DNA from: Solirubrobacterales bacterium
GTDB lineage: Bacteria; Actinomycetota; Thermoleophilia; Solirubrobacterales; Solirubrobacteraceae
Direction of reading: 5' to 3'
DNA: 37,866 bases
Assembly: GCA_019244395.1 (NCBI GenBank)
Contig: JAFASQ010000499.1
Span: 1 to 37,866, forward strand
Below the pieces are notes generated by a model that was not told where the DNA came from, did not search any database, and was given only the letters and a program-made list of their open reading frames with translations. Shown piece after piece: positions 1-37,866 of the stretch. The position numbers and the translations under genes were made by a program. Each line of letters starts with the position of its first letter. Positions within the stretch are counted from its first letter, which is position 1.

Positions 1-1
1 T

Positions 2-751
2 GTCGCCACCGGCAAGCCGCCCGTGCTGATGCTCGCCGACGTCTCCGTGCAGGCCGACGTCCGGCGGGTGGCCGACGAGGTCCGCCGCCGCTACGACCAC
101 GTCGACATCCTGATCAACAACGCGGGCAGCGCCTTCAATCGCCGCGAGCAGTCGGCGGATGGGATCGAGCTAACGTGGGCGACCAACCACATCGCGCCCT
201 TCCTTCTCACCGACCTACTGTTGCCGCTGCTCGTCGCCGCGCCGGGGGGACGTGTCGTCACCGTCACCTCGGAGATCTACAGCAGGAAGCTCGACCTGGA
301 GAACCTCCAAGGGGAGCGCAGGTACAGCTACTTCGGCGCCTACCGGGCCTCAAAGCTCGGCAACGTGCTGTTCACGCGCGAGCTGGCCCGCCGGATCGCC
401 GGATCGGGCGTTAGCGCGGTTGCTGTCAGCCCCGGTCCGGCCAGGACGAACTTCGGCGGTGGCGGCCCTGACGGTGTGATGGGCGTGCTGACCAGCCTGA
501 TGAAGCACACGCCGATCTTCAAGCCGGCGGATGAGGCGGCCGAGGGCATCGTGTGGGCGGCCACCACGTCGGAGTTGAACGGGGGCGACGGAGGCCTCTA
601 CATGCGCCGCAAGCAGTTGAAGCTCAAGGGCGCCGCGGCCGATGAGTCGCTGGCCGGCGAGATCTGGATGGTCAGCGAATCCCAAGCGGGGATCGATCCC
701 CAGCGGTCAGCGGTCGCCGGGGTGAGCAAGCGGAGCGGAAACGATGGCTGA
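2..751 (+). CDS. Short-chain dehydrogenase/reductase, 5' end cut off
   Basis: NAD(P)-dependent oxidoreductase of the short-chain dehydrogenase family; the substrate cannot be told. The open frame runs off the left edge, so the N-terminal glycine-rich cofactor loop is missing. Visible motifs are D-V-S followed by the NNAG motif (ILINNAG), a catalytic Ser region (VTVTSEIYS) and the YxxxK pair in YRASKLGN, then the SPGPART loop that usually closes over the nicotinamide ring. The arrangement resembles the retinol dehydrogenase/WWOX-like 'extended classical' SDRs. The stop overlaps the start of the MMPL gene by 8 bases (ATGGCTGA), so the two are probably translated from one mRNA. Family certain, substrate unknown. 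Confidence 0.88.
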   Translation, partial: VATGKPPVLMLADVSVQADVRRVADEVRRRYDHVDILINNAGSAFNRREQSADGIELTWATNHIAPFLLTDLLLPLLVAAPGGRVVTVTSEIYSRKLDLENLQGERRYSYFGAYRASKLGNVLFTRELARRIAGSGVSAVAVSPGPARTNFGGGGPDGVMGVLTSLMKHTPIFKPADEAAEGIVWAATTSELNGGDGGLYMRRKQLKLKGAAADESLAGEIWMVSESQAGIDPQRSAVAGVSKRSGNDG

Positions 752-2969
752 CTCGCCGGCGGCAACGAACTCACGGTCGGGTCTTGTCGTGCGGCTGTCC
801 GGCTGGGTCCGTGCCCATCGCAAGCTGGTCCTGATCGGTTGGGTCGCGGTGCTGATCGCGTCGATGGGCGCCGCCAACGCGGCGAGTAACCAGTTCGTCA
901 ACAACGTGTCGCTGTCCGGCACCGACTCCCAGCGGGCCGCCGACCTGCTGGGGCGTGAGTTTCCCGCTCAGGCGGGCGACATCGACCAGATCGTCCTGCG
1001 CGCCCGCGGGGGCCGCCTCGCCGATCCGGCGATCCGGGGCCGGGTCGGAGGCGTGCTGGCCTCGGTGGCCCACCTGCCGCACGTGACCGGCGTGATCAGC
1101 CCGTTCAGCTCGGCCGGCTCCCATGCTGTCTCGGCGGACGGCCGGATCGGGTTCGCCACCGTCGCCTTCGACGAGCGCGCCGATCTGCTGCCCAAGGATG
1201 CGGTCAAGAAGGTGATCAGCGTCGCCCGGGCGGGGCAGACCGCGATGCTCCAGGTCGAGCTCGGCGGTCGCGCCATCGAGCAGGCGACACCTCCGTCGCT
1301 GGGTGCGGCCACGGCGATCGGGCTGGTGGCGGCGATCGTCGTGCTGCTGATCACTTTCGGTTCGGCACTCGCGGCCGGGCTGCCGATCATCACCGCGCTG
1401 CTCGGGCTGGGAACCGGACTGGGGCTGATCGGGCTCGGTTCGCATCTGCTCGACACGCCCGATTTCTCGACCCAGCTGGCGGCGCTGCTCGGCCTCGGGG
1501 TGGGGATCGACTACGCGCTGTTCGTGGTCACCCGCTTCCGGGAGAGCTACGCCGAGACCCGCGACGTGGAACGGTCGATCACGGTGGCCATGGACACGGC
1601 CGGGCGGGCGGTGCTGGTCGCCGGGATCACGGTGATCATCGCGCTGCTCGGGCTGCTCACGATTGGAATCACGCTGCTCGACGCGGCCGCCCTCGCCGTC
1701 GCCACCACTGTGGCGCTGGTGCTGACCGCGGCGCTGACCGTGATGCCGGCGCTGCTCTCGCGGTTCGGCGAGCGGATCGGACAGCACGCCAGCCGGCGCC
1801 GGTCGGCCCGCCGGCAAACTCCGTTCTGGCCGCGCTGGGCGGCGGTGGTCGCCCGCCGTCCCTGGCAGTCCCTGGTCGCGGGCCTCGCGATCATGCTGGT
1901 GCTCTGCGTGCCGGCGACGACGCTCAGGCTCGGGCAGAGCGACGCGGGCAACGACCCCACCTCGCACACCAGCCGTCGGGCCTACGACCTGTTGGCGCAA
2001 GGCTTTGGGACGGGCTTCAATGGCCCGCTCCAGGTGGTGGCCCAGCTGCCGCGGTCCCACGACCGCGCGGCGTCCGGCGCGATCTCCGGAGCGCTGCGCT
2101 CGACGCCCGGCATCGCGGCAGCGTCGGCGCCCATCCTCAGCCCGGGGGGAGGGACCGTCGTGTTCCAGGCGTTCCCCGCAACCTCGCCGGAGTCGCAGGC
2201 GACGACCGACCTGGTCAACCGGCTGCGCGGTCACCGGTTGCCGGCGGTGGCGCGCTCCACCGGGGCACGCATCTTCGTCGGCGGCTCGACCGCGGTCGGC
2301 ATCGATTTCGCGCACGTGCTCGGCAACAAGCTCGCGCTGTTCATCGCCGCGGTGATCGTGCTCGCCGCGCTGCTCCTCGTCGTCGTGTTCCGCTCGTTGG
2401 TCATCCCCGTCCAGGCGGCGGTGATGAACCTGCTGTCGGTCGGCGCGTCGCTCGGAGTGACCGTGGCCGTGTTCCAGAAGGGTTGGCTCGGGAGTCTGTT
2501 CGGCGTCACGCCCGGCCCGATCGAATCGTTCATCCCGGTGATCCTGTTCGCGATCGTGTTTGGGCTCTCGATGGATTACGAGGTGTTCCTGGTGTCGCGT
2601 ATCCACGAAGCGTGGACGCGGCGACGGGATCCGACTGCCGCGCTTGTCGATGGCGTGGGCTCGACCGGGCGCGTGGTCACCGCGGCGGCGACGATCATGG
2701 TCTGCGTATTCATCTCATTCGTGCTGGGCGAGGACCGGATCGTGAAGATGTTCGGCCTCGGACTCGCCAGCGCTGTGTTCCTCGATGCGTTCGTGGTGCG
2801 GAGCCTGCTGCTACCGGCGGTGCTGACGCTGTCCGGCGAGCGCACCTGGAAGCTGCCGCGCGGACTCGAGCGCCGGCTGCCTCGAATCGCGCTCGAGGCA
2901 CCCGGCGAAGAGCAGCCGCGTCACGACCGCGGGCGCCACGTCGGTGGCCTGGCCGAAGAAGCCGCGTGA
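744..2969 (+). CDS. MMPL/RND-family membrane transporter
   Basis: 741-residue inner-membrane exporter of the MMPL (RND superfamily) type, which in actinobacteria moves lipids or other hydrophobic compounds using the proton gradient. It has the expected two-fold design: one helix near residues 28-48, a periplasmic loop, then a cluster of five helices, repeated in the second half. Each half carries the signature helix: GLGVGIDYALFVVTRFRE in the first and FGLSMDYEVFLVSRIHE in the second, with the Asp-Tyr pair thought to relay protons. Length is typical of the short single-gene MMPL proteins. It overlaps the SDR gene upstream by 8 bases and is followed almost directly by a flippase-like gene, suggesting a lipid or envelope transport unit; cargo unknown. 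Confidence 0.93.
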   Translation: MADSPAATNSRSGLVVRLSGWVRAHRKLVLIGWVAVLIASMGAANAASNQFVNNVSLSGTDSQRAADLLGREFPAQAGDIDQIVLRARGGRLADPAIRGRVGGVLASVAHLPHVTGVISPFSSAGSHAVSADGRIGFATVAFDERADLLPKDAVKKVISVARAGQTAMLQVELGGRAIEQATPPSLGAATAIGLVAAIVVLLITFGSALAAGLPIITALLGLGTGLGLIGLGSHLLDTPDFSTQLAALLGLGVGIDYALFVVTRFRESYAETRDVERSITVAMDTAGRAVLVAGITVIIALLGLLTIGITLLDAAALAVATTVALVLTAALTVMPALLSRFGERIGQHASRRRSARRQTPFWPRWAAVVARRPWQSLVAGLAIMLVLCVPATTLRLGQSDAGNDPTSHTSRRAYDLLAQGFGTGFNGPLQVVAQLPRSHDRAASGAISGALRSTPGIAAASAPILSPGGGTVVFQAFPATSPESQATTDLVNRLRGHRLPAVARSTGARIFVGGSTAVGIDFAHVLGNKLALFIAAVIVLAALLLVVVFRSLVIPVQAAVMNLLSVGASLGVTVAVFQKGWLGSLFGVTPGPIESFIPVILFAIVFGLSMDYEVFLVSRIHEAWTRRRDPTAALVDGVGSTGRVVTAAATIMVCVFISFVLGEDRIVKMFGLGLASAVFLDAFVVRSLLLPAVLTLSGERTWKLPRGLERRLPRIALEAPGEEQPRHDRGRHVGGLAEEAA

Positions 2970-2973
2970 GAAC

Positions 2974-4041
2974 GTGTTGAAGCGACGGCTCGTCTCCATT
3001 GCCGCGCTGCTCGTCGCGGGTGGGACGGCTCTGCTCGCCGTCCCGGATCTGCGCCGCGCCGCCGAGGAGGCGAGCTCGATCAACGTGCTGTGGCTCATCG
3101 GGGCCGGAGCGCTCGAGCTGGCCTCGTGCATCAGCTTCCTCGCCATCTTCCGGCGGTTCTTCGAGGAGCTGCCGATGTCCGAGGCGCGTCGACTGGCCTG
3201 GATCGAGATGGGCTCGGGCGCCGTGCTTCCGGGCGGCGGCGTCGGGTCGCTGGCGGCGGGTGGAATGCTGCTCCGCCGGGGCGGGATGTCGACGCAGAGC
3301 ATCGTGCAGCGCTCCAGCGGCCTGTTCTTTCTGACCAGCGGGACGAACGTGCTCGCGCTGGAAGGAGCCGCCGTCGCGCTTGGCCTGGGGATCGGCTCGG
3401 GCCCGCACGGGGCTGCCTTGGTCGCGATCCCCGCGACAGTCGGACTCGCGGGTGCCGCGATCGTCCTGGCCCTTGCGCGTCCGCGATGGCACCGCAACGG
3501 CCACCGGCGCGCGCTTAGCGCGGTCGTTGACGGCGTCCGGCAAGCCGAGCGTGAGCTGATCCGGCCCCACTGGCGACTGCTCGGCGCCCTCGGGTACCTC
3601 GGCTTCGACATCGCGGTACTCGGCGTCGTCTGCGCCGGGGTGGGTCACCCGATCGGCGCGCCTGCCCTGGTGCTGGCCTACGTCATCGGCTACGCGGCGA
3701 ACACGCTGCCGGTGCCGGGCGGGATCGGAGTGCTGGAGGGCGGGCTGGTCGGCGCGCTCGTCCTCTACGGCGCGCCGGTGATGCCGGCCACGGCGGCGGT
3801 CCTTCTCTACCACACAATCGCGTTCTGGATCCCCAGCCTGGGCGGAGCGGTCGCCTACGGGATGACCGCGACGGCCCGACGCGGGGCGCGTTCACGATCA
3901 GTTCGTGTTCTTGAGCGACCGTTCCGCTACCGTGGTCGGCGTGGCCAGACCCGCCAATTCGAGCTCGAGGAGGTCCTCGAGCGATCGATGCGGGCGTCTG
4001 GGAGCGTGGCCATCACGAGAGGTCGGTCGACGACCTCGTGA
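2974..4041 (+). CDS. YbhN/LPG-synthase transmembrane-domain (flippase-like) protein
   Basis: Multi-spanning membrane protein with the lysylphosphatidylglycerol-synthase transmembrane domain (PF03706, YbhN/AglD type) but no catalytic synthase domain. Hydrophobic helices fill residues ~5 to 310; recognisable family segments are GSGAVLPGGGVGSLAAGG and the region YAANTLPVPGGIGVLEGGLV. The frame is open from a GTG at 2944, inside the MMPL gene; I prefer GTG 2974 (or TTG 2977), just after the MMPL stop, but no clear ribosome site decides it. The last ~33 residues, from about 3941 on, are out of character: the DNA there is the wreck of a TetR gene, so the protein probably gained a foreign C-terminal tail by read-through. 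Likely an envelope-lipid carrier acting with the MMPL protein (inference). Confidence 0.8.
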   Translation: MLKRRLVSIAALLVAGGTALLAVPDLRRAAEEASSINVLWLIGAGALELASCISFLAIFRRFFEELPMSEARRLAWIEMGSGAVLPGGGVGSLAAGGMLLRRGGMSTQSIVQRSSGLFFLTSGTNVLALEGAAVALGLGIGSGPHGAALVAIPATVGLAGAAIVLALARPRWHRNGHRRALSAVVDGVRQAERELIRPHWRLLGALGYLGFDIAVLGVVCAGVGHPIGAPALVLAYVIGYAANTLPVPGGIGVLEGGLVGALVLYGAPVMPATAAVLLYHTIAFWIPSLGGAVAYGMTATARRGARSRSVRVLERPFRYRGRRGQTRQFELEEVLERSMRASGSVAITRGRSTTS

Positions 4042-4254
4042 GCGCCACCGGGCTCCGCCCCGGGAGCCTCTAGAACGTCTGCCCGAGCTGTGCGCGTACT
4101 TCGACGGTCTCCTCGACGACCTGACCCGGCCGGAGGAGGGATGGGGTGCCAGATGGTGAACTCGGGATGGAGCAAGACCAATCCGGGCCGCATGGTGCTC
4201 GAGATGATCGTCCGCGCGGCGTTCGCCGAGCTGAGCCGACCTCAGGAGGCATGA
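3941..4254 (+). pseudogene. Remnant of a TetR-family regulator gene
   Basis: Pieces of one TetR regulator can be read in order, each in a different frame. First GTG-GCC-AGA-CCC (VARP), then after a one-base slip RQFELEEVLERSMRA, then from 3999 after another slip WERGHHERSVDDLVSATGL and RPGSL, the helix-turn-helix, ended by TAG at 4071-4073 where Tyr is expected. The middle of the gene is missing. The C-terminal part resumes with LPELCAYFDGLLDDLTRPEE, shifts again near 4140-4148, and reads GCQMVNSG and on to TGA 4252-4254. The 'YFDxLLDDL...GCxxVN' pattern is typical of the TetR_C_13-like ligand domain. At least three frame changes, a stop and an internal deletion argue for real decay and not sequencing error. 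The final TGA lies just before the next gene's start, so the remnant was once coupled to it. Confidence 0.72.
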
Positions 4255-4255
4255 G

Positions 4256-4669
4256 TTGTCGACCCCGATACCGCCCGACGTCCGCGAACTGCTCGAGGCG
4301 CCCAACTACGTTCATCTCTCCACGCTGCGCGCCGACGGCTCGCCGCGCAATTGGGTGGTGTGGGTCGGACTGGAGGGCGAGCACATCCTGATCTGCACCT
4401 CCGACGCGATCTGGAAGGCCAAGGACATGCAGCGTGATCCGCGCGTGGGGCTGTCGGTCACCGACCTCGAAAACCCCTACCGGATGGCGGCGATTCAGGG
4501 CCGGGTCGTGGAGGTCCGTCCAGACGAGGGCTGCCGCTACATGGATCCGATCTCGTACAAGTACACGGGAGCACCGTTTCCCAGCCGCGGTCCGGACCGG
4601 GTGTGCTTCGTGATCGCCGTCGAGAAGGCGGCCCAGCGGACCCTGCGCTTCACGCACAGCCCCGCCTGA
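4256..4669 (+). CDS. PPOX-class (F420/FMN split-barrel) protein
   Basis: 137-residue split-barrel flavin- or F420-binding protein of the pyridoxamine 5'-phosphate oxidase superfamily, closest in pattern to the actinobacterial 'PPOX class F420-dependent' group. The opening (PPDVRELLEAPNYVHLST, LRADGSPRNWVVWVG) and the Lys-containing strand IWKAKDMQRDPRVGLSVTD are the usual cofactor-binding stretches. Start is TTG at 4256, with GGAGG at 4244-4248 seven bases upstream; an ATG at 4251 is in another frame and opens nothing. It directly follows the TetR remnant, whose TGA ends at 4254, and converges with the intact TetR gene. Probably a cytosolic oxidoreductase acting on an unknown small molecule formerly under control of the lost regulator. 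Confidence 0.85.
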   Translation: MSTPIPPDVRELLEAPNYVHLSTLRADGSPRNWVVWVGLEGEHILICTSDAIWKAKDMQRDPRVGLSVTDLENPYRMAAIQGRVVEVRPDEGCRYMDPISYKYTGAPFPSRGPDRVCFVIAVEKAAQRTLRFTHSPA

Positions 4670-4692
4670 GGAATCGACCCAGGGCGACCTGA

Positions 4693-5412
4693 TCAGCGGC
4701 GAGGTTTCTTACGAGGTCGAGCCGCACGAGTCTCCGCCGACCGGACGGGTGCTCGTGTGCTGCTCCGTGCCGCGCGGGGGCGTGGCGCTCGATCTGTAGG
4801 GTCCGCAACCGTCCCGCCCGACCGCAGTTGGGCGATGGCACCATCGAGCGCGATGCGCAGCTGACCTGCATCGCGCGAGGTCTTCGAGAGAAGCAAGCCG
4901 CCCTGGATGGCCGAAAGGGTGATCGTGGTCAGGGCGTCGAGGTCGGCGCCGGTGGAAATCAGCCCGTTGTCCCGCAGCCGCAGCAATGCCCCGCGGATCG
5001 CGTCGCTCCAGGCCTGGAAGGCCTCGCTGAGGCTGGTGCGGAGTCGCTCGTCGGTGTCAGAGAGCGCGGCCGCCAGGGTGCCGATCGGGCATCCGCCGTG
5101 GGCGCCCTGATCCTCGACGATCGCCACCATGGTCTGGGCCCAGCGCTCCAGGTCGTCCCAGTCGCTCACGGAGGCGAGGGCGTGGGCCTGCAAGCCGAGC
5201 ACGGTGGCGCACTGGTAGTCGACGACCGCCTGGACCAGACCGTGCTTGTCGCCAAAGTAGTGATAGAGCTGGCTTTTGCTGGCACCGGTGGCGGCGATCA
5301 CGTCGTCGAGACTGGTCGCGGATGCCCCCCGCTCGCCGACCAGCTCGGCCGCCGCGCGGACGATGCGCTCCCTGGTGGCGCGGCCCTGCTTGGTGGCCGG
5401 GATAGAGCTCAT
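4693..5412 (-). CDS. TetR/AcrR-family transcriptional regulator
   Basis: 239-residue one-component repressor. Residues 11-58 form the DNA-binding domain: RERIVRAAAELVGERG followed by the helix-turn-helix SATSLDDVIAATGASKSQLY and HYFGDKHGL. The ligand domain carries GGCPIGTLAAALSD near residue 106, typical of the LmrA/YxaF-like branch that senses flavonoids, antibiotics or other aromatics. The C-terminal ~35 residues are Arg/Pro-rich, probably disordered. The frame stays open to 5595, but ATG 5412 gives the normal TetR N-terminus and is placed 7 bases after a -10 box (TACGAT), so the mRNA is probably leaderless. Divergent from the response-regulator gene; the space between holds two near-identical palindromes that are its likely operators, and a third lies at 6932. 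Ligand unknown. Confidence 0.93.
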   Translation of the reverse strand: MSSIPATKQGRATRERIVRAAAELVGERGASATSLDDVIAATGASKSQLYHYFGDKHGLVQAVVDYQCATVLGLQAHALASVSDWDDLERWAQTMVAIVEDQGAHGGCPIGTLAAALSDTDERLRTSLSEAFQAWSDAIRGALLRLRDNGLISTGADLDALTTITLSAIQGGLLLSKTSRDAGQLRIALDGAIAQLRSGGTVADPTDRAPRPRAARSSTRAPVRSAETRAARPRKKPRR

Positions 5413-5419
5413 CGCGTCG

Positions 5420-5449
5420 ATCGTAGCAAGATTGGACTTGACAGTCCAA
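5420..5449 (-). promoter_or_regulatory. Promoter of the tetR-type gene
   Basis: On the minus strand TTGGAC (complement of 5444-5449) is followed after 18 bases by TACGAT (complement of 5420-5425), then 7 bases to the ATG at 5412. This would start the transcript at or next to the ATG. The -35 box lies inside operator O1, so bound repressor would block its own gene. Confidence 0.55.
5432..5449. promoter_or_regulatory. TetR operator O1
   Basis: Perfect inverted repeat TTGGACT-TGAC-AGTCCAA: 7-bp arms, 4-bp spacer, 18 bp in all, as expected for a TetR dimer site. It covers the -35 boxes of both divergent promoters. Confidence 0.75.
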
Positions 5450-5466
5450 CGAGTGTCCCGTAAGGT
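5438..5466 (+). promoter_or_regulatory. Promoter of the response-regulator gene
   Basis: A perfect consensus -35 box TTGACA (5438-5443) is followed after exactly 17 bases by TAAGGT (5461-5466). The predicted start is near 5473, inside operator O2, leaving a ~44-base leader with a good ribosome site. The same -10 hexamer, TAAGGT, recurs in the promoter at 6956. Confidence 0.7.
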
Positions 5467-5471
5467 CCAGT

Positions 5472-5489
5472 TTGGACCGGTTGGTCCAA
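5472..5489. promoter_or_regulatory. TetR operator O2
   Basis: Perfect inverted repeat TTGGACC-GGTT-GGTCCAA with the same 7-4-7 design as O1 and centred 40 bp from it. It covers the expected transcription start of the response-regulator gene. An overlapping shorter palindrome, GGTCCA-GTT-TGGACC, begins at 5464. Confidence 0.72.
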
Positions 5490-5516
5490 GATGCCGAGAG
5501 AGGAAAAGGAGACGCG

Positions 5517-6245
5517 ATGCAGACCATGACCGCCGCGCTGGACGCGCCGCCCGCGGGTCGCCGAGGTTCGGTGCTCGTGGTGGACGACGAGCCAACTGTC
5601 TCCGAGGTGCTATCGCGCTACCTCGAGCGCGCCGGGTACGCCACCGAGGTCGTCTCGGACGGCGCGGTGGCGGTCGAGGCGGCCGCGCTGAGCGCCCCGG
5701 ACCTGGTCGTACTAGATGCGAAGCTGCCGCGGCTCGACGGACTCGAGGTGATGCGCCGGATGCGCGCGGCCGACGGCTCCCGCCCGGCCGTGATCCTGGT
5801 CAGCGGCAAGGCGGCGGAGTCGGACAGGATCCTCGGGCTGCAGCTGGGGGCCGACGATTACGTGGCCAAGCCGTTCTCGCCGGCCGAGCTGGTCGCGCGG
5901 GTCGACGCGGTCATGCGTCGGGTGGACCACGCCTCGACCCCGGAAGGGCCGCTGGTCACGGGGGATCTGGAGCTCGACCCGTCCGCTCGGCGGGTGCATG
6001 TAAGGGGCGTCGAGGTGCGGCTGACCCAGCGGGAGTTCGACCTGCTGCTGTTCCTGGTCCGCCATCCCCGCCAAGTCTTCACCCGCGACGATTTGATGCG
6101 CGCGATCTGGCGCTACACGTTCTACACCGACAACTCCACGGTAACCGTCCATATCCGCCGGCTGCGCGCCAAGATCGAGGAGGATCCCGCCAACCCGCGC
6201 CACCTCCAGACGGCGTGGGGGGTGGGGTACCGCTTCGAGCCGTAG
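5517..6245 (+). CDS. OmpR/PhoB-type response regulator (orphan)
   Basis: 242-residue two-component response regulator. The receiver domain spans about 17-135: acidic pocket VVDDEP (Asp23, Asp24), phospho-acceptor Asp67 in VVLDAKLP, Ser96 in place of the switch Ser/Thr and Lys118 in AKPFSP. The C-terminal winged helix (about 145-242) has LTQREFDLLLFLVRHP and the recognition helix STVTVHIRRLRAKIE, ending in the usual GVGYRF. Start is ATG 5517 with GGAG at 5508-5511; an open frame from 5472 would start inside the operator. No histidine kinase lies in the window, so its partner is elsewhere or it is kinase-independent. Two TetR palindromes overlap its promoter, an unusual case of a response regulator under a TetR repressor. 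Confidence 0.94.
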   Translation: MQTMTAALDAPPAGRRGSVLVVDDEPTVSEVLSRYLERAGYATEVVSDGAVAVEAAALSAPDLVVLDAKLPRLDGLEVMRRMRAADGSRPAVILVSGKAAESDRILGLQLGADDYVAKPFSPAELVARVDAVMRRVDHASTPEGPLVTGDLELDPSARRVHVRGVEVRLTQREFDLLLFLVRHPRQVFTRDDLMRAIWRYTFYTDNSTVTVHIRRLRAKIEEDPANPRHLQTAWGVGYRFEP

Positions 6246-6385
6246 CCGGCCGCTCCGGTCGCGCCCTGGCTCACCGGTTCGCCGCAGCGGAGGCCACTTG
6301 CGGACCCGGAGCCGACGACGTGGACGAGGAGACCCCCAGCCTGCTCGAGGCGGCCGGCAAGGGCTCCCGAGCTCCCGGCGCGGCG

Positions 6386-6910
6386 CTACGCGCGCCGCAG
6401 CCTGAACTCGAGCTCGTCCTGCTCGCTTGACTCGGTCCGGGCGAAGCCGAGCCTGCGAAGCACGCCAAGCGAAGGCGTCAGGTGCTCGAGAGTATGAGCG
6501 ACGATCGTGTTAGCTCCCCGCGCCCAGGCCTCCTCGATCAGGGCGCGAGACGCCTCGGTGGCGAGGCCGCGGCGCTGCCAGGACGGCACGACTGAGTAGC
6601 CGATCTCGACCACGCCGTCGTTCGGCGGCCCCTTGTAGCCCACCGACCCGACGAGCGTGGCGGGCTCGCTCTCGGTCATCAGCGTGTAGTACAGCCACCA
6701 CCCGGCCGCGGCGGGGTCCGCCAGTTGCCCTCGCCAGAATACGAGCGTGTCGCGGTCGTGGTGCTCGGGCGGCCAGTCGGAGGGGAGCGCGGCGCCGAGG
6801 ACGAGTCCCAACCGAGGAAAACCCTCGAGCTCGGCCTCGATCACCGCGGGGGTGGCTGGAACCAGTCGCAGCCGCGGCGTGGTCAGTACGCGCTCATAGT
6901 CGACGCTCAT
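6386..6910 (-). CDS. GNAT-family N-acetyltransferase (RimJ/RimL-like)
   Basis: 174-residue acetyl-CoA-dependent N-acetyltransferase, closest in pattern to the RimJ/RimL group (opening VLTTPRLRLVPATP). The acetyl-CoA loop is VVPSWQRRGLATEASRALIE (motif A, Q/RxxGxA) and the closing GVLRRLGFARTE is the usual motif B. Two in-frame ATGs compete: 6922 lies in the -10 box, while 6910 sits 10 bases after it, so 6910 is preferred and the mRNA would have almost no leader. Its promoter contains operator O3 and is divergent from the DUF427 gene. Substrate unknown; could modify an antibiotic, a peptide N-terminus or a metabolite. Confidence 0.88.
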   Translation of the reverse strand: MSVDYERVLTTPRLRLVPATPAVIEAELEGFPRLGLVLGAALPSDWPPEHHDRDTLVFWRGQLADPAAAGWWLYYTLMTESEPATLVGSVGYKGPPNDGVVEIGYSVVPSWQRRGLATEASRALIEEAWARGANTIVAHTLEHLTPSLGVLRRLGFARTESSEQDELEFRLRRA

Positions 6911-6920
6911 CGTGAGCGGC

Positions 6921-6949
6921 ATGATACACCACTGGACCATTTAGTCCAA
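6921..6949 (-). promoter_or_regulatory. Promoter of the GNAT gene
   Basis: Minus-strand TTGGAC (complement of 6944-6949), 17-base spacer, TATCAT (complement of 6921-6926). The -35 half is part of operator O3. The predicted start lies at about 6914, only a few bases before ATG 6910. Confidence 0.6.
6932..6949. promoter_or_regulatory. TetR operator O3
   Basis: CTGGACC-ATTT-AGTCCAA: the same 7-4-7 architecture as O1 and O2 with the arms matching the shared pattern YTGGACY/RGTCCAA. It overlaps both divergent promoters of this intergenic space, so one repressor dimer could silence the GNAT and DUF427 genes together. Confidence 0.68.
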
Positions 6950-6961
6950 ACGTGATAAGGT
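6933..6961 (+). promoter_or_regulatory. Promoter of the DUF427 gene
   Basis: TGGACC (6933-6938), 17-base spacer, TAAGGT (6956-6961). The -10 is identical to that of the response-regulator promoter. The -35 is part of operator O3. Confidence 0.5.
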
Positions 6962-7003
6962 TGCGAAAGAGCACCACCGCAACTGAGAAACGGAGCCGCA
7001 CCC

Positions 7004-7711
7004 ATGGCCGCACTGCACCCCAGCCCCCCGTTCGATGAGCTGACCTACTACCCGACCGCACGATGGATCCGGGGCACGCACGCCGGCAACACGGTCGTCG
7101 ATACCCGGCGGGCGCTGCTGGTGTGGGAGCCGGGCAAGATGACGCCGATTTACGCATTTCCCGCGGGCGACGTCAGCCTGCCCGCCGATGATGCGGTGCG
7201 GGGCTTCGACGATCAGGACCTCGCGGATTACGTGACGGTGCCCTGGGATTCGCTCGATCACTGGTACGAGGAGGACGAGGAGGTGTTCGTCCACCCGCGG
7301 GACCCGTTCGTTCGCATCGACGCGCTGAGGAGCTCGCGCCACGTGCGGGTGGAGCGCGAGGGCCGCCGGCTGGCAGAGTCAGACACTCCGGTCCTGCTGT
7401 TCGAGACGGGTCTGCCGACGCGCTACTACCTCCCGGAGGCGGACGTCGACGGATCGCTGCTCGGGGACTCAGAGCTGGAGACCGGCTGCCCATATAAGGG
7501 ATTCGCCTCCTACCGCGACGTGGTCCTCGATGGGCGCCGCTACCCGAACCTGTTCTGGTACTACCAGCATCCGTTCCGCGAGGCATCGGAGGTCAAGGGG
7601 TACCTTGCGCCCTACAACGAGCGGGTAGAGCTGATCGTCGACGGCGAGCTTCAAGAGCGGCCGGCCAGCCCCCTCCGCCGCCGAGCCGAGCAGGCACGGC
7701 GCGCCGCCTGA
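7004..7711 (+). CDS. Tandem DUF427-domain protein
   Basis: 235-residue cytosolic protein built from two copies of the small DUF427 beta fold. Copy 1 (about 20-105) begins WIRGTHAGNTVVDTRRALLV and runs to the acidic DHWYEEDEEVF; copy 2 (about 113-210) begins HVRVEREGRRLAESDTPVLL, has the hallmark TGLPTRYYLPEADV, CPYKGFASY and ends in the typical NLFWYYQHPFREA...GYLAPYNERVELIVDGE. The biochemical role of DUF427 is not known. Start ATG 7004 with GGAG at 6992-6995. Its promoter shares operator O3 with the GNAT gene, placing it in the TetR regulon. The basic Arg/Ala tail is probably disordered. Confidence 0.9.
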   Translation: MAALHPSPPFDELTYYPTARWIRGTHAGNTVVDTRRALLVWEPGKMTPIYAFPAGDVSLPADDAVRGFDDQDLADYVTVPWDSLDHWYEEDEEVFVHPRDPFVRIDALRSSRHVRVEREGRRLAESDTPVLLFETGLPTRYYLPEADVDGSLLGDSELETGCPYKGFASYRDVVLDGRRYPNLFWYYQHPFREASEVKGYLAPYNERVELIVDGELQERPASPLRRRAEQARRAA

Positions 7712-7977
7712 TCCGCGGCCCGGCCGGCGTCGTTCAGCTGTCCGAGGTGGTCCGGGACGATTCGAGTTGCTAGGCCGGCTGAGCTTCGCCGACCTCGGCT
7801 GGGGGCAGCGGAGGTCCGGTGAGCTCCTCGTAGTCGGGGGTCCGCAACAGCACTGTCGGTCGTTGTAGCCACGCACCGACGCCCGGGTCAAGCGAAGAGC
7901 GATAAGTTCGACGTCCGGTCGATCTCGTGTGCCACACTGCTGCGCCCACACGGCACTGTGTCAAAAGAGGAGGTCTC

Positions 7978-8586
7978 ATGCCGCCGGTTTCGTCCCCGCG
8001 GACTGTGGTCGCGGCGATCGTGGGCATCGCGGGGTTGGTCGGGGCGCCCGGCGCTGGTGTGGCCGGCGCGTCGACGCACGCTGCCCCGGCCGCCACGCCG
8101 CTCAAGGTGGTCACGGCGACCCGCATCACGCGAAGGCCGGGCACGCTCGCGCCCGGGACTCGGATACGAGCCGCCGGCCTATTCGGGCAGCGGGTATTCA
8201 CCGACGCCAAGCACGGCTTCGCGCTCGCGTCGGCGATCGATGCTGACTATCCGGTGGCGACGGCGGATGGTGGGAAGACGTGGAGGACAAACGGTCCAGC
8301 GCTGCACCTGCACGCTGCACAGGCTCCGCTCGCGGTGACGTTCATCGGCGCGATCAATCGCCAGACGGAGTTCGCCTGGGGCGGCGGGCAGGTGATCGAC
8401 GCGACGAGCAACGGTGGCAAGACCTGGTACAGCGCGTTGTTCACCCAAGGCGGTCCCCTCGCGGTCGCGCGCGACGTCGCCGGCCGATTGGTCGCCCTGA
8501 TCGGATCCTCTGGCAGCGCGACCTGGGAGTACCGCTCGACGGATGGCGGGCGGAGCTGGCATTACCTGGGCACGGTCCGTCCGTAG
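7978..8586 (+). CDS. Secreted Asp-box (BNR-like) repeat protein
   Basis: 202-residue exported protein. Residues ~10-32 form a signal peptide (hydrophobic VVAAIVGIAGLVGAPGAGVAGA). The mature part holds three Asp-box motifs of the S/T-x-D/N-G-G-x-T/S-W type: ATADGGKTWRT, ATSNGGKTWYS and STDGGRSWHYLG, spaced ~50 residues, as in blades of sialidase-like or YCF48-like beta-propellers. Three blades are too few for a closed propeller, so it may be an oligomer or a degenerate member. Start ATG 7978 is fixed by AGGAGG at 7967-7972. No sialidase catalytic residues are seen. Function unknown, probably outside the membrane. Confidence 0.82.
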   Translation: MPPVSSPRTVVAAIVGIAGLVGAPGAGVAGASTHAAPAATPLKVVTATRITRRPGTLAPGTRIRAAGLFGQRVFTDAKHGFALASAIDADYPVATADGGKTWRTNGPALHLHAAQAPLAVTFIGAINRQTEFAWGGGQVIDATSNGGKTWYSALFTQGGPLAVARDVAGRLVALIGSSGSATWEYRSTDGGRSWHYLGTVRP

Positions 8587-8610
8587 CCACCGAAGCGGCG
8601 CGGCGAGGGT

Positions 8611-9930
8611 TCAGCGGGCCTCGGCCCACCGCCGGCGCCAGGCGCGGACGACGGCAGAGGGGAACGGGTCGAGCCGGACCCCGCGCACCGCGCGCAGGCG
8701 CCGACGGCTGAGCAGGAGGCCGGTGACCCCGATCGCCCAGAAGGCGTACTGGACGCAGAACGCGAGCTTGAAGTCGCTGAGCGTGTAGCTTCCCGGGCCA
8801 CCGCCGCTGCTCAGGCTGAGCACCGTCCCGATCAGCGCGATCGTCAGCAGCGAGGCGACGAAGCCGCCCACGTTGACAATCCCGGTCGCGGACCCGATCC
8901 GCTCGGCCTCGTTCTCGGTCCGCGCGTAGTCGAAGGCCATGAGCGACCCCGGGCCGTTGGACGCGAGCACGACGACCAGCAGTACGAGCAGCCACAGCGG
9001 GGCGCGTCCCGGCCAGGCCAGTACGGCGGTCCAGGCGATGACGGTGGCGCTGAGGATCGTGAGCACCGGGATCGAGCGCCGGTAGGGCCAGCGGGCCGCG
9101 AGATGGCCGAGGACCGGACCGATGACCATGCTCACGAGGACCAGCAACGTCAGCAGAAGGGCCGCCTCCCCCGGGGTCCGGCGCTCGCCCTCGACCAGAA
9201 ACGGATAACCCCACAGCAGGGCGAACACGGTTCCCGAGAACTGCGTGGCGAAGTGGGTCCAGAGGCCCAGGCGGGTACCCGGCTCGCGCCAGGCGAGCGC
9301 GAGGCGCGAGAGCACCTGGGCGCCGCTGACGCGCACGCGGCTGGCCGCCGGATGGTGCGGCGGGTCGCGCAGAGCGAGCCCGGCGAGCGCGGCGACACCG
9401 AGTCCAATCAACGCGGCCGACAGAAACGACGTGGTCCAGCCGACGCCCTGGAGCAGGGCGACCAGCGGGTACGCCGCCACGATCTGTCCGACCTGGCCGA
9501 GGATGCCGGTCGACTGCGTAAGCAGAGGCACGCGCCGAGGCGCGAACCACAGCGCGATCAGCCGCAAGACGCTGATGAAGGTCATCGCGTCACCCGCTCC
9601 GACCAACACGCGCCCGATGACGGCGGCGGCCACGGAATGGGTGATCGCCAGCACGAGCTGGCCGAGCCCCATCAGGCCCGCGCCCGCCACGATGAGCCGC
9701 CGCGAGCCGAAGCGGTCGAGCATGACGCCGACCGGGACCTGCATCCCTGCGTACACGGCCAGCTGAAGGACGCTGAACAGGCTCAGCATCGCCGCGGTTA
9801 TCCCGAACCGATGCTGTGCCTCGACGCCGGCGACGCCAAGTGACGCCCGGTGGAAGACGGAGACGGCGTAGACCAGGATGCCGAGGGCGAGGATCAGCCA
9901 GGCTCGTCTTGGAGTTCGTTGCGCGTCCAC
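8611..9930 (-). CDS. MFS transporter
   Basis: Major facilitator superfamily carrier of about 440 residues with 12 hydrophobic helices. The N-terminal half shows the loop pattern GVMLDRFGSRRLIVAG between helices 2 and 3 (family motif A, DRxGxRR) and VGAGDAMTFISVLRLIALWF in helix 4. Start is uncertain: GTG 9930 has GGTAGG 9 bases upstream and gives a normal short cytoplasmic N-terminus; a TTG at 9954 is also in frame but lacks a ribosome site. It diverges from the metallo-hydrolase fragment and converges with the Asp-box gene, ending 24 bases from it. The cargo cannot be told from sequence. Confidence 0.9.
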   Translation of the reverse strand: MDAQRTPRRAWLILALGILVYAVSVFHRASLGVAGVEAQHRFGITAAMLSLFSVLQLAVYAGMQVPVGVMLDRFGSRRLIVAGAGLMGLGQLVLAITHSVAAAVIGRVLVGAGDAMTFISVLRLIALWFAPRRVPLLTQSTGILGQVGQIVAAYPLVALLQGVGWTTSFLSAALIGLGVAALAGLALRDPPHHPAASRVRVSGAQVLSRLALAWREPGTRLGLWTHFATQFSGTVFALLWGYPFLVEGERRTPGEAALLLTLLVLVSMVIGPVLGHLAARWPYRRSIPVLTILSATVIAWTAVLAWPGRAPLWLLVLLVVVLASNGPGSLMAFDYARTENEAERIGSATGIVNVGGFVASLLTIALIGTVLSLSSGGGPGSYTLSDFKLAFCVQYAFWAIGVTGLLLSRRRLRAVRGVRLDPFPSAVVRAWRRRWAEAR

Positions 9931-9985
9931 GGATGCTTGCCTACCCAGGTTCAAACGGCTCGTCTATAAACGTGAGGTGGTACGG

Positions 9986-10204
9986 ATGACGGTCAAGCTC
10001 ACGCTCGTCGGAGGTCCCACCGCGCTGCTCGAGTACGCGGGGCTGCGCTGGCTCACGGATCCCGCGTTCTCCCCGCCGGGGGACTACGCCGGCCTGGTCA
10101 AGACGACCGGCCCGGCCATCGAGCCCGACCGGCTCGTGCCCATCGACGTCGTGCTGCTCTCGCATGATCAACATAGCGACAACCTCGAAACCGGCGGCGC
10201 GTGA
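9986..10204 (+). pseudogene. Truncated metallo-beta-lactamase-fold hydrolase (N-terminal third)
   Basis: The 72-residue frame encodes only the start of a UlaG-like MBL hydrolase: KLTLVGGPTALLEYAGLRW, LTDPAF, TTGPAIEPDRLVPIDVVLLS and the first metal motif S-H-D-Q-H-S-D-N, after which it ends in ETGGA. Family members are about 250 residues and need further metal ligands, so this cannot be an active enzyme alone. Start ATG 9986 has GTGAGGTGG upstream. Its TGA overlaps the GTG of the next, complete MBL gene by 4 bases (GTGA), so the deletion has brought the two genes into apparent translational coupling. Confidence 0.75.
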
Positions 10205-10974
10205 GGCTCGAGCTGCCGGGTCATGAGATCGTCGGCATCCGGGCGCCGAACCCGGGGCCGTTCACGCTGAGCGGGACGAACTCGTGGATCGTCGGCCGCG
10301 GCCCGGCGTGGCTCGTCGACCCCGGACCGGCGATCGAGGAACACGTTGCGGCGGTGTCGGCCGAGATCGAGCGGCGCGGCGGTCTCGGTGGGATCGCGCT
10401 CACCCACGACCATCCCGACCACACCGAGGCGGTTCCGGCGATCCGGGCCCGGTACCCCGACGCTCCGCTGGCCGCGGCCCACAGTGCGGCCGCGGTCGTT
10501 CTCGCCGACGGCGACCGGTTCGGGCCGCTCGAGGCCCTCGTCACGCCCGGCCACGCCCCCGATCACCTGGCCTTCGTGACCGGAACGGCGGCGCTCACCG
10601 GAGACGCGGTCTTGGGCGAGGGCAGCGTGTTCATCGCGCCGGATCCAGGTGCGCTCGCTGCCTATCTCGAGGGCCTCAAACGGCTAGGGCGTCGCAGGCT
10701 CGACGTGCTGTGCCCCGGCCACGGCCCGCTCGTGCATGATCCGCAGGCCAAGCTGGCGGAGTACCTCACCCATCGGCTCGACCGCGAGCGGCGCCTTCTC
10801 GCCGCGCTCGAGAAGGGTAAGCGCAGCGTCGACGAGCTGCTCGACGAGGCCTGGAGCGAGGTTCCGGCGCAGTTGCGCCCCGCCGCCGCGGTGACCCTGG
10901 CCGCACACCTGGACAAGCTGGCCGATGAGGATCGCCTGCCGGATGGGGTGCAGCGGCCGTCGCTGCAGCTCTAG
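10201..10974 (+). CDS. Metallo-beta-lactamase-fold hydrolase (LACTB2-like)
   Basis: 257-residue zinc hydrolase of the MBL superfamily in the LACTB2/RNase-Z-like branch. Metal ligands are all present: THDHPDHTEA (HxHxDH), VTPGHAPDHLAF, TGDAVLGEGSVF and CPGHGPLV. The C-terminal ~60 residues form the short winged-helix extension (KRSVDELLDEAW...LDKLADEDRL) found in LACTB2-type proteins. Starts at GTG 10201, overlapping the stop of the truncated MBL gene. Possible substrates range from RNA to thioesters; none can be assigned. It converges on the amino-acid dehydrogenase with a 4-base overlap of the two stop codons' region. Confidence 0.9.
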   Translation: MRLELPGHEIVGIRAPNPGPFTLSGTNSWIVGRGPAWLVDPGPAIEEHVAAVSAEIERRGGLGGIALTHDHPDHTEAVPAIRARYPDAPLAAAHSAAAVVLADGDRFGPLEALVTPGHAPDHLAFVTGTAALTGDAVLGEGSVFIAPDPGALAAYLEGLKRLGRRRLDVLCPGHGPLVHDPQAKLAEYLTHRLDRERRLLAALEKGKRSVDELLDEAWSEVPAQLRPAAAVTLAAHLDKLADEDRLPDGVQRPSLQL

Positions 10975-12044
10975 GTCGCCAGCCGCTGCCGCGCCAGCTC
11001 CATCGCGGCCATGAGTGGGGTGGTGCCGGCGGCATCGGCGCGATCGAAGATGTCGAGCACGATGTCGCCGATCCGGCGTACCCGGCGGCTGGCCGACGCC
11101 GCGTCATAGCCATGCTGTTCCTCGGCGATGTTGATGATTCCGCCCGCGTTGGCCACGAAATCCGGGGCCCACAGGATCTGCCGCTCCGCGAGCAGGGCGG
11201 CCACCGACGTGTCGGCGAGCTGGTTGTTCGCCGCCCCAGCCACGATGCGGCAGCGTAGTCGCGGGACGGTAGCGTGATCAAGCACGCCGCCGAGGGCGCA
11301 GGGGGCGAGCACATCGACCTCGACCTCTAGGGCCCGCTCGGGCGGAGCCCAGCCAGCGCTGAGCTCCTCGGTCAAGCGGCGCTTTCGCGGATCGATGTCA
11401 CTCAACACGAGGGTGGCGCCTGCTCGGGCACAGCGCTTGGCGACCTTCGAGCCGACGTGGCCGAGGCCCACGACGGCGACGATCCGCCCCCGCAGCGAAC
11501 CGGAGCCGAACACGCGCTCGCAGCATGCGCGAATGGCTGACTCGACGCCCAACGCGGTGAACGGACTGGGATCGCCCGACCCGCCGAGTCGACGAGGCAG
11601 CCCGGCCACGTGCCGGGTACGCTCGGCGATCACCCGCATGTCGCGGCTGGACGTCCCGACGTCTTCCGCCGTGATGTAGCGCCCGCCCAAGGACTCCACG
11701 GCGTCGCCGAAGTCGAGCAGCGCCGCGGTGCGCCGCTCGGAGGTGAGGGAGGCCCCAGGCGCGGTCATGACCACGCCCTTGCCGCCGCCGAGGGGCAGGT
11801 CCGCCACCGCTGCCTTGTAGGTCATCGCGCGCGCGAGGCGTAGCACATCACGCAGTGCCTCGTGTGAATCGAGATAACCCCAAATCCGGCAGCCCCCCAG
11901 TGAGGGGCCCCGCAGCGTGGAGTGGACGGCGACGAACGTGTAGAGGCCCGATCGTCGCCCGCGGCGGACGATGACGTCCTCGTGGTCGAGCGGCTCGAGG
12001 TGGCTGTCGGTGCTCGGCGGCGCAGCCGCGCGAGGCTTGATCAC
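10971..12044 (-). CDS. Leu/Phe/Val/Glu dehydrogenase family protein
   Basis: 357-residue NAD-dependent amino-acid dehydrogenase, most like leucine/phenylalanine dehydrogenases. The substrate domain has RGPSLGGCRIW (45-55), Lys77 in MTYKAAVADLP, the catalytic loop PLGGGKGV with Lys89, and Asp128 in TAEDVGTSS. The Rossmann half carries VVGLGHVGSKVAKR and the Asp of LSDIDPRK, which fits NAD rather than NADP. AGAANNQLAD and FVANAGGIIN are typical late motifs. It reversibly deaminates a hydrophobic amino acid to a 2-oxo acid. Start GTG 12044 overlaps the stop of the sigma-factor gene by 4 bases (GTGA), so it lies downstream of it in the same transcript. Confidence 0.9.
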   Translation of the reverse strand: MIKPRAAAPPSTDSHLEPLDHEDVIVRRGRRSGLYTFVAVHSTLRGPSLGGCRIWGYLDSHEALRDVLRLARAMTYKAAVADLPLGGGKGVVMTAPGASLTSERRTAALLDFGDAVESLGGRYITAEDVGTSSRDMRVIAERTRHVAGLPRRLGGSGDPSPFTALGVESAIRACCERVFGSGSLRGRIVAVVGLGHVGSKVAKRCARAGATLVLSDIDPRKRRLTEELSAGWAPPERALEVEVDVLAPCALGGVLDHATVPRLRCRIVAGAANNQLADTSVAALLAERQILWAPDFVANAGGIINIAEEQHGYDAASASRRVRRIGDIVLDIFDRADAAGTTPLMAAMELARQRLAT

Positions 12045-13654
12045 TGGGCGGGGGCCAGCGACCCGCCGGTCGCGGCGCCCGCCGATGACCCCGTGCCGGT
12101 GGCGGTTCCGGTCGAGCCGCCAGACGTAGACGTGCTGAGCGCAGCCGGCTGGGTCGGGCTGGTGGTGGAGCTCGATGGGGTGTCAGAAGTCGTGTCGGTC
12201 GGCGTCCCAGTTGGCTGCGTCGTGCTGGCCGTGCCCGAACTCGTCGATCCGGTGGTTGAGGTGGCCGATGTGCCCGTGGCCGGGGCGGTCGGCGAGGCGG
12301 CCGAGTGGCTCGCGGTCGCGCCGCCGACGCTGATCACGGTCGAGATCCCGCCGGTCGACTTCGGCTGGTGCTTGGCCCGCGCGCGAGGACTGGTGGAAGG
12401 CGACGGCTTGATCTGGGTGCTCGCCGGCGCGGAGGGAGGCGCAGGCTCGGCAGCGGTTCGGGACACCTGCGGTTGCGCGGCCAGGCTGATCACGGCGGGT
12501 GGGGCGGCCGGTGCCCCGGACGCGTTCGCGCTCGCCGGTGCAGCTGGACCAGCCGCGGAGGGCCGAGCGCGGGCGGCCGCGGCGACACGCGTCTGGTGAA
12601 CGTGACGGGGTGCCGCCGGAAGATTGTGTTGGAGCTCGACCGCGCCGCCCGCGGTGACTACGGCGGCGGCGAGCAGCGTCGCCACATGCGTTGCGCCGGC
12701 CGTCATCGTCCCCACGCCGACCACGGCAGTTCCGGTCACGGCGGTTCCGGTGACGGCGGTTCCGGTGACGGCGGTTCCGGTCCCGCCCGCTCCGCCGGCG
12801 GCCAACGCGCCACCCGCGGCGCCGCTGCCCGCGCCGCCGACCCCGAGCACGTTGGCGAGTACCCCGAGCGGCCCGAGGGTGGGGACGATCGCCGCGAACC
12901 GCCGGCTCACGCCGCGCAGCTGGTGGCGGAACTCCCGGCAGCCGGCGCAGTCGCGCATGTGACGCCGGGCGGTGGCGTTGGGGCGCAACCCGCGGTCGTG
13001 CGAGAGGACCAGCGCCTCGCGGATCTCCGAGCAGGCGGTGTCGCGAGCCTCGAGCGCCTGGGCGAGGGCCAGTCTGGCCCGAACGAGCAGCGACTTGACG
13101 GCCGGGATGGTCACGCCAAGCGCGGCCGCCATATCCGCGTAGGACATGCCGCCGAGCTCGCGCATCAAGAGCGCCGACCGCTGCTGATCGGGCAGTCGGC
13201 GGACGTCGGCGATCAGGCGCCGAAGCGACTCGCGCTGGTCGGCCTCGGCGATCGGATCGTGCGTCGGGGAGCGCAGGAGCTCTATCACCTCCGGCGGCGG
13301 GGGCGAGGGCCGGCGCAACTCGTCGATGCAGCGGTTGTGGGCGACCCGGTAGAGCCAGGCCCGCAGGGCAAGCTCGCGGTGGTTGGCGCGCAGGCCGGCA
13401 TACGCGCGCACGAAGATGTCCTGGAGGGCGTCCTCGGCGTCCTGGCGGTGCGGCAGCATCTGGCGCGTGTAGGCGAACAACCGCTGGCGGTAGCGGTCAT
13501 GGATGACGCGGAAGGCGTCGTCGTGGCCGGCGCGAAACAGCGCCACGAGCTGCTCGTCGGAGCGGAGGCGAAGGAGAGGCGGGGGCGGGTGAGACCCAAT
13601 CGAGGGTCGAGTCCGGGCTACTGCTGCCCCTGCTCGGAATGCGGACGCTTCCAC
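12041..13654 (-). CDS. ECF-type sigma factor fused to zinc finger, membrane helix and Ser/Thr-rich tail
   Basis: 537 residues. Region sigma2 is about 35-112 (DRYRQRLFAYTRQML, DAEDALQDIFVRAY, AWLYRVAHNRCIDELRR) and sigma4 about 145-205 (RLPDQQRSALLMRELGGMSY, ADMAAALGVTIPAVKSLLVR). Then comes a putative zinc site, Cys208, His232, Cys236, Cys239 (RRHMRDCAGCREF), like the anti-sigma zf-HC2 domain. A Gly/Ala linker with GTAVT repeats leads to one hydrophobic helix (about 321-340), followed by ~195 residues rich in Ala, Ser, Thr and Pro. Such single-chain sigma/anti-sigma/anchor proteins are known in some actinobacterial lineages; here the tail is presumably outside the membrane. GTG 13654 is the only early start and sits within a 12-bp palindrome. 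How it is released from the membrane is unknown. Confidence 0.86.
   Translation of the reverse strand: MEASAFRAGAAVARTRPSIGSHPPPPLLRLRSDEQLVALFRAGHDDAFRVIHDRYRQRLFAYTRQMLPHRQDAEDALQDIFVRAYAGLRANHRELALRAWLYRVAHNRCIDELRRPSPPPPEVIELLRSPTHDPIAEADQRESLRRLIADVRRLPDQQRSALLMRELGGMSYADMAAALGVTIPAVKSLLVRARLALAQALEARDTACSEIREALVLSHDRGLRPNATARRHMRDCAGCREFRHQLRGVSRRFAAIVPTLGPLGVLANVLGVGGAGSGAAGGALAAGGAGGTGTAVTGTAVTGTAVTGTAVVGVGTMTAGATHVATLLAAAVVTAGGAVELQHNLPAAPRHVHQTRVAAAARARPSAAGPAAPASANASGAPAAPPAVISLAAQPQVSRTAAEPAPPSAPASTQIKPSPSTSPRARAKHQPKSTGGISTVISVGGATASHSAASPTAPATGTSATSTTGSTSSGTASTTQPTGTPTDTTSDTPSSSTTSPTQPAALSTSTSGGSTGTATGTGSSAGAATGGSLAPAQ
12719..12778 (-). repeat. 15-bp minisatellite in the sigma-factor linker
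   Basis: Four consecutive, nearly identical 15-base units coding for Gly-Thr-Ala-Val-Thr (the last ends Val-Val). They lengthen the linker between the zinc finger and the membrane helix in whole-codon steps, so the copy number could vary between strains without frameshift. Confidence 0.8.
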
Positions 13655-13733
13655 GTGGAACCCGTGCTCACTCTAACGGGTACGCCGAGACAGAGTTTCG
13701 CAACGCCGCCTGCCGGGCCGGTCCGCACCGCTG

Positions 13734-15173
13734 TCAGGAGAGCGACACCATCACGTGCTTGACCTCGGTGTAGTCCTCGAGCGCATACATGCTGAGGTCC
13801 TTGCCGTAGCCCGACTGTTTGAAGCCACCGTGCGGCATCTCCGACGCCAGCGGGATGTGATCGTTGATCCACACGCAACCGAAGCGCAGCGCGTTGGCGA
13901 CCCGGTGTGCCCGGGCCACATCACGCGTCCACACCGAGGCCGCCAGCCCATACGGCGTCCCATTGGCCCAGGCGATCGCCTCGGCCTCCTCAGAGAACGG
14001 CTGGACGGTGATGACCGGGCCGAAGATCTCGCGCTGGATCATCTCGTCGTCCTGGCGCAGGCCGGACACCACCGTCGGCTCGAGGAAGAACCCGGGCCGG
14101 TTCGGCTGGTGGCCGCCGGTGGCGATCTCGGTGTGGTCGGGCCGGCGCTCGAGGAAGCCCTCCACTCGTTCTCGCTGGCGCGCGGAGTTGAGCGGCCCCA
14201 GCGTCGTGTCGGACGAGCGCGTGTCGCCCATGACCAGGCCCTGGGCCTGCTCGACCAGGCCACCGACCACGTCATCGAGGACCTTCGAGCTGGCCAGCAC
14301 GCGGGTGGCGGCAGTGCAATCCTGGCCGGCGTTGTAGTAACCGGTGCCCGCGATCGTCTCAAGGGCGGTCGACATCTCGACATCGTCGAACACGACCACC
14401 GGCGCCTTGCCGCCGAGTTCGAGGTGAACCCGTTTCAGGGTGTCAGCCGCGGCCCGCGCGATCCACTTCCCGGTTTCGACCGAGCCGGTCAGCGACACCA
14501 TGCTCACGTCCCCGTGGGTGACCAGCGCCCGGCCGGTCGGATCGCCGTGGCCGGTGACCACGTTGAGGACCCCTTTGGGGAAGATCTCCGCGGCGTACTG
14601 GGCCATCTTCAGCGTGGTCAGTGGGGTCGTCTCGGCCGGCTTGAGCACGACGGTGTTGCCGGCGGCCAGGGCGGGCCCGATCTTCCACACGCCCATCATC
14701 AGCGGGTAGTTCCAGGGCGCGATCTGTCCGATCACCCCCACCGGCTCGCGGCGGATGATCGAGGTGTACCCGCTCAGGTACTCGCCGGCCGCACGGCCTT
14801 CGAGGCACCTGGCGGCGCCGGCGAAGAAGCGCAGGTTGTCGGCCATGAACGGGATCTCGTCGTCCCGGAAGGCGTTGATCGGCTTGCCGGCGTTGTCGGC
14901 CTCGAGCTCGGCGAGCTCGTCGGCATGCTCCTCGATCGCGTCGGCCAGCTTGAGCAGGGCAAGGGCCCGCTCGCCGGGGGTGGTGGTCGCCCAGCCGTCG
15001 AAAGCGGCTTTCGCGGCGTGCACCGCGCGGTCGACGTCGGCGGCGCTGGAGAGGGGCGCCTCGGCGATCGCCTCGCCGGTGGCCGGGTTGAGGATGGGCT
15101 CGGTCTGACCGTCGGCAGGATCGACGAACGTGCCGTCGATGAAGTTCTGGAGAGTGGTGATAGCTGTGGCCAT
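13734..15173 (-). CDS. Aldehyde dehydrogenase, gamma-aminobutyraldehyde dehydrogenase type
   Basis: 479-residue NAD(P)-dependent aldehyde dehydrogenase. [20 protein letters not shown] and [12 protein letters not shown] are cofactor-binding stretches, [11 protein letters not shown] the turn over [11 protein letters not shown] carries the general-base Glu near residue 249 and [15 protein letters not shown] the catalytic Cys near 283. The 'NAGQDCTAA' form is characteristic of the PatD/Prr aminobutyraldehyde dehydrogenases, which finish putrescine breakdown to GABA. Start ATG 15173; the frame opens further upstream without a ribosome site. No putrescine transaminase is nearby, so the substrate is an inference. 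Divergent from ccdA. Confidence 0.9.
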
Positions 15174-15269
15174 GGCCTGGCAAACGTACCACCGGTCGCC
15201 GGTGCCGACGCGGAGCATCTACGCGGATCGGCTTCGACGTGGCGGCGATACCCTCAGCTGCGAGCAACG

Positions 15270-16019
15270 ATGGATCCTGCGTCGGGCATTGCAATTCCGG
15301 TGGCGTTCGGCGCGGGGCTGATCTCATTCCTGTCTCCCTGCGTGCTGCCACTCGTCCCGGGCTACATCTCGGCGGTGGCCGGGGTGGCGCCGGCCGAGAT
15401 CCGCGCGCGTCCGGAGATCCGCGCGCGTCGGGTGCTCGGGCCCAGTCTCGCCTTCGTGGCGAGCTTCTCGGCCATCTTCATCGCGCTCGGCCTGCTCGGC
15501 CAGCAGGCCCTGCACGGGGCGCTCACCGGTCCGGCCTCGCTGAAGATCTGCGGCGCGGTGATCATCGCCATGGGGGCGGTGTTCGTGCTGGCCCCGTTCG
15601 TGCCCCGGCTCTCGCGGGAGTGGCACGTGGGCAGGCTGATGGAGCGGGCGGGCCGCGGCGGGCCGGTGCTGACCGGGGCCGCGTTCGCGCTAGCCTGGCA
15701 GCCGTGTACGGGGCCGACGCTGGGGGCGATCATCACCGCCGCCGGCGTGTCGGGCTCGGCGGCACACGGCGCCTTCCTGCTCGCCGTCTACTGCGCCGGG
15801 CTTGCCGTCCCGTTCCTGATCACCGGGCTCGCCTTCGGGACGATGACCTCCTTGTTCGGCGTGGTCCGGCGCCACTACGCGGTGGTGATCGGCGCCGGCG
15901 GCGTGGTACTGATCGGGATGGGAGTGCTGATCTGGACCGGGGAATTCACCCAGCTGAACATCACGGTCAACCACTGGCTGCAGACGCTGGGGCTACCGGA
16001 CTTCAACTCGGATACGTGA
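15270..16019 (+). CDS. ccdA: CcdA-type thiol/disulphide transporter for cytochrome c biogenesis
   Basis: 249-residue membrane protein with six helices. Two conserved Cys motifs lie at the starts of helices 1 and 4: ISFLSPCVLPLVPGYISA (about 18-34) and AWQPCTGPTLGAIIT (about 142-156). CcdA passes electrons from cytoplasmic thioredoxin across the membrane to keep apocytochrome and other outer thiols reduced; a cytochrome c is encoded at 36.9 kb. Start ATG 15270 lacks a good ribosome site, but a GATACC box lies ~17 bases upstream. A much longer open frame through the antisense of the aldehyde dehydrogenase gene is a shadow. Confidence 0.9.
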   Translation: MDPASGIAIPVAFGAGLISFLSPCVLPLVPGYISAVAGVAPAEIRARPEIRARRVLGPSLAFVASFSAIFIALGLLGQQALHGALTGPASLKICGAVIIAMGAVFVLAPFVPRLSREWHVGRLMERAGRGGPVLTGAAFALAWQPCTGPTLGAIITAAGVSGSAAHGAFLLAVYCAGLAVPFLITGLAFGTMTSLFGVVRRHYAVVIGAGGVVLIGMGVLIWTGEFTQLNITVNHWLQTLGLPDFNSDT

Positions 16020-16369
16020 GCACCCGCCGGGGTGTGGACGTGCCCGGCGCGGTGGACGTGCCGGCGAGGACTCTCCACTCCCGCTAGGACCATCGCGGAC
16101 AAGTCAACACTCGCGTCTTGCGTGGCGCCGAATGCATATTCGGCCACCTGGGGCGTGGCCACCGCGACACTCGAGCCACGACGCGCGCCGAGTGTGGACT
16201 TTTCCGCCTTCCAGAGTGGACCGCGGGGCGCGCAACCGGCAACACCGCTGGCCCCCAAGCCGTCAGAGGCAGGACGGGACGGTGGACGCCGAGCGCATCC
16301 AGGCAGGCACAAGACGCGTGAGCGGGTATATACGGAGGTGGCCGGTAACTCCGACCGCCGCGCTGGGAC
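16020..16369. other. Intergenic region with inverted repeats, no gene seen
   Basis: About 350 bases between ccdA and the ZIP gene without convincing coding. It holds a 7-4-7 palindrome GCCGAAT-GCAT-ATTCGGC (16127-16144), directly followed by a second inverted repeat GGCCAC...GTGGCC (16142-16160), and several scattered copies of GTGGAC (16032, 16052, 16193, 16215 and near 16280). A GTG at 16016 overlapping the ccdA stop opens a 23-codon frame of low-complexity sequence that I do not call. Confidence 0.5.
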
Positions 16370-16383
16370 TTAGGGCGACCTAA
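16370..16383. promoter_or_regulatory. Metal-box-like palindrome A upstream of the ZIP gene
   Basis: TTAGG-GCGA-CCTAA, a perfect 5-4-5 inverted repeat. The half-sites match those of DtxR/IdeR/MntR-type metalloregulator boxes, though the spacing is shorter than the IdeR consensus. It lies just upstream of a possible -10 (TAGGCT, 16389-16394). Confidence 0.5.
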
Positions 16384-16408
16384 TCTGGTAGGCTCGGCAC
16401 GGTCGGCG

Positions 16409-16422
16409 TTAGGGTCCCCTAA
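16409..16422. promoter_or_regulatory. Metal-box-like palindrome B touching the ZIP start codon
   Basis: TTAGG-GTCC-CCTAA, the same 5-4-5 design as box A, centred 39 bp downstream of it and ending one base before the TTG start. The AGGG inside it (16411-16414) is the only ribosome-site candidate, so a bound repressor would cover the leader and start region. Confidence 0.5.
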
Positions 16423-17292
16423 TTGTTGCTAGACCACTTGTCGTTCGCACAGACCATCGCTCTAGGCGCCCTCGCCGGCTTCACCATCTTCCTCGGCCTG
16501 CCGGTGGGACGCCTGCAACTGCTCGGCAGTCGCCCGCGCGTGGCGCTGGCGATGTTCTCGATCGGCGTGCTGGCGTTCATCTTCGTCGACGTCCTGTCGA
16601 GCGGCCTCTCGATCATCCAAAACGCGCTGCAGGGCGTGAAGGACGGGCACCAATCGGTGGCGTACCTCGTCTGGCTGGTCGTGCTGCTCGCCGCCGGCTT
16701 CGCCGCCGGCAGCGCGGGCCTGGCGATGCTCGAGCGCCGGATGCGGCCGGCTGCAGCCCGGCGCCCGCCGGTCGCGGGCGGAGCGGAGACCGCCGCGCTC
16801 GATCCCGATCCGCTCGTGCGCGAGCTGGACGCCGCCCGCCGGCGGGCGCTGCGAGTAGGGCTGACGATCGCCGCCGCGATCGGGGTGCACAACTTCGCCG
16901 AGGGCCTGGCGATCGGCGTGTCCGCCCGCGCCGGCGCGATCAGCCTCGCCACCGTGCTGATCACCGGCTTCGCGCTGCATAACGCGACCGAGGGGTTTGG
17001 GATCGTCGGCCCACTCGGAGACGTCAAGCCTTCCTGGGGTTGGATCGGGCTGGCCGGCCTGATCGGTGGCGGGCCAACCTTCCTCGGCTCGATCGTCGGC
17101 TACGCGGTGACCAGCCACCCGCTGGAGCTGGCCTTCTACGCCACCGCGGGCGGCGCGATCCTGTATGTGATCGGCGAGATCTGGAACGGCATGCGCCGCT
17201 ACGGCCACCGCGAGCTCGGTCTGCTGATGGTCTCGGCAGGCTTCGTGCTCGGCGTGATCACCGACCTGATCGTCACCTACGGCGGCGGCTGA
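16423..17292 (+). CDS. ZIP-family divalent metal transporter
   Basis: 289-residue membrane metal importer of the ZIP (ZupT-like) family. Eight helices are visible. The metal path is formed by GVHNFAEGLAIG (helix 4, near 156) and FALHNATEGFGI (helix 5, near 185), both with the family H-N-x-x-E-G. The long loop between helices 3 and 4 (about 105-140) is Arg/Ala-rich and lacks the His cluster common in many ZIPs. Starts at TTG 16423 (TTG 16426 also possible). Two TTAGG-N4-CCTAA palindromes precede it, suggesting control by a DtxR/MntR-type regulator and hence manganese or iron as cargo; zinc cannot be excluded. Confidence 0.9.
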   Translation: MLLDHLSFAQTIALGALAGFTIFLGLPVGRLQLLGSRPRVALAMFSIGVLAFIFVDVLSSGLSIIQNALQGVKDGHQSVAYLVWLVVLLAAGFAAGSAGLAMLERRMRPAAARRPPVAGGAETAALDPDPLVRELDAARRRALRVGLTIAAAIGVHNFAEGLAIGVSARAGAISLATVLITGFALHNATEGFGIVGPLGDVKPSWGWIGLAGLIGGGPTFLGSIVGYAVTSHPLELAFYATAGGAILYVIGEIWNGMRRYGHRELGLLMVSAGFVLGVITDLIVTYGGG

Positions 17293-17323
17293 TCCGGTCC
17301 CTGCGGCCGGGGATGGGCCGCTG

Positions 17324-17734
17324 CTAGCGAAGGACCTTCGGAGACGACGCCGGCACTGGCTCGCGCGCCGTGCGCCGCGGCCACCGGCGCTTGCGCCGAA
17401 CGTGGTCCCGGACACGCTCGCTCGACTGCTCGGCGTCCGGCAGCGGGATTCCGCCCGGACCGGGATCGCGCGACGGCGGCTCCTGCGGGCCGCCGCTCCC
17501 GCCCCCGTCTTCGTCGGTGGATGAACCCGGCGGGGCGTCCGCTCTGAACAGCAGCGCCGGCACGAGGATCAGCGAGCAGAAGAACCAGGCCATGGCAATC
17601 AGGAGAAGCGGCCCGGCAACCGACTCGGTCAGCTCCCGGGAGCTAGCGAGCGCGATCACGACGATCAGCGGACCGAAGGGAATCAGCACGGTCCGCCCGA
17701 GGCGCATAGGGAGGTTCGCGTCTGGCCGGAACAC
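17324..17734 (-). CDS. Small membrane protein of unknown function
   Basis: About 136 residues, not recognised. After a short N-terminus come two hydrophobic helices: TVLIPFGPLIVVIALAS (about 16-32) and VAGPLLLIAMAWFFCSLILV (about 41-60). The rest is a polar, Gly/Pro/Asp-rich then strongly Arg-rich tail, probably cytoplasmic. I chose GTG 17734, 7 bases after TACGCT; ATG 17707 is an alternative that loses nine residues. The frame stays open further upstream only through low-complexity antisense of the neighbouring small gene. It converges with the ZIP gene, 31 bases away. Confidence 0.55.
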   Translation of the reverse strand: MFRPDANLPMRLGRTVLIPFGPLIVVIALASSRELTESVAGPLLLIAMAWFFCSLILVPALLFRADAPPGSSTDEDGGGSGGPQEPPSRDPGPGGIPLPDAEQSSERVRDHVRRKRRWPRRTAREPVPASSPKVLR

Positions 17735-17813
17735 GCGAACAGCGTACCGCCGCGCCGGCCCGCCTTCTACCCCATCGGGCGCCGGGCCCCGGCAGCCCCG
17801 GTCACAGGACGCT

Positions 17814-18026
17814 TCAGTCCTCGTCCTCGGGATGACGCTCGTGCCAGCGCAACGCGGCGGCCTCGGCGCTGGCGGAGTGCCGGTTGGGCACGACCTCCTC
17901 GTCCTCGGGGACGTGCGAGGGGGGATCGTGGTCGATGTCCTCCTCGGGGTTCTTCTGGCGCCAGCGCGTAGCTGCTGCTTCCGCGCTGCTGGACCGCCGC
18001 TGGGGTCGGTTTGCCTCGTCTGACAC
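17814..18026 (-). CDS. Small charged protein made of two repeats
   Basis: 70-residue polar protein, not recognised. It consists of two related ~25-residue units: RRSSSAEAAATRWRQKNPEE and RHSASAEAAALRWHERHPED, each a short amphipathic helix (SAEAAAxRW) followed by an acidic, Pro-containing tail. Two GTG codons in tandem compete; the second (18026) lies 6 bases after GGAGG (complement of 18033-18037) and is preferred. The strong ribosome site and clean repeat say this is a real gene. It is divergent from the GH15 gene. Role unknown; the repeat may be a nucleic-acid or protein docking helix (speculation). Confidence 0.7.
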   Translation of the reverse strand: MSDEANRPQRRSSSAEAAATRWRQKNPEEDIDHDPPSHVPEDEEVVPNRHSASAEAAALRWHERHPEDED

Positions 18027-18070
18027 CACTCACCTCCGTCAGTCGACACCGACAGGGTAGTCCAGACGGT

Positions 18071-18076
18071 TAGGCT
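18071..18076 (+). promoter_or_regulatory. -10 box of the GH15 gene
   Basis: TAGGCT 10 bases before ATG 18087; CCGACA at 18049-18054 is a possible -35 with a 16-base spacer. No ribosome site is seen, so the transcript may be leaderless or nearly so. Confidence 0.4.
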
Positions 18077-18086
18077 GCGGGCGCGA

Positions 18087-19979
18087 ATGAGTCCGAGTAT
18101 TCCTCTGCCGCCGCACGACGCGCCGCTGAGCGGAGGCTCTCCGTTTCCGCCGATCGCCGACTACGCGTTCCTGTCCGACTGCCACACCGGCGCTCTGCTG
18201 GCGCCCGACGGCAGCATCGAATGGATGTGCATCCCGCGCTTCGACGCCGCGAGCGTGTTCGGAGCGCTCCTGGACCGGCGCGGGGGATCCTTCCGCGTCG
18301 GCCCCTACGGGGTCGTCGTCCCGCTGTCGGTCCGCTACGTGCCCGGCACGATGATCCTCGAGACGACCTGGATGACGCCGTCGGGCTGGGTGGTGGTTCG
18401 CGACGGGCTGACGATCGGCCCCTGGCATGACCAGCACGCGGATGAGACATCGCATACCCGGCCGCCCACCGACCACGATGCCGACCACATGCTGGTGCGG
18501 GTGATCGAGTGCATCCAGGGCCAGGTCCAGATCGAGGCGGTCTGCGAGCCGATGTTCGACTACGGGCGCCGGCCGGCCCGCTGGGCGATGGTGTCCGATG
18601 ACTGGTCGGCGGCCGAGGCCACCGACGGCGAGACGGTTCTGCGGCTGATCACCGACCTGCGAATCGGGATCGAGGGCGGCCGGGCGCGCGCCCGGCACAC
18701 GCTGACCGAGGGCGAGGAGCGCTTCGTCGCGCTCGGGTGGAGGCATGGCCTGAACGGCCCGGCGCACTGTGCCAACGCCAAGGAGCGTCTCCAGAACACC
18801 TTCCACTACTGGCGCGACTGGCTCGCGACAGGACGCTTCCCGGACCATCGCTGGCGCCAGTACCTGCAGCGCTCGGCCCTCACCCTGAAGGGGTTGACCT
18901 ATGCGCCGACGGGCGCCACGGTGGCGGCGGCGACGACGTCGCTGCCCGAAACGCCGGGCGGCGAGCGCAACTGGGACTACCGCTACTGCTGGATGCGCGA
19001 TGCCACCTTCACGCTGTGGGGGCTGCACGCGCTGGGACTGGACTGGGAGGCGGACGACTTCATGCAGTTCGTGGCCGACCTCGAGCGCGTCGACGATGGC
19101 GCGCTGCAGATCATGTACGGGCTGGCCGGCGAGCGCGACCTGCACGAGGAGCAGCTCCCCCACCTGCACGGCTACGAGGGCGCAAGGCCGGTGCGCATCG
19201 GCAACGGGGCCTACCGGCAACGCCAGAACGACGTGTACGGGTCGGTGCTCGACTCGGTCTACCTGCACACGAAAATGGGCGGGCACATTCCCGGCCGGCT
19301 GTGGCCGGTGCTCCAGGACCAGGTCCGTTGCGCGCAGGGGATCTGGCGCCAGCCCGACCAGGGGATCTGGGAGGCCCGAGGCGACCCCAAGCACTACGTT
19401 TCCTCGAAGCTCATGTGCTGGGTGGCGCTGGACCGGGGGGCGCGGCTGGCCCAGCTCCAGGGCCAAGGGGATCAGGCTGCGGAGTGGCAGGGAGTCGCCG
19501 AGGAGATCCGGGCCGACATCCTCGCGCGCGGGGTCTCCGAGCGTGGGGTGTTCCGCCAGCACTACGAGACCGACGCGCTCGACGCCTCGACCCTGCTGAT
19601 TCCGCTGGTGCGCTTCCTGCCCGCCCAGGATGAGCGCGTCAAGGCCACCGTGCTGGCCATCGCCTCCGAGCTACAGGAGAACGGCTTCGTTCTGCGCTAC
19701 CGGGTACAGGAAACGGACGACGGCCTGACCGGCGAGGAGGGGACGTTCCTGATCTGCTCGTTCTGGCTGGTCTCGGCGCTGTCGGAGATCGGGGAGGCCG
19801 AGCCGGCCGCGCAGATGTGCGAGCGGCTGCTGGCGCAGGCGTCGCCGCTTGGTCTGTACGCCGAGGAGCTCGACGGGCGGACCGGGCGGCACCTGGGCAA
19901 CTTCCCACAGGCGTTTACGCACCTGGCGCTGATCAACGCGGTGATGCACGTGATCTCGCAGGAGGAGGCGGCGGCGTAG
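18087..19979 (+). CDS. Glycoside hydrolase family 15 protein (trehalase/glucoamylase-like)
   Basis: 630-residue cytosolic protein with the GH15 layout: an N-terminal beta-sandwich (PPIADYAFLSDCHTGALLAP and GSIEWMCIPRFDAASVFGAL) and a C-terminal (alpha/alpha)6 barrel. Barrel motifs include GGERNWDYRYCWMRDATFTL (about 291-310), GIWEARGDPKHYVSSKLMCW and GEEGTFLICSFWLVSAL near 548, which holds the catalytic-base Glu. Many actinobacterial members are trehalases (the mycobacterial type) and others glucan hydrolases; sequence alone does not separate them here. There is no signal peptide, which favours an intracellular substrate such as trehalose. Starts at ATG 18087 next to a TAGGCT box and ends before a hairpin cluster. 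Confidence 0.9.
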   Translation: MSPSIPLPPHDAPLSGGSPFPPIADYAFLSDCHTGALLAPDGSIEWMCIPRFDAASVFGALLDRRGGSFRVGPYGVVVPLSVRYVPGTMILETTWMTPSGWVVVRDGLTIGPWHDQHADETSHTRPPTDHDADHMLVRVIECIQGQVQIEAVCEPMFDYGRRPARWAMVSDDWSAAEATDGETVLRLITDLRIGIEGGRARARHTLTEGEERFVALGWRHGLNGPAHCANAKERLQNTFHYWRDWLATGRFPDHRWRQYLQRSALTLKGLTYAPTGATVAAATTSLPETPGGERNWDYRYCWMRDATFTLWGLHALGLDWEADDFMQFVADLERVDDGALQIMYGLAGERDLHEEQLPHLHGYEGARPVRIGNGAYRQRQNDVYGSVLDSVYLHTKMGGHIPGRLWPVLQDQVRCAQGIWRQPDQGIWEARGDPKHYVSSKLMCWVALDRGARLAQLQGQGDQAAEWQGVAEEIRADILARGVSERGVFRQHYETDALDASTLLIPLVRFLPAQDERVKATVLAIASELQENGFVLRYRVQETDDGLTGEEGTFLICSFWLVSALSEIGEAEPAAQMCERLLAQASPLGLYAEELDGRTGRHLGNFPQAFTHLALINAVMHVISQEEAAA

Positions 19980-20020
19980 CGATTTTGGGCCTCGCTGCGC
20001 TCGGCGTCCGTGGGGCCGTT

Positions 20021-20044
20021 CCGGCCGGCATCCGTGCCGGCCGG
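20021..20044. terminator. Strong hairpin between convergent genes
   Basis: CCGGCCGGCA-TCCG-TGCCGGCCGG, a perfect 10-bp stem with a 4-base loop, 42 bases after the GH15 stop. There is no T-run, as is common in high-GC bacteria. Further stems follow at 20063-20084 and 20101-20115. Confidence 0.55.
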
Positions 20045-20062
20045 GCGTGTGCGCAGCCACGC

Positions 20063-20084
20063 CGCCGGGCATGGACGCCCGGCG
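20063..20084. terminator. Second hairpin between convergent genes
   Basis: CGCCGGGC-ATGGAC-GCCCGGCG, a perfect 8-bp stem. With the neighbouring GCCGCC-GCA-GGCGGC stem (20101-20115) it lies before the end of the minus-strand oxidase gene and could stop transcription coming from that side. Confidence 0.45.
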
Positions 20085-20121
20085 CAAAGGCCCCAGGGAT
20101 GCCGCCGCAGGCGGCCCCAGA

Positions 20122-21075
20122 TCACCCGCGGCGGGCGAGCTCGCGCTTGGCCGTGCGACGGAACCGCAGGGCCTTGCCGGCGTTGGCGCGGATCAGCGCG
20201 ACGCGTGACGGCGGCGCCTCCAGACCGCCCACCAGCTTGTGCGGAACCAGCGCCCAGCTGCCGTCGCGCAGGACGAGGTCGCCGCGGACCTGGAAATTCT
20301 GCATCGCACCGAAGCTCGGATCATGCGCATGGGCAGCCAGGCAGGCGAGCCCCGGTTGGAGGGGCGCGCCGGCGGGCGGGTCGTCGATCCGGATCTGCCG
20401 GTCGGCCTCGTGGGCGCGCACCTTCACGCGTACGGCAAACGGAAAGCCGTCGGGGCAGACGATCGAGAGAGCCGCCGTGGGGTAGATGGTGCCGAGCTCG
20501 TTCAGGCGCGGATGCCAGGTGGTCCGGCCGCCTTCGGGATCGGCGTGGAAGCGGGCGGGCTCCTCGGAGTGGCCGGAGCGCACCTCCTCCATGTGGGCGT
20601 CGAACAGCTCGGGCTCGGCACCGGGACTGCGCCAGATATAGACCCGCTCGGGTCGAATGTGGATGTAGATCCGGGTGTAGTACCAGCTCAGGAAGCGCTT
20701 CAGGGCATCCGGCGGGTCGAGTTTGCGCAGCCCGGGCAGCTTCTCCAGCGACTCCGTGGCGTAGCGCCGGCGGTTGGCCTCGAGGTCCTGGTCGTCGACC
20801 TCGGCCGACCCCTGGACGAGGACCGTGGGCGGGTCGCTCAGGCCGCTGCCGGTCGGGTCGGAGAACAGCAGGGCGACCAGCGGGTTGGCGCGCGCGTCAT
20901 CGGCCTTCTTCGGATAGCCCAGCCCGGTGGTCACGTCGATGCACGGAGCGCCCGGGCGGTAGTACGGCGTGACCGGCCAGGTGATGGGCTGCCCGGCGCG
21001 GTTGACGGTGGTCAGCTCGGTGGTGATGAACCGGTCAAAGACCGCTTGCGCATCGGCGGGCAGCGAAGCCGTCAC
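20122..21075 (-). CDS. Pyridoxamine 5'-phosphate oxidase-like split-barrel protein
   Basis: 317-residue protein whose first ~180 residues form an FMN/F420-type split barrel: [20 protein letters not shown], then [20 protein letters not shown] and [24 protein letters not shown]. The remaining ~140 residues look like a second, divergent copy ([39 protein letters not shown]). Starts at GTG 21075, 30 bases after the Nudix stop on the same strand, so the two are probably co-transcribed. Likely a cytosolic flavin or deazaflavin oxidoreductase; the true cofactor and substrate are unknown. Confidence 0.82.
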
Positions 21076-21105
21076 GGCGCGAGTATAGGCACGACCGGGA
21101 GAGGG

Positions 21106-21738
21106 TCACTCCGCGTAGCCGGGCTCACCCGGCAGCACGATCCGGGCGGTTTCGCCCTGGAGCAGGACGCGGGGCTGCACCGGATGGATCTGGCGCCCGC
21201 GCGCGTGGGTGAGCAGCTGCTCGGCCGAGCCGAACGCGGACAGCTGCTCGAGGTGCTTGATCGTCGGGAAGACCAGGAACAGATCGCCGCGGGCCCGGGC
21301 CTCCAGCGCGGCGGCCGGCGCGTACCAGCGGGCGTCTACCACCTCGCTGCCGTCGGGACTGGCGTGCGCGCCGGGCGGAAGCCGCGCCAGGTAGAACCAG
21401 GTGTCGAAGCGGATCTTGACCTCGGCCGGCGTGATCCAGCGACTGAACGGCACGAGCTGGTCGGGCTCGGCGATCGTGATGTCGGCCTCCTCGGCGAGCT
21501 CGCGGATCGCGGCGGCGCGGTGCGCGTGGTCGCCCTGCCCCTCGGCGCGGTCGACCGCACCGCCCGGGAACACCCATGCGCCGCCCATGAAGCGCGCGTT
21601 CGGGTTGCGCCGGACGAGCAGCACCTCGAGCGCGGCGTCGCCCCCGCGCAGCACGATCACCGTGCCGGCGGGCCGCGGTTCTGTGGTCTGACCGAAGTTG
21701 AGCGGCTGCTCGGGCCCCGGTCGGTCGACGCTCGTCAT
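21106..21738 (-). CDS. Nudix hydrolase
   Basis: 210-residue Nudix-fold pyrophosphohydrolase. The box reads [11 protein letters not shown], an insertion of about eight residues, then [12 protein letters not shown], i.e. the RExxEE metal-binding core with Ala where Gly is usual. The expanded box and the later [10 protein letters not shown]-like stretch ([15 protein letters not shown]) resemble the NUDT19/RP2 group, which in animals cleaves CoA and acyl-CoA. Start ATG 21738; divergent from rubredoxin, with 39 bases between. Substrate not certain. Confidence 0.88.
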
Positions 21739-21764
21739 GCGGGACCATTCTCCCCGACTCGCGT

Positions 21765-21770
21765 TAGCCT
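21765..21770 (+). promoter_or_regulatory. -10 box of the rubredoxin gene
   Basis: TAGCCT followed by 7 bases and the GTG start at 21778, the spacing of a leaderless transcript. There is no ribosome-site candidate. GGGACC at 21741-21746 is a weak -35 candidate. Confidence 0.45.
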
Positions 21771-21777
21771 TCGGCCG

Positions 21778-21939
21778 GTGAAGTGGATCTGCGGATCGTG
21801 CGGGTTCATCTATGATCCCGCCGAAGGGGACCCCGACGGGGGCATTCCGGCTGGAACCGCGTTCGAGGACATCCCCGAAACGTGGTTCTGCCCCGTGTGC
21901 GGCGCGCGCAAGCGGGACTTCGAGCCCTACGACGACTAG
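21778..21939 (+). CDS. Rubredoxin
   Basis: 53-residue iron protein that carries single electrons in the cytosol. Four Cys ligate one iron: CGSCG (Cys5, Cys8) and CPVCG (Cys38, Cys41), with the conserved [19 protein letters not shown] and [11 protein letters not shown] between. Length and motifs are textbook. GTG 21778 is the only start in place and directly follows the TAGCCT box. Its partner enzyme is not nearby; alkane monooxygenases and oxygen-reducing flavoproteins are common partners in other bacteria. Confidence 0.96.
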
Positions 21940-21963
21940 CTCGCCGGGCTGGGGGGCGCCGGG

Positions 21964-23250
21964 CTACGCCGCGTGGGCGATCTGCTCGTAGTCGTACGGC
22001 CCGGTCTGCTCGGCCTCGTAGGCGTAAGGCTCCGTCGGCTCATCGTCGTACTCGTCCTGCGGTGGCACCACGACCCCCATCGCCCGCGGATCGACGCCGG
22101 CCGTGCGGGCGGCCTCGGCGAGGACGGGGGCGGCGGCGCGAAGCTCCTCGGCGCGGTGGGTGGCCATCGTGGTCAGGCGCAGGCAGGAGACAGGTCCGTG
22201 GGTGGCCGGCGGCACCACCGCGTGCGCGAACACACCGCGGGCGAGCGCAACCTCGCCCATACGCAGCACCGGCTCCGGCTCGCCCAGCATGAGGGCCACG
22301 ATGTGGGTGCGGGCTCCTCGCAGGTCGAAGCCCTCCGCGACCAGCGCCTCGCGCAGCGCCGCGGCGTTGACGTGAAGCTTGTCGACCAGCCGCGGGCGAT
22401 CCTCGAGCAGCGCGAGGGCGGCCAGCGCGCCGGCCACGGCCGGCGGCGCCGGCGCGCTCGAGAACGCCAGCGTGCGCGCGGCCTGGAGCAGATACTGCGT
22501 CATCACTCGATCACAGGCCGCGAAGGCGCCGTAAGAGCCGAGGGCTCCGCCAAGCGTGCCGAGGATCACGTCCACCTGATCCTCGAGGCCGTGTTCGGCC
22601 AGTGCGCCGCGGCCCCCGCGGCCGAGCGACCCGAGGGCATGCGACTCGTCGACGAGCACGCGGACTCGATGACGCTGCGCGAGCTCGACGATGTCCTCGA
22701 GCGGCGCCACATCTCCATCGAGCGAGAACACGCCGTCGGTGGCGATCAGCGCTCCGCGGCCCTGCGCGTGGGCGAGTCCCCAGGCGAGGTGCTCGGCGTC
22801 GCCGTGGTCGTAGACAAACATCTCGGCGCGGGAGAGGCGGCAGCCATCGATCAGCGAGGCATGGTTGAGCGCGTCGGAGAACACCACGTCGCCCGGGCGG
22901 GCCAGGGCGCTGATCACGCCGGCGGCGGCGAGGAAGCCCGAGCCGAACAGGAGCGCGCTCTCGCGCCGCAGGAAGCCGGCCAGGCGCTCCTCGAGGCGGC
23001 GATGTACGGTCATCGTGCCGGAAGCCAGGCGCGAGGCGCCGGCACCTACGCCCCACCGCATCGCCGCCTCGGCCGCGGCCTCGCGCACGCGCGGGTGGTC
23101 GGCCAGACCCAGGCAGTTGTCCGAGCACAGGAGGAGCACCGGCTTGCCGTCGAGGACGACGTGAGGACCCTGCGGCCCGCTGACCAAGCGGATGCGCTGG
23201 TGAAGGCCCAACGCGCGCAGCTCGCTGAGGCGAGCTTCGATCTCGATCAT
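21964..23250 (-). CDS. BioF/Kbl-like alpha-oxoamine synthase family protein without the PLP lysine
   Basis: 428-residue fold-type I PLP protein of the 8-amino-7-oxononanoate synthase / 2-amino-3-oxobutyrate CoA ligase family. Conserved parts: NNCLGL-like CSDNCLGLADHP, GVGAGASRLASGT, FSDALNHASLIDG, DGVFSLDGDVAPL, VDESHALGSLG (Asp201, His204) and SYGAFAACDR. But the motif that should read GTLGKALG, whose Lys binds PLP, is GTLGGALG (Gly235). The codon is GGA, so more than one base differs from a Lys codon. A Tyr/Asp/Glu-rich tail of ~30 residues follows the domain. Start ATG 23250 is 6 bases after a TACGGT box. It may be inactive, regulatory, or bind another ligand; no biotin genes are nearby. 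Confidence 0.85.
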   Translation of the reverse strand: MIEIEARLSELRALGLHQRIRLVSGPQGPHVVLDGKPVLLLCSDNCLGLADHPRVREAAAEAAMRWGVGAGASRLASGTMTVHRRLEERLAGFLRRESALLFGSGFLAAAGVISALARPGDVVFSDALNHASLIDGCRLSRAEMFVYDHGDAEHLAWGLAHAQGRGALIATDGVFSLDGDVAPLEDIVELAQRHRVRVLVDESHALGSLGRGGRGALAEHGLEDQVDVILGTLGGALGSYGAFAACDRVMTQYLLQAARTLAFSSAPAPPAVAGALAALALLEDRPRLVDKLHVNAAALREALVAEGFDLRGARTHIVALMLGEPEPVLRMGEVALARGVFAHAVVPPATHGPVSCLRLTTMATHRAEELRAAAPVLAEAARTAGVDPRAMGVVVPPQDEYDDEPTEPYAYEAEQTGPYDYEQIAHAA

Positions 23251-23256
23251 GTTGGA

Positions 23257-23262
23257 ACCGTA
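23257..23262 (-). promoter_or_regulatory. -10 box of the BioF-like gene
   Basis: Minus-strand TACGGT with 6 bases to ATG 23250; an overlapping TAGCCT lies just upstream. This would allow a leaderless transcript separate from the upstream crotonase gene. Confidence 0.4.
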
Positions 23263-23285
23263 GGCTAAGCCGAGGCTCGGATGGA

Positions 23286-24116
23286 TCAGCGTCCCTGCCA
23301 GCGCGGTGGACGTTTCTCGGAAAATGCGCGAACTCCCTCGCGGAAGTCCGCGGAGGCGAAGCAGGCGCGGCGCAGCTCGATCAGCTCGCGTTCGGTGGCG
23401 GGGTCCATCGTCGCCCGCGCGCTCAGGACGGCGTTGATGACGCGTTTGTTGCCCGCCTGGGCCAGCGGCGCGTTGGCCGCGATCTCGCTGGCCAGCTCGA
23501 CCGCCTCCTCGCCGATCCGTCCCTCTTGGGCGATGGCGTTGACCAGGCCCCAATCCTTCGCGGTCCGCGCGTCGATTCGCCGCCCGACCAGGAACAGTTC
23601 GCGCGTACGGGGGGCGCCGATCGTCTCGATGAACTTGCCGATCCCGGTGTGCGAGTAGACCAGGCCGAGCTTGGCCGGGGGCATCGCGAGCGCGATTGTT
23701 CCCGCCGCGATGCGCAGGTCGCAGGCCAGCGCAAGCTCGAGCCCGCCCCCGATCGCGTGCCCGTTGAGGGCGGCGAGGGTCGGGAACGGGTAGGCCTCGA
23801 CGGCTTCGAGCGCTGCCGTGAATGGGTGGGCCACGAGTCGCTCCGCCTCGTCGGCGAACACGCCCGGCCCGCGGAGGTCGCCGATGTCGTAACCGGCCGA
23901 GAACGTGTTCTGCTCGCCCGTGATGATCACGCAGCGGGCGTCCAGGCTCGGGAGCGTCACCGCGAAGCCGTCGAGGATCGCGTGGTCCAGCGCGCCGCGC
24001 TTGCCCGGATTGGAGATGGTCAGCCGGGCCACGCCGGGTGCCGGCTCATCGACCAGGAGCCGCCCGCTTTGGAGCGGCTCGTCGGGGTCGCGCCCGGGCG
24101 GCCTATTCGAGGACAA
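23286..24116 (-). CDS. Enoyl-CoA hydratase/isomerase family (crotonase fold), possibly a decarboxylase
   Basis: 276-residue crotonase-fold enzyme acting on acyl-CoA. The oxyanion hole is formed by EQNTFSAGYDIGDL and NGHAIGGGLELALACD, with Glu127 conserved. The second Glu of true hydratases is replaced: the loop reads AMPPAKLGLVYSHTGI with Pro147 at that place. This resembles methylmalonyl-CoA decarboxylase (ScpB-type TPANLGVPY) more than hydratases. Start TTG 24116 has GGGAG 9 bases upstream and overlaps the biotin carrier gene by 14 bases, so the two are co-translated. A role in carboxylation/decarboxylation of acyl-CoA is an inference from this pairing. Confidence 0.85.
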   Translation of the reverse strand: MSSNRPPGRDPDEPLQSGRLLVDEPAPGVARLTISNPGKRGALDHAILDGFAVTLPSLDARCVIITGEQNTFSAGYDIGDLRGPGVFADEAERLVAHPFTAALEAVEAYPFPTLAALNGHAIGGGLELALACDLRIAAGTIALAMPPAKLGLVYSHTGIGKFIETIGAPRTRELFLVGRRIDARTAKDWGLVNAIAQEGRIGEEAVELASEIAANAPLAQAGNKRVINAVLSARATMDPATERELIELRRACFASADFREGVRAFSEKRPPRWQGR

Positions 24117-24315
24117 CGAGCGCGTCTCCCTCGGAGACCGACTGCCCCTCCTCGACCAGAATCTCCTTCACCACGCCGGGATCCTCGGCCTCCACCGGCA
24201 TCTCCATCTTCATCGACTCGAGGATCACGACCGTGTCGCCTTCCTGCACGCGGTCGCCGACCTCAACCTCGATCTTCCAGACGGTTCCGGTGATGTGGGC
24301 CTCGACGTCCGGCAA
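24103..24315 (-). CDS. Stand-alone biotin/lipoyl carrier protein (BCCP-like)
   Basis: 70-residue swinging-arm domain. The modification site is Lys36 in LESMKMEMPVEA, the standard biotinyl sequence; ITGTVWKIEVEVGDRVQEGD and VSEGDALVVLE form the two symmetrical halves of the flattened barrel. It resembles the ~70-residue biotinylated TB7.3-type proteins of mycobacteria. TTG 24315 is the start, with GGAGG 10 bases upstream. It would carry CO2 on biotin between carboxylase subunits that are not in this window, or serve the overlapping crotonase-fold enzyme. Confidence 0.92.
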   Translation of the reverse strand: MPDVEAHITGTVWKIEVEVGDRVQEGDTVVILESMKMEMPVEAEDPGVVKEILVEEGQSVSEGDALVVLE

Positions 24316-24374
24316 TGCTCGTCAGCCTCCTGTGCTCGTGGGACGCGCCGGAGGATATGCGACCGGCAGTCCGA

Positions 24375-24782
24375 CTAAAACGGGCAGTCGAACGAGTAAC
24401 GATGGAACGCGTATGGCGGCGCGCCGCTCGGGAACGTGAACGTCGCGCGACGGAAGGCCAGATTCGGCCGGCCCGGGCAGGTTTGCGGTGTTGACAGCGT
24501 CACTTTCACCGGTCGAGTCACCGTGTGTCCGGCCGAGCAGGTCGGGGTGCACGTGTTCTGGTTGTAGTCCCCGGTGGCGACCGCCTTGGTGCGGTTCCAG
24601 CTCGACCACCTCAGCTTGCCCAGCCAGATACCCGCGTCCCCGCAGGACAGGATGATGCGGGCCGGCTTGTACTGCTCGCGACCGCAGTTGATCGCGCGGA
24701 CCTGGCTGCCGGCGGCCGCGATCGCGATCGAGGGCACGGCCAACAGCGTGACCACGATCGCGATTCGCAGGGCGCCACGCAT
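24375..24782 (-). CDS. Secreted six-cysteine protein of unknown function
   Basis: 135 residues, not recognised as a named family. A clear signal peptide (RIAIVVTLLAVPSIAIAAAG) leaves a mature protein of about 112 residues with six Cys (in INCG, LSCG, NTCTPTC, QTCPG and the C-terminal DCPF), which probably form disulphides outside the cell. GDAGIWLGKLRWSSWN has an Asp-Gly-Trp pattern seen in many short actinobacterial exported proteins. Start ATG 24782. It sits 7 bases from the stop of the aldo/keto reductase on the same strand, so it may be co-transcribed. Confidence 0.75.
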   Translation of the reverse strand: MRGALRIAIVVTLLAVPSIAIAAAGSQVRAINCGREQYKPARIILSCGDAGIWLGKLRWSSWNRTKAVATGDYNQNTCTPTCSAGHTVTRPVKVTLSTPQTCPGRPNLAFRRATFTFPSGAPPYAFHRYSFDCPF

Positions 24783-24788
24783 TGACGA

Positions 24789-25628
24789 CTAACCCTCGAA
24801 ACTGTCGGGATCGGGGCCGGTGCGCTCGCCGCGGTCCAGCTCGGACAGCCGCCGCATCTGAGCGTTGCTCAGCTCGAAGTCGAACACCTGGAAATTCTCC
24901 TCGATCCGAGAGGGTGTCACAGACTTCGGGATGACGATGTTGCCGAGCTGGATGTGCCAGCGCAGCACCACCTGGGCCGGAGTGCGGCCGTGACCGGACG
25001 CGATCTTCTCGATCGCCGGGTCATCCAGGAGCTGGCCCTTGCCGAGCGGGCTCCAGGCCTCGGTGAGGATGCCGTGCTCGGCGTGGTAGCGCCGGAGCTC
25101 GGGCTGCTGGAGGCGGGGATGCAGCTCGACCTGGTTGACCGTAGGCACGACGCCGGTGGCGTCAATGATCCGCTCGAGGTGCTCGATCTGGAAATTCGAG
25201 ACGCCGATCGAGCGCACGCTGCCCTCGTCCTTCAGGCCGCACAGGGTCTCCCACGTCTCCAGGTACAGATCCTTGCTGGGAATCGGCCAGTGGATCAGGT
25301 ACAGGTCGATGTAGTCGCCGCCCAGCTTCTCGAGGCTCTGCTGGAAGGCACGCCGCGCCCGGTGGCGTCCGTGCTCGGGGTTGGCCAGCTTGGTGGTGAT
25401 GAACACGTCGCTGCGTTCGAGGCCGCTGGCTTGAAGGGCGTCGCGGACACCCTCCTCATTGCCGTAGGCGGCGGCGGTGTCGATCAGCCGGTAGCCGGTC
25501 TTCAGGGCGTGAGAAACCGTCTCAGCCGTCTCTTCGGCCGGCACCTGGAAGACGCCGAAGCCGAGCTGGGGAATGCGATTGCCGTCGTTCAGGTCCACAA
25601 AAGGGACCGGTGTGGTCTGAGTTGTCAT
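24789..25628 (-). CDS. Aldo/keto reductase
   Basis: 279-residue NADPH-dependent aldo/keto reductase of the AKR5 (2,5-diketo-D-gluconate reductase-like) group, acting in the cytosol on aldehydes and ketones. The catalytic tetrad is complete: Asp50 (GYRLIDTAAAYGN), Tyr55, Lys80 (VFITTKLAN) and His113 (LYLIHWPIP). GVSNFQIEHLERI and NQVELHPRLQQPELRRY are family motifs, and VIPKSVTPSRIEENFQVFDF binds the NADPH phosphate. Start ATG 25628 has GGAAG upstream. Exact substrate unknown. Confidence 0.94.
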   Translation of the reverse strand: MTTQTTPVPFVDLNDGNRIPQLGFGVFQVPAEETAETVSHALKTGYRLIDTAAAYGNEEGVRDALQASGLERSDVFITTKLANPEHGRHRARRAFQQSLEKLGGDYIDLYLIHWPIPSKDLYLETWETLCGLKDEGSVRSIGVSNFQIEHLERIIDATGVVPTVNQVELHPRLQQPELRRYHAEHGILTEAWSPLGKGQLLDDPAIEKIASGHGRTPAQVVLRWHIQLGNIVIPKSVTPSRIEENFQVFDFELSNAQMRRLSELDRGERTGPDPDSFEG

Positions 25629-25687
25629 ATCGAGAGGCTTCCATGGACCGGCGGCCGTGAATCACGGATCACGGATCGCAAATGGCG

Positions 25688-25693
25688 TAGCCT
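25688..25693 (+). promoter_or_regulatory. -10 box of the YbjQ-pair operon
   Basis: TAGCCT, then 6 bases, then GTG 25700: a leaderless layout. Just upstream a tandem ATCACGG repeat (25661-25674) could bind a regulator. Confidence 0.4.
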
Positions 25694-25699
25694 GAGGCC

Positions 25700-26092
25700 G
25701 TGTCATCGGAAGGCACCGAGATCGACCTGCATCTGCTGTCGGCGTCACTGCGGGCCGATGCAAGCGATCTGGGAGTGTTTGTGGACAGTCTCGCCGCGCG
25801 CCTCGAGGACGCCCTCCCCGGTCGCGCGCGCGTGTATCGCTGGCGCGAGCGCATGTTCGGCTCCAAGCTGGTGCGGAAGATCACGATCGATGCGGGCGAT
25901 CAGCGGCTCGAGCTCGAGTACAAGGGTGGCGCACTCCAGACCACCTGCGCGCGGATGTCCGGCGGCATCGTCTTGAAGACCGAGCCGCTCGACTTCGACG
26001 CATGGCTGACGGCGCTGACCGAGGCTCTGGCCGCGGAGGCTCAGCGCAACGAGGTGGCCAGGAAGGCGCTCGAGCGCCTGCTGATGCAATGA
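25700..26092 (+). CDS. Small conserved-looking cytosolic protein, partner of the YbjQ-type gene
   Basis: 130 residues, not recognised. No membrane segment or signal. Residues 1-45 are helical (LHLLSASLRADASDLGVFVD), followed by strand-rich RVYRWRERMFGSKLVRKITI and LELEYKGGALQTTCARMSGG, then a long C-terminal helix (DAWLTALTEALAAEAQRNEV). GTG 25700 follows a TAGCCT box. It lies 21 bases ahead of the YbjQ-type gene and shares its transcript; proteins of this size next to YbjQ/DUF74 genes suggest a functional pair (inference). Confidence 0.7.
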   Translation: MSSEGTEIDLHLLSASLRADASDLGVFVDSLAARLEDALPGRARVYRWRERMFGSKLVRKITIDAGDQRLELEYKGGALQTTCARMSGGIVLKTEPLDFDAWLTALTEALAAEAQRNEVARKALERLLMQ

Positions 26093-26113
26093 GTCGACAG
26101 GAGCGGAGGACCG

Positions 26114-27019
26114 ATGGGATTTCTCAAGCGTGAAGACGACGACTACGCGCAAGCGCCGGCGCAGGTGGCGCCGGCACCTCCGGACGAGGCGCCGCGTCAG
26201 GCCGCGTACGAGGCGGGGTCGCTGGCCGGTATCCCCGAGTCGGGGATCGAGCGAATCGAGCGGATGAAGCAGGAGGTCGCGCGGGGGTTCTTCACCAGTG
26301 ACCTGTCGGTGAACGAGTTCCTGCTCGTAAAGCAGGCCGGGTTTGAGCCGCTCGGGCTGGTGCTTGGGAGCTCGATTTACCACATCGGCTTTCAGCAGGC
26401 GATGTGGAACCAGAGCCAGGAGCTCGGCGTGCTGACCCAGGCCATGTACCACGCGCGCGAGCTGGCCATGACGCGCATGGAGGAGGAAGCCGACCAGCTC
26501 GGGGCGGACGGGATCGTCGGGGTGAGGCTGGACATCGGGCGCTACGAGTGGGGCGCGGACCTGGCCGAGTTCATCGCGGTGGGCACCGCGGTCAGGCACC
26601 GAGCCGGCGAGCTGCACCGTGCGCCGAACGGCCGTCCGTTCACCTCGGACCTGAGCGGCCAGGACTTCGCCACGCTGCTGCGAGCCGGATACCGGCCGGT
26701 GGGGATGGTGATGGGCAACTGCGTCTACCACGTGGGGCGCCAAGGGATGCTCGCTTCGCTCAAGCAGGTTGGGCGCAACGTGGAGATGCCCAACTACACC
26801 CAGGCGCTGTACGAGGCACGCGAGTTGGCCATGGAGCGCATGCAGCGCGAGGCCGACGAGGTGCGGGCGGGCGGAATCGTGGGAGCCCGGATCGTCGAGC
26901 GCAGCCACGGATGGGGATCGCACGTGATCGAGTTCTTCGCGATCGGCACCGCGGTGGTGGCGACGACCACCGAGCACGAGATCGAGAAGCCGTCAATGGT
27001 GCTGCCGTTGAGCGGTTAG
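26114..27019 (+). CDS. Double YbjQ (DUF74, heavy-metal-binding-like) domain protein
   Basis: 301 residues. Two homologous ~115-residue units follow a polar N-terminus: one opens FFTSDLSVNEFLLVKQAGFE and ends DLAEFIAVGTAV, the other opens PFTSDLSGQDFATLLRAGYR and ends HVIEFFAIGTAV. Each has YHxG, the helix ARELAMxRMxxEAD and a GGIVG/DGIVG strand. YbjQ proteins form pentamers and were named for possible metal binding; their job is unsettled. Start ATG 26114 has GGAGCGGAGG upstream. With two domains per chain the ring would need a different subunit count than usual. Confidence 0.87.
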   Translation: MGFLKREDDDYAQAPAQVAPAPPDEAPRQAAYEAGSLAGIPESGIERIERMKQEVARGFFTSDLSVNEFLLVKQAGFEPLGLVLGSSIYHIGFQQAMWNQSQELGVLTQAMYHARELAMTRMEEEADQLGADGIVGVRLDIGRYEWGADLAEFIAVGTAVRHRAGELHRAPNGRPFTSDLSGQDFATLLRAGYRPVGMVMGNCVYHVGRQGMLASLKQVGRNVEMPNYTQALYEARELAMERMQREADEVRAGGIVGARIVERSHGWGSHVIEFFAIGTAVVATTTEHEIEKPSMVLPLSG

Positions 27020-27024
27020 TCGAC

Positions 27025-27030
27025 TAGCGT
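27025..27030 (+). promoter_or_regulatory. -10 box of the plsC-like gene
   Basis: TAGCGT followed by 7 bases and ATG 27038, again a leaderless spacing, only 5 bases after the upstream stop codon. Confidence 0.35.
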
Positions 27031-27037
27031 TCGCCAC

Positions 27038-27817
27038 ATGCCCGACGTCGAGCTCAGGCCCCAGGTCTACAAGGACGCGCGCCCGAAGGAGGAGTTCGAC
27101 CGCTACCACGCTCTGATCCGCGACCACGAGCCCGAGGCCAAGGTGTACGAGCCGGTCCGGGTGGGCACCGTGATCTGGGCGTTATTGGCCTACCGAGCCC
27201 GGGGATACGGCAGCGAGAATGTGCCCAATGGGCCGGTCATCCTGGCCCCCAACCACGCCTCGTTCATGGATCACTTCTTCGCCGGCGCGTTCATCCGGCG
27301 GCGGGTCCAGTTCATGGGCAAGTCCCAGCTGTTCAAGGGGATCGGGGCATGGGTGTTCAGCCACGGAGGGGTGTTCCCGGTCCGGCGCGGCTACCACGAC
27401 GAGGAGGCGTTCATCACCGCGTTCCGGATCCTGGCCCGCGGTGGGGCGATCGTCATGTACTGCGAGGGCGGGCGGTCGCGAACCGGGAAGATGGCCGACG
27501 AGGCGCGGCCTGGGATCGGGCGCTTGGCGCTCGGGTCGGGGGTGCCGGTGGTGCCGGTGGCGATTCTCGGGTCCTACCAGGTGCGCAACTGGAGGCGGCT
27601 TCAGTTCCCCCAGGTGACAGTCCAGTTCGGCCAGCCGTTCCGCTTCGAGATGATCGAGCATGCGACGCGCGAGCAGCAGCAGGAGGCGGCCGACTACATC
27701 CTCGAGCGGATCCGCGACCTCCACTCAGAGCTCACGCGGGTAGGGCGCCGAGGAGCGCGCCGCGCGGCCCGCGCCCGGAGGCGGGAGGCTTCCCCCAAGG
27801 CCGCGCGTCAAGGTTAG
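27038..27817 (+). CDS. 1-acylglycerol-3-phosphate acyltransferase (PlsC-like)
   Basis: 259-residue membrane-associated acyltransferase of phospholipid synthesis. The HX4D catalytic motif is NHASFMDHF (about 72-80); the second block is FPVRRGYHDEEA, the third EGGRSRTGKMADEARPGIGR (about 142-161) and the fourth VPVVPVAILGS. One hydrophobic stretch near 45-60 may anchor it. The C-terminal 25 residues are very Arg-rich. Start ATG 27038 follows a TAGCGT box. It converges with the acyl-CoA ligase gene, and both act on fatty acyl groups. Confidence 0.92.
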   Translation: MPDVELRPQVYKDARPKEEFDRYHALIRDHEPEAKVYEPVRVGTVIWALLAYRARGYGSENVPNGPVILAPNHASFMDHFFAGAFIRRRVQFMGKSQLFKGIGAWVFSHGGVFPVRRGYHDEEAFITAFRILARGGAIVMYCEGGRSRTGKMADEARPGIGRLALGSGVPVVPVAILGSYQVRNWRRLQFPQVTVQFGQPFRFEMIEHATREQQQEAADYILERIRDLHSELTRVGRRGARRAARARRREASPKAARQG

Positions 27818-27947
27818 GAAGGTTTTAGCGAGCGTTGATTCGGATAGAACCGGCGCCGAAGCGCGCTGGCGCGGGGGGCAGGGTGAGCCGTCGCGCCGGA
27901 GCCGCATCGATGCGGCCGGTCCGGGCCGGTTCTCACCCGGCCGGTTC

Positions 27948-29579
27948 TTAGGCGGTTGCGATCGCGGCGGCCCGGGCGAGCCCGAGCTCCTCGGTCGCCA
28001 CCTCGCGCATCTTGAACTTCTGCACCTTGCCGGTCACCGTCATCGGGAAGGAATCGACGAGCTTCACGTAGCGCGGGATCTTGAAGTGGGCGATTTGACC
28101 TCTGCAGAACTCCTTGACGTCATCGTCGGTGAGCGACGCCCCCGGGCGCAGGATGATCCACGCCATCAGCTCCTCGCCGTAGCGCTCGTCGGGGACGCCG
28201 ATCACCTGGACGTCGGCGATCGCGGGGTGCGTGTACAGGAACTCCTCGATCTCGCGCGGGTAGACGTTCTCGCCGCCGCGGATGACCATGTCCTTAATTC
28301 GTCCGACGATGCGTACATAGCCCTGATCGTCCATCGTGGCCAGGTCGCCGGTGTGCATCCACCGCCGGGCGTCGATCGCGTCCGCGGTCCGCTCGGGGTC
28401 GTTCCAGTAGCCGCGCATCACCACGTAGCCGCGGGCCAGGAACTCGCCCGGCTCGCCGCGGGGGAGGGTGCGGCCGGTGGCCGGGTCGACGACCTTGATC
28501 TCGACATGCGGCGCGACCTCGCCCACCGTGCCGCAGCGGTTCTCGAGCGTGTCGTCGCAGCGCACTTGGGTGGTGACCGGCGAGGTCTCGGTCATGCCGA
28601 ACGCGATGCTCATCTCGCCGATCCCCATCTCGGCGCTCACCCGTTTCATGACCTCGATCGGGCAGGGGGATCCGGCCATGATCCCGGTCCGCAGCGTGCT
28701 GTAGTCGAACTCGGCGAAGCGCTCGTGGCCGAGCTCGGCGATGAACATCGTGGGCACGCCGTAGAGGCTCGTGCAGCGCTGATCCGCACAGGCCCGGAGC
28801 GTGGCCAGCGGGTCGAAGACTTCGGCCGGATAGACCATGCAGGCGCCGTGCGAAGTGGCGGCCAGGTTGCCCAGCACCATGCCGAAGCAGTGGTAGAGCG
28901 GGACGGGAATGCACACCCGGTCACGCTCGGTGTAGCCGAGCAGGGCGCCGACGAAGTATCCGTTGTTGAGGATGTTGTGGTGGGTAAGCGTGGCGCCCTT
29001 GGGGAAGCCGGTGGTGCCGCTCGTGTACTGGATGTTGATCGGATCGTCGAAGTCGAGCTCATCGCCATGCGCGCGCAGGTCACCGGTGAAGCCCTGGCCC
29101 GAGGCCAGCTCCTCCCACTCCGGCGTCTCGAAGAACACCGCTCGTTCCAGCTGGGGAAGGTCGGGCCGGACCTGGTCGACCATCGCCACGAAGCTGGAGC
29201 CCTTGAGCTCCTGGCTCGAGATGATCCAGCGGCAGCCCGACTGGCCGAGCGCGTATTGCAGTTCGCTCACCCGGTAGGCCGGATTGATGTTGACGAGGAT
29301 GATCCCGGCCTTGGCCGTCGCGTACTGGGTCAGGGTCCATTCGGCCCGGTTCGGCCCCCACACTCCGACCCGGTCGCCCTTATGCAGGCCGGCGGCGAGC
29401 AAGCCGCCGGCGAGGCGGTCCACGGCTTCGCCGAACTCGGCGTAGGTGTAACGCAGCCCCTGCGGCCAGGACACGAGCGCGTCAGCGTCCGGAACGCGGG
29501 CGATCGTCCGGTCGAGGTTGTGGCCGATCGTCTCGCCGAGCAGCGGCTCCGGACAGGCGCCGTGTGCATAGGACAGCAT
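27948..29579 (-). CDS. AMP-binding acyl-CoA synthetase/ligase
   Basis: 543-residue adenylate-forming enzyme that activates a carboxylic acid with ATP and joins it to CoA. The phosphate loop is [18 protein letters not shown] (about 184-201); [32 protein letters not shown] with [12 protein letters not shown], the hinge [20 protein letters not shown] and the C-terminal Lys motif [13 protein letters not shown] are all intact. The pattern fits the medium/long-chain fatty-acyl-CoA synthase type found widely in actinobacteria. Start ATG 29579 has AAGGAG 9 bases upstream. Chain length preference unknown. Confidence 0.93.
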
Positions 29580-29674
29580 CGCTATTCGCTCCTTCCTCGA
29601 TCGAGAGAACGATCCTACTGTCCGAGCGTGACCCCGTCACCGGGTAGTCGTCCCAGCGGAAGTTTCGCCCGGAA

Positions 29675-29726
29675 GTCCGGGCTCGCATTACGGCTGGAAC
29701 GTTGAGGGCAGCGCGACTAGGGTGTC
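29675..29726 (+). repeat. Promoter-bearing direct repeat, copy 1
   Basis: About 52 bases nearly repeated at 30174. Shared blocks are GTCCGGGC, GCATTACGG, TGGAACGTTGAGGG and ACTAG at identical spacing. It contains TGGAAC (29695-29700), a 17-base gap and TAGGGT (29718-29723), i.e. a promoter for the gene at 29733. Confidence 0.7.
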
Positions 29727-29732
29727 GCGCCG

Positions 29733-30257
29733 GTGACCGTGCTCCGTCAAGAGCTCCTCCGTGGCCGCGCGGTCGCGGTGGCGGGTGGGGTGCCGCGAGT
29801 CGTGATTGATGGTTTGGTTGGTCTCGGAGCACGGTTGGAGCAGCTCGATGTGGGCCTCGACGAAGATCGAACGCGGGAGTGGGCAATCGCGGCCTCGCCG
29901 CTGCACGCGCTGGTGTTCGACGCGCGGCCCGCGTTCGGCGAGGGGGGTGAGGCCGAGCTGGGCAAGGCGCTCGAGCGGGCCTGGGTCGCCACGCGAGGCG
30001 TGGCGACGGGAGCGCTGATTCCCGGCGGGGCCGGCAAGGTGCTCCTGATCGCGCCGCGCTCGCGCGCCGGCTCGTTCGCGGCGGCGGCGCGCGCCGCGCT
30101 CGAGAACCTGGCGCGAACGTTGTCGGTCGAGTGGGCCAGGTACGGAGCGACCGCGGTGGCCGTCGCGCCGGGCGTCCGGGCCGGCATTACGGGTGGAACG
30201 TTGAGGGGAGGGCCACTAGCCTCCCCGGGCGATGAGGAGCCTTCCCAACTGGCTTGA
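29733..30257 (+). CDS. Degenerate, C-terminally replaced SDR-like protein
   Basis: 174 residues. The stretch GKVLLIAPRSRAGSFAAAAR and AALENLARTLSVEWARYG, then VAVAPG, matches strands 5-6 and the helix of short-chain dehydrogenases, but the YxxxK pair is lost (Ala and Arg there) and the N-terminal cofactor loop is poor. After VAPG the sequence runs into the second copy of a ~50-bp direct repeat, so its last ~25 residues are encoded by the promoter of the next gene and overlap nnr by 26 bases. The usual SDR C-terminus is absent. GTG 29733 lies 9 bases after TAGGGT. Either a truncated gene or a short enzymatically dead member. Confidence 0.6.
   Translation: MTVLRQELLRGRAVAVAGGVPRVVIDGLVGLGARLEQLDVGLDEDRTREWAIAASPLHALVFDARPAFGEGGEAELGKALERAWVATRGVATGALIPGGAGKVLLIAPRSRAGSFAAAARAALENLARTLSVEWARYGATAVAVAPGVRAGITGGTLRGGPLASPGDEEPSQLA
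30174..30225 (+). repeat. Promoter-bearing direct repeat, copy 2
   Basis: Second copy of the repeat at 29675. It contains TGGAAC (30194-30199), a 17-base gap and TAGCCT (30217-30222), then 9 bases to the nnr start. It lies within the end of the SDR-like frame. Confidence 0.7.
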
Positions 30258-31761
30258 CCCGCTGCCCGATGCCCGCGAGCAGCGGGCGCTCGACGAGTGG
30301 GCGATCGCTGAGCGGGGGATCTCCGGCCTCGAGTTGATGGAGCGCGCCGGCACCGGGCTGGCCGACCGGGTCGGATCGCTGGCGCCGGAGGGTCGGGTGG
30401 TCGTGGTGTGCGGCAAGGGGAACAATGGCGGTGACGGGCTGGTGGCGGCGCGCGTGCTGCGCTCGCGCGGCCGCCAGGTGGACGTGCGGTTGCTTGGTTC
30501 GCGGGAGGACCTGCGGGGTGATGCCGCGACCAGCCTGGGGCGCCTGCCCGGCGCGCCGCCGTCGTCGTTCGCGGCGAGCGCGCTGGCCGGTGCCGCGGCG
30601 ATCATCGACGCGATCCTGGGCACTGGCTTCGCGGGTGAGCCGCGGGAGCCGGCGGCCGGCGCGATCGAGGCGATCAACGCGGCCGGTTCGGAGTCGATCG
30701 TGCTCGCCTGCGATGTCCCCAGCGGCGTCGACGCGTCGAGCGGGGAGGTGGCCGGGGTTGCGGTGCGCGCGCGGGCGACCGTGACATTTCACGCGGGGAA
30801 GCCCGGGCTGTGGATCGACCCCGGCAAGACGCACGCCGGCGAGGTGTCGGTGCTCGACATCGGGATCCCGGCCGGGGGCCCCGGGGATCCGCGAACCGGG
30901 ATGATCGCGGACCGCGTGGCGGACGAGATCCCGCGCCGTGGCCGGGCCTCGACCAAGTTCGCGGCGGGCAGCGTGCTCGTGTGCGGGGGCTCGCGGGGAC
31001 TGACCGGAGCGCCGTGCTTGGCCTCCGAGTCCGCCATGCGGGCCGGCGCCGGGTATGTCACCGCGTTCGTGCCGGCGTCACTGAACCCGATCTTCGAGTC
31101 GCGGCTGCTCGAGGTGATGACCGCGCCGCTCCCCGACACGAACGGGTCGCTCGACCCGGTTGGCGTCGAGCAGGTGCTCGAGCGCGTGGAGCGCGCTGAC
31201 GCGCTCGTGCTCGGTCCGGGGCTCGGGCGCACGCCGGGCGCGCTCGAGTTCGCCCGCCAGCTCGCTCACGACGCGCGCCTGCCGCTGCTGCTCGACGCCG
31301 ACGGGCTGAACGCCCACGCGGGCTCACTCGATTGGCTGGCCGAACGCGAGGCGCCCACCGTGCTCACCCCGCACGCCGGCGAGCTGGCGCGGCTGCTCGA
31401 CACGGACAGCGCCTCGGTCGGTGCCCGGCGTCTCGAGAGCGCTCGCGAGGCCTCGCTGCGGGCGCAGGCCATCGTGGTTCTCAAGGGGGACGACACCCTT
31501 GTGGCGAGGCCCGATGGGCACGTAGCAGTCAACCGGGGCGGGGCATCGGCGCTCGCCACCGCCGGCACTGGCGACGTCCTCTCGGGGGTGATCGGAGCGT
31601 TCCTGGCCAAGCGGATGGATCCGTTTCATGCGGCCTGCGCGGGCGTGCTGGTGCACTCCCGCGCCGGTCTGGAGATCGCGCGCGAGATGGGGCCGGAGGG
31701 TGTGATCGCCAGCGACGTGATCGCGGCGCTCCCGCACGCTCGGGCCTCGCTGGAGTCCTGA
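30232..31761 (+). CDS. nnr: Bifunctional NAD(P)H-hydrate epimerase/dehydratase
   Basis: 509-residue metabolite-repair enzyme that restores NAD(P)H from its damaged hydrated form. The N-terminal epimerase domain (about 1-215) shows GKGNNGGDGLVAARVL near 61 and DVPSGVDASSGEV; the C-terminal ADP/ATP-dependent dehydratase (about 225-500) has LGPGLGRTPGALEF, LTPHAGELARLL, VVLKGDDTLVA and the phosphate-binding ATAGTGDVLSGVIGAFLA near 441. Both active sites look whole. ATG 30232 is 9 bases after a TAGCCT box. It leads a run nnr-alr-cca-HIT with gaps of 2, -4 and 11 bases. Confidence 0.95.
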   Translation: MRSLPNWLDPLPDAREQRALDEWAIAERGISGLELMERAGTGLADRVGSLAPEGRVVVVCGKGNNGGDGLVAARVLRSRGRQVDVRLLGSREDLRGDAATSLGRLPGAPPSSFAASALAGAAAIIDAILGTGFAGEPREPAAGAIEAINAAGSESIVLACDVPSGVDASSGEVAGVAVRARATVTFHAGKPGLWIDPGKTHAGEVSVLDIGIPAGGPGDPRTGMIADRVADEIPRRGRASTKFAAGSVLVCGGSRGLTGAPCLASESAMRAGAGYVTAFVPASLNPIFESRLLEVMTAPLPDTNGSLDPVGVEQVLERVERADALVLGPGLGRTPGALEFARQLAHDARLPLLLDADGLNAHAGSLDWLAEREAPTVLTPHAGELARLLDTDSASVGARRLESAREASLRAQAIVVLKGDDTLVARPDGHVAVNRGGASALATAGTGDVLSGVIGAFLAKRMDPFHAACAGVLVHSRAGLEIAREMGPEGVIASDVIAALPHARASLES

Positions 31762-31763
31762 CC

Positions 31764-32903
31764 GTGCCGTTGCGCGCGCTGGCGCGGGTCAACCTCGCGG
31801 CCATCGAGCGCAATGTGGCGCAGCTGCGGGGGGCGTTGACGGGAGGGGCGGGGTTATGCGCGGTGGTCAAGGCGGATGGGTACGGGCATGGCGCGGTGCC
31901 GGTGGCGCGGGCGGCCCTGACCGGCGGAGCGCGCTCCCTGGCCGTGGCCACCGCAGTCGAGGCGGCCGCGTTGCGCGCGAGCGGGATCGAAGCGCCGCTG
32001 CTCGTGATGGGCGCGGTGAGCGATGAGGAGCTTCCGGTGGCGGTGGGGGCGGGGGCGGAGCTGGTGGCATGGAACGACCGCTTCGTGTCGCAGCTGCTGA
32101 AGGCTCTCGGCGCCGTGGGCGATCGATCCGTACGCGTCCACGTGAAGCTCGACACCGGGATGGGGCGGCTGGGCACGCGCGATTTCGCCGAGGCGGCGCG
32201 CGTTGCCGAGCGGGTTGCGGCGGCCGCGCCGGCGCTCGAGCTCGCCGGCGCGATGACGCATTTCGCGAGCGCGGACGAGGATCCCGAGTTCACGTCGGCG
32301 CAGCTGGCCAGGTTCGCTCCGTTCGTCCGCTTTGTGCGCGATCGCTGGCCGGGAGTGGCGGTGCACGCCGCTAACAGCGCGGCGACGCTGCGCGAGCCGG
32401 CCAGTCACTTCGATTTTGTGCGCTGCGGGATCGCCGTCTACGGTTGCGACCCGATGAACGAGGACCCCTTCTCGCACGACCTCGAGCCGGCGCTCGAGCT
32501 GAGCTCGTACGTGGCGGCGGTGAAGCGAGCCGCGTCCGGCGACAGCGCCGGCTACGGCCGCCGGTGGGTGGCCCGGGAGGAGACGTGGGTCGCCACCGTT
32601 CCGCTCGGCTACGCCGACGGGATCCGCCGCGGGCTCACCAACAACTGTGAGGTGATCATCGGGGCCCGGCGCTTTCCGTTGGTGGGGACGGTGAGCATGG
32701 ACAACATCACGGTCGAGGTGGGATCCAGCGACGCAGTGCGCTGTGGCGATCGCGTGACGATCATCGGCACCGGTGAGGGCGGTGGCGAGCGCGTGACCGC
32801 CGAGGAGCTCGCGCGGCGGATCGACACAATCAACTACGAGATCGTGTGCGGCATCTCGGCGCGGGTGCCCCGCGTCTACCACCGCGACGGGACGCCGGCG
32901 TGA
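31764..32903 (+). CDS. alr: Alanine racemase
   Basis: 379-residue PLP enzyme making D-alanine for peptidoglycan. PLP binds Lys near residue 36 in AVVKADGYGHG; the second catalytic base is Tyr near 263 in AGYGRRW; VKLDTGMGRLG, HFASADE, RCGIAVYG and VSMDNITVEV complete the two-domain pattern. I chose GTG 31764, two bases after the nnr stop; the open frame extends further left in nnr antisense-like sequence without family similarity. Pairing of nnr with alr is frequent in bacteria. Stop overlaps the next start by 4 bases (GTGA). Confidence 0.96.
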   Translation: MPLRALARVNLAAIERNVAQLRGALTGGAGLCAVVKADGYGHGAVPVARAALTGGARSLAVATAVEAAALRASGIEAPLLVMGAVSDEELPVAVGAGAELVAWNDRFVSQLLKALGAVGDRSVRVHVKLDTGMGRLGTRDFAEAARVAERVAAAAPALELAGAMTHFASADEDPEFTSAQLARFAPFVRFVRDRWPGVAVHAANSAATLREPASHFDFVRCGIAVYGCDPMNEDPFSHDLEPALELSSYVAAVKRAASGDSAGYGRRWVAREETWVATVPLGYADGIRRGLTNNCEVIIGARRFPLVGTVSMDNITVEVGSSDAVRCGDRVTIIGTGEGGGERVTAEELARRIDTINYEIVCGISARVPRVYHRDGTPA

Positions 32904-34315
32904 CCGTCTCCGACCCGATGGAGGCGCTGGTCGCGGTCGCGAACGAGCCGGCCTGGCTGGTCGGCGGCGCGGTGCGCGGCCGCGCCCTGGGGCGGCCCAC
33001 CGACGACTACGACGTGGCCCTGGAGGGCGACGCCCGCCGGCTGGCACGCTCGCTGGCGCGTTGCGCTGACGCACACGCCTTCGCGTTGTCGGAGGCGTTC
33101 GGCGTGTGGCGCGTGGTCGACCGCGCTCGCCGCTGGCAGGTCGACGTGCTGCCGCTCGTGGGGCACTCGATCGAGGCCGACCTGGCCGGCCGCGATTTCA
33201 CGATCAACGCGATCGCCGAGCCGCTCGGCGGCGGACCGCCCGTGGATCCGTTCGGCGGTCTCAGCGACATACGCGAGCGGAGGCTGAGGATGGTCTCCCC
33301 ACACGCGTTCGCCGAGGATCCGTTGCGCACTCTGCGCCTGGCCCGGCTGGCCTGCGAGCTCGGCTTCGTGGCCGACCCTCAGACCGTGGCGGCCGCGGCC
33401 GCGAGTGCGCCGGCATTGGCCCAGGTGGCCCCCGAGCGGATCTTCGCCGAGCTCAAGCGGGTCCTGGTCTCGGACCGCCCGCTCCAGGGCCTCGGGCTGA
33501 TGGATCAGGTGAGGGCGACCGAGGTCGTGTTGCCGGAGCTGACCGCGATGCGCGGGGTCGAGCAGAGTCCCTATCACCACCTGGACGTGTACGAGCACAC
33601 GCGCTCGGTTCTCGCCGAAACGATCGCGCTCTCGCTCGATCCAGGCCGCCCATTGGGCGAACACGGCGAAGCGGTGGCGCGGTTTCTCGACGAGCCGCTC
33701 GCCAACGAGCTCACGCGGGGACAGGCGCTTCGCTTCGGCGCCCTACTGCACGACGTGGCCAAACCTCTCACCCGCCGGGTCACGCCCGAAGGACGCGTGA
33801 CCTTCATCGGGCACGACGCAGTCGGGGCCGACCTGGCCGCCGGGGTGCTGGCCCGCCTGCGGGCCAGCGAGCGCCTGCGCGAACACGTGGCCGCGCTCAC
33901 GCGCCATCACCTGCGCCTGGGCTTCCTGGTCCACGAGATGCCGCTGGGGCGCCGCGCCATCTACCGCTATCTGCGCGACTGCGAGCCCGTGCAGGTGGAC
34001 GTGACGCTGCTGAGCGTCGCCGATCGGCTGGCCACGCGCGGGCGCGGCGCGGAGGAGGCGATCGCCCGGCACGTGGAGCTGGCCCGCCAGCTGCTCGGTG
34101 AGGCGCTCGTCTGGCGGGAAGGACGACCGCGGCCGCCGCTCCGCGGCGACGAGGTGGCGCGGGCGGTGGGCATGCGGCCGGGCCGCGCACTGGGTCGGAT
34201 CCTTGCCGAACTCGAGGAGGCGAGCTTCGCGGGGGAGATCACCTCGCGCGAGCAGGCGATCGCGCGGGCTCGGGAGCTGGCCGGCGCCGGCGGGTCCAGC
34301 GTCGCTGAGCGATAG
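32900..34315 (+). CDS. CCA tRNA nucleotidyltransferase / poly(A) polymerase family with HD domain
   Basis: 471-residue class II nucleotidyltransferase. LVGGAVRGRALGRPTDDYDV with the Asp-x-Asp metal pair near 35-37, then GRDFTINAIAEPL and DPLRTLRLARLACELGF form the head and neck; the HD phosphohydrolase domain shows HHLDVYEHTR and LLHDVAKPLT near 283, then GHDAVGA. The combination fits tRNA CCA-adding or poly(A)-adding enzymes; their specificity cannot be told by eye. Starts at GTG 32900, overlapping alr by 4 bases (a second choice, ATG 32918, is slightly inside). Its TAG stop is part of a TAGGCT box for the next gene. Confidence 0.9.
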   Translation: MTVSDPMEALVAVANEPAWLVGGAVRGRALGRPTDDYDVALEGDARRLARSLARCADAHAFALSEAFGVWRVVDRARRWQVDVLPLVGHSIEADLAGRDFTINAIAEPLGGGPPVDPFGGLSDIRERRLRMVSPHAFAEDPLRTLRLARLACELGFVADPQTVAAAAASAPALAQVAPERIFAELKRVLVSDRPLQGLGLMDQVRATEVVLPELTAMRGVEQSPYHHLDVYEHTRSVLAETIALSLDPGRPLGEHGEAVARFLDEPLANELTRGQALRFGALLHDVAKPLTRRVTPEGRVTFIGHDAVGADLAAGVLARLRASERLREHVAALTRHHLRLGFLVHEMPLGRRAIYRYLRDCEPVQVDVTLLSVADRLATRGRGAEEAIARHVELARQLLGEALVWREGRPRPPLRGDEVARAVGMRPGRALGRILAELEEASFAGEITSREQAIARARELAGAGGSSVAER

Positions 34316-34318
34316 GCT
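34313..34318 (+). promoter_or_regulatory. Possible internal -10 box before the HIT gene
   Basis: TAGGCT whose first three bases are the stop codon of the upstream gene, 8 bases before GTG 34327. It could give the HIT gene an extra leaderless transcript. Confidence 0.3.
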
Positions 34319-34326
34319 GCGCGGCG

Positions 34327-34734
34327 GTGCGCGACCCGGACTGCATCTTCTGCAAGATCGTCGCGGGTGAACTGCCCTCCCAGAAGGTCGATGAGGACGA
34401 GCGAACGGTCGCCTTCATGGACATCAGCCCCGCGACGCGGGGCCACGTGCTGGTCGTGCCGCGCGAGCACGTACGGAATTTGCTCGAGGTCGACCCGGAG
34501 GACCTTCAGGCCACGATGGCCACTGCTCAGCGCATGGCACGGCGGGTCTCCGAGCGACTCGGCGTGGCTGGCGTGAACCTGCTCAATGCGTGCGGATCGG
34601 CGGCCTGGCAAACCGTCTGGCACTTTCACGTCCACGTGATCCCGCGCTACGAGGACGATCCGCTGCGGCTGCCCTGGATTCCGGCCGAGGGCGATCCCGC
34701 CGAGATCGAGGCCGTGGCGCGCGAGCTTCGCTGA
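34327..34734 (+). CDS. HIT-family nucleotide hydrolase/transferase
   Basis: 135-residue histidine-triad protein (HINT-like) that hydrolyses nucleoside phosphoramidates or dinucleotides. CIFCKIVAGELPS opens the fold, with two Cys likely binding zinc; DISPATRGHVLVVPREH is the middle strand, and the triad is HFHVHVIPRY near residue 98. GTG 34327 lies 11 bases after the preceding stop. End of the nnr-alr-cca run. Confidence 0.95.
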   Translation: MRDPDCIFCKIVAGELPSQKVDEDERTVAFMDISPATRGHVLVVPREHVRNLLEVDPEDLQATMATAQRMARRVSERLGVAGVNLLNACGSAAWQTVWHFHVHVIPRYEDDPLRLPWIPAEGDPAEIEAVARELR

Positions 34735-34882
34735 GCCTAGTGGCGTTCTGCTCGCGGGCGAGAAGCTGCACGGGTCACTCCGGAAAACCACGCGCTGCCT
34801 GTCCTTGCTACCTTCCCCGGGTTGGTCGGGGCCCTCGGGCACCGTACCGGCGTGTCCGAAAGAAGGCATCTAAGGGGAGTAC

Positions 34883-35086
34883 ATGGCAACGGGTACTGTC
34901 AAGTGGTTCAGCGACGACAAGGGCTTCGGCTTCATCACGCCCGATGACGGCGGGCGCGACTTGTTCGTTCATTTCACTGGCATCGTGGGGGACGGCTATC
35001 GCTCGCTGTCCGAGGGTGTCAAGGTTTCCTACGAGGAGGAGGCCGGTCCGAAGGGACCGAAGGCAGTAAACGTGACGAAGATCTAG
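34883..35086 (+). CDS. Cold-shock domain protein (CspA family)
   Basis: 67-residue single-stranded nucleic-acid-binding protein that melts RNA structure. RNP1 is [10 protein letters not shown] and RNP2 is DLFVHFTGI; opening [11 protein letters not shown] and closing [10 protein letters not shown] are standard. Start ATG 34883 has GGGGAG 4 bases upstream. The ~150-base region before it holds a possible -10 (TACCTT, 34809) and a CCCCG...CGGGG stem (near 34815-34831), which may make a structured leader as in other cold-shock genes. Confidence 0.96.
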
Positions 35087-35197
35087 GTCGGGCACGCCTA
35101 GCCGATTTGGAGCGGAGCGCTCGGCCGATCGCGCCGGATCTGCGCTCGCCGCTCGGGCATGGCGCAACTGGCGCCAGGCCCTCGTGTTGAATCTGAC

Positions 35198-35941
35198 ATG
35201 AAACGTTCTTTGTTGGCCACCGCCGGTGCCGTCGTGCTCTGCGGTCTGCTTTCCGCCTCCGCGAGCGCTGCCGTGCTTGAACTCGGCGCGACCACGACGC
35301 CCCTCGTGGCCCCCGTCTGCCCCAAGGGAGTCGCGCCGGCGCAGTGCACGATCATCCTGACCCGGGCCACCGCGATCGAGACGATCAGGGACAACAGCGC
35401 CTACCCGTCCACGGTCAAGCAGGGCGGCCGCCTCGTTGCCTTCACCGTCGGCCTGTCCACGCTCTCGACGAACCCGACCACGGCGAAGAACGACGTCGCG
35501 TTCCTCGACAAGACCTACGGCGGCGACGCCCAGGTCGCGGTGACCGTGCTCAAGCCCGTCGGCTCGCGGAGCCACTGGACCTGGCAGATGGTCGAGCAAG
35601 GCCCGGTGGTCGATGTCCAGCCCTACCTCGGCCAGGTGGTCCAGTTCCCGCTCACCACGTCGCTGCCGGTTGCCCGCGGGGAGGCGATCGCACTGACCAC
35701 GCCGACCTGGGCGCCGGTCCTCTCGATCGACCTATCGACGACTCATTTCGCCTACCGCCAGAGCCGCAGCTACAACTGCAACAACCCGCCGGCCTCGAGC
35801 CAGGCGCAGGTGACGGTCGGCCAGAGCACCCGGTACGCGTGCGACTACCCGGGCACTCGCGTCGAGTACAGCGCCACCGAAATCACGAACCCCGCGCCCA
35901 CGCCGGCGCCGTCGACCACTACGCCGAGCAAGAAGAAGTAG
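35198..35941 (+). CDS. Exported protein of unknown function
   Basis: 247 residues, function not recognised. A clean signal peptide (KRSLLATAGAVVLCGLLSAS, cleavage after ASASA) precedes a beta-rich mature region with motifs such as CPKGVAPAQCTIILTRATAI, GRLVAFTVGLSTLS and ALTTPTWAPVLSI, two likely disulphides (CPKG/QC and YNC/YAC) and a Pro/Thr-rich end finishing in Lys-Lys-Lys. The Asn/Thr/Ser content fits an extracellular protein. ATG 35198 is preferred over an earlier in-frame ATG (35159) because only it begins with the signal. Confidence 0.82.
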   Translation: MKRSLLATAGAVVLCGLLSASASAAVLELGATTTPLVAPVCPKGVAPAQCTIILTRATAIETIRDNSAYPSTVKQGGRLVAFTVGLSTLSTNPTTAKNDVAFLDKTYGGDAQVAVTVLKPVGSRSHWTWQMVEQGPVVDVQPYLGQVVQFPLTTSLPVARGEAIALTTPTWAPVLSIDLSTTHFAYRQSRSYNCNNPPASSQAQVTVGQSTRYACDYPGTRVEYSATEITNPAPTPAPSTTTPSKKK

Positions 35942-35953
35942 GCGCGCGCTCCC

Positions 35954-36478
35954 CTACGGGATGCCGGCGCCACCGCTGCCCGAGCCCGACCCTGAGCCCG
36001 ACCCGGTCCCGCCGCCGCCCGAACCGGACGTGCCGCCGGCGGTCGGCGCCGCTCCGCCGTTCGCCCCGGTCGGGGCGGCCGCGGACCCCGCGCCCGATCC
36101 AGCCGTGCCACCCGCGCCGGCCGTGCCACCCGCGCCCGCCGCGCCGCTCGAGGCCCCGCCGCCGGCAGCGCCTCCGCTAGCACCGGACGAACCGGACGAG
36201 CCCGAGGCGCCGCTCGACGGTGCCGCGGCCGAGGGCGAGCCGCCCGACGAGGATGACGTCGTGGTCCCGGTGGTCGAGGTGGTCGATGTGGTGCCGGTGG
36301 TGGTGGCCGGAGAGGCGGTGATCGTCGCCGTCGGCACCGTCAGCTGCGGGGCGCCGGAGGTGTCGGTGGAGGCAGAGCCGCCTCCGCAGGCCGCCAGGCC
36401 GGCGCAGAGCACGGCTGCCGCGGCGATGCCGGCGACTGCGCCCAGCGGGCCACGACCCAGTACGGCTCTAGGACCCAC
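35954..36478 (-). CDS. Low-complexity lipoprotein
   Basis: About 174 residues. Signal region [20 protein letters not shown] ends in a lipobox (LAAC) followed by GGGSAS, so it is probably attached to the membrane by a lipid on that Cys. The rest is almost only Gly, Ser, Thr, Ala: a Thr/Ser part, then Ser/Gly/Ala, ending in alternating Gly-Ser. No folded domain is seen. Start is uncertain: GTG 36478 has GAGG at a suitable distance; TTG 36487 is in frame but too near it. The long antisense frame is equally open, but the lipoprotein signal argues for this strand. Confidence 0.6.
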
Positions 36479-36490
36479 CGTGACCAAACC

Positions 36491-36736
36491 TCAGAGGTCG
36501 AGCGGCTCGAGGCGCCGTCCGCAATGCGGGCAGTCGTTGAGGTCCTTCTGGCACAGCTGGTCGCACCAGTTGCAGAAGCGGAGGTTTTCTACCGACCAGG
36601 GCAGCTCGGAGGGGGTGGGCGCTAGGGGCAGGAGCTGCGCGACCGGTTCGAGCGGCTCGCCCGTCTCCCGGTCGACGTACGCCTTGCCCGCCTCGGCCTC
36701 GATCACGACCTCCCGCCCGGTGGATGGCGTCCTCAT
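36491..36736 (-). CDS. Small zinc-ribbon protein
   Basis: 81 residues, cytosolic. N-terminal [20 protein letters not shown], a central acidic/Pro part, and a C-terminal zinc ribbon, [20 protein letters not shown] (CxxC-x10-CxxC, plus one extra Cys). Two ATGs occur in a short repeat, each as ATGAGGACGC: 36736 has AGAGG 6 bases ahead, 36760 follows a TACGAT box at leaderless distance and would add 8 residues. Followed closely by the lipoprotein gene. Role unknown; such ribbons often sit in accessory proteins binding nucleic acid or partners. Confidence 0.68.
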
Positions 36737-36901
36737 CCGGTACCTCTGACGCGTCCTCATCCCCAGCCATCGTATAGGAGGAGCGTGATGACCGCGGCGC
36801 GCCCGTGCCCGCGGCGCGGGCCCTCGGGATGGGCGCAGCGGGCCGCGTCTGACCCGCCGCGCCAGGAGCCGAGCGCTTGGATAGAGTCCCACCGTCGAGG
36901 T

Positions 36902-37627
36902 ATGGTCAAGTCGCTGGGACGCATCGCCACGCTGACGGCCGGGGCCCTGATCGTGTTCGCGCTGGGCGGTTGCTCGGTCAAGCACGCCAACGGCAATCTG
37001 GTCAACGGCAAAAAGCTGTTCGCTTCGAACTGCGCGTCGTGCCACACGCTCTCCCACGCCAACTCGACCGGAACGGTGGGGCCGAACCTCGACGACGCGT
37101 TCCGCCAGGACCGCGCCGACGGGGTGAAGAGCACCTCGATCGCCGGCCTCGTCGCCTACTGGATCCAGTACCCGAACACACAGGGCCGGATGCCCGCGAT
37201 GCTCGTCAAGGGCCAGAACGCGCAGGATGTGGCCTCGTACGTCGGCACGGTGGCGGCCCTCCCCGGCGTGGACACCGGCGCGCTCGCGGCGGCCGTGGCC
37301 GAGAAGGTCAACCCGACGCCGGCGGTCGGCAAGCAGATCTTCACCGGGGTCGGCTCGTGCGGCTCGTGCCATACGCTGTCGGCCGCCGGGACCACTGGCA
37401 CCGTCGGACCGAGCCTGAACACGCTGAAGGCCGCGTGCGCCGCGCCGGCGTCGCAGAGGATCCGCGGCACGACGTTGGAGAAGTGCATCGAGACCGCGAT
37501 CACCAGGCCGTACGCCTACATACCGCCGGGTTATGCCCCGGGGATCATGCCGAACACCTTCTCCAAGACGCTCAGCCCGAGCCAGATCCAGGCGCTCGTG
37601 GCATTCCTCTCCTCGACGGCGAGATAA
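36902..37627 (+). CDS. Di-haem cytochrome c lipoprotein
   Basis: 241 residues. The signal ends in lipobox LGGC (Cys24), so the protein is tethered to the outer face of the membrane. Two c-type haem sites, C44ASCH48 and C153GSCH157, each start a small cytochrome c domain; Met in RMPAM (97 or 100) and in GIMPNTF (216) are the likely sixth ligands. An extra Cys pair (about 179 and 195) could form a disulphide. ATG 36902 gives a proper signal; an in-frame GTG/ATG at 36785-36788 has a fine GGAGG but would place 39 hydrophilic residues before it. It likely passes electrons to a terminal oxidase; a CtaG-like gene lies next to it on the other strand. Confidence 0.9.
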   Translation: MVKSLGRIATLTAGALIVFALGGCSVKHANGNLVNGKKLFASNCASCHTLSHANSTGTVGPNLDDAFRQDRADGVKSTSIAGLVAYWIQYPNTQGRMPAMLVKGQNAQDVASYVGTVAALPGVDTGALAAAVAEKVNPTPAVGKQIFTGVGSCGSCHTLSAAGTTGTVGPSLNTLKAACAAPASQRIRGTTLEKCIETAITRPYAYIPPGYAPGIMPNTFSKTLSPSQIQALVAFLSSTAR

Positions 37628-37630
37628 GTC

Positions 37631-37866
37631 TCAGCCCGGACGCGGGCCGGCGGTGGTAGTCAGGCGCTCCAGGAGTTCCCGGCCGCGGCCCGCGGCCACA
37701 GCGCGCGCGGCCCGCTGCTCATCGAGCTCGATCCCGCTCGCGGCCGCCGCGTCGAGTAGCTGCTGGCGCTCTTCGGCCTCGCGGGCGACCTTGAGGAACA
37801 GCCAGCAGAACAGCCCGATCGTGAGCACGCTTTCCTCGACCATCATCATGCCGGCGGCGGCAATCT
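37631..37866 (-). CDS. C-terminal part of a CtaG-like cytochrome c oxidase assembly protein (cut)
   Basis: The frame runs off the right edge without a start being required: a hydrophobic helix (EESVLTIGLFCWLFLKVA) followed by the charged REAEERQQLLDAAAASGIEL and a basic end. The helix followed by 'AREAEERQxLL' resembles the end of CtaG/caa3-assembly membrane proteins of actinobacteria. ATG 37849 could be a start of a 72-residue protein instead. Position next to the cytochrome c gene supports the respiratory reading. Confidence 0.55.
   Translation of the reverse strand, partial: IAAAGMMMVEESVLTIGLFCWLFLKVAREAEERQQLLDAAAASGIELDEQRAARAVAAGRGRELLERLTTTAGPRPG

What the first reader, a model, noticed from the sequence alone, without database searches (positions are those of the whole stretch)
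5412..7004. A TetR repressor with three matching operators linking a response regulator, an acetyltransferase and a DUF427 protein
Three 18-bp inverted repeats of identical 7-4-7 design (YTGGACY-N4-RGTCCAA) occur at 5432, 5472 and 6932, and only in the two divergent intergenic spaces of this island. Each lies on a good promoter: TTGACA-17-TAAGGT for the response regulator, TTGGAC-18-TACGAT for tetR, TTGGAC-17-TATCAT for the GNAT gene and TGGACC-17-TAAGGT for the DUF427 gene. Four genes would thus answer to one ligand. A two-component response regulator without kinase placed under a TetR repressor is uncommon, and it ties the unexplained DUF427 family to an inducible response, perhaps to a toxic aromatic compound.
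Basis: partly seen in the sequence, partly recalled or inferred. Interest (0 to 1): 0.72.

Follow-up and report, generated by a model that had tools for sequence, protein, structure and literature searches.

The report
TetR repressor with three conserved operators
A soil actinobacterium carries a repressor gene whose three DNA binding sites probably switch four neighbouring genes together; the same repressor-site pair recurs in many bacteria, usually next to redox enzymes, so this is a sound but ordinary kind of stress switch with an unusual set of target genes.

Summary
The three palindromes are real. They sit exactly where stated and are the only exact matches in the 5.69-Mb genome. The TetR-operator link is strongly supported by comparison. 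The same palindrome precedes the TetR gene in 44 of 80 named relatives from several phyla (shuffles: mean 0.1, maximum 2), and it tracks the TetR clade. In a genome with the same GNAT-DUF427 genes but no close TetR, the operator is gone and the response regulator (RR) is broken.

- The RR lacks a kinase here, but G017 has a soluble kinase right after it and G009 a full RR-kinase pair beside tetR. The window genome has a related RR-kinase pair elsewhere, without operators.
- The RR-GNAT adjacency is a deletion scar: a redoxin gene fragment lies between them; G023 keeps the operator, lactonase-like and redoxin genes there.
- DUF427 follows an operator by three different arrangements in relatives, so its regulon membership is credible.
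- Nothing supports an aromatic ligand. The repressor belongs to the LmrA/YxaF-NemR group, with a cysteine aligned to NemR Cys106 in every homologue examined, and its usual neighbours are redoxins or dehydrogenases. A reactive electrophile or oxidant is the better guess, untested.

New member of a known kind.

The parts
4693..5412 (-). tetR: TetR_N + LmrA/YxaF-like C-terminal domain; recognition helix S45-K46-S47-Q48, Cys108 in GGCPIG
   Evidence: Pfam, alignment, NemR alignment, model and fold match
5432..5449 (.). operator 1, perfect palindrome; holds the RR -35 (TTGACA 5438-5443, +) and the tetR -35 (TTGGAC 5449-5444, -)
   Evidence: invariant core in five genomes
5472..5489 (.). operator 2, perfect palindrome, just downstream of the RR -10
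   Evidence: arms conserved in five genomes
5420..5425 (-). putative tetR -10 (TACGAT); would start a leaderless tetR mRNA at about 5412
   Evidence: sequence; operator at -35 to -39 from the tetR start in 29 of 45 loci
5461..5466 (+). putative RR -10 (TAAGGT), 17 bp from TTGACA
   Evidence: sequence; its TA is conserved in the alignment
5517..6245 (+). OmpR/PhoB-type response regulator; receiver residues D23 D24 D67 S96 K118 present; no kinase gene follows
   Evidence: Pfam, sequence
6311..6368 (+). remnant of an AhpC/TSA redoxin gene, scar of a deletion between RR and GNAT
   Evidence: 84% over 50 bp to the G023 redoxin gene, E 3e-10; local score 61 against at most 36 in 200 shuffles
6386..6940 (-). 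GNAT acetyltransferase; true start probably ATG at 6922 or 6910, downstream of operator 3
   Evidence: Pfam, ORF list; 6910 would make its mRNA leaderless (inference)
6932..6949 (.). operator 3 (5 of 7 pairs), shared by the GNAT and DUF427 promoters
   Evidence: conserved in G023, decayed in G010 which lacks a close TetR
7004..7711 (+). DUF427 (PF04248) protein, 235 aa, DUF427 domain at residues 114-206
   Evidence: Pfam; solved relative 3djm

Best explanation
The tetR product is an autorepressor that binds, as a dimer, the TTGGACY-N4-RGTCCAA palindromes. Sites 1 and 2 shut the divergent tetR and RR promoters by covering both -35 boxes and the RR start region. Site 3 shuts the divergent GNAT and DUF427 promoters. 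An inducer, most likely a reactive electrophile or oxidant acting at or near Cys108, releases the repressor and all four genes come on together. The locus is a reduced version of a larger regulon that in sister species also holds a lactonase-like beta-propeller protein, an AhpC/TSA redoxin and, in some, a kinase behind the RR. Shown here by sequence: the sites, their restriction to this locus in the genome, their conservation with this TetR clade, their decay where TetR is missing, and the deletion scar. Inferred: binding, repression, co-induction, the inducer class. The confidence given is for the repressor-operator part; for the inducer class it is about 0.45.
For: Exact motif only at these three places in the genome. 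Same palindrome before orthologous tetR genes in G003, G007, G009, G017, G023 and before paralogues in G001, G008, G015, G026. 44 of 80 named homologue loci have a site within 160 bp upstream of tetR and 36 have two or more; shuffles give means of 0.1 and 0. The proximal site lies 35-39 bp from the tetR start in 29 of 45 loci, and the central hexamer TGTCAA, the -35 TTGACA of the opposite promoter, is found in 24 of 99 sites. Helices S[KR]SQ go with TGGAC, SP/SA-SQ with TGGAG and similar, G[KR]SQ with TGTAC (K/R against the last base agrees in 83 of 85 loci). In separately drawn genomes 5 of 6 S[KR]SQ repressors have an exact TGGAC-N6-GTCCA upstream, and none of the others. DUF427 lies beside operator 3 in G023, at the end of an operator-led lactonase-redoxin run in G017, and just behind RR in G003. 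G010 has RR-GNAT-DUF427 but no close TetR; its operator is gone and its RR frame is broken. Redox reading: Cys108 aligned with the NemR cysteine and present in all homologues examined; redoxin or SDR is the usual divergent target.
Against: No binding or expression data exist. The helix-operator agreement rests on only one or two independent switches in the tree, so it shows that motif and clade travel together, not that given residues read given bases. 36 of the 80 homologue loci have no site at 2 mismatches or fewer; many of these have other helices and other palindromes. The conserved cysteine could be structural: YxaF, a flavonoid-sensing relative, lacks it, while AcuR-like 3bru and others have it, so it does not prove thiol sensing. 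The redoxin, the best redox argument, is absent from this genome's locus.
Confidence: 0.8

Rival explanations
1. The repressor and operators work as described, but the inducer is a non-reactive small ligand (an aromatic such as a flavonoid, an acrylate-like acid, or a butenolide) held in the TetR pocket; Cys108 is structural.
For: Closest families by profile and fold include YxaF, AcuR-like proteins and butyrolactone receptors; neighbouring genes include oxidoreductases and an MMPL exporter.
Against: The cysteine is present in every homologue examined, at the NemR Cys106 position, and the commonest targets are a CPYC redoxin or an SDR. No equivalog cut-off of a ligand-type regulator is met.
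Confidence: 0.4
2. TetR controls only its own gene and the RR at sites 1 and 2; site 3 is a leftover and GNAT and DUF427 are not in the regulon.
For: Site 3 is an imperfect palindrome (5 of 7 pairs), and in G023 other genes separate the GNAT-DUF427 pair from the RR and tetR.
Against: The site is a perfect match in G023 (TTGGACTAAATAGTCCAA) and decayed in G010, which has no close TetR. DUF427 is placed behind an operator in other ways in G017 and G003.
Confidence: 0.12
3. Another protein, for instance a second TetR or the RR itself, reads the palindromes.
For: The G023 locus has a second TetR beside the MMPL gene, and the RR gene is close by.
Against: The palindrome stays with this TetR clade in loci without the RR and in several phyla. 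OmpR-type regulators bind direct repeats as a rule (general knowledge). Variant palindromes go with variant TetR helices.
Confidence: 0.05

Closest known systems
NemR (E. coli TetR-family repressor of nemA-gloA)
   Same: Same C-terminal domain group; profile match E 1.8e-17; Cys108 aligns with the NemR redox cysteine; NemR chains among fold matches; autorepression linked to redox genes.
   Different: About 20% identity, different targets, no NemA or GloA beside it; the NemR operator sequence was not found in the papers held, so operators could not be compared.
LmrA / YxaF (QdoR) of B. subtilis
   Same: Pfam TetR_C_13_2 (LmrA/YxaF-like) above cut-off; paired operators in the target promoter, as reported for QdoR (PMC8481877).
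   Different: YxaF has Ile where this clade has Cys; flavonoid response; different targets.
AcuR (acrylate) and ScbR-type regulators
   Same: Weak whole-length profile matches.
   Different: Scores 55.7 of 247 and 55.9 of 150 needed: not members.
AltR of Pantoea ananatis (NemR-like, thiosulfinates)
   Same: TetR repressor with several inverted-repeat operators over its own and stress genes and a conserved sensing cysteine (PMC13178969).
   Different: 8-6-8 operator of other sequence, other target genes, other phylum.
OmpR/PhoB two-component systems (MtrA-like)
   Same: The RR has intact receiver and winged-helix domains.
   Different: No kinase beside it in this genome; it is placed under a TetR repressor.

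Membership tests
TetR family, LmrA/YxaF-like C-terminal domain (PF21993) | TetR_N helix-turn-helix and the TetR_C_13_2 domain above Pfam cut-offs | tested here: met
   49.4 bits (cut-off 24) and 58.9 bits (cut-off 27); model pLDDT 88 matches TetR structures
TetR family, LmrA/YxaF-like C-terminal domain (PF21993) | Palindromic operator in its own divergent promoter | tested here: met
   by sequence only, binding not tested
NemR-type thiol-based repressors | Cysteine at the NemR Cys106 position | tested here: met
   position only, reactivity not tested
NemR-type thiol-based repressors | Released from DNA by thiol-reactive agents | not testable with these tools
   needs a gel shift or reporter assay
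AcuR and ScbR equivalogs | NCBIfam cut-off score | tested here: not met
   55.7 against 247 and 55.9 against 150
Two-component system | RR with intact phospho-acceptor residues | tested here: met
   D23 D24 D67 S96 K118 in the translation
Two-component system | Histidine kinase encoded beside the RR | tested here: not met
   140 bp to GNAT with only a redoxin fragment; nearest related kinase is on contig C46 with its own RR

The most novel reading that the evidence does not exclude
An uncharacterised TetR clade found in several phyla is a thiol-based electrophile sensor with its own operator code (TTGGACY-N4-RGTCCAA), and in one genus of Solirubrobacterales it has captured a response regulator that has lost its kinase and a DUF427 protein, so that repressor release, not phosphorylation, sets the RR's activity through its amount.
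Probability: 0.25. Interest if true: 0.6.

Novelty: new member of a known kind. Interest (0 to 1): 0.42.

Why it matters
It gives a testable operator and target set for a widespread TetR clade for which the literature search here found no described operator, a concrete physiological lead for the unexplained DUF427 family, and a case where a response regulator seems to have passed from kinase control to repressor control.

Tried and rejected
Further operators in the genome: the 1-mismatch sites do not exceed the reversed control. Chance origin of the palindromes: rejected. A kinase remnant between RR and GNAT: none found; the remnant there is redoxin. The C46 lactonase / RR-kinase locus as part of the regulon: no operator between those genes. 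Literature for the operator or for a redoxin-linked LmrA/YxaF regulator: nothing found; papers with DUF427 and TetR gave only chance co-mentions by title. Phylogeny-corrected helix-operator covariation: too few independent switches to test. My first helix search of the separately drawn loci used a pattern that was too narrow and was widened, so that set is not fully blind. Plasmid relatives of the block: none. The original LmrA/YxaF paper is not held, and the NemR operator was not given in the one paper opened.

Full report
OBSERVATION. The three 18-bp palindromes are present at 5432-5449, 5472-5489 and 6932-6949. Sites 1 and 2 are perfect 7-4-7 inverted repeats; site 3 pairs at 5 of 7 positions. 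In the whole genome the exact pattern occurs at these three places only; one-mismatch matches are not more frequent than for the reversed control pattern.

GENES. The genes are tetR (LmrA/YxaF-like C-terminal domain), an OmpR/PhoB-type RR with the receiver residues intact, a GNAT acetyltransferase and a DUF427 protein. Upstream, convergent with tetR, lie an SDR (cut by the contig end), an MMPL transporter, an LPG_synthase_TM-family protein and an F420-type PPOX protein.

CONSERVATION OF THE OPERATOR. Orthologous tetR genes (about 59-85% identical by tblastn) in G003, G007, G009, G017 and G023 have two or three copies of the palindrome in their upstream region, and more distant homologues (about 40-50%) in the same genus often do too. 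Among 80 named homologue loci, mostly Actinomycetota with some Gemmatimonadetes, Acidobacteria, Thiomonas and Hyphomicrobiales, 44 have at least one site at 2 mismatches or fewer within 160 bp of tetR, and 36 have two or more; dinucleotide shuffles give a mean of 0.1 (maximum 2) and 0. The proximal site sits 35-39 bp from the tetR start in 29 of 45 loci, with TAnnnT 16-19 bp further in 22. This is the register expected if TTGGAC is the tetR -35 and the tetR mRNA is leaderless (inference). In 24 of 99 sites the central hexamer is TGTCAA, the -35 TTGACA of the opposite promoter, followed in many by a -10-like hexamer. In five genomes the block TGGACTTGACAGTCCA is invariant.

REPRESSOR AND SITE TRAVEL TOGETHER. 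The half-site changes with the first residues of the recognition helix: S[KR]SQ with TGGAC, SP/SA-SQ with TGGAG, TGGAT or TAGAA, G[KR]SQ with TGTAC (K/R against the last base agrees in 83 of 85 loci). In separately drawn genomes 5 of 6 S[KR]SQ repressors have an exact TGGAC-N6-GTCCA palindrome upstream and none of the others does; the helix pattern was widened after a first look. On a tree built without the helix the trait switched only once or twice, so this is clade association, not proof of base contacts. A natural control is G010: it has RR, GNAT and DUF427 in the same order, no close TetR, no operator between GNAT and DUF427, and an RR whose frame is broken after the receiver domain. G010 is a draft genome of 91% completeness, so absence of TetR is likely but not certain.

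THE REGULON IN SISTER SPECIES. G023: tetR, two operators, RR, a third operator-like site (2 mismatches), lactonase-like gene (read in two overlapping frames), redoxin, GNAT, operator, DUF427. G017: tetR, operators, RR, kinase, operator, lactonase-like gene, redoxin, two small ORFs, DUF427. G007: tetR, operators, RR, operator, lactonase-like gene. G009: lactonase-like gene, operators, tetR, RR, kinase (domain). G003: RR directly followed by DUF427, on a contig that probably joins the tetR contig. DUF427 orthologues at 73% or more occur in five of 28 genomes of the genus (G023's is cut by a contig end); four have this TetR, and in each the gene can be placed behind an operator, though by three arrangements.

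THE ORPHAN RR. In the window only 140 bp separate RR and GNAT. They hold a 58-bp piece of the redoxin gene (84% over 50 bp to G023, E 3e-10; local score 61 against at most 36 in 200 shuffles), and the genome has no close redoxin elsewhere (best 31%). The kinase next to the RR in G017 starts overlapping the RR stop, is about 265 aa and reads as HisKA-HATPase with no evident sensor or membrane part. The window genome's nearest relative of either kinase is on contig C46, in an RR-kinase pair divergent from a lactonase-like gene, without operators; that RR is 63% identical to the window's. Whether that kinase serves the window RR cannot be told from sequence.

LIKELY SIGNAL. The TetR aligns with NemR (profile E 1.8e-17), and its Cys108 falls on the NemR cysteine; I count it as Cys106 after allowing for two extra residues of the crystal construct. 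The cysteine is present in all 19 aligned sequences and all 80 named loci. The predicted structure matches the R. sphaeroides TetR 3bru, YxaF, PA2196 and NemR structures. The commonest divergent targets in the clade are AhpC/TSA redoxins, with a CPYC motif in the three read out, and SDRs. Together these slightly favour reactive electrophiles or oxidants over a stable ligand such as the aromatic compound proposed, at perhaps 0.45 to 0.40 in my judgement. NemR-like AltR works through such a cysteine (PMC13178969), while a TetR whose cysteines are redox-inert is also known (CssR, PMC8176726).

VERDICT. The RR-without-kinase point is derived and local, and the ligand guess is unsupported. This is a new member of a known kind, with an unusual target set and a testable clade-wide operator.

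Noticed in passing
window 2-4669 (+): SDR (cut by the contig end), MMPL transporter, LPG_synthase_TM-family protein and F420-type PPOX gene, convergent with tetR and kept beside it in varying part in G017, G023 and G003; no operator of this TetR lies in front of them in those loci, and in relatives a second TetR (TetR_C_11 type in G017) lies beyond.
   Followed up: partly
L091 7199-10492 (window genome contig C46): Complete RR-kinase pair divergent from a lactonase-like beta-propeller protein, paralogous to the window RR and to the lactonase-like gene of the sister regulons, without operators.
   Followed up: partly
L064 1692-2809 (G023): The lactonase-like gene is read in two overlapping frames, either a frameshift in the gene or an assembly error.
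   Followed up: no
L172 9547-10673 and L173 3763-4780: In another genus of the family an unidentified stretch of about 1 kb beside tetR is flanked by operators on both sides.
   Followed up: no
L079 9456-9473, L071 7104-7121: Variant palindromes (TTGTACC-N4-AGTACAA and TTGGCC type) before TetR homologues with other recognition helices.
   Followed up: partly
window 6910-6940: The longest GNAT ORF (ATG 6940) would start inside operator 3; ATG 6922 or 6910 is more likely, the latter giving a leaderless mRNA.
   Followed up: no
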